This document shows positions 1 through 30,618 of a stretch of DNA of 30,618 nucleotides, piece by piece. Position 1 is the first letter of the stretch; the number at the start of each line of letters is the position of its first letter. The notes below the pieces were generated by a model. The model saw nothing but the letters and a program-made list of their open reading frames with translations. It searched no databases and had not been told where the DNA came from. The position numbers and the translations under genes are program-made. Source of the DNA: a virus; the IMG/VR virus record IMGVR_UViG_3300026544_000017, positions 1-30,618 of that record, one strand, 5' to 3'.

Positions 1-189
1 CGACCGAATTTAGGAGGGGGTACTACGTTAAAAATATTTTTGAATTGCGATTATCCGCGACTGATTTTTATTTTGCGGGGTCATTTTGTTTTCTTAAAAA
101 GACTTGAAATTTTTTCGCAAGCATTTTCTATTCCCCCTTTGTACAAGCATTCCCACCCTGCCTGATATTTTATTTGTTTCACTTTATTA

Positions 190-217
190 TTGACAACTTA
201 ATATGAGTAGTTATTTA
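190..217 (+). promoter_or_regulatory. Candidate sigma70-type promoter for the late operon
   Basis: A perfect TTGACA (190-195) is followed after 16 bases by TATTTA (212-217), a partial match to TATAAT. It lies about 65 bases before the first late gene in an AT-rich stretch with no other feature. The rest of 1-281 shows no supported gene. The pairing of boxes is an inference from consensus only. Confidence 0.45.
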
Positions 218-281
218 TGGGGGCATTAAGAGAAGCAGACTGTTTCATTTTGATAGGATATGAAAACCAGAAGGAGATATT

Positions 282-833
282 ATGGCGAGGGAAGATGGGT
301 TAGATGATGGGGCTGTTGAGAAAGGATTGGTATTAAAGACGGCAGACCAGATGATGGAGATGATGGAGACAGAAGTCTTAACACAAGATGCGTTAAACAA
401 ATATCCAGACTTGGAAGGACTTTGCCCTAGAGATTTATTGATTGTATTGGCAGTGGCACACGGATTTAGTTATCAATCGATAGCGAAAGCAACTGGAAGC
501 AGTAAGGCTACGGTCTGGAGGGTACACAAGAGGATTGATCCGACTGGAAAATACCGATTGAGTGAAGATAGTCAGAAGGCTTTTATAAAGAAGAGGGCGC
601 AAGCGAAGGTAAGTGAGGCGTTGAGTACGATTCAGCTGGAGGATATGAAGGACTTGAACCCGTTACAGGCGGCGAGAGTTGCCAAAACATTAGCTGAAAT
701 TGCTTCGATGCAGGACAAAAAGAACCCAAGTCACTTCGGGGAGATGCAAGGAATCAAAAGCATTAGCATTGAGTTCGCTGGGGAAGGGGAAGATATGGCT
801 ACGGCTGAGGTTATTGAGGAGGAGGATTACTAA
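282..833 (+). CDS. terS: Terminase small subunit
   Basis: 183-residue protein expected to bind the packaging site on phage DNA and regulate the large subunit. Residues about 60-88 form a helix-turn-helix (FSYQSIAKATGSSKATVWRV), the usual DNA-binding part of small terminases. The middle is helical and would form the oligomerisation core, and the C-terminus is acidic (ending EEEDY), as in subunits that contact the large terminase. The start has an AAGGAGAT ribosome binding site at 271-278. Its TAA overlaps the next ATG by one base (TAATG), so the two subunits are translationally coupled. The assignment rests on the HTH, the size and the position directly before an unmistakable large terminase. 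Confidence 0.85.
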   Translation: MAREDGLDDGAVEKGLVLKTADQMMEMMETEVLTQDALNKYPDLEGLCPRDLLIVLAVAHGFSYQSIAKATGSSKATVWRVHKRIDPTGKYRLSEDSQKAFIKKRAQAKVSEALSTIQLEDMKDLNPLQAARVAKTLAEIASMQDKKNPSHFGEMQGIKSISIEFAGEGEDMATAEVIEEEDY

Positions 834-2248
834 TGAGCATAAAACTCAAAGTAAAACCGTTACCGCCTCCACCAAAACTCAGGTTCCTTTATGACAAGGA
901 CGTGATGGATGATTTAGTATACATTATTCTGAAGGGAGGACGTGGGGGTGGCAAGACCGAAACGCTCGCTCAGTATTTTGTACTCAATGCTCTGCACGAC
1001 TCAAGCGATATTCTCTGTTTGCGGGAAGTGCAAAACACAATTGAACAGTCGGTGTATAAAGTAATTGAATCATGGATTGACCAATTAGAATTAAGAAAAT
1101 ACTTTCATATTACTGAGAAGAAAATAATTTGTACCCTCAGTGGCGCAGAATTTACCTTCCTCGGCATGACTGGACGGAACAAAGTGGACAATATTAAGTC
1201 CCTTCATGGCATAAAATACGTCTGGTACGAGGAAGCACACCTCGCAACCAAGGATAATTTGAACACTTTACTGCCTACTATTCGCGTTCGAGGGCTAAAA
1301 TTCTTCTTCTCTTTGAACGAAAAGACGGAGAAAGACGCTGTAATTGAGGTGGTTAGTAAGTATAAACACTGCAAAATTGTACATATTAACTACACGGATA
1401 ACCCTCATTGCCCTCAAGAATTGATTACTCTAGCTGAAGAGTGTAAGAGAATTAACGAAGACGATTACAAACACATCTGGCTGGGAAAACCTGTTACGGA
1501 TAAGACAAGGCAGACCGTGCTTCCTATGAAACTGCTCAAGCTTTGCGTCGATGCGCACTCGAAGCTAGGAAATTCAGATGGTCACTCGTATGCTGGGCTT
1601 GACTTGGCTAGTGGAGAATTGAAGTCGAATGACAAGAACGCACTGAGTGTAATCAGCGGGTGCGTGGTGAGATATTCAAGCGACTGGCAGAGCGGGAACC
1701 TAGATATGGTGGCTCGGAAGGTTGCGGATACAGCGGGGGGTATGAATGTTGTACGATTGTATTATGATGCGGTCGGTGTTGGGGGGTTCGCTGGAAAACA
1801 ACTCATGGCTACCAACCCAGATTATTCGGTCGAACCTCTTATGGGGCAACAGGTTCCGTTCGGCAAGGATCGCCCGTACATGAAGCTGAGAAAGGGAAAA
1901 ATTACAAACAGAATGTTCTTCCGTAACCTGAAGTCTCAGCTCTGGTGGAACCTTCGTCTTCGGGCTGAGAACACCGCGAGAATGCTGAACGGATTCCCTT
2001 CAACAAGAAAAGAATATTACCTTTCTTTCGATTCTGGTATTGACAATTTACAAGGATTACTAGATGAATTAGCTCAAGCAACTTGGATAGAAGATTCTTC
2101 TGGTAGAATCCAAATAAATAAAAGTCCAGGCGATTATGAGGTAGTTCAGGATGGAAAGAAAGTAAAAATGAGATCACCAAACAGAGCCGATAGTGTCAAC
2201 CTAGCTTTCGCACGTTCAATACAGCGTGGGCTAAAAGCAAATATGTAG
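833..2248 (+). CDS. terL: Terminase large subunit (ATPase-nuclease)
   Basis: 471-residue DNA packaging motor of the PBSX/Terminase_3 type. The N-terminal ATPase has Walker A GGRGGGKT at residues 35-42 and Walker B YVWYEEAH near 129-136 with the catalytic Glu, followed by a FFFSLNEKT segment consistent with the coupling motif. The C-terminal RNase H-like nuclease has its acidic residues in GLDLA, in LYYDAVGVGG and in SPNRADSVNLAF near the end. These would cut the concatemer after head filling. Length is normal for the family and all motifs are intact. The start codon overlaps the small-subunit stop and the stop directly abuts the portal gene. Confidence 0.97.
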   Translation: MSIKLKVKPLPPPPKLRFLYDKDVMDDLVYIILKGGRGGGKTETLAQYFVLNALHDSSDILCLREVQNTIEQSVYKVIESWIDQLELRKYFHITEKKIICTLSGAEFTFLGMTGRNKVDNIKSLHGIKYVWYEEAHLATKDNLNTLLPTIRVRGLKFFFSLNEKTEKDAVIEVVSKYKHCKIVHINYTDNPHCPQELITLAEECKRINEDDYKHIWLGKPVTDKTRQTVLPMKLLKLCVDAHSKLGNSDGHSYAGLDLASGELKSNDKNALSVISGCVVRYSSDWQSGNLDMVARKVADTAGGMNVVRLYYDAVGVGGFAGKQLMATNPDYSVEPLMGQQVPFGKDRPYMKLRKGKITNRMFFRNLKSQLWWNLRLRAENTARMLNGFPSTRKEYYLSFDSGIDNLQGLLDELAQATWIEDSSGRIQINKSPGDYEVVQDGKKVKMRSPNRADSVNLAFARSIQRGLKANM

Positions 2249-2254
2249 GTGTAT

Positions 2255-3703
2255 ATGAAATTGCTAACCAAACGAAATGTAAAAAAACTACGAAAGAAAG
2301 ATTTGGTAAAAATTGCTGACGCATTGAATGCAGTCGATAACGCATTCCCTAATTCTGGACTGAATGTGTACCAGCAACGCATGATGCAGATGGGCGGTGG
2401 GGTAAGAAACCCTTTGTCTGGTGCAGGTGGGATGACCGACAAGTCTCAGTTCTTTGACTTCATTCCAATCTGGTTGAATGATCGAGCTTATATCGAACGG
2501 GTATGCGCTCAGTCTTGGCTGGCTGAAAGATTTATCGAACTACCTGTGGACGATATGTTTGCAAAACCAAGAAAGTTTTCAAACGATGTGTTCAGAGCGG
2601 AGTGTGATCGAGTGGAATTGGACAGAAGTATTTCAGATGCCTTCAAGCTAGGTCGGCAGTACGGTACTGCGCTGATGTGGGTCGTAACAAAAGAAGCAAA
2701 CCAAGCGACACCCCTGAATCTGGACAGTGTGAGGCGCGGAGATCTTGTCAATATTATCGTGATTGATCGAAACGATTGCTGGGTGAAGACCAGAAATACC
2801 TCAGTGACCAGCCCAAATTTTAACAAACCAGAAATTTATACAATCCGTGTGGACGATATCGGTACTATTGACGTTCACTATACGCGGATAAAAAGATTCG
2901 ACGGAATAAAACAGCGGTCAATAAATAAGTGGCAGTCTTATGAACGGGACTGGGGAGTTTCAAAACTCGTGCCTGTGATGATGGATATCTTCAATGATTC
3001 ATCAGTCGTTCAGGCAATTACTCACCTCGTACAGGAAGCATCCATACCCGTTCACAAAATCGACGGACTAAATGACATCCTTTGCAGGGGAAAACTGCCC
3101 GATGAACCAGATGTTGAGGACATTATGGCTCATATTAACATGAAGAAAGCTATTTATCACACCATGTTTATCGATGAGTCGGACAGTTTTGACAGAACTT
3201 CTGTGAATTTTACCAACATTCCAGACCTAATGGACAGGTTCCCAGAGCGATTTGCTATGGCTTCGGGCATTTCTGTCACAAGATTTCTTGGTAAATCAGC
3301 CTCTGGTCTCAATGCAACAGGGGAAGGAGACCAACGAAACGACTCAAAGAATGCACATATCCGCCAGATGCTAGAGCTTAAACCCATATATGACTGGGTT
3401 GATCCTATTATCAGCCGTTCGTGTGGGGCTGAAGTTCCTGAGTATACCTTCCCTCCTCTCTTTGAGCTTACTGAAAAAGAGTTGTCGGACATCGACCTGT
3501 CTCGGTCAAGAACCGCAAAGCTTATGGTGGATATCGGATCATGGAGTCCGCTCGATGCAAAGGAATATCTCGAAGACGGTACTCATCCGACTGGAGAATT
3601 GTCGGAAGATGCTAGTCGCGCAACGACAGGGATAAGTACAGACCCAGAGGGAGACTCAAACAACTCTCTTATCAAGGAAGAGCCTGTCGCTGATAAAGTT
3701 TGA
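2255..3703 (+). CDS. Portal protein, DUF1073 (Acb1-N/portal) type
   Basis: About 482 residues. The dodecameric portal ring sits at one capsid vertex and is docked by the terminase and later by the neck. Family signatures are the early SWLAERFIELPVDDMFAKP segment and the later SGISVTRFLGKSASGLNATG segment followed by a GDQRN motif, both typical of DUF1073 portals. I chose ATG 2255. An in-frame GTG at 2249 directly abuts the terL stop but has no ribosome binding site, and neither start has a strong one, so coupling to terL is likely. DUF1073 is also the name under which Acb1-like anti-CBASS N-terminal regions are filed. Here length and position favour a plain portal. Confidence 0.93.
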   Translation: MKLLTKRNVKKLRKKDLVKIADALNAVDNAFPNSGLNVYQQRMMQMGGGVRNPLSGAGGMTDKSQFFDFIPIWLNDRAYIERVCAQSWLAERFIELPVDDMFAKPRKFSNDVFRAECDRVELDRSISDAFKLGRQYGTALMWVVTKEANQATPLNLDSVRRGDLVNIIVIDRNDCWVKTRNTSVTSPNFNKPEIYTIRVDDIGTIDVHYTRIKRFDGIKQRSINKWQSYERDWGVSKLVPVMMDIFNDSSVVQAITHLVQEASIPVHKIDGLNDILCRGKLPDEPDVEDIMAHINMKKAIYHTMFIDESDSFDRTSVNFTNIPDLMDRFPERFAMASGISVTRFLGKSASGLNATGEGDQRNDSKNAHIRQMLELKPIYDWVDPIISRSCGAEVPEYTFPPLFELTEKELSDIDLSRSRTAKLMVDIGSWSPLDAKEYLEDGTHPTGELSEDASRATTGISTDPEGDSNNSLIKEEPVADKV

Positions 3704-3722
3704 AGAAATTTTGAATTAGATG

Positions 3723-3749
3723 TTGACTAATAATTAAAACGGATATATT
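3723..3749 (+). promoter_or_regulatory. Weak candidate promoter before the protease/scaffold gene
   Basis: TTGACT (3723-3728) and TATATT (3744-3749) are separated by 15 bases in a 54-base gap between portal and protease genes. The gap is one of the few in the late operon. The spacer is shorter than the optimum, so this could be a chance match. Confidence 0.2.
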
Positions 3750-3757
3750 GCTACATC

Positions 3758-4792
3758 ATGATTTTTGTGGATAAAATACATTTGGGAAAAAGAATCACGG
3801 ACGAGAATGGATTCGTTAGTGTGCCTGCTGTCATCACGCGAGTCGGTGTTCAGCAATACGGTGTCGAGGAATTACGCAACGACCCAACACTAGCACCGCA
3901 CTTGGACGGAAAGTCTGGACTGGTGAATGTATTCCGCCCGCCCGATGTCGTATTTAATCCGCTGACTATGGACTCGTTTAAAAATATTCCAGTAACGGTT
4001 CAGCACCCAAACGGATTTGTGAACACCTCGTCGGCTAAGTATCTGGTTGTCGGTCACGTCGGTGATGACGTAGTAAAAATGGATACCGAACGATTAGGAA
4101 CAACAATCCATCTTCACGATGAAGAAGGCATCTCTGTGTCAAAGGGTTCACAAACATCCGCTGGTTATAAATGTGATATCATTCACGAATCTGGTGAACA
4201 CGAAGGTGTTAAGTACGAATTTAAATTTGATGGTGCAATGGTTGCGAACCATCTTGCGTTGGTTCCCGCCGCACGGTGTGGCGATGACTGCAAAGTGTTA
4301 GATAATGAGGAGAAAGAAATGGACGAAAAAGGTATTAAGAAACTCGTTTCGGACACGGTGAGTTCCGTTGTCGAAGATAAGTTGTCCAAGTTGAAGGACA
4401 CCGTAGCTCAAGCAGTTACTGATGCTGTGAAGGTACAAGCTGAGGAAGCTAAGAAATTGGCTGACGCAGAAAAACTCAAGCAAGATAAGGCTGATGAAGC
4501 CAAGAAACTTGCTGAGGCAGAGGCAGAAAAAGGCAAGAAGACCGATGCAGTTCGCATTGCGCTTCACGCAAAATTACTTCCTATTCTGGACAAAGAATAT
4601 GATGCGAGCAAAACGGACAAAGAACTTTTGGGCTTGGCTCTGAAGGACACTGTCAAAGATGCTGACAAGAAATCAACAGAGTATCTGGCTGATAAGCTTG
4701 ACGAACTGATCGAAACACGTAAGGATGCAATCAACTTTTCCGATGCGGAACTTGGTGATGCTCCAGAAATTGTAATGGCAACACGTCGATAA
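3758..4792 (+). CDS. DUF2213-type prohead protease with C-terminal scaffold region
   Basis: 344 residues. Residues about 1-185 match the DUF2213 pattern of phage head-maturation proteins: an early GFVSVPAVITRVGVQQYGVEEL, then FRPPDVVFNPLTMDSFKNIPVT, a QHP segment, SAGYKCDI and finally NHLALVPAARCG. Residues about 188-310 are a charged Ala/Lys/Glu-rich coiled coil, as expected for an internal scaffold. The usual model is that the N-terminal domain cleaves the scaffold part and perhaps the capsid after assembly. The ATG at 3758 has only a weak upstream ribosome binding site, in contrast to a strong internal site before Met188 (separate entry). The gene stands directly before the cement and capsid genes. 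Confidence 0.88.
   Translation: MIFVDKIHLGKRITDENGFVSVPAVITRVGVQQYGVEELRNDPTLAPHLDGKSGLVNVFRPPDVVFNPLTMDSFKNIPVTVQHPNGFVNTSSAKYLVVGHVGDDVVKMDTERLGTTIHLHDEEGISVSKGSQTSAGYKCDIIHESGEHEGVKYEFKFDGAMVANHLALVPAARCGDDCKVLDNEEKEMDEKGIKKLVSDTVSSVVEDKLSKLKDTVAQAVTDAVKVQAEEAKKLADAEKLKQDKADEAKKLAEAEAEKGKKTDAVRIALHAKLLPILDKEYDASKTDKELLGLALKDTVKDADKKSTEYLADKLDELIETRKDAINFSDAELGDAPEIVMATRR
4319..4792 (+). CDS. Probable nested scaffold protein (internal in-frame start)
   Basis: An in-frame ATG at 4319 (Met188 of the protease gene) is preceded by GAGGAG at 4307-4312 with a six-base spacer. This is a better start signal than that of the full-length gene. It lies exactly at the junction between the protease domain and the coiled-coil region and would yield a 157-residue free scaffold. 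The arrangement resembles lambda C/Nu3, where a scaffold is translated from an internal start inside the protease gene. The sequence shows the site and its placement. That it is used is inferred. Confidence 0.6.
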   Translation: MDEKGIKKLVSDTVSSVVEDKLSKLKDTVAQAVTDAVKVQAEEAKKLADAEKLKQDKADEAKKLAEAEAEKGKKTDAVRIALHAKLLPILDKEYDASKTDKELLGLALKDTVKDADKKSTEYLADKLDELIETRKDAINFSDAELGDAPEIVMATRR

Positions 4793-4802
4793 GGAGGACA
4801 CA

Positions 4803-5267
4803 ATGTCTATTCAAGATAACTACACACAAAACTATGAGCGGGGATTTATCGGGCAACGTATGCGAGTAAATGCTCCTTGGGATGCCGACGCTGTTGTGAT
4901 TGAAAGCGCAACTTTGAAGATTGGTGATGCGTTTAAATTCGACGCGAACGGACGAGCTATTGCTTGTGCGGGAGTTGATACGGACTTCGAGGGCATTCTT
5001 ATGTACTCGCCTAACCGACTCAACACAGTTGACAACAAGACCATTGGTGTCTTCGAGGTCGGCAAAAAAGTCGAGTACATGAAGGAAGGTTATATCCTTG
5101 GTGTAGCAAGCGGTGATCTGAAAAAAGGCGACAAGCTTTTATGGGATGCCACATCCAGTGGTTGGAAATTGGCTGGTACTGCAACGCCAGTACATCCAGC
5201 ATTTGCAGTCGAGGATGCGGATAGTGGTTCAATGTTAATCGTACAAATCGCCCCTCGCGTGGCTTAA
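4803..5267 (+). CDS. Capsid cement/decoration protein, DUF2190-like
   Basis: 154 residues, mostly beta-rich with many short Gly/Asp turns. The pattern of a conserved N-terminal arm, ATLKIGDAFKFDANGRAIACAG, and a later GDLKKGDKLLWDATSSGWKL resembles DUF2190/Gp24-type structural cement proteins that bind the outside of the capsid lattice. An ideal AAGGAGG ribosome binding site (4791-4797) overlaps the preceding stop codon, consistent with very high expression. It sits immediately before the major capsid gene, the normal place for such a protein. It could alternatively form a head fibre. Confidence 0.82.
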   Translation: MSIQDNYTQNYERGFIGQRMRVNAPWDADAVVIESATLKIGDAFKFDANGRAIACAGVDTDFEGILMYSPNRLNTVDNKTIGVFEVGKKVEYMKEGYILGVASGDLKKGDKLLWDATSSGWKLAGTATPVHPAFAVEDADSGSMLIVQIAPRVA

Positions 5268-5281
5268 AGGAGAGAATTGAA

Positions 5282-6391
5282 ATGAAAAAGAATATATTCG
5301 GAAAGCGGTGGTTTGATTACCAATTCTTGAAGCAACAGCTACACGGCAAAGGGTTCACCGATGCACAGGTTGTTGGCTCGTTGACAAAGGCTGGATTCGC
5401 AAAAGAACTCTGGGAGTTTGATGCGCAACGACTGAAGGCATTCACTGGCAAGTCTCGCAAGGACGCTGAGGCAAGTGGCTATGGTCTTATCCTCAACAAC
5501 ATGGAGGCAATGACGGCAGAGATCGAAGAGATCTATTATGGTCAATTCAAACTTGATCGCTTCATTCCTCTCGGACACTCTGTACCTGAAGGCGCACAAA
5601 CCTTCGGCGTTCGTGTGATTGACCGACAAGGTAAAGCTGGATTCATCAACAAAGATGGAACCAACGTAAATACCGCGTCTGCATCCATGAGCAAAATCGT
5701 GTTCAGCGTTGAGTATGCTGGTATTATGCCTACTTGGAACCGTCAAGAACTTGCAGAAGTAATCTTCACAGGCGTTAGTCTTTCAGCTGAAACACTGACA
5801 TCTGCAACAGAAGCTTGCTTCCAGCACATTCAAGACGTTGGTTTCCTTGGTGATTCTGATGTTGGATTCACTGGTCTTCTTACAGACACAAACATTCCGA
5901 CCTATGGCGGTACTGTTCCTGTCTTCGAGTCCAGCACTCCTACTCAAATCATCGGGTTCTTGAACAAGTTGGTCGGCACTATCGGTACTTCTACCGATGA
6001 CATCTTGTTTGAGCAGTTCGGAACAACTGAGTTGGTCATTGCATTGCCACCTTCTGCAATGAACTACATCTCCACCACTCCATTTGGTGAAGAGTCTTCT
6101 GGTCGCACAATCCTTTCGTGGTTCATGATGAACAACCTTTGGACTGGACGTACTGGACAAACAGTTCGGTTCGAGGCAGACAAGCGTCTCACGACCGCTG
6201 GTACGAACGGACGAATTATCGTTTATCCGTTCAACCCTCGTGTACTCACGATGGAAATTCCAATTATGCCTCGCGTAATCAACGTGTTTGATCGTGGTTA
6301 CACCACCGAAGCACCAATGGAATACTCCATGAGTCCTGTGATTCTGAAGCGTCCTAAGATGATTCTGAATGCGGACGGTGTGTTGGCGTAA
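5282..6391 (+). CDS. Major capsid protein, DUF2184 type
   Basis: 369-residue main shell protein of the HK97-fold DUF2184 group. Recognisable segments are the N-terminal helical region (YGLILNNMEAMTAEIEEIYY), the LGHSVPEGAQTFGVRVIDRQG E-loop region, the PTWNRQELAEV spine region, and the late LRRP-like end with PMEYSMSPVILKRPKMIL. Translation starts behind AAAGGAGAG overlapping the previous stop. Codon use is slightly more G/C-ending than in neighbouring small genes, consistent with selection for high expression. A structured non-coding segment follows it. No frameshift or truncation is seen. Confidence 0.93.
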   Translation: MKKNIFGKRWFDYQFLKQQLHGKGFTDAQVVGSLTKAGFAKELWEFDAQRLKAFTGKSRKDAEASGYGLILNNMEAMTAEIEEIYYGQFKLDRFIPLGHSVPEGAQTFGVRVIDRQGKAGFINKDGTNVNTASASMSKIVFSVEYAGIMPTWNRQELAEVIFTGVSLSAETLTSATEACFQHIQDVGFLGDSDVGFTGLLTDTNIPTYGGTVPVFESSTPTQIIGFLNKLVGTIGTSTDDILFEQFGTTELVIALPPSAMNYISTTPFGEESSGRTILSWFMMNNLWTGRTGQTVRFEADKRLTTAGTNGRIIVYPFNPRVLTMEIPIMPRVINVFDRGYTTEAPMEYSMSPVILKRPKMILNADGVLA

Positions 6392-6400
6392 ACGAACTTA

Positions 6401-6453
6401 GGGAACCTTGGCAGGTTTTTTTTCCAATCCTTTTGGTTACTGCCATTGTTCCC
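6401..6453 (+). terminator. Terminator-like hairpin nested in a longer alternative stem
   Basis: AACCT (6404-6408), loop TGGC, AGGTT (6413-6417) followed by eight T residues (6416-6423) resembles a small intrinsic terminator. In competition, GGGAAC (6401-6406) plus TGGCAG (6409-6414) can pair with CTGCCA (6440-6445) plus GTTCCC (6448-6453), giving a 6+6 bp stem with a two-base internal loop. The structure fills the gap between the capsid gene and the next gene and probably lowers downstream transcription. Confidence 0.55.
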
Positions 6454-6477
6454 GACTAACTATAAGAGGATAATGCT

Positions 6478-6933
6478 ATGAGTAAATGGGTTAATAATGG
6501 AGCAAGTCCATTAGCTTTTGAAAATAATATCGTTGAAGTTGGCGAAGTATTTGTTGCCGACGAAGACCGCATTAACAAAGTGTTGATTGAAAACAAAACT
6601 GTTGTTGCTTATTCTGAACCTGATGCGGATACAGCGGAAGAAAAAGCGGAAGAAGAAGCGGAAAAGGTATTGGCGGAAGCCAGTGCTAAGGCTGAAGAAG
6701 AAAAGGAATTAGCTGAAGCTCAAGCTAAAGCTGAGGAAGAAAAGGCTGAAGCGGAAGCGAAGGCTAAGGCTGAGGAAGAAAAGGCTGAAGAAGAAAAGGC
6801 TGAAGAAGAAAAGGCGCAAGCGGAAGCGCAGGCATTGGCTGAAGCTCAGGCGGAAGAAGAAGCCAAGGCTAAACAAGAAGCCGAGGCTAAAGAAGAAGCC
6901 AAGGCAAAGAAATCGTCAACCAAAAAGAAGTAA
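6478..6933 (+). CDS. Ala/Glu-rich long-helix protein after capsid gene
   Basis: 151 residues in two parts. Residues 1-50 form a small mixed domain (WVNNGASPLAFENNIVEVGE...). Residues about 52-145 consist almost only of Ala, Glu, Lys and Gln, with KAEEE units repeated in tandem, and the end is basic (KKSSTKKK). Such sequence forms a long coiled coil or a single stable alpha helix of up to about 14 nm. I do not recognise a named family. The location between capsid and adaptor genes suggests a head-associated or head-to-tail linking protein. The repeat is also visible in DNA as 15-base units near 6780-6815, so length variation by slippage is likely. The ribosome binding site is AAGAGGA at 6464-6470. 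Confidence 0.7.
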   Translation: MSKWVNNGASPLAFENNIVEVGEVFVADEDRINKVLIENKTVVAYSEPDADTAEEKAEEEAEKVLAEASAKAEEEKELAEAQAKAEEEKAEAEAKAKAEEEKAEEEKAEEEKAQAEAQALAEAQAEEEAKAKQEAEAKEEAKAKKSSTKKK

Positions 6934-6939
6934 TGTGTT

Positions 6940-7305
6940 ATGGATATTACCGTAGTAAGATTTCTGGAGATATACCCAGAGTTTGATAGTGTAGAGAATA
7001 GCGATATTCAATATGCTATCGAGCTTGCTATGGAAGTTCATCGGTGTTCAGCGAATGCAGTTTATGCACTCGTTGCTCACCTCATTGCTTTGTCTGCTAT
7101 GGAAGGGACGGGTGGTGACGAGCCATCTGGATCGGTAGTTCAGACGGTGAAAAAGTCTAGGGTAGGAAGAATCTCTACAGAGTATTTTTCGATGTTTAGC
7201 GATAAGCACCCAGAGAATTCTTACTACGAAACAACCCCATACGGGCGAAGGTTTTTAATGCTTCAGCAGTCTGCTTTGAAGAAGCTTGCGACACGGGTGG
7301 TGTAG
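6940..7305 (+). CDS. Head-tail adaptor, DUF4054-like
   Basis: 121 residues, helical. The opening VVRFLEIYPEFDSVENSDIQYAIELA and the YALVAHLIALS segment match the DUF4054 pattern, as does the late TTPYGRRFLML. DUF4054 proteins form the ring that binds directly under the portal, like HK97 gp6 or SPP1 gp15. The gene begins six bases after the previous stop with no strong ribosome binding site, so translation may be coupled. Size and order (first gene of the neck module) agree with the call. Confidence 0.82.
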   Translation: MDITVVRFLEIYPEFDSVENSDIQYAIELAMEVHRCSANAVYALVAHLIALSAMEGTGGDEPSGSVVQTVKKSRVGRISTEYFSMFSDKHPENSYYETTPYGRRFLMLQQSALKKLATRVV

Positions 7306-7306
7306 C

Positions 7307-7951
7307 ATGGCGAGACGAGGAGTCAGATTACAAGTTAAGGTTACTCAGAAAGGGAACTCAAGCCTGAAGACCGTTGTTGCAAACGTTGCACTTGCCCAGA
7401 AGGACACGAAGAAAGTTGTTGGGTACGCGATTGGGTGGGATAATGATACTCGGTATGACAGAGAGCATACTGAGTCATCAGATCTTTTTATTGGGAGTGG
7501 TAAAAAGAAAACAGCGAAGAGACCAAGCAAGGCTAGCCACACCATCTTGGTTGGCAAAGTTGCTCGATATGTTCACGAAGGTTTTACAGCTGATGGACAA
7601 GTCGGTGGAGTGAGTGTGAAGGGGATTGAGGTTGAAGCCCGACCGTTCATGCACAATGCAAATAAAAATGCCACACGAGACATGACCGCGATTGCTCGGC
7701 GCAGATTATCGATGGCTCCTGATGAGCGGAAGTTTTTGCGCAAGAGTGATTATGGATTTATCGCTCGGTTCCACAGGCAACGCATCAAGGCTGAATTAAA
7801 AAATGGCAACGCCTACCACCCGAACTCTGAGGCTTGGCGCAAAAGAAAGCACCCACCTAAAGTGCCACTGATAAATACCACAAGGATGTGGAAGACAGTG
7901 AATTATAAAGTGCTAAGGTTTGCTGAAATGCGGAGGTTATACTTCTCATGA
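7307..7951 (+). CDS. Neck/tail-completion protein, HK97 gp10-like
   Basis: 214 residues. The central section has AIGWDNDTRY, VARYVHEGF and VEARPFMHNANKNA, an arrangement like the HK97-gp10/minor tail group in which a G-F ... ARPF segment is conserved. The C-terminal part is rich in basic residues (RKRKHPPK). ATG 7307 is two bases after the adaptor stop with a GGGTGG purine tract before it. A longer frame from TTG 7286 overlaps the previous gene and is less likely. Its stop overlaps the next start as ATGA. The precise ring (stopper or completion) is inferred from order. Confidence 0.62.
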   Translation: MARRGVRLQVKVTQKGNSSLKTVVANVALAQKDTKKVVGYAIGWDNDTRYDREHTESSDLFIGSGKKKTAKRPSKASHTILVGKVARYVHEGFTADGQVGGVSVKGIEVEARPFMHNANKNATRDMTAIARRRLSMAPDERKFLRKSDYGFIARFHRQRIKAELKNGNAYHPNSEAWRKRKHPPKVPLINTTRMWKTVNYKVLRFAEMRRLYFS

Positions 7952-8391
7952 GTGGACTAATTACAGCAGGCTCCCCATTTAATCTGCCAGAATACAAGCA
8001 GGCATTTTCTTATAAGAACCCAGTCGGTTCCTACAACCCAACGAACGGGAAGTGGGAGGAAGTTTCTGGTGATGCCATCGTTGGCTCTGGCAGTGTTCAG
8101 CCAGTATCGAAGAGAGATCTTCACGATTTACTTTCTGTATCGTCGGACGGGAACAGAGTTTCGCGGGCAATAATTATTTTCACATCGGCAGATCTTATCG
8201 CTGATGCAGACCCAGACGGCAACGCCTCGATTGTTTTGTACAACGGAAGGATTTGGAGAGTGATTGATATCGAGGACTACTCCCCTCATGGTCACAAGGA
8301 GTGCATTGCTGTTGAGATGCGTGAGAAGTCGGTCGATGATTTCGGGTTCACATCCTCCGACCTTGGGTTCACGCGCGGGGGTGGTTTATGA
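7948..8391 (+). CDS. Head-closure (stopper)-like neck protein
   Basis: 147 residues, beta-rich. IIIFTSADLIADADPDGNAS followed by VLYNGRIWRVIDIEDYSPHGH is the kind of beta-barrel with a 'measured quantity / ring-wall' signature found in head-closure and stopper proteins of the SPP1 gp16 kind. No strict motif proves it. It overlaps both neighbours by four bases (ATGA at 7948 and at 8388), so the three neck proteins are made in coupled fashion. Position between gp10-like and tail-terminator genes supports the call. Confidence 0.6.
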   Translation: MSGLITAGSPFNLPEYKQAFSYKNPVGSYNPTNGKWEEVSGDAIVGSGSVQPVSKRDLHDLLSVSSDGNRVSRAIIIFTSADLIADADPDGNASIVLYNGRIWRVIDIEDYSPHGHKECIAVEMREKSVDDFGFTSSDLGFTRGGGL

Positions 8392-8885
8392 TCTCAGTTA
8401 CACATGAAGAAGTGGTCGAGATAATCATCGCATGGGTAAAGCTTGCTGTGAAAGATAACTCGTTTCTGGTTATCCAAGGATTTCAAAACGGTCATAGCCC
8501 AGAAGTTCCGCACGGTGTTTTGTACATGACAAGTGATTCAACTACAGGGATGCTTGCACGGAAAGCGATTCAGGTATCAGCCGATGATATAGAGATTCAT
8601 AACCATGGTGTTTGCGATCCAGAATTCAGGCTTCGCTTCATCGGGAATGGGTCGATCAGTAATGCCGACGCGGTTAAGTTTTTTACGAACACGCAGGAAA
8701 GCAGAAACTTTTTATTCTCCAAAGGTGTGTCCATAAGAACGCCGAAGGGGTGGAACTTTGTGCCTAAATTATTTGATGAGGGAAGTTTAAATACAACTGA
8801 GATAACTTTAGTGTTGCAATACTCAGTGGATTATGTTGAAACGGTTGGCGTGATTGAGAACGCGGAACTAATTATTAAAAACTAA
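8388..8885 (+). CDS. Tail terminator / neck terminator protein (gp12-like)
   Basis: 165 residues. The alternating alpha/beta arrangement with VLYMTSDSTTG, EFRLRFIGNGSISNADAVKFF and the LQYSVDYVETVGVIENAEL end resembles the LIC_12616 / phage neck terminator group. These form the hexameric ring that caps the finished tail and joins it to the head. It is the last neck gene and is directly followed by sheath and tube genes, the standard order in contractile phages. Start is coupled (ATGA). Confidence 0.75.
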   Translation: MISVTHEEVVEIIIAWVKLAVKDNSFLVIQGFQNGHSPEVPHGVLYMTSDSTTGMLARKAIQVSADDIEIHNHGVCDPEFRLRFIGNGSISNADAVKFFTNTQESRNFLFSKGVSIRTPKGWNFVPKLFDEGSLNTTEITLVLQYSVDYVETVGVIENAELIIKN

Positions 8886-8896
8886 CGGAGGCTAAT

Positions 8897-10426
8897 ATGA
8901 GCTTACAAGTGTCGGATATTATTAAAATTCAAACGAGCATCTCACCTACGGGTTTGGTTCGTAGAGAGACGGGGCGGACGTTGTTCTTGACACGAGACAC
9001 AACCATCCCTCAGACCGAACTTGTTCGAGTCTATTCAAACTTTTCTGGAGTCAAGGCTGACTTCGCGGAGGGTAGCGAACCTTACAACGCGGGCGAGATT
9101 TATTTCTCCCAACAGCCCATGCCAAAGAACTTTCTTGTCGGTCGGATTATTGACTCCGCAACGGCAGAAGAGTTCAGCACAATCACAAGCGCGATTGGTA
9201 TCGACCTCACTGAACTCGTTCTTGTTGGTGATGGCTTCTTATCAATCCTCGTTCAGAAGATTGTTGGTGACGTTACTTCTTATGACACAATTGCAAACTC
9301 TTCGGTAATGGACTTCACTGGCTCGTCTACCGTTCAGGACATCGCAACTGTTATCAGTAGCCATCCAGACTTCTCGGATTTCAACGTAATTGTTGATGGC
9401 GACAAGATCAAGCTTGAAGCCGTTCTCCTCTCTGGGGAAACCAGCCGAAACATTATCGATGTTACTGGTGTCGGAACATCTGGAACGAATATCGACGGTA
9501 TGTTGCGCATGAACTCTGCCTACCATCCTCCCAAAACTCCTTACATCCCAGCATCTTCTGGCAATGTTAAGGACGGACTTGACAAGATCAAGGCGGCAAA
9601 CGCGAGCTTCACCTTTGTGTGTGAAGAATCCGCAATGGTGGATACGCAGGATGTGATCGACATCTCCGAGTGGTGCAAAGCTGAGCGCGTTTATATTCAT
9701 GCCTGCTACTCGAATGATCCAAACTGCAAAAGTAATCTTGGCTTCCCGATGACCAAATTCGGTACGATCAGAGACCAAGAAAACGACAACAGCTTCGGAA
9801 CTTATTCTGAGTATGCCGACTATAAGCACGTAAGTATTGCAAGTCGTTTAAGCTCAGTGAACTTCCGAGCGAACAACAGCTTAATCAACGCGATGTTTAA
9901 GACCCTGCCAATGACTGCGCCTGACGACCTCTCTTTCACAGAGGCTGACTCGATGCACAAACACAGAGTAAACTTCTACAGCCGTCGTTCTGGCATCGCC
10001 ATGTACGAAGAAGGCAAGACGTTTAATCCGAACTACTGGATCGATACCAAGTATTGGCTCATCTGGTTCGAGAACGCCTGCTTGACCGCGCTGTTTAACG
10101 TGCTGTACCGCTCGAAGAAGGTTCCTCAAACAAGTGGCGGTGTCGCTTTGTTGGAAACTGCCCTGCGCTCTGTCTGCGACGAAGGTGTTCGCAATGGTGG
10201 AATCGCACCGAACAAAGTTTCTGCCGAAACCACAGCTGATATTCAGCAGACCACAGGCGGAGACTTCGACGGATACCTGACCACTGGATACTTGGTGTAC
10301 GGTGAGCCTATTGAATCTCAGTCGCAGGATGTGAGAAATACTCGCATTGCTCCACCCATTCATATTTGGTTGAAAGGTGCTGGCGCAATCAACGGAATCG
10401 AACTCAGCGTTTTGTTTGAACAATAA
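8897..10426 (+). CDS. Tail sheath protein, DUF3383 type
   Basis: 509-residue contractile sheath subunit. The opening SDIIKIQTSISPTGLVRRETG and the FAEGSEPYNAGEIYFSQQP segment are typical of DUF3383 sheaths. A central insertion domain (about residues 90-200) precedes the C-terminal core that ends with IWLKGAGAINGIELSVLFEQ and exchanges strands between subunits. A good ACGGAGG (8885-8891) precedes the start. Its stop TAA is part of the ribosome binding site of the tube gene. It is the clearest proof that the tail is contractile. Confidence 0.93.
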   Translation: MSLQVSDIIKIQTSISPTGLVRRETGRTLFLTRDTTIPQTELVRVYSNFSGVKADFAEGSEPYNAGEIYFSQQPMPKNFLVGRIIDSATAEEFSTITSAIGIDLTELVLVGDGFLSILVQKIVGDVTSYDTIANSSVMDFTGSSTVQDIATVISSHPDFSDFNVIVDGDKIKLEAVLLSGETSRNIIDVTGVGTSGTNIDGMLRMNSAYHPPKTPYIPASSGNVKDGLDKIKAANASFTFVCEESAMVDTQDVIDISEWCKAERVYIHACYSNDPNCKSNLGFPMTKFGTIRDQENDNSFGTYSEYADYKHVSIASRLSSVNFRANNSLINAMFKTLPMTAPDDLSFTEADSMHKHRVNFYSRRSGIAMYEEGKTFNPNYWIDTKYWLIWFENACLTALFNVLYRSKKVPQTSGGVALLETALRSVCDEGVRNGGIAPNKVSAETTADIQQTTGGDFDGYLTTGYLVYGEPIESQSQDVRNTRIAPPIHIWLKGAGAINGIELSVLFEQ

Positions 10427-10438
10427 GGAGATAGAAAG

Positions 10439-10927
10439 ATGATTGATATTGATATAATGCAAGTGGATGTTCTTCTGGTTTTAGACAACCTTCCCTTTGT
10501 TGTTAGTGCATGGAGTGAGGATTCGGACTGCTTGTCTCTTCCTGATGCCGTTGAATTAGCTAACACCAAAAAAGGTGCAACTGGAATTATGTGTGCATCA
10601 AGCACTGGTGAGCAAGGTGGACCTGTTTCTATCAAGGTTCTTCCGAACTCACCGCTGGTTGACAGAATGTATGCGTACATTGTTCTTCATAAGAACAGCA
10701 ACATCTCGTTCCCTGTACACCTAACTATCACCAATAAGAAGACTGGAGATACGCAGGTATGCACGAACGGTGTGCTTACAAAAGCACCAGAAGGCGTGAC
10801 GTATGGAAAGGGCGAGGCTAGTAATATGACCTACGAATTTGAGTTCGAGAGAATTATTACCGTATCGCTTCTGAAGCGTAACAGCTTCCTTGCCACTATA
10901 ACTGGCGGGCTTGCTGGCGGAAGTTAG
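10439..10927 (+). CDS. Tail tube protein, DUF3277 type
   Basis: 162-residue protein of the inner tail tube through which DNA passes. The SAWSEDSDCLSLPDAVELANTKKGATG segment followed by GGPVSIKVLPNSP matches DUF3277, whose members form stacked hexamers inside the sheath. It follows the sheath gene by twelve bases with AAGGAGATAG at 10424-10433. An alternative ATG exists seven codons further in but is not needed. Length is typical. Confidence 0.9.
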   Translation: MIDIDIMQVDVLLVLDNLPFVVSAWSEDSDCLSLPDAVELANTKKGATGIMCASSTGEQGGPVSIKVLPNSPLVDRMYAYIVLHKNSNISFPVHLTITNKKTGDTQVCTNGVLTKAPEGVTYGKGEASNMTYEFEFERIITVSLLKRNSFLATITGGLAGGS

Positions 10928-10962
10928 TAGTTGAATGAAAGTAAAATCAAAAGGATGAAATT

Positions 10963-11433
10963 ATGAATGACTTAGGACTGAATGCAATTGAAATGGGTTT
11001 GACCAATCCTGACTTTGAGATAAGCGGATGCGAGTTTCATGTAGCAAAGCTGAAAGGATTACAGGGCTTTCGCGTGTTTGAAAAAATACGTGTGGCTCTT
11101 GGTCGGGCGCACGAGTCGGTTACGTTTGAGAGTGATAGCAAGGAAGATGTTGCAAAGGCAATGATAAGCGTTGTGACAAAATTACAAGCCGATGATGTGG
11201 AGGCGGTCTTTCGTGACCTGATGCCGTGCATCGATGTGAAGCTACCAAATTCAGATGTTATGAATCCGTACTCAAAGATGACTGGCGTTATTTACGAGAT
11301 CATTGATCCGCTGGATATCTACGAGATTATCGTAAGGGCGGTGGCTGTAAATTTTATGGAATCTTTTCTAAGGGTTCTGAGCCGAGCTGGGTTAAAGAAG
11401 CCAGAGCAAGAGACTGCGGATATAAAACAGTAA
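10963..11433 (+). CDS. Tail assembly chaperone, short form (G-like)
   Basis: 156 residues. No strong family motif, but size, acidic/helical character and position between tube and tape measure are those of tail assembly chaperones (lambda G, P2 E, Mu gp41). The ribosome binding site AAGGAT is at 10951-10956. The downstream -1 frame is open from 11307 to 11609 and lacks its own usable start, which strongly suggests that part of the ribosomes shift frame to make a longer form (next entry). Such chaperones coat the tape measure during tube assembly and are not in the final particle. Confidence 0.82.
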   Translation: MNDLGLNAIEMGLTNPDFEISGCEFHVAKLKGLQGFRVFEKIRVALGRAHESVTFESDSKEDVAKAMISVVTKLQADDVEAVFRDLMPCIDVKLPNSDVMNPYSKMTGVIYEIIDPLDIYEIIVRAVAVNFMESFLRVLSRAGLKKPEQETADIKQ

Positions 11434-11612
11434 CCACTTGGTCTCTCCCGTCTGTGTTTTCAATACCGATTCTGGCGGGACTTGCTAGGTATTCAGATAT
11501 TTATGAGTTGACTTTTGAGGACTTCATAGTTATGAACGAGATACTCATTGTTAAATACGAGAATGAGCATAGGGCGCAAAAACACGCCGAACGATCTGCA
11601 AAGAAAAGATAG
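11424..11612 (+). CDS. Tail assembly chaperone extension (T-like), by -1 frameshift
   Basis: In the -1 frame relative to the G-like gene, an open frame runs to TAG 11610-11612 and codes for TWSLPSVFSIPILAGLARYS followed by a basic, charged end (HAERSAKKR). The start given is the AAA at 11424-11426, where AAA at 11425-11427 could slip back one base just before the 0-frame stop at 11431. This would give a 216-residue fusion. A second possible slip site is TTAAAG at 11392-11397. It would otherwise be an unexplained 190-base gap before the tape measure. The G/GT arrangement is well known in tailed phages. The exact slip site is uncertain. Confidence 0.7.
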   Translation, partial: KTVTTWSLPSVFSIPILAGLARYSDIYELTFEDFIVMNEILIVKYENEHRAQKHAERSAKKR

Positions 11613-11621
11613 GAGAATTTT

Positions 11622-13298
11622 ATGATTGTTGACGATCTAGTAACGATTTACAGACACAAAATTGTTGGTGCTGATCTCGTAAAATCTGAGATGACTTCAA
11701 TCGAAAAAAGATCCTTGTCCATGCAGAGAGCCATTGGTTACTCTGCTTTGATGGCAGGCATGGGGTTCGTGTTTGCAACAAAGAAGTCTGCCGACCTTGA
11801 GCAGTCGATCATTGGTACAGCGACTCAGGCTGAGATATCGACTGAGAAGATGTGGGAATATTACTCATCGATATTGAGCGTCGGAAAATCTTATGGTGTT
11901 GCTGGCAAGGATATGATGAAGGGTTTCTCTCATATCGTCGAGCTGACTGGCGACGCTGTTTATGGCATGAAGCAATTGGAGACAATGGCTAAGATGATCC
12001 GTGGTGGCAGGATGGCTCCGAAAGATGCAGGCGGACTTCTTGTTGCATACCGAGACCTAGGTAAAGGTAAGTATGATGCCAAGCAAATTCTGAAGATGGT
12101 AAACGAGGCTACGTATATCGCGAAGAAAGGTGCTATTTCAGTTGGCAACCTTGCTGATATGCTTCCAAGAGCCTTGGCGATTACAATGAACTCTGGCGAA
12201 ACGGATCTGATGCGCGGTAACAGGGAGACCGTTGCTTCGCTTGAGATGATTGACCGCCTTGTTCGCGCACCAAAGAAAGCTGTGGTTGCGTATGAGAACA
12301 TGGTAGCCGACATATCCAAGGGGGACAAGCTAGATGCGTTCAATCTGGAACACGGCACGGACATCAAGAAGAACGAAGGCGTTCTGAATATCATGGAGAA
12401 AATGGTAACGGCATTGGCTAAGGCAAAAGATCTTGGCGGGATGGCTGAGCTAATGGGGTTGAAAAAGGATGATATGAGGGGGATAAACCAACTCGGTCAA
12501 TTCATGGAGGTCTATGGTCGGCGCGGGTCGCGTGGTGCTGTTGGTGTGGGTAGCAACCTATCGTATGCTAGACAAATTATCGAGGAAGCTAAACTTGCGG
12601 GTGATGTCATTACTGACGACACGGAGCAGTGGTCGGGTAGTGCGACTGTTGCATTGGCAAAGCTTGCAACAACCTTTGAAGAGGTAACGAAAAAGATTAC
12701 CGAAAGCGGTGGGCTTGCATCGGCGATAAAAACGCTGAACAAAATCTTTGAATCACTTATATGGTATCTGGGAGACATTCCTAAGTGGTTAGTAAACGTG
12801 ATACTTTTTGTAGCGTTTATGAAAACCGTAGTGCTGAGACTTGCCTTCGTTCTGCTCGATATGCTGTTGCCGACATTCGCTACACTGCTAGTGTTGGCGA
12901 AGGAAAGTATTATTGAGTTCGGTCTCGTGACGGGGGTTACAAAGATATGGACTCTTGCGGTGTATGAACTTAACAGAGCAATGATGGCGAACCCGATATT
13001 GTTTTGGGCTACTGTTATACTAATGATTCTTCCGCTGATAATAAAGCTGTATCACTGGCTAGCAAAATTGTTTGGTTGGGGTGGCAAGAAAACTATTGAT
13101 GTAAACAAAACAGAAACGTCTAATGTTGCTGGTCTAAACCCAGAAAAATTCACAGCACCAAATGGTGGTGGGTTTAGTGGCAGACAAGTAAACATTGCTA
13201 CCAATGTAAATATTGACAATGTATCGAATGAAGGTCATGTTGATGATATTGCAGAGGCAATAGAAAGGAACAATAGAGTTGCATATAAATTGGCATAA
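11622..13298 (+). CDS. Tape measure protein
   Basis: 558 residues. The N-terminal two thirds are helical with a short hydrophobic stretch near residues 40-55. Residues about 385-484 contain several very hydrophobic segments (for example LVNVILFVAFMKTVVLRLAF and ILFWATVILMILPLIIKLY), and the Gly/Asn-rich C-terminus faces the baseplate. This is the usual structure of a tape measure, which sets tail length and leaves the tube on infection, probably entering the inner membrane. At about 0.15 nm per residue it predicts a tail of around 80 nm. The ribosome binding site is AGGAGA. It directly follows the chaperone genes. Confidence 0.9.
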   Translation: MIVDDLVTIYRHKIVGADLVKSEMTSIEKRSLSMQRAIGYSALMAGMGFVFATKKSADLEQSIIGTATQAEISTEKMWEYYSSILSVGKSYGVAGKDMMKGFSHIVELTGDAVYGMKQLETMAKMIRGGRMAPKDAGGLLVAYRDLGKGKYDAKQILKMVNEATYIAKKGAISVGNLADMLPRALAITMNSGETDLMRGNRETVASLEMIDRLVRAPKKAVVAYENMVADISKGDKLDAFNLEHGTDIKKNEGVLNIMEKMVTALAKAKDLGGMAELMGLKKDDMRGINQLGQFMEVYGRRGSRGAVGVGSNLSYARQIIEEAKLAGDVITDDTEQWSGSATVALAKLATTFEEVTKKITESGGLASAIKTLNKIFESLIWYLGDIPKWLVNVILFVAFMKTVVLRLAFVLLDMLLPTFATLLVLAKESIIEFGLVTGVTKIWTLAVYELNRAMMANPILFWATVILMILPLIIKLYHWLAKLFGWGGKKTIDVNKTETSNVAGLNPEKFTAPNGGGFSGRQVNIATNVNIDNVSNEGHVDDIAEAIERNNRVAYKLA

Positions 13299-13300
13299 TT

Positions 13301-14086
13301 ATGAAGGACAAATATTCTATACTAATAAGCAAGGAGCAATCGGTAAACGCTGGTGGAACAAGTTTTCCTGCACAAGAACCTATCGACCTTTTTGCGAAAG
13401 GATTTGTGGATATAGCAGAATCATTTACTCACACCCTGAAGAGTAAGATAACGAGCGTTCCAATAGAGGACGGGTTTTCAATTTCTGACAACATTGTGGA
13501 TGAACCAGTGGTGTTAAAAATGGTACTGCTTACTGGTGATTTGCACAGAAAAAGAGTGTCGGGCTGGTTTGATTTTGAGAGCAGTGAAGCATTTTTTGAT
13601 TACAAAGTTGCAGGGCTTACTGGTTTTGCTGGTGAGGGGGTCGGTGATGTCACACAAGAATTGATAGAACACTTAACGAACGATACAGTGGAATTAAAAA
13701 AACCTGAAGATGGGTTTGAGCAACTCACGAAACTAAAACGGGACAGAACTCTTCTAAGTGTGACTGGTGTATTCGGGCATTACGAAAATATGCTGATAGA
13801 AAAACTTGTTATCGATGAGAGTGCAGATACAGGATTAAGTCTACGAGCTGTTGTAACGATGAAGCAAATTAGGTATGCTAAAAAAGCTAAGTACATAGAC
13901 GCAGGCGTTCGCGTTGTTACTGCAAAGAAAGCTTGGGAACTGTTGATGAAACTTGTCAATGAAAAACAAGCAGCGTATTTAAAGAGAGTGATCGCAGAGC
14001 AGAGGAAAGCCGCTTACCTATTGAAGCAGGATGTCAAGAAAGTGAGTGTTATGGATATTTACATGGCGCATCCGTGGGGATCATAG
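13301..14086 (+). CDS. Baseplate/tail-tip protein, Dit-like N-domain type
   Basis: 261 residues. The SVPIEDGFSISDNIVDEPVVL segment and the later TLLSVTGVFGHYENMLIEKL then GLSLRAVVTMKQIRY fit the Dit-like_N pattern found just after the tape measure in several myophages ('VeDG..I.DHiv..P' and 'T.l..Y.nM.i..l'). It would cap the tube at the baseplate. Residues about 200-250 form a Lys/Ala-rich helix. Only two bases separate it from the tape-measure stop and it has a weak ribosome binding site, so coupling is likely. Confidence 0.72.
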   Translation: MKDKYSILISKEQSVNAGGTSFPAQEPIDLFAKGFVDIAESFTHTLKSKITSVPIEDGFSISDNIVDEPVVLKMVLLTGDLHRKRVSGWFDFESSEAFFDYKVAGLTGFAGEGVGDVTQELIEHLTNDTVELKKPEDGFEQLTKLKRDRTLLSVTGVFGHYENMLIEKLVIDESADTGLSLRAVVTMKQIRYAKKAKYIDAGVRVVTAKKAWELLMKLVNEKQAAYLKRVIAEQRKAAYLLKQDVKKVSVMDIYMAHPWGS

Positions 14087-14087
14087 T

Positions 14088-14390
14088 ATGACTACCAGAA
14101 TAGAAGTAAATAATTATCCAAAAACAGAATACGAAGTTACTCTTGATAACGTGACGTATACCATAACCATTTCTTATATGCCATTTAACGAAACAACCAG
14201 TTGGTTCTTTTCGTTGAGTATCGATGACGAGGTTATTACATCGGGGCGCAGGATAAAAAGCGGAGTTCCTCTCGTTCCAGCTACGCTTATAAAAGGAAAC
14301 TTTTATGCGTTTCCTCTTTCTTCGCCCGTTGATTTAGGTGATGAGCCTTGGGGTCAAACACATTTCTTGGGGTACGTACATGACCAATAG
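14088..14390 (+). CDS. Baseplate protein, Pam3 gp18-like (DUF6983)
   Basis: 100 residues, almost wholly beta. The VTLDNVTYTITISYMPFNE ... WFFSLSIDDEVITSG ... LVPATLIKGNFYAFPLSS pattern matches the small baseplate family first named for cyanophage Pam3 gp18. ATG 14088 follows the previous stop by one base with GGGGA at 14076-14080. A longer frame from 14046 would overlap the previous gene in another frame and is unlikely. Its end overlaps the hub gene by 11 bases. Role: part of the central baseplate near the hub. Confidence 0.8.
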   Translation: MTTRIEVNNYPKTEYEVTLDNVTYTITISYMPFNETTSWFFSLSIDDEVITSGRRIKSGVPLVPATLIKGNFYAFPLSSPVDLGDEPWGQTHFLGYVHDQ

Positions 14391-15459
14391 ATTTATACAA
14401 CTTACATTCTTTAGGCAGACAACAAAGATTCAGAATCTCGGTCAACTGATGGAGAGCATCATAGTGCCAGAATCAAAAGGCATTGTTCAGGGAGCTGATT
14501 ACTTGACGCTTTCATCTGATTTAAAGGTGACGTTTAAAATCGACAGTATTGACAAGGGGTGGAAGGGAACTATTAAGATTTTCAATCTATCCACCGAATC
14601 ATCAGAGTTTATTTTGTCATCGGATTATGGCAAAAATCTAATGAGGGTATATGTTGATGCAGGATATACCGATAATCACGGAGCAATCGCAAGCTTATTT
14701 GTGAAAGGCGTTCTGCAATACAGAGAAGATGGTAGCTTTATTACAGAGGTTCTTGTTGTGGGAAGGCAGAACCAGCTTAATCAGAAGTCGTCGATGTCTT
14801 TTTCTGGAATAGAAACGGCATTTAATATAGTAGCTGGAGTATTAGACGATGCGTTTATTCCTTGGGTAGATGATGTTTCACCTTACATTAACAAATTTGG
14901 CGTACTAGAAAACATAAACAAGTGGACTGCAAAAGATTATGCAATAGGAAACCTAGAAGGAATTGTGAATTTAAAAAATGATGGATACGCATATACTGGT
15001 ACTGTGAAATCTGTACTTGATAAGTATGTAAGAAGGATTTTGTTTCCTGTTCCATCAGTAAGAGCGTCTGTGGATAAGGACAAACCATATCGCAGAGGTA
15101 TAAGTTGGAGACCATGTACTTATTACGAGGATAACAATGGGGTAATTCATATCACCGTTCCAGAAGAATTACAAAAGGAAGTAGAAGGTGAAGTATTTGT
15201 TTCAGCAGACACTGGGTTAATCGAGGTTCCGCGCCCGTCGCTTTATGTGCCAAGAAAGAAGAGCCATAAGAAAAAGAAGAAGCTGGAAATAAAGCATACA
15301 CTTACTCCGCATATAAAACTAGGTACATGGATTCATTTAAAACTATCAAGTGCGCCCTCTAAATTTAAAGACGGCGGAAAGTATCTTGTAACTGGAGTTC
15401 GTTATAGTGGTAATAATTATGACGGACAGCATACTGTTTCAATCGAGGTAAAACAATGA
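14380..15459 (+). CDS. Baseplate hub protein (gp27/gp44-like)
   Basis: 359 residues. Early segments TFKIDSIDKGWKGTIKIFNL, YVDAGYTDNHG and a LFVKGVLQYREDG strand describe a hub N-domain of the T4 gp27/Mu gp44/P2 gpD type, and the C-terminal part ends with a YLVTGVRYSGNNYDGQHT strand seen in the same proteins. Residues near 291-305 contain an unusual Lys cluster (RKKSHKKKKK). The hub carries the spike encoded next, and the ATGA overlap at 15456 fits. ATG 14380 has TTGGGG upstream at a seven-base spacing. Confidence 0.78.
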   Translation: MTNRFIQLTFFRQTTKIQNLGQLMESIIVPESKGIVQGADYLTLSSDLKVTFKIDSIDKGWKGTIKIFNLSTESSEFILSSDYGKNLMRVYVDAGYTDNHGAIASLFVKGVLQYREDGSFITEVLVVGRQNQLNQKSSMSFSGIETAFNIVAGVLDDAFIPWVDDVSPYINKFGVLENINKWTAKDYAIGNLEGIVNLKNDGYAYTGTVKSVLDKYVRRILFPVPSVRASVDKDKPYRRGISWRPCTYYEDNNGVIHITVPEELQKEVEGEVFVSADTGLIEVPRPSLYVPRKKSHKKKKKLEIKHTLTPHIKLGTWIHLKLSSAPSKFKDGGKYLVTGVRYSGNNYDGQHTVSIEVKQ

Positions 15460-16046
15460 CTGAACCAAGGTCGCTAGGAGAATTCGTAGAATATTTGATT
15501 GATGAATCTGTTGAGGATATCTGGACTTCAATGCCAGCCGAAGTAATTTCAGTGAATGGTAACACAGTAAGCGTGAGAGTACTCCCTCTTCCGTTCAATG
15601 AGGATGGCGGGCTTACCGAGTACCCAGTAATTGATAACGTCCGCGTTGCCATGCCGTGCGGGGGCGGGTATGGTTTGTGCCTGAATATATCAGTTGGAGA
15701 AAAAGTACTTCTTGTTTTCTGCACAAAAGGTATCGGGATGTTTATGAATAACTTTGATATGGAACTAGAGGATGGAGGACTGCACGATCTTCATTCCGCA
15801 ATTGCCATACCATCTCTTCGCATGGCAGATGAATTCTCTCCAGACGGAATATCATTGAGAAAGCTTGACGGCACAGTGTCTATTGATTTAGATTCCACAT
15901 CAGTAAAAATAAAAACTCCGACAAACAGCTTCGAGATGAAGGATGGAGGCGAAACTTTAATAGGAACGGAAGGAGCAAAGTGTGACTCGACAGGAGATTT
16001 TATAACAGCACTTGGGACATCTCTTGATAACCACAACCATTATTAA
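15456..16046 (+). CDS. Baseplate central spike (gp138/gpV-like)
   Basis: 196 residues. Residues about 20-95 form an OB-like domain (PAEVISVNGNTVSVRVLPL ... VRVAMPCGGGYGLCLNISVGEKVLLVF), as in the Gp138_N family. Residues about 125-165 (GISLRKLDGTVSIDLDSTSV) are the repeating beta-prism of a trimeric spike. The protein ends with HNHY, a His-x-His (residues 193 and 195) like the iron-binding tip of P2 gpV and phi92 gp138. It should pierce the outer membrane, which supports a Gram-negative host. No separate PAAR cap gene is seen. Confidence 0.85.
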   Translation: MTEPRSLGEFVEYLIDESVEDIWTSMPAEVISVNGNTVSVRVLPLPFNEDGGLTEYPVIDNVRVAMPCGGGYGLCLNISVGEKVLLVFCTKGIGMFMNNFDMELEDGGLHDLHSAIAIPSLRMADEFSPDGISLRKLDGTVSIDLDSTSVKIKTPTNSFEMKDGGETLIGTEGAKCDSTGDFITALGTSLDNHNHY

Positions 16047-16050
16047 CGAT

Positions 16051-16401
16051 ATGAAAACACTCATGACAGATAAAGGCGATGTTGCACTGGACTCAAGGGG
16101 AAACCTTGCGTTCCTTGATGATCTGCAATCCTTATCTAAACGTGTCGGGCAGAGGATGAGATTGATAAGAGGGGAATGGCTCCTCGATCTTACCATTGGG
16201 CTTCCATACTTCGACACACAATTTAATATGAACGGAAACGTTGACGAAGCAATGCTCGTGTTAAACAGAGAAGTGTTGAGTTTTGAAGAGGTGACAGCAA
16301 TAAGAGCTTCCAACGGATTCATAAATAGGCACACACGAAAGTTCTCTTACGCCATGATAGTAGATACGGTGTACGGACGGATGGAGGTAAGCAATGGCTG
16401 A
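16051..16401 (+). CDS. Baseplate wedge protein, gp25/DUF2634-like
   Basis: 116 residues. DVALDSRGNLAFLDDLQSL followed by VGQRMRLIRGEWLLDLTIGL is typical of the gp25-like wedge family (T4 gp25, P2 gpW, DUF2634), which links the sheath to the baseplate ring. ATG 16051 lies four bases after the spike stop. A frame starting at 16012 would run inside the spike gene and is unlikely. The end overlaps the baseplate J gene by eight bases. Confidence 0.85.
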   Translation: MKTLMTDKGDVALDSRGNLAFLDDLQSLSKRVGQRMRLIRGEWLLDLTIGLPYFDTQFNMNGNVDEAMLVLNREVLSFEEVTAIRASNGFINRHTRKFSYAMIVDTVYGRMEVSNG

Positions 16402-17878
16402 GATTACGGATACTGGCATTAAAGAGAAAACTTATACTGAATACCTCACTGAGATTCAGAAAGAATGGAAGGCTGTTTTTGGAGAAGACCTTGCCTTCGA
16501 TCCCGAAACACCACAGGGACAAGTCACTTCCCTTGAGGCACTCGAACTTGTATCAGCAGAATCTGCTATACTAAACATCGGTCGCTCGATGGACGTGCTT
16601 CAATGCAGTGGTCAGCAACTTGACGACTTGTTTAGTCTGTTGTCCGTGATCCGACGGAGTGCCACTAGGTCGTCCGTCTCCTGTACGCTTGGTGGAGATC
16701 ATGGAACAATCATTCCAGCTGGAAGCATTGTTCAAATGGATAGCGGAACAAAGTTTCTTTTAAACGCGCAGGTTGTTATCGGTGTTTCTGGGGCAGAAGT
16801 TGCAGACTTTACCTGCGAAGAAGAAGGTAACATCGCCGTCCCAGCAGGATCTGTCACAAAGATTATTACTCCAGTTATCGGATGGAATACGGTCACAAAT
16901 GTTTTCGCAGGAACAGCGGGAAAAGATGTTGAGAACGATGCCCAGTACACAGCGCGGTATTTCAACGAATTATTCTCCATGTCCAACTCGATGATGGAAA
17001 GTATCGAGTCTGCGATATATCGACAAGAAGGCGTTTCATCTTTGTCGTATAAAGAAAACGTGACGAATTCTGATAACAGTGACATGGATGGGGCATTCGT
17101 GCCTGCACATGGATTCACGTTTGCTGTTCAAGGTGGAGGTGCTGTTGACATTGCCAACGCAATACGCAGAACAAAAAGTGCTGGTTCCGATACAAGGCAA
17201 GATGTTCCGTGTACGCTTATCGGCATCAAAGATGTGGTCGTTCCGAAAGGAACCCGTGTGTCTGGCGTTGACGGAGCAATAACGTATACGTTTAGGCTCA
17301 AGGAAGATGCAAAGCTTACAACTCCAGTAAGTGGTGCAGATTACAAAGCCACTGGTCACTTCGAGTGCATCACCGATGGGCAACTTGATCTACCCGCTGG
17401 GGTTGTAGACACGATTGTTGATCCAGTTGTTGGGCTGAACTCGGTATCTAACGACGCGCAAATTAGATTTGTCTGCGTGATGATCGATGTATGGAACCAG
17501 AAGAATACATTTGTCACCCAGTCCATTCCGATAAACTTCCTTCGGGTTGAACCAGTTCCGTTGGAGATATTGATATCAACCTCCCCACACGCTGGGGTCT
17601 TCCCGCCCGACGGTAAGAAGCAAATCAAGGATAACATCATTGCGTACTTCGAGGGTTTTGAGTACGAGACACACGACTTTGAGTTTGATGGAATCAAGGT
17701 TGGAGAAGACGTATACAAAGCGCGATTGTATACTCCAGTAAATATGGTGAAAGGTCACAACATAATATCGATAACGATGCGAGTGAAAGGAACAACAACG
17801 GATTTAGAAATGACAGACCTGACCATGTATCAGTTGGCAACTATTGAGGAAGCCGACATAACAGTAATCTCTGCATAA
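16394..17878 (+). CDS. Baseplate J-like wedge protein
   Basis: 494 residues. The GEDLAFDPETPQGQVTSLEA motif near the start and the IGRSMDVLQCSGQQLDDLFS segment are typical of the baseplate J (PF04865; P2 gpJ, Mu gp47, T4 gp6) family. The middle has two tandem copies of a beta sandwich (around 'CTLGGDHGTIIPAGSIVQM' and 'CTLIGIKDVVVPKGTRV'). It forms the iris of the baseplate that opens on contraction. GGAGG at 16383-16387 is a good ribosome binding site. Confidence 0.93.
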   Translation: MAEITDTGIKEKTYTEYLTEIQKEWKAVFGEDLAFDPETPQGQVTSLEALELVSAESAILNIGRSMDVLQCSGQQLDDLFSLLSVIRRSATRSSVSCTLGGDHGTIIPAGSIVQMDSGTKFLLNAQVVIGVSGAEVADFTCEEEGNIAVPAGSVTKIITPVIGWNTVTNVFAGTAGKDVENDAQYTARYFNELFSMSNSMMESIESAIYRQEGVSSLSYKENVTNSDNSDMDGAFVPAHGFTFAVQGGGAVDIANAIRRTKSAGSDTRQDVPCTLIGIKDVVVPKGTRVSGVDGAITYTFRLKEDAKLTTPVSGADYKATGHFECITDGQLDLPAGVVDTIVDPVVGLNSVSNDAQIRFVCVMIDVWNQKNTFVTQSIPINFLRVEPVPLEILISTSPHAGVFPPDGKKQIKDNIIAYFEGFEYETHDFEFDGIKVGEDVYKARLYTPVNMVKGHNIISITMRVKGTTTDLEMTDLTMYQLATIEEADITVISA

Positions 17879-17880
17879 TC

Positions 17881-18519
17881 ATGAGTGAAAGAAACAAATA
17901 TATTATTTCCCAATACTATGAATCACCGCGACTTCGCGTGATGATCGAGTCCTTTAATGGGCTAGTGGAAAAAGAGATACTCCAATCTGCAATCAAGTTG
18001 GCTTCTTGCGGTGGTATCAGTGCAAAGGGATACTGGCTTGATCTACTTGGTAGGCGGTTCGGGTTCAACCGTCCATTGCTATTGAGCGTGGATTCGGTAA
18101 AGTATTTTGGATTGACTGGTGTTCCTCAAGGTGTTGTTTCTCACAAAGGAACATTTAGCCAAGCACCGTTTGTAAAATCAGATGACGACATTATATCAAA
18201 CAGATACTATGCAAGTGATATGATTTACTCGAACTTGCTAAAGCTGTGGATTTCAAAAATGCAGTCCACCGCGACGGTTGATTCTATCAACCACATTTTG
18301 TCGAGCATATATCCGAATTCTTACACCATCGATAATCAGGACATGACGCTTGATTGCTATCTTAACATCAGCGGTGAGGAAGCATTTGATGCAGACTTTA
18401 TTCTGGACAACGGATATATTCTTCCGCGTCCAGCTGGAGTTGCAATCAGGTTGCACACATTCAAATACTTCGGGTTTGACAATACAGGTGAAAAATTTGA
18501 CAATGGGGCTTTTGGCTAG
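17881..18519 (+). CDS. Baseplate wedge protein, DUF2612 type (gpI/gp48 role)
   Basis: 212 residues. The SAKGYWLDLLGRRFGFNRPL segment and the C-terminal FKYFGFDNTGEKFDNGAFG match DUF2612, a family placed after baseplate J in many myophages and equivalent in role to P2 gpI and Mu gp48. It connects the wedge to the fibres that follow. Two bases separate it from the J stop. Its stop codon is part of the AGGAGG ribosome binding site of the next gene. Confidence 0.87.
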   Translation: MSERNKYIISQYYESPRLRVMIESFNGLVEKEILQSAIKLASCGGISAKGYWLDLLGRRFGFNRPLLLSVDSVKYFGLTGVPQGVVSHKGTFSQAPFVKSDDDIISNRYYASDMIYSNLLKLWISKMQSTATVDSINHILSSIYPNSYTIDNQDMTLDCYLNISGEEAFDADFILDNGYILPRPAGVAIRLHTFKYFGFDNTGEKFDNGAFG

Positions 18520-18528
18520 GAGGACATT

Positions 18529-19245
18529 ATGGGACGCGATGAATTAGGTATTGATGTAGAAGTGTTTGCAAAGCACGGTAATCGGCTTGCTCTCCCTACG
18601 TATGACGAAGGTTACACTCAGGAATATGAGGGTAACACATTCCCTTCCAGACAAGGCTTGAACGACGTGCTTGCGAAAGTATCAGCAGTCGCGAAGGACG
18701 TAAACATTTTTGGAGCAATGCTCCCTTGGAATGACGGCATCTCGTACAAGATTGGTGCAACCGTCCAGAGAAGCGGTGTGTTCTTTGTTGCCATCAATGA
18801 CAACATAAACTCAGACCCCGTTCTTTTCCCTGCGAACTGGACAACACTCTCTACGCTCCTCGGCATGAAGACCGACCGAGAATACATACCGTTCACATCT
18901 CACGAGGACTATCCAATATCAAGCGTGACAGCCAGTCATGCTTATAACATATCAAAGTTCAGAGGTAATGGACTTCGGCATGAAGACATCAGAGAGATCC
19001 ACGTATTCTGCCGTGTGATTGATTGCAGAGACGCACGATACATTCATGCTAGTTTTCCAAATTCAGGTATGAAGTTAATCGCAAGAACTGGTAGCGGAAA
19101 TAGTAAGGACAGAGCGCATGGAACAACAACTGCTGTGATCCCCGTGAACTCTGATACGACCACTCTTCACATGAGTATCTCTGGTGCGGCGTGGAATTTT
19201 CAGTACTTTATTTATGGAGCAGTACAAAGAAAGATTGGCATCTAG
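18529..19245 (+). CDS. Short tail fibre-like protein
   Basis: 238 residues. Residues about 1-110 (LGIDVEVFAKHG ... DVNIFGAMLPWNDGISYKIG ... FFVAINDNINSDPVLFPANW) align with the start of the next gene and are probably the baseplate attachment domain. It is followed by an unrelated 130-residue C-terminal domain with a HMSISGAAWNFQYFIYGA end that may bind receptor or the partner fibre. AGGAGGAC at 18518-18525 is a strong ribosome binding site. I do not recognise a family for the C-terminal part. Confidence 0.72.
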   Translation: MGRDELGIDVEVFAKHGNRLALPTYDEGYTQEYEGNTFPSRQGLNDVLAKVSAVAKDVNIFGAMLPWNDGISYKIGATVQRSGVFFVAINDNINSDPVLFPANWTTLSTLLGMKTDREYIPFTSHEDYPISSVTASHAYNISKFRGNGLRHEDIREIHVFCRVIDCRDARYIHASFPNSGMKLIARTGSGNSKDRAHGTTTAVIPVNSDTTTLHMSISGAAWNFQYFIYGAVQRKIGI

Positions 19246-19269
19246 TATGCCGACACAAGGGAGAAGATT

Positions 19270-21531
19270 ATGGCACGTAACCCATTAGGAATATTCAAAA
19301 AGATTTTTGCAAAGAACGGCGACAAGACCGAGTTCTATGAATTTGAAGAGGGATGGAACCCTGATTACAGCGACCCAACCACGGACAAGAGACCGCAACG
19401 GGTCGTGATGAATGACTTGTTTGCAAAGCTATTTGCACTCGGCGTTGACGTGAACTCCTATGGTGGAGGTCTGCCTTGGAACCAGAACATCGAGTATAAA
19501 ACTGATGCTACCGTAACAGAAAACGGTATGCTCTACCTCGCGCTGAGAGATAACCTGAACAAACCGCCATCGGTAAGCAACCTTGACTGGGGAATGATTG
19601 CTCTTGAACACGTCGGTGCAACTCCAGCTGGTGGTTTTGAGGGTGGTATTTCTGCATTCGCTGGTGCTGGTGGAGCGATAGGAAAAAATGCTATCACTGA
19701 CAGCGGTGGTGCAGTCGGTGAAGATGCTGTGTCTGCAAGTGGTGGTGCTATTGGTGAAGGTGCGAGCGCAACGAACGGATTTGCTGGGGGCTACAAGGCA
19801 AAGTCAACTGGCGATAAAGCCATTCAGCTTGGCACAGGAACAAACAGCGAAGACGGTACGCTCAAAGTTTTTGATACCGAGCTACTCAAAGCTGATGGAA
19901 AGATTCCGAATGAGCGAACGAAAGGAGTATCCTCATCAATTCTTACAGCAGACGGATCGGTTCTTAAAATCGAAAACGGACTGGTTACTTTCATGCAGAA
20001 AGAGGTTACGATTCCGCCGTTGCTTACACCTAATGGGTATCAGTATTTTATTGAGAACACAGGTCTCCGACTGATGGACAGGCTCGGATACGTTTGTGAG
20101 AAACCAGTCGTAACTAATGTGCCTTGCGTTCGCTTTGGCAATGGTGATGGACACGCGAAATTTAAGCCAACGTCTTTACAGATCTCACCGTTCAACAACT
20201 TCATACTCAAGGCTCGTCTTGTAAACACTGGTATCACAGGGCGAAACGATATCTTAACGCTAGACGCTGGAACTGTTGAAGTAAGTTTTTACATATCTGG
20301 CGATGAGAATATTGGTGCGCCTAACTCAAGCTCCACAATTTGTTTCAGATTATTTGATCCAGCATCTGGCGAAGAGATGACAGGAAAGGGAGCGATCCCA
20401 GATTCGTTCATCGACAAGATGATTACTGCCACCGTGAAGAAGACTGGTTCGGTGTGGGATTTTCTGGTTGAGGGCAACTCCTTACAGCACACCCAAGTAA
20501 CCGATACTTGGAACAAAGCAGTGCCGATACCTGATAGCCCGATGTTGATCCTCAAGAACAGAGTCAACCCTATCACGATGAAGAATTTGTACATGAACCT
20601 CGGCGGGTACGAGGCTGAGTTTATGATGGAAGAAGGTGCAGGAGATGTGTTGTATAACCTTTATGACACTGGAGCAAATGCGTACCTTGAGTCTACAGAG
20701 ACGAACGGTGTGGGAATAATGCGGTCTGCAAGAACAAATGACGCGATGAGCCACAATGCAAAGAATGGTTGCAGAAAGGTTTCAGGCACAGAATTTTCTG
20801 GTGTTTCAGACAACGAGTTCGTTTATATTCCAGCCGACAAAAATGGTGTGGCACAGGACTCATCGATGGTCGAGGTTATCCATCTTCATGTTATAACAAC
20901 TGATGAGTGGTATGACCTAACCGCCGATGATGTTCCGTCTGGCATTTGGCATGGCGGGCGTATGTTGTACAACGAAGGTGGGCTTGGTGTAAGCATAAAC
21001 TTCTGGAAAGGGCAGTGGTACATCGATGTCACCGCAATGGGTGATTCGTATTGTTTCCCAGTCGGGTCAAACGATGACAACCTCTATCCTCCAAAAGGAA
21101 ACTTTGTTGTAACGGACAACTGCACAGGTAACAGTGTTGAGGTAGAGATTTCTTATGACTATCCCTCCATCAATGATGATGGAAATATTGTTGCACAAAA
21201 CCTGACCTGTATGCCTGCCGTAATGCACAACGGAGCAAACTTCACCTTGACTCAGAAGCACTCAGCTTCACCGAAGCCACTTTGGTCTGTCTGGTATGAT
21301 GAGTTCGGGAATGAGTTAGATCTTTCCCTTGATGATTTCAAACTCTTAACCAACGGGACAAAGGACACCGCGTCAAGATTCGATAAGATGGGAGCAGATA
21401 ATGCCTGCCACCTGCTTGAGCAAATTGTTTACAAGCAAGGTGCAGTCGCATCGATGAATGATGTTCAACGGCAGGAAATGGTTTGGTACATGGGGTCTAC
21501 TGACTGCGCTCCAAAGATACCAGTCACATAA
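19270..21531 (+). CDS. Large tail fibre / receptor-binding protein
   Basis: 753 residues, the largest protein in the window. Residues 1-110 are the shared attachment domain. Residues about 115-200 contain YadA-head-like short repeats (GGAIGKNAITD, SGGAVGEDAVSA, SGGAIGEGASAT) leading into GFAGGYKAKSTGDKAIQLGTG, which suggests a trimeric beta-roll shaft. The rest (about 230-753) is beta-rich with no motif I recognise and likely carries the receptor-binding sites. It is the best candidate for the main host-range determinant. The ribosome binding site is AAGGGAGAAG just before ATG 19270. Confidence 0.8.
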   Translation: MARNPLGIFKKIFAKNGDKTEFYEFEEGWNPDYSDPTTDKRPQRVVMNDLFAKLFALGVDVNSYGGGLPWNQNIEYKTDATVTENGMLYLALRDNLNKPPSVSNLDWGMIALEHVGATPAGGFEGGISAFAGAGGAIGKNAITDSGGAVGEDAVSASGGAIGEGASATNGFAGGYKAKSTGDKAIQLGTGTNSEDGTLKVFDTELLKADGKIPNERTKGVSSSILTADGSVLKIENGLVTFMQKEVTIPPLLTPNGYQYFIENTGLRLMDRLGYVCEKPVVTNVPCVRFGNGDGHAKFKPTSLQISPFNNFILKARLVNTGITGRNDILTLDAGTVEVSFYISGDENIGAPNSSSTICFRLFDPASGEEMTGKGAIPDSFIDKMITATVKKTGSVWDFLVEGNSLQHTQVTDTWNKAVPIPDSPMLILKNRVNPITMKNLYMNLGGYEAEFMMEEGAGDVLYNLYDTGANAYLESTETNGVGIMRSARTNDAMSHNAKNGCRKVSGTEFSGVSDNEFVYIPADKNGVAQDSSMVEVIHLHVITTDEWYDLTADDVPSGIWHGGRMLYNEGGLGVSINFWKGQWYIDVTAMGDSYCFPVGSNDDNLYPPKGNFVVTDNCTGNSVEVEISYDYPSINDDGNIVAQNLTCMPAVMHNGANFTLTQKHSASPKPLWSVWYDEFGNELDLSLDDFKLLTNGTKDTASRFDKMGADNACHLLEQIVYKQGAVASMNDVQRQEMVWYMGSTDCAPKIPVT

Positions 21532-21536
21532 TTCAT

Positions 21537-21576
21537 TGTGTCACTTGTGTGATTTAATACTTGCACAAGTGATGCA
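21537..21576. other. Strong inverted repeat between fibre and accessory genes
   Basis: TCACTTGTG (21541-21549) and CACAAGTGA (21564-21572) form a perfect nine-base stem with a 14-base loop. It extends by two G-U and two standard pairs to 21537/21576. No T-tract follows on either strand, so it is not a classical terminator. It may stabilise or separate the mRNA segments. Confidence 0.5.
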
Positions 21577-21615
21577 CCAGACGTACATTCGTGAAAAACA
21601 TGGAGAACAACAAAA

Positions 21616-21903
21616 ATGATTATTGAAGAAATAACAGTAACAACAACACCGACACCATTGTATGACCTCCTTGCTGTAACTGGCAGGGATATGCCAAGCA
21701 CTCCAACCGTATCCGCCTGTTCTTTGCGGGCGATAGATAGCGTTGTTATCATGGGATCAGACCCACTGAGTGTGAGACCAGTTGTATTTTGTGACCCAGC
21801 AAACGGTCAACCGTTTGAATCGCACATGACAATGAACCTTTACCAGACGCTTCTTTCTGTTGATTCGGGAACTGCAAAAGTTGGCGTTGTTATTTCTGAC
21901 TAA
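21616..21903 (+). CDS. Small unknown protein, possibly virion
   Basis: 95 residues, Thr/Val-rich and beta-like. No signal peptide and no family recognised. A YDLLAVTGRDMPSTP segment and the YQTLLSVDSGTAKVGVVIS end give no catalytic residues. Ribosome binding site TGGAGAA (21600-21606). The TAATG overlap with the next small gene shows it is part of a coupled set of three after the fibre gene. Such positions often hold head fibres, decoration proteins or fibre chaperones, but no function can be stated. Confidence 0.65.
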   Translation: MIIEEITVTTTPTPLYDLLAVTGRDMPSTPTVSACSLRAIDSVVIMGSDPLSVRPVVFCDPANGQPFESHMTMNLYQTLLSVDSGTAKVGVVISD

Positions 21904-22076
21904 TGTTTAAAGAAACTTCATTCTCAAACAAGAAGTCGGTGTCCGCAAAAGCCACTGGGTTTTATGGGTACGATAATCAAGCACCCACCCCACCGTCTGG
22001 CGGGAAAGTTTTTGTTACATCAGATGGTCATGGCTTTGTCACATCTCAAAATCACCTATTCATAACAAAGGGATAA
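21903..22076 (+). CDS. 57-residue unknown protein
   Basis: A short frame starting in the TAATG overlap with the preceding stop and ending with TAA three bases before the next ATG. It has MFKETSFSNKK at the start, a Pro-Pro-Ser-Gly-Gly hinge in the middle and TSDGHGFVTSQNHLFITKG at the end. It fills the gap between two coupled genes exactly, which is the main evidence that it is translated. No family is recognised. It may be a fragment-like virion or chaperone component. Confidence 0.55.
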   Translation: MFKETSFSNKKSVSAKATGFYGYDNQAPTPPSGGKVFVTSDGHGFVTSQNHLFITKG

Positions 22077-22079
22077 ATC

Positions 22080-22856
22080 ATGGACGAATATAATAGCGAG
22101 TTTTCAGACGATCAGCTAACAGTAAAATTACGCATGGCGGATTCAAACATTTTTATGTGGAACACCCACAACCTACCAAATGGAAGTGTCGGTGCAATCG
22201 GTTCGTTCTTGGAGGACGTGACTGGTTCTGAACAGCACGTATCGCACACCGTTCAGGCTAACATCGACAAGCACGTAACGTGCAACCGTCACTTGGTGTT
22301 TGATGTAAGAACTCTTACGACAGCTGGTACGTTCCGTGTGTCTGGGTACAAGGTCGATGAGGCAGATGGTTCTGTTTCTCCGCACAACGAGGAAATTGCG
22401 ATTGATGCAATTGGGTACTATCAGACAGACGCGAAATGGATGGGTGATGTATCAGTAATCGCAACTGACATGGGTGATATTCGCACCCACTTTAACTCCC
22501 TCACATATTATGATGCCTCGAACTTTGACTATGCTATAACATTTGCGCGTGGGTCTTGGACACCTGGACACGATTCGTGGTCTTGCAGAATAAAAATTCT
22601 GAAGGTTATGAATTCTGGTGAGGTCGTGGACTTATCACCTCAGTGGGACTTCAGTTCAAGCGACTCCATGCCACGGGCATACAAGGGAGTTCAAGGCAAC
22701 TGCAAAGTTGCTATCTCCGAAGTGTTCCTTGGGTCTAAGAAGGAGGGGCTTATCCTCCTCATTGATAATATTTTAAACATAAAACAAGGTGGCGTTACAC
22801 TGCAAGTCAAGGGCGTAGACCCTGACACAGGTGGACCGTTTGCGTATGGGCTGTAA
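22080..22856 (+). CDS. Unknown protein after fibre genes, likely virion
   Basis: 258 residues, no signal peptide, mixed beta with many aromatic residues (for example YYDASNFDYAITFARGSW, DSWSCRIKIL). It has four Cys-poor domains by eye but no motif I can name. Ribosome binding site AAAGGG (22067-22072) lies inside the end of the previous small frame. It is co-transcribed with the fibre genes and precedes a lipoprotein. A structural or attachment role is plausible, not shown. Confidence 0.6.
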   Translation: MDEYNSEFSDDQLTVKLRMADSNIFMWNTHNLPNGSVGAIGSFLEDVTGSEQHVSHTVQANIDKHVTCNRHLVFDVRTLTTAGTFRVSGYKVDEADGSVSPHNEEIAIDAIGYYQTDAKWMGDVSVIATDMGDIRTHFNSLTYYDASNFDYAITFARGSWTPGHDSWSCRIKILKVMNSGEVVDLSPQWDFSSSDSMPRAYKGVQGNCKVAISEVFLGSKKEGLILLIDNILNIKQGGVTLQVKGVDPDTGGPFAYGL

Positions 22857-22878
22857 GATAAGGAACTAGGGAGATTTT

Positions 22879-23127
22879 ATGAAGTACTTAATGTGTGCCA
22901 TTTTAACTATGCTTATTGCTGGGTGCGGGGTATCGCCAAAGGCACGGGTGCTTCGTGTCGAGATCTACACAGACCATGCGAAGATCACCGACATCTCAGT
23001 GCAGGCTCCGAGGGATTCCACTGGGGTAAAGGCTTCAGTTGTTCCGATCAAAGCCGAGGCTTCGGTAATCGAGGCGAAGTGTGGATGCGAAGAAGCATCC
23101 AACGCTCCACCCCCATTAAGCCCCTAG
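22879..23127 (+). CDS. Small lipoprotein
   Basis: 82 residues with a short Lys-led hydrophobic start and a lipobox (LIAGC, Cys16) for signal peptidase II, giving a mature protein of 67 residues tethered to a membrane. The C-terminus is Pro-rich (APPPLSP) with a CGC motif. It may be a superinfection-exclusion lipoprotein like those of T5-type phages, or an outer-membrane spanin subunit. No inner-membrane spanin partner or endolysin is nearby, so neither is established. It is the last late gene and its stop overlaps that of the minus-strand gene. Confidence 0.7.
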   Translation: MKYLMCAILTMLIAGCGVSPKARVLRVEIYTDHAKITDISVQAPRDSTGVKASVVPIKAEASVIEAKCGCEEASNAPPPLSP

Positions 23128-23651
23128 GATTGTTCCATCATTTCTGCCAGCGTAATTGTCCTCTTACCGAGGGCATTTATTTCGCCGTTCTTTTTGTGCC
23201 TCCAAACGGTGGGGGCGAATGTTTTTGCGAACAGTTTTTCTGGAACAATCTTCTGCACGTACCAGCCGAGGTCATCATACACCACCTTCTGAATGGCTGA
23301 GAAATATTTGGCATCATGAAACATGGAGCCAGACCCCTTGACATCTATAATAATTCTATTCACAGCATTCATATCAATAGACTTCTCGAATACCTTCGCA
23401 ATCTCAGGTGCGTTTTCCTCGATGAGTCTATCAAAAGAGAAGGTGAAGTCGGGCGTGTAAACCAGCGGGTTAAGCAGGTGCTTCTCCACCATATTTATTT
23501 TCGTTTTAAGCTGAACCGCTTTCTTGTATGTCTGCTTCGGGCAGATCTCAAACTTGCATTCCTCATACTCCACATCATATACAAGCCCAGCCTCGTCAAG
23601 TTCCATCAGCCAGTCATAGAACATCTCCTCTTCTTTACTTCTGAATTTCAT
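23124..23651 (-). CDS. PD-(D/E)XK nuclease, DUF1064-like
   Basis: 175 residues. The pattern of an early Glu pair (residues 7-8), YTPDF (Asp68) and IIIDVKG (Asp103, Lys105) is the PD-(D/E)XK nuclease active site. The following YFSAIQKVVYDDLGWYVQKIVP matches the tail of Holliday-resolvase-like DUF1064/VRR-type phage nucleases. ATG 23651 is preferred because AAGGAG sits five bases before it, whereas the GTG at 23657 would overlap that site. It could resolve recombination intermediates before packaging or degrade host DNA. It is the last gene of the early operon. Confidence 0.75.
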   Translation of the reverse strand: MKFRSKEEEMFYDWLMELDEAGLVYDVEYEECKFEICPKQTYKKAVQLKTKINMVEKHLLNPLVYTPDFTFSFDRLIEENAPEIAKVFEKSIDMNAVNRIIIDVKGSGSMFHDAKYFSAIQKVVYDDLGWYVQKIVPEKLFAKTFAPTVWRHKKNGEINALGKRTITLAEMMEQS

Positions 23652-23832
23652 TTTCACTCCTTAATTTTCTCTCATACTCTCGCTCTACCATTCCAGCTGG
23701 AAGGTAAGACGTATCGTTTACGTTGCAGGAAATAAAGTAATACCTTTCCTTTCCACCAACCATAAGCACACCAGAAACCGTACCCCATTTAAGCACGGTT
23801 CCCATTGGAACTATTGATTCAGACTCACTCAT
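23635..23832 (-). CDS. Small unknown protein (65 aa)
   Basis: 65 residues. A short beta section (GTVLKWGTVSGVLMVGG ... YYFISCNV) is followed by a charged helix (MVEREYERKLRSENEIQK). Ribosome binding site GGGAGAAACAA. ATGA overlap with the preceding gene and a 17-base overlap with the nuclease gene put it in the same transcription unit. No family recognised. The leader and first codons resemble those of the gene before it. Confidence 0.6.
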   Translation of the reverse strand: MSESESIVPMGTVLKWGTVSGVLMVGGKERYYFISCNVNDTSYLPAGMVEREYERKLRSENEIQK

Positions 23833-24038
23833 TTGTTTCTCCCTTCTCTGAATTTATGACAAGCAGTTTGTCGGGACTTAACTTTCTGTAATCCGAATTG
23901 TGTTTTGCTACACCAACGAATACTGCAATACAGCCAGTCTTTTCGATACCAGTGCGGTCTCTTTACGTAAGCGCACTGACCGCAAGTTTTATCCGAATGC
24001 TTGTGTAAAAGCTCGGACTCATTAAACAGCTCGCTCAT
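23829..24038 (-). CDS. Cys-rich mini-protein, possible zinc binder
   Basis: 69 residues. CGQC, then C-x4-C (YCSIRWC) and a later ACHKF give four or five Cys plus His, enough for a small zinc site. ATG 24038 has GGAGAGACAA before it and shares ATGA with the previous stop. An in-frame ATG at 24050 is possible but has no ribosome binding site. No family is recognised. Small zinc proteins in phage early operons often bind host proteins or DNA, which is inference. Confidence 0.62.
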   Translation of the reverse strand: MSELFNESELLHKHSDKTCGQCAYVKRPHWYRKDWLYCSIRWCSKTQFGLQKVKSRQTACHKFREGRNK

Positions 24039-24430
24039 TTGTCTCTCCATGCCTTACAGCTTGGATAACATTTTTCGTCAAAACTCTTTCCAGTCATCAG
24101 CCTGTACTCATCATCGAACTCTTTCATTATCCGCACAGCAATGCCTTCGGTTGGCTTTTCACCCAGCAGTTCCTCCTGCTTATCATTAAGGCAGTGAGTG
24201 TACCAGACAGCCTTGTCATCTCCTTCCTTTATCATTGGCACAACAAAGAAGTACCCGCCACCGTCTGAGTTATCCGAAACCACAAGGACAGGTGCGCCAT
24301 CGTCTCCATAAAATATAATACCGCCGTGAATGTATTCACACGTATTCGGCGTTGACCTTTGTTTTGCACCAACAAAATCATCCGAGTCGATGAACTCGAA
24401 CTCCTTACCGCTTTGAAACTTTATCTTCAT
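24035..24430 (-). CDS. Unknown early protein (131 aa)
   Basis: 131 residues. It opens with a beta strand pattern (MKIKFQSGKEFEFIDSDD) and has GGIIFYGDDGAPVLVVSDNS and a helical, charged C-terminus (FDDEYRLMTGKSFDEKC). No motif recognised. GGAGAGGGTT precedes the start. It overlaps the HNH gene by four bases and the Cys-rich gene by four bases, so all are coupled. Confidence 0.6.
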   Translation of the reverse strand: MKIKFQSGKEFEFIDSDDFVGAKQRSTPNTCEYIHGGIIFYGDDGAPVLVVSDNSDGGGYFFVVPMIKEGDDKAVWYTHCLNDKQEELLGEKPTEGIAVRIMKEFDDEYRLMTGKSFDEKCYPSCKAWRDK

Positions 24431-24717
24431 AACCCTCTCCTATAATTATTCTCGTATTTAATTTTTCTTGCTTCAAGATCCGATGCAAGAACCTCCATCT
24501 CTTTGTTCACGGCTGATGAGTAATGTGCTTTGCCGTGACACTCACGACACAAACCTATCAGGTTTTCAATCACGTCGAGCTTTTTGCTTCCGCCCATGCC
24601 TTTTGATCGGACATGATGGATGTCAACAACCGTTCGCCTCCCGCAATACTCACAAACAATTTGCAGATCTTCTGGAATATCAAAGAATTCCTTGTACACT
24701 TTTTTATTCTTAACCAT
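24427..24717 (-). CDS. HNH endonuclease
   Basis: 96 residues. Two CxxC pairs (22/25 and 57/60) frame DIHHVRSKGMGG (His34/35), Asn52 and CHGKAH (His61, His65). This is a complete HNH motif with a zinc ribbon. Such small free-standing HNH proteins in phage operons can be packaging-related, homing or host-attacking nucleases. With the terminase at the far end it is less likely to be the packaging HNH. The start overlaps the previous stop by eight bases and has only a weak ribosome binding site. Confidence 0.85.
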   Translation of the reverse strand: MVKNKKVYKEFFDIPEDLQIVCEYCGRRTVVDIHHVRSKGMGGSKKLDVIENLIGLCRECHGKAHYSSAVNKEMEVLASDLEARKIKYENNYRRGL

Positions 24718-25156
24718 CTAATTCAATCCCTATGTAAACCGAGTTATGCTTTGTCGATGAGTCTTCTTTCAGTCGGGCTTTGATTCCCTTTGAGATTTCT
24801 CTTAGAGGGATGCCGAACAGTTTCATTCGATACTGTTGCTTCGATCCGTCCTCTGATTCATCTGAGATTACCTGCCCGATATACGTCCGATCACCTCTCT
24901 TGTCTGATGGCACAAAGAGGCGACCGCAAATGTACGGTGCGTCGGGAATCTTTTCAGTAGGAATAAAATTCCCAACAAACCAGCACTCAGGGTTGTTCTC
25001 CCAAGCCACCGACGGCATTACATCGAGACGAAGCTGAGCGTCGGGCGTTCCGCCTTTGTGATTTCGGTAGTAATACAAAGCTCCAATCTTCCTGTACTCA
25101 GAAGACTGAGGAACCTCGTACCCTACGTTAGCGATTACAGTACCTTGATTCATCAT
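24710..25156 (-). CDS. Unknown early protein (148 aa)
   Basis: 148 residues, beta-rich. Two strands CWFVGNFIPTEKIPDAPYICG and TYIGQVISDES, and a SVYIGIELD end suggest a compact OB- or barrel-like fold, but no family is recognised. AGGAGG lies a few bases upstream of ATG 25156. The start overlaps the previous stop (ATGATGA). It is between an HNH and an ASCH-like gene and its partners may be nucleic-acid proteins. Confidence 0.6.
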   Translation of the reverse strand: MMNQGTVIANVGYEVPQSSEYRKIGALYYYRNHKGGTPDAQLRLDVMPSVAWENNPECWFVGNFIPTEKIPDAPYICGRLFVPSDKRGDRTYIGQVISDESEDGSKQQYRMKLFGIPLREISKGIKARLKEDSSTKHNSVYIGIELDG

Positions 25157-25332
25157 CCATCCTCCTTTGCTTTTTCCAAGAAAATACCCTCGTACTTTAG
25201 GTATTCATCAAACGATAAGCTTATTGAGCATTGCGCAAAGTGTACCCTCGAAATTCTAAAGCTCTCAGCAAGATCATTCTTCTTTGACCTCCCGTAAGCC
25301 GCCCAATCTACATTTTTGAAAGCATCACACAT
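25153..25332 (-). CDS. Small unknown protein (59 aa)
   Basis: 59 residues with a short helical repeat (SRVHFAQCSISLSFDEYLKY). AGGAGG seven bases before ATG 25332 supports this start over the GTG at 25335. It overlaps both neighbours by three or four bases. No family recognised. Confidence 0.55.
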   Translation of the reverse strand: MCDAFKNVDWAAYGRSKKNDLAESFRISRVHFAQCSISLSFDEYLKYEGIFLEKAKEDG

Positions 25333-25772
25333 CACTCATCCTCCTTAAATTCCATATCCACAAAGTGAAGAATGTCTCCATTGAAGGACATGATATCTTT
25401 TTTTACAGTCGGGAAAAACCACATAATAAAATCATCAGCGTTTAATCCGTCGTTGCTTGCGAGTCTTATTATCTCATGCCGTCCGCGCAACACCCTGCTT
25501 GGCACTGCGCCAGAAACAACCCCGCCATCATTCACCAAGGTTATTCCCTCAAGTCTGAGCTTACATCGAGCAAACTCAATCTGCTTACTTGCGTATGGCT
25601 TTCCGCTCCAGTACCTCATGCTAACAAGATCACCATCTTTGAAATGTTTCTTTGTGTTTGCCCGAATGGTGTGCGTCTTCATCCCATCCTTCATCGACTG
25701 AATGAAGTGCGTCGGATCTCCAGCCCGTGGGTGGGACTTTGGAAATGTTCTACTAAATAATAATGCTTTCAT
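25332..25772 (-). CDS. ASCH-like domain protein
   Basis: 146 residues. KTHTIRANTKKHFKDGDLVSMR and then YWSGKPYASKQIEFA resemble the conserved HTIR/G-D-xx and KPY patterns of the ASCH/PUA-like fold, which binds RNA or nucleic acids. FSRTFPKSHPRAGDPT at the start also fits related phage proteins. Start behind AGGAAAC. Adjacent to the previous stop. Target unknown; ASCH proteins are also seen in ribosome or defence contexts, so this is a family-level guess. Confidence 0.6.
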   Translation of the reverse strand: MKALLFSRTFPKSHPRAGDPTHFIQSMKDGMKTHTIRANTKKHFKDGDLVSMRYWSGKPYASKQIEFARCKLRLEGITLVNDGGVVSGAVPSRVLRGRHEIIRLASNDGLNADDFIMWFFPTVKKDIMSFNGDILHFVDMEFKEDE

Positions 25773-25964
25773 TTATTTGTTTCCTGCTCTAATTTTTTCC
25801 AGAATAATTTTCACGTCTCTCTTGCACCTTCGTATGGCTCGGATCTCTGCACTTATTTTTTTCTTGATAATCTCGTGCTGAAATTCTCTGGATGCAATGA
25901 GCAGGCTTACCCGCTCGTTCCACATATCTATTGCCGTGCAAAGGTCTTGTTCAATCTCGTTCAT
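25773..25964 (-). CDS. Small coiled-coil protein (63 aa)
   Basis: 63 residues, all helical and basic: EIEQDLCTAIDMWNERV then KKKISAEIRAIRRCKRDVK. It has a strong AGGAGG seven bases before the ATG. It starts inside the end of the membrane-protein gene. No function can be assigned. A coiled-coil adaptor or DNA-binding role is possible. Confidence 0.58.
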   Translation of the reverse strand: MNEIEQDLCTAIDMWNERVSLLIASREFQHEIIKKKISAEIRAIRRCKRDVKIILEKIRAGNK

Positions 25965-26217
25965 TTACTACCTCCTTCTCGCTTGATTCTCTTTTTCTTT
26001 TAGCACTGCTAATCATTCCCTTCTTTATCAGCTCGTAGCAAATCACCTTATCAATAATGCTTTGTGCCGAATCGGCAATCCACTTACTGAAGATCAGCAC
26101 ACAAAAAAGTGCTGTCAGATCAATGTAGATATTGTTAAAGCTTACCGACCTTGCCATGAACGCAATAATTGCGCACAGATTAAATATTATACTTCTAAGT
26201 TCCTTCCTTATATTCAT
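25951..26217 (-). CDS. Small membrane protein (88 aa)
   Basis: 88 residues with two hydrophobic segments (SIIFNLCAIIAFMARSVSF and LTALFCVLIFSKWIADS) and a charged C-terminus (KRKRESSEKE). ATG 26217 follows GGAGAGTACG; an ATG at 26250 lies upstream in the same frame but has no good ribosome binding site and overlaps the previous gene. May be a membrane-acting early protein (exclusion or, less likely, holin). Confidence 0.55.
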   Translation of the reverse strand: MNIRKELRSIIFNLCAIIAFMARSVSFNNIYIDLTALFCVLIFSKWIADSAQSIIDKVICYELIKKGMISSAKRKRESSEKEVVNERD

Positions 26218-26431
26218 CGTACTCTCCTTTTGTATATGCTTCAAACTCAACGTAATGCAAATGCTTTACGTCCAACCGATATGTCCAGAACACTTCATTG
26301 TCTTTATAACAAAACACAATTGGATACTTGTCAGGCTCCGTAAGCCTTGGTTCCATTTTGCCTTGTCTTTTGCATTCATCCGTAAGGTATGTATACTCCT
26401 CAACATTTCTGGCTATCACCGATAACGTCAT
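26195..26431 (-). CDS. Small unknown protein (78 aa)
   Basis: 78 residues, acidic at the C-terminus (EYDEYKEGT). Strands PIVFCYKDNEVFWTYRLD and HYVEFEAY. AAGGAGAAGTAA before the ATG. Its end overlaps the next start by 23 bases. No family recognised. Confidence 0.55.
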   Translation of the reverse strand: MTLSVIARNVEEYTYLTDECKRQGKMEPRLTEPDKYPIVFCYKDNEVFWTYRLDVKHLHYVEFEAYTKGEYDEYKEGT

Positions 26432-26474
26432 TTACTTCTCCTTGCCTAGCTTCTTTCATTCCAACCTACACTAA

Positions 26475-26515
26475 CCAACCAACTACTAATTTTAGTAGTA
26501 ATTAGTAGCTGGTGG
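26475..26515. other. Large imperfect inverted repeat in 91-base gap
   Basis: CTACTAATT (26483-26491) pairs with AATTAGTAG (26500-26508) around an eight-base loop. With one mismatch and one bulge the stem continues by ACCA/TGGT and CC/GG to 26475/26515. It lies in the only sizeable gap of this part of the operon, directly after the minus-strand gene at 26523, without a T-tract. It may be a processing site, protein-binding operator or weak terminator. Confidence 0.55.
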
Positions 26516-26522
26516 TAGTTGA

Positions 26523-26768
26523 TTACTTTATTCTTTGAACCAAGATTTTTCCATCACGTAACTCGAAAGCCCACCGCTTCGGCGCGTACTTTTTGTTCAG
26601 CCGAAACAACAAGTTCTTTGCGATGTTATCATAATTATCCTCAGTGTGTTCGTAGACAACAATCTTGCCACCTTCATCGACTGATTTTAATTCAAGAATA
26701 TGCTGATACTTATGTAGCTTTTTTCTTGCTGGAGTAATCTTTCCATTCATCATTGTGAACTCACTCAT
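26523..26768 (-). CDS. Small unknown protein (81 aa)
   Basis: 81 residues. Basic helical N-terminal half (KITPARKKLHKYQHI) and a strand-rich end (WAFELRDGKILVQRI). AGGAGC six bases before the ATG. It is followed by the inverted repeat at 26475-26515. No family recognised. Confidence 0.55.
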   Translation of the reverse strand: MSEFTMMNGKITPARKKLHKYQHILELKSVDEGGKIVVYEHTEDNYDNIAKNLLFRLNKKYAPKRWAFELRDGKILVQRIK

Positions 26769-26801
26769 GCCTATAGCTCCTTTATTTTCTGTTTAAAAAC
26801 A

Positions 26802-26990
26802 TTACAACACCCACAGCCCAATCGTGCTGAGCAATACACTGAGCATTGAAATCACAAGACCGAGGATATAAACCCAACTTATCAGCTGGTATTTATTCAC
26901 GAATCTTAGTGGTGTAAGAATCATCGCGAAGATTGTGAACATAAACAGCCCAAACCCGCTGACTATTATTTTTACATAAATCATATCCAT
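26802..26990 (-). CDS. Small two-helix membrane protein (62 aa)
   Basis: 62 residues, nearly all hydrophobic: IIVSGFGLFMFTIFAMIL and LISWVYILGLVISMLSVLL around a short basic loop. Two transmembrane helices with short ends. Size and form fit a small holin or an exclusion protein. No endolysin is next to it, so no function is claimed. AGGAAAATAAG precedes the ATG. Confidence 0.55.
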   Translation of the reverse strand: MDMIYVKIIVSGFGLFMFTIFAMILTPLRFVNKYQLISWVYILGLVISMLSVLLSTIGLWVL

Positions 26991-26991
26991 C

Positions 26992-27207
26992 TTATTTTCC
27001 TTTGTTTTTATTTTTAATTCTAATGTATATCGTGACCTTACACATCAGGAGGATAAAAGAGACGCACAAAACCCCATCCATCACAACGTGTGAAACCGAT
27101 GCGTGTTGGTAGCATTTGTACCCATTAACCTCCTCATACCAAGCCCGCGACATGGTAGCTGTCATGCCAAGCCTTGTATACTTGAACACTTTCTGTTTGA
27201 TACTCAT
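26992..27207 (-). CDS. Small single-helix membrane protein (71 aa)
   Basis: 71 residues with one hydrophobic segment (VVMDGVLCVSFILLMCKVTIY) and a basic tail (RIKNKNKGK). The second ATG (27207) is six bases from AAGGAG and is preferred to the one at 27210. It follows the nuclease gene closely. No family recognised. Confidence 0.5.
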   Translation of the reverse strand: MSIKQKVFKYTRLGMTATMSRAWYEEVNGYKCYQHASVSHVVMDGVLCVSFILLMCKVTIYIRIKNKNKGK

Positions 27208-27217
27208 CATGCACTCC

Positions 27218-28246
27218 TTATTTATCTAATGCTTTGAACTGCTTGTACTGAGAAAGAGTCTTTCCGATCTTGGCGAGCTGGACGAATACGGCGTAAAGAA
27301 TATCGATATCTTTCTTCGTAAAGGACACCGCCGAATACCCACACTTATTCTTTCCGCCAAGGAAAACGATTGTGAATCCGTCCGCCTTCTTCATCTTGGA
27401 GTAGAACGCAAGCTGTAGCATATACTGGATCTTCATTGTCTTTCCAGACTTCCAGTCCACGATGATGTTACCGCGCCTGTCACACGCTGGAGGTGTCGGA
27501 GACTTAACATTCTTCGCCTTGATTAGACCCTTGGCGAACAGGTCGAACCGACCAGCCACTTTGTGCCACACGCTCTTGACCAATCCCTCGATCTCGATAG
27601 GCTCGATGCCATAATCCTTGCAGTAGTTCACCACGCCGACTGGTGTGTCCTCTTCGATGATCCCTGTCTTGAGATAATCCTCGGCACTCTTGTGAATCGC
27701 CGTGCCTTTCTTTGTGACCCGATCCATCTTCTTCGCATATAGTTCATAAGACGGTTCAGCCATCCACTTCCAAAGGAACTCAGGAAGCACGAACTCCATT
27801 GTGTTCAGCAGACCAGAGATCTTTGTTGCGCGATTGTACTTCTCTCCATCGATCTCATAGTGAGCGGACGTTTGTGTCACGTTAATCTCGATCACAATAG
27901 ATCCGATGTATCCTTTGTGATTATCATTCCATGTTCCATCGATAACATTCAGGTTCGTATCATATTCCGCATAGGAATAATCAACAACTTTTCCCTTCAC
28001 ATCCTCACCAGATTTCATTGCACCGATTACCGCTTCTCTTTCAGCTGAACCTTTTGGCAGATATCCGATGAACAACTTGCCGATCCATACCTGCACGGCA
28101 TTTGCATCGTTATACATAGGGATTGTTGGGTGGATAAACGGAATGTGTTTAAACATTACCTCTGCATTTTTTGGACGCAGAGTCTTTATTTCATCATTTT
28201 CCTTTACTCGAAAGGTTATACCAGTTACTTTGCTTATTAACTTCAT
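27218..28246 (-). CDS. HIRAN-like domain fused to RecB/Cas4-type PD-(D/E)XK nuclease
   Basis: 342 residues. Residues about 30-100 contain PMYNDANAVQVWIGKLFIGYLP, the core pattern of HIRAN domains ('NP.D.NAI.V...G..IGY.P'), known in HLTF/Rad5 for binding DNA ends. Residues 181-282 hold a RecB-family nuclease core: GTAIHKSAED (His185), GRFDLF (Asp235), VDWKSGK (Asp264, Lys266) and YMLQLAFY (Gln278, Tyr282). All catalytic positions are present and no four-Cys iron-sulphur cluster is obvious. Next to an SSB gene it is likely the recombination exonuclease of the phage. AAGGAGAAG precedes the ATG. The HIRAN assignment is by pattern only. Confidence 0.78.
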   Translation of the reverse strand: MKLISKVTGITFRVKENDEIKTLRPKNAEVMFKHIPFIHPTIPMYNDANAVQVWIGKLFIGYLPKGSAEREAVIGAMKSGEDVKGKVVDYSYAEYDTNLNVIDGTWNDNHKGYIGSIVIEINVTQTSAHYEIDGEKYNRATKISGLLNTMEFVLPEFLWKWMAEPSYELYAKKMDRVTKKGTAIHKSAEDYLKTGIIEEDTPVGVVNYCKDYGIEPIEIEGLVKSVWHKVAGRFDLFAKGLIKAKNVKSPTPPACDRRGNIIVDWKSGKTMKIQYMLQLAFYSKMKKADGFTIVFLGGKNKCGYSAVSFTKKDIDILYAVFVQLAKIGKTLSQYKQFKALDK

Positions 28247-28279
28247 GGGGTTACTTCTCCTTGTTGTTTGTGATGCTTC

Positions 28280-28310
28280 CCCCTCTCTCTTAATTGAGGG
28301 AGGGGTTTTT
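28280..28310 (+). terminator. Plus-strand intrinsic terminator inside minus-strand operon
   Basis: CCCCTCTCTC (28280-28289), loop TTAATT, GAGGGAGGGG (28296-28305) and five T residues (28306-28310). On the plus-strand RNA the single imperfect position is a G-U pair, while on the minus strand it is a C-A mismatch and there is no T-tract. The element therefore acts on rightward transcription, opposite to the genes around it. Confidence 0.7.
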
Positions 28311-28323
28311 AATTTACTATCTA

Positions 28324-29019
28324 CTAAAATGGAATCTCGTCATCGTCTTCTTCAGGCACAGCACAATATGTTGTCCTTAATAGATTTACGAACGTTTCCT
28401 TATTCTTTCCGCTGTTGTTCCAAGCCACCGTTATCTCAGCCATGCGCACACCTTTTGCTTTCAGTGCATCACCAAGACCAGCCTCGGTAATTATCGAGCC
28501 GATGATATCCTTGTCACTCAAACCACTTCCTTTCTGCTCCTCATGATTCTTTGTGGACGACTTAATGAACGGCAGAAATTTCTCGACGGCGATCTTCAGG
28601 CACAGTTCGGCAAGCTTCTCAGACGAATCAACTTCTGGCGGTGCAGAATTTACGAGAGCAACTGCAAGCTTCAGAGACTCAAGCTCATTGTTTGCCCGAT
28701 ACCCTCCGCCCTTCGAGTACCCACCACCACCACCACCGTAACTTGACTTGGAGTATATCTCTGGGTTGTTTGCCTTCTTGATAGAGTAAAAGACATTGCC
28801 TTGATACTCTCCCTTTTCTCCGACCACGGTAAGCCCTTCCTTGATCTTCGTATAAGATTCGTTTCCGTAGATCTTACACGAGAACGAATCCTCAATACCG
28901 TCAACCGTTCCAGCACAGGGGATGGTGTAGCACTTGATTTCTTTTCCGTCTGCACCAGAGAACGAAGTGTCGAGGTGATTTCCAACAGTCTTTATCACCA
29001 ATGTATGTTTTGTAGCCAT
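28324..29019 (-). CDS. ssb: Single-stranded DNA-binding protein-like
   Basis: 231 residues. An N-terminal beta-rich domain (about 1-95, with SCKIYGNESYTKIKEGLTVVG and QGNVFYSIKK like OB-fold strands) is followed by a Gly-rich linker (YGGGGGGYSKGGGY), an extra helical domain of about 100 residues and a classic acidic SSB tip (EEDDDEIPF). The tip is the docking peptide for SSB partners. The helical insertion between linker and tip is not usual for bacterial SSB and is unique by eye. Start behind GGAGAAACAAA. It is part of the replication and recombination group with the helicase and the HIRAN nuclease. Confidence 0.75.
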   Translation of the reverse strand: MATKHTLVIKTVGNHLDTSFSGADGKEIKCYTIPCAGTVDGIEDSFSCKIYGNESYTKIKEGLTVVGEKGEYQGNVFYSIKKANNPEIYSKSSYGGGGGGYSKGGGYRANNELESLKLAVALVNSAPPEVDSSEKLAELCLKIAVEKFLPFIKSSTKNHEEQKGSGLSDKDIIGSIITEAGLGDALKAKGVRMAEITVAWNNSGKNKETFVNLLRTTYCAVPEEDDDEIPF

Positions 29020-29036
29020 TTTGTTTCTCCTTTATT

Positions 29037-29231
29037 TTAATTTTTTGTTCCTATTGCTTCTGCAATCATACCAACAACGAATGCGGTTATAATAATTGCT
29101 GGGATTATCCAGAACGGACACGTTACCCACAACCAAGACCAGTTGATTTCTTCCAGTAGTTTTAATACAACAAATACGATTCCCAATAAACCCAAGAACC
29201 CTATTCCTCTTGAACCATTTGACTTACTCAC
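29037..29231 (-). CDS. Membrane protein of the phage 'Fragile-X-F' type
   Basis: 64 residues. GIGFLGLLGIVFVVLKLLEEINWSWLWV then WIIPAIIITAFVVGMI matches the small two-helix phage protein often annotated 'transmembrane Fragile-X-F protein'. The function is not known. GTG start (29229-29231) behind AAGGAG. Found commonly in early regions of phages of Gram-negative bacteria, a mild hint about the host. Confidence 0.72.
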   Translation of the reverse strand: MSKSNGSRGIGFLGLLGIVFVVLKLLEEINWSWLWVTCPFWIIPAIIITAFVVGMIAEAIGTKN

Positions 29232-29232
29232 G

Positions 29233-29586
29233 TTACTCTCCTTGTTGTTGTTTTTTATTTGCTTTGTTGTCGAGTACTATACTCTTACCATTCTTTTTGT
29301 CAACCACTTCTTTTACTTTTTTTCCTACTATTTCTAGCACCATCTTTTTACACCTCCTCATCTCAAGAGTTGCGCTATGATATAGCATCGTTTTGCACGA
29401 TGTCTTCTTAGATCCTTCAATCTTAAATCGAGACCGCAACCATTCAAGCGTGATGCCATTGCTCTCCTGATACTCTCTCAGCAGTTTGCACAATGCAATG
29501 ACCGCGACCTTTTTGTGATACTCGCAATCATCGATGGTTTTTAAAACCTCCTTCTCTGCTTCATCGATAATATTAGAAAGGCACAT
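29233..29586 (-). CDS. Small basic unknown protein (117 aa)
   Basis: 117 residues, helical with a very basic C-terminus (VKEVVDKKNGKS ... NKKQQQGE). Cys residues at several positions but no pairs. ATG 29586 lies nine bases from the AGGAGG repeat that forms part of the end of the helicase gene, so start overlaps the helicase by 14 bases. A longer frame to 29736 would lie wholly inside the helicase gene and is rejected. Possible replication accessory by position only. Confidence 0.55.
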   Translation of the reverse strand: MCLSNIIDEAEKEVLKTIDDCEYHKKVAVIALCKLLREYQESNGITLEWLRSRFKIEGSKKTSCKTMLYHSATLEMRRCKKMVLEIVGKKVKEVVDKKNGKSIVLDNKANKKQQQGE

Positions 29587-30618
29587 TGTCTTCATCCTCC
29601 TCCTCGTTCCGCAACCCTTCCAGTCGGTGGTTCGTTGATCGAGACTGCGCGGTGCAGGAGAACTCATAATACTTTCCCTCCCACCCAAGCTCTGCGGAAA
29701 AACCACTGTCACCGTTTGAGTTTTTATTAAACCCAAGATGTTTTATATCTGGATAATCTTCATCATGGTTCAGCCCGACCGTCATTGTCGATGACTCCTC
29801 AATTGCTCCACTACCCTTGGCAGAATTCAAACCTGCTTCTTCCTTCCTTCCGATTTGGGAAACAATAATCACAACGCAATCCAATTCTTTTGCAAGAACC
29901 TTTGCACTAACTGCATTGTGTGTGATGCGGGTGTAGTCGGACACGTTCCCGTACCCCTCCTCCATCTTCATCAGCTGAATATAATCTATCACGATAATTC
30001 TTGCTCGTTCACCAGTGACCAATGGCAAAGCCCGCGCCTGCTTTCTGATATACTTTATGTCGGCAAGAGCATTGTCATCCACGTAGATGTGGTCAATAGC
30101 CCTCGTACACTGAGGCTCACCATTCATGATGGATTGTTTCAGCGCATCAAACTCAATCCTGTTTGATAAGATAAGATTTCTTTCCACCATTTTTCTTGCG
30201 GACAACTCAAGCGAGAACCACAGCACGGGATGCTCGTTGTACTCCTTCGCTATCAGCTGGGTGAATGCTGTCTTGCCTGCTCCTGTCGGGGCATTAACTA
30301 CCAGCACATCACCACCGACGAGCGGACGAACTTCAAACGGCTGAAGAACAGGGAAGATTTCCTTCAAGTCCACTCCACCATTCTCCCAACTCTCGTAAGC
30401 AAACTTCAAATCAGCGAGTGCGGTCTGCGCGGTAACACACCCAATCCTCACACCCTTCATCCATCGAGGGGCAAGGTTTGCCAGAACACTTATCTCTGCT
30501 TGCGGGTCTAGGTCACGCTCGATCAGATGCTCATCGATCCAGTCGGCTACATCATACTTGTCTTCATACTCACCCTCTGGAAACATATCGAGAACTCTTA
30601 TGCTTCTTGCGTTATCGG
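29573..30618 (-). CDS. DnaB-like replicative helicase / primase-helicase (5' end outside window)
   Basis: The visible part has 347 codons and is open to the window edge. Walker A (NAPTGAGKT, about residues 108-116 from the edge), Walker B (IIVIDYIQLM), a SQIGRKEE segment, GSGAIEESSTM and KNSNGDSG are the RecA-fold motifs of DnaB-family helicases. Before them, the piece DNARSIRVLDMFPEGEY then YDVADWIDEHL resembles the end of a Toprim domain, so the full protein is probably a primase-helicase of the T7 gp4 type. The ATG at 30586 is internal. The C-terminus ends NEEEDEDNVPF, like an SSB tip. Confidence 0.85.
   Translation of the reverse strand, partial: DNARSIRVLDMFPEGEYEDKYDVADWIDEHLIERDLDPQAEISVLANLAPRWMKGVRIGCVTAQTALADLKFAYESWENGGVDLKEIFPVLQPFEVRPLVGGDVLVVNAPTGAGKTAFTQLIAKEYNEHPVLWFSLELSARKMVERNLILSNRIEFDALKQSIMNGEPQCTRAIDHIYVDDNALADIKYIRKQARALPLVTGERARIIVIDYIQLMKMEEGYGNVSDYTRITHNAVSAKVLAKELDCVVIIVSQIGRKEEAGLNSAKGSGAIEESSTMTVGLNHDEDYPDIKHLGFNKNSNGDSGFSAELGWEGKYYEFSCTAQSRSTNHRLEGLRNEEEDEDNVPF

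Follow-up and report, generated by a model that had tools for sequence, protein, structure and literature searches.

Replication-gene neighbourhood of P0001

An IMG/VR virus contig of 30,618 bases makes up the entire window. Its minus strand carries a replication module with genes for a helicase resembling DnaB, a putative SSB, the 342-residue protein P0001, an HNH endonuclease and a resolvase-like protein. The reading frame of P0001 begins with an ATG at 28246 and ends with a stop codon at 27218. The relevant features are:

27218..28246 (including the stop codon), minus strand: P0001, HIRAN plus RecB/MGME1-like nuclease, 342 aa (open reading frame and full-length relatives)
28257..28262, minus strand: Shine-Dalgarno sequence AAGGAG, 10 nt before the P0001 ATG (sequence)
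28324..29019, minus strand: putative SSB-like protein with Gly-rich linker and the tail EEDDDEIPF (layout only)
29573..30586, minus strand: DnaB-like helicase (PF03796, 5e-28; phrog_19, 8.5e-39)
24427..24717, minus strand: HNH endonuclease (PF01844, 4.3e-9)
23124..23657, minus strand: Holliday-junction-resolvase-like protein (phrog_190, 2.3e-5)

The gene adjoining P0001 had previously been taken to encode an SSB. The layout of its product (28324-29019) is indeed SSB-like and suggests such a function, whereas comparisons with protein families, PDB structures and phage proteins returned no match. The C-terminal sequence of the DnaB-like helicase (29573-30586), EEEDEDNVPF, is an acidic tip of the SSB type, which seems unusual on a DnaB-like protein; used as a query, the helicase retrieved no kin contig. 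A hairpin of the form CCCCTCCCTC-AATTAA-GAGAGAGGGGG, lacking a T-run, lies at 28279-28305 on the minus strand, between the stop codon of the SSB-like gene and the P0001 gene. The same strand also encodes an ASCH/DUF3850-like protein at 25332-25772 (phrog_8581, 1.3e-21).

Two-domain architecture of P0001

Based on sequence comparisons and structural modelling, our analysis confirmed that P0001 combines the two parts proposed in the earlier note, a HIRAN domain and a PD-(D/E)XK nuclease of the RecB type; they occupy residues 1-125 and 133-336, respectively. These domains and their motifs are arranged as follows:

27872..28246, minus strand: HIRAN domain, residues 1-125, OB-like fold (model compared with 3k2y/4xzg; relatives match PF08797)
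28052..28120, minus strand: HIRAN signature PMYNDANAV...IGYLPK, residues 43-65 (alignment of 10 members)
27911..27931, minus strand: motif specific to this family, W106-N-x-x-H110-x-G112, close to where the HIRAN domain ends (W, N, H and G invariant in 10/10)
27239..27850, minus strand: PD-(D/E)XK nuclease domain, residues 133-336 (phrog_298 match; MGME1 fold match)
27401..27706, minus strand: catalytic motifs GxxxH185, E220, GxxD235, D264-W-K266 and Q278hxxY282, residues 181-282 (alignment)

When P0001 was searched as a single sequence against viral contigs, species genomes, plasmids and phages, no close relative was retrieved. Weak matches to phage proteins (E up to 10) were confined to the nuclease part, starting around residue 134, and the front part of these proteins is too short to hold a HIRAN domain. 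With a self-written HIRAN consensus as the query, the virus contigs yielded 29 loci. In four of them (L020 and the near-identical L035, L036 and L037), a single chain holds a HIRAN domain and, behind it, a nuclease. Searches from these relatives added L051 and then L053, L054, L055, L058 and L061, so that ten virus contigs, three of them nearly identical, encode proteins of the full HIRAN-nuclease layout; longer stretches around L035-L037 are referred to as L047-L049. Nine of these ten relatives were aligned with P0001 to give the ten-member alignment used below. L035 matches P0001 over 323 aligned columns in a pairwise comparison (E 1e-23) and passes both curated Pfam cut-offs (HIRAN, 33.9 bits; PDDEXK_1, 22.7 bits). 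A tblastn search of the phage collection with three family members revealed no such fusion in cultured phages. An Algoriphagus contig (L050) was rejected as a full-layout relative, as it encodes the nuclease without HIRAN. Another virus contig (L018:2420-4366) encodes a 648-residue protein in which HIRAN (1e-14) is fused to a DEAD/RecQ-like helicase.

Since Pfam does not recognise HIRAN in P0001 alone at E<=1, the assignment of its HIRAN domain rests largely on its relatives. Pfam HIRAN (PF08797) matches nine of the ten members, with a best value of 7.6e-11, and a profile of the relatives (P0001 excluded) aligned in hhalign with a HIRAN-only profile, derived from proteins lacking this nuclease, at an E value of 6e-19. 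When compared with PDB sequences, the family profile retrieved 3k2y, a HIRAN-like protein from a bacterium, first (E 0.0048), followed by HLTF HIRAN entries (~0.5). Both parts of P0001 are in turn linked to the family, scoring 53.2 bits (residues 1-130) and 58.6 bits (residues 131-342) against an HMM of the nine relatives from which P0001 was excluded; the best of 4,000 shuffled sequences reached 8.4 bits. A second HMM, representing the HIRAN domains of proteins that lack this nuclease, gave 19.3 bits for residues 1-130, compared with 14.1 and 9.2 bits for the two best shuffles. The HIRAN pattern recognised previously is found at residues 45-51 (YNDANAV) and 60-64 (IGYLP); within the signature, D47, N49, A50, V51, G61 and P64 are invariant in all ten members and K65 is present in nine.

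Structure prediction with AlphaFold failed when P0001 was used as a single sequence (pLDDT 34), so that a usable model depends on the inclusion of relatives, among them two HIRAN-only rows. The model obtained with this alignment (mean pLDDT 71.8, pTM 0.52) has moderate confidence and therefore bears on the fold of each domain rather than on their placement relative to each other. In it, residues 1-125 are predicted to adopt the OB-like HIRAN fold that the earlier note had anticipated, superimposing on 3k2y (Z 11.4, rmsd 2.2, 96 aligned residues) as well as on the HIRAN domains of HLTF (Z 9.0-9.4; 4xzg, Z 9.4) and Rad5 (Z 8.5). Thus neither of the two outcomes that the earlier note named as counting against HIRAN, a lack of profile hits and a different fold, was observed. 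It could be argued that the N-terminal part has an OB fold of some other origin, its likeness to HIRAN having arisen by chance, given that OB folds are common and that P0001 on its own goes unrecognised by the Pfam model. We regard this explanation as highly improbable, because full-length homologues are HIRAN proteins by Pfam, because the profile comparison described above gave an E value of 6e-19, and because the structures matching residues 1-130 are exclusively those of HIRAN domains (3k2y, HLTF and Rad5).

The modelled nuclease part likewise appears to have a RecB-type fold. Residues 133-335 match human MGME1 (5zyt) with a Z score of 15.1 over 162 aligned residues, followed by Cas4, LHK-Exo, Dna2, RecE and lambda exonuclease, and Foldseek gave results in agreement. 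At the sequence level, P0001 matches the PHROGs family phrog_298 ('exonuclease') over residues 136-287 (E 1.4e-12). Its own match to Pfam PDDEXK_1 lies below threshold, while this model recognises 10/10 members of the family (best 6.3e-5). The PD-(D/E)XK core, described earlier as intact between residues 181 and 282, proved to be so, with motifs running from G181 to Y282: H185 (motif Ia), E220 (I), D235 (II), D264-W265-K266 (III) and Q278-L-A-F-Y282 (IV) are invariant in all ten members. The corresponding set in MGME1 comprises His180, Glu223, Asp238, Asp251-Trp252-Lys253 and QhxxY (PMC6237815). By contrast, the additional label 'Cas4-type' turned out to be too specific. Cas4 proteins are defined by four conserved cysteines that hold an Fe-S cluster (PMC4176176), whereas P0001 has three scattered cysteines (residues 209, 255 and 302) and no column of the ten-member alignment contains Cys in at least seven sequences. 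The absence of the Fe-S cysteines rules out a Cas4 identity and makes the nuclease MGME1/RecB-like. Two further candidate identities were discarded: a FAN1-like HIRAN-VRR-Nuc protein, given that none of the ten members matches VRR_NUC (E<=1) and that the RecB motifs Ia and IV are present, and an HLTF/Rad5-type protein, for which an SNF2 ATPase and a RING domain are expected while Pfam shows no helicase or RING match.

Known counterparts and origin of the fusion

According to its abstract, the 2006 paper that defined HIRAN reportedly described the domain as stand-alone in bacteria and prophages and, in eukaryotes, as fused to a nuclease of the restriction-endonuclease fold. P0001 shares elements with several proteins of these and other kinds. 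The mitochondrial RecB-type exonuclease MGME1 of humans has the same fold as residues 133-336 and the same motifs Ia, I, II, III and IV (PMC6237815), but it lacks a HIRAN domain and shows only 13% identity to P0001, whose own nuclease activity is a prediction. HLTF and Rad5 have in common with P0001 the HIRAN fold and the signature DxNA(V/I)...G(Y/H)xxK; unlike them, P0001 contains neither an SNF2 ATPase nor a RING domain, and its HIRAN domain is joined to a nuclease rather than to a motor. A similar overall plan is seen in the plant HIRAN-VRR-Nuc proteins (KIAA1018/FAN1-like), which also combine HIRAN with a nuclease of the PD-(D/E)XK superfamily in one chain (PMC5704218), although these eukaryotic proteins use a different branch of the superfamily and possess extra zinc finger and TPR parts. 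Among phage proteins, the phrog_298 exonucleases of Agrobacterium phage OLIVR5, Pseudomonas phage Cygsa01 and Rhizobium phage AF3 share the nuclease domain and its motifs but have no HIRAN in front, whereas the phages DLP4, AXL1, A1432 and PaMx28, like the virus studied here, carry HIRAN in their replication region, yet as a small separate protein, with a Cas4-superfamily nuclease encoded by a separate gene. Finally, a 318-residue viral protein (BFVD A0A516LKX2) matches P0001 over nearly its full length in Foldseek (E 1e-23, 27% identity). The earlier suggestion of an undescribed architecture thus holds for the RecB/MGME1-type combination, of which we found no description in the searchable literature, and fails for HIRAN-nuclease fusions in general, as the HIRAN-VRR-Nuc arrangement has been described in plants. 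What looks new is the fusion of HIRAN to a RecB/MGME1-type nuclease in phages; the HIRAN-VRR-Nuc fusion and stand-alone phage HIRAN proteins were already known.

Codon-based comparisons indicate purifying selection on the HIRAN part: the four pairs with the least saturation have dN/dS values of 0.075-0.21, no higher than in the nuclease part, and a fifth pair, which is nearly saturated, has a value of 0.33. When the nucleases were placed in a tree, L020 clustered with exonucleases of Gordonia and Mycobacterium phages that have no HIRAN, while the other nine HIRAN-bearing nucleases come together with weak support (60/71). The hypothesis that all nucleases carrying HIRAN form a single clade is rejected (AU p 0.0002), the tree and the test both being based on short, divergent sequences. 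The fusion therefore appears to have had two or more origins, although repeated loss of HIRAN may provide an alternative explanation for this pattern. Two apparently independent fusion events suggest that the coupling of the two domains is useful, and that it may represent a phage counterpart to the eukaryotic use of HIRAN in fork repair. Two relatives of the L020 nuclease that lack HIRAN, TZGordon gp47 (L062) and Gaia gp102 (L063), possess a different N-terminal part (SGTIPVAQYANVTPSFDVEADT...).

Possible roles of P0001

We consider it probable that P0001 is a two-domain phage nuclease that serves as an end-directed single-strand exonuclease of the replication/recombination module, with HIRAN acting as a gripper of ssDNA or DNA ends. 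The HIRAN domain would bind ssDNA, probably at or near the 3' terminus, and bring the enzyme to single-stranded ends or flaps arising from the phage replisome, where the RecB-type, metal-dependent core would trim or resect the DNA, leaving ends that are ready for recombination or clean replication intermediates. The arrangement of the two domains, the completeness of the catalytic motifs, the conservation of HIRAN and nuclease alike and the location among replication genes are what the data show, whereas activity, polarity, 3'-end specificity and partners are inferred. The HIRAN domain of human HLTF grips free DNA ends, and its residues D94 and K113 contact the 3' end. In that protein, a dinucleotide lies between Y72 and Y93 (PMC4666394), whose positions correspond by alignment to F12 and N46 of P0001. 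The Y93 position is occupied by Tyr in the nine other members and by Asn only in P0001; with Asn46 replacing a residue that borders the DNA pocket, the pocket of P0001 may differ from that of HLTF. Moreover, because the HIRAN domain of Rad5 binds ssDNA without a preference for a 3'-OH (PMC7804152), a 3'-end specificity of P0001 is put forward here as a hypothesis.

More tentatively, it is tempting to speculate that HIRAN constitutes a built-in 3'-end clamp which gives an MGME1-like single-strand exonuclease its strand polarity, thereby allowing one small protein to recognise and resect ends without a helicase, and that phages have assembled this combination at least twice. In such an arrangement, HIRAN would keep hold of the strand with the 3'-OH and leave the 5' strand to be degraded by the core, or else the 3' end would be fed in.

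Somewhat less probable still, by analogy with Rad5, whose HIRAN domain binds PCNA and is indifferent to a 3'-OH (PMC7804152), is a role of HIRAN mainly as a protein-docking module that would tether the nuclease to the replisome, with DNA-end binding being secondary. Asn46 in place of the pocket Tyr and the replication genes surrounding P0001 would be in line with docking, whereas the invariance of D47, G61 and P64, together with the retention of K65 in 9/10 members, argues against it, as does the lack of a recognisable phage sliding clamp gene in the contig.

The gene order in the relatives bears on the pathway in which the end-directed exonuclease favoured here would act. It comprises the HIRAN nuclease, a DnaD-like loader (phrog_11233, phrog_6493), DnaB, an SSB-like protein with the C-terminal end D(I/V)PF and an HNH-like protein. 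Nuclease relatives without HIRAN adjoin RecT or are located near ERF or UvsY, which fits a role in recombination; the contig of P0001, which is possibly incomplete, showed no recognisable single-strand annealing protein. The placement of the gene inside a replication module, in the window as well as in the relatives, speaks against a nuclease directed at the DNA of the host or of a competitor, during host takeover or superinfection, with HIRAN sensing stalled or damaged ends. Bacterial gene clusters with a predicted defence role do contain HIRAN genes (PMC11706625), and in the relatives the HIRAN part has matches to the candidate-defence profiles PDC-M03B, the best with an E value of 2.2e-7. 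However, this similarity is limited to the HIRAN stretch and P0001 itself has no PADLOC match, so that we regard such a role as unlikely.

Prokaryotic HIRAN domains were still termed uncharacterised in 2024 (PMC11090510). The fusion of such a domain to an exonuclease with intact motifs offers a direct read-out of what it recognises, in that the cutting of free versus end-blocked substrates would reveal the HIRAN target. As a separate observation on the neighbourhood, six of the loci (L047, L051, L054, L055, L058 and L061) have in common a gene for a lysozyme-like protein of ~125 aa, located a short way upstream of the HIRAN nuclease.
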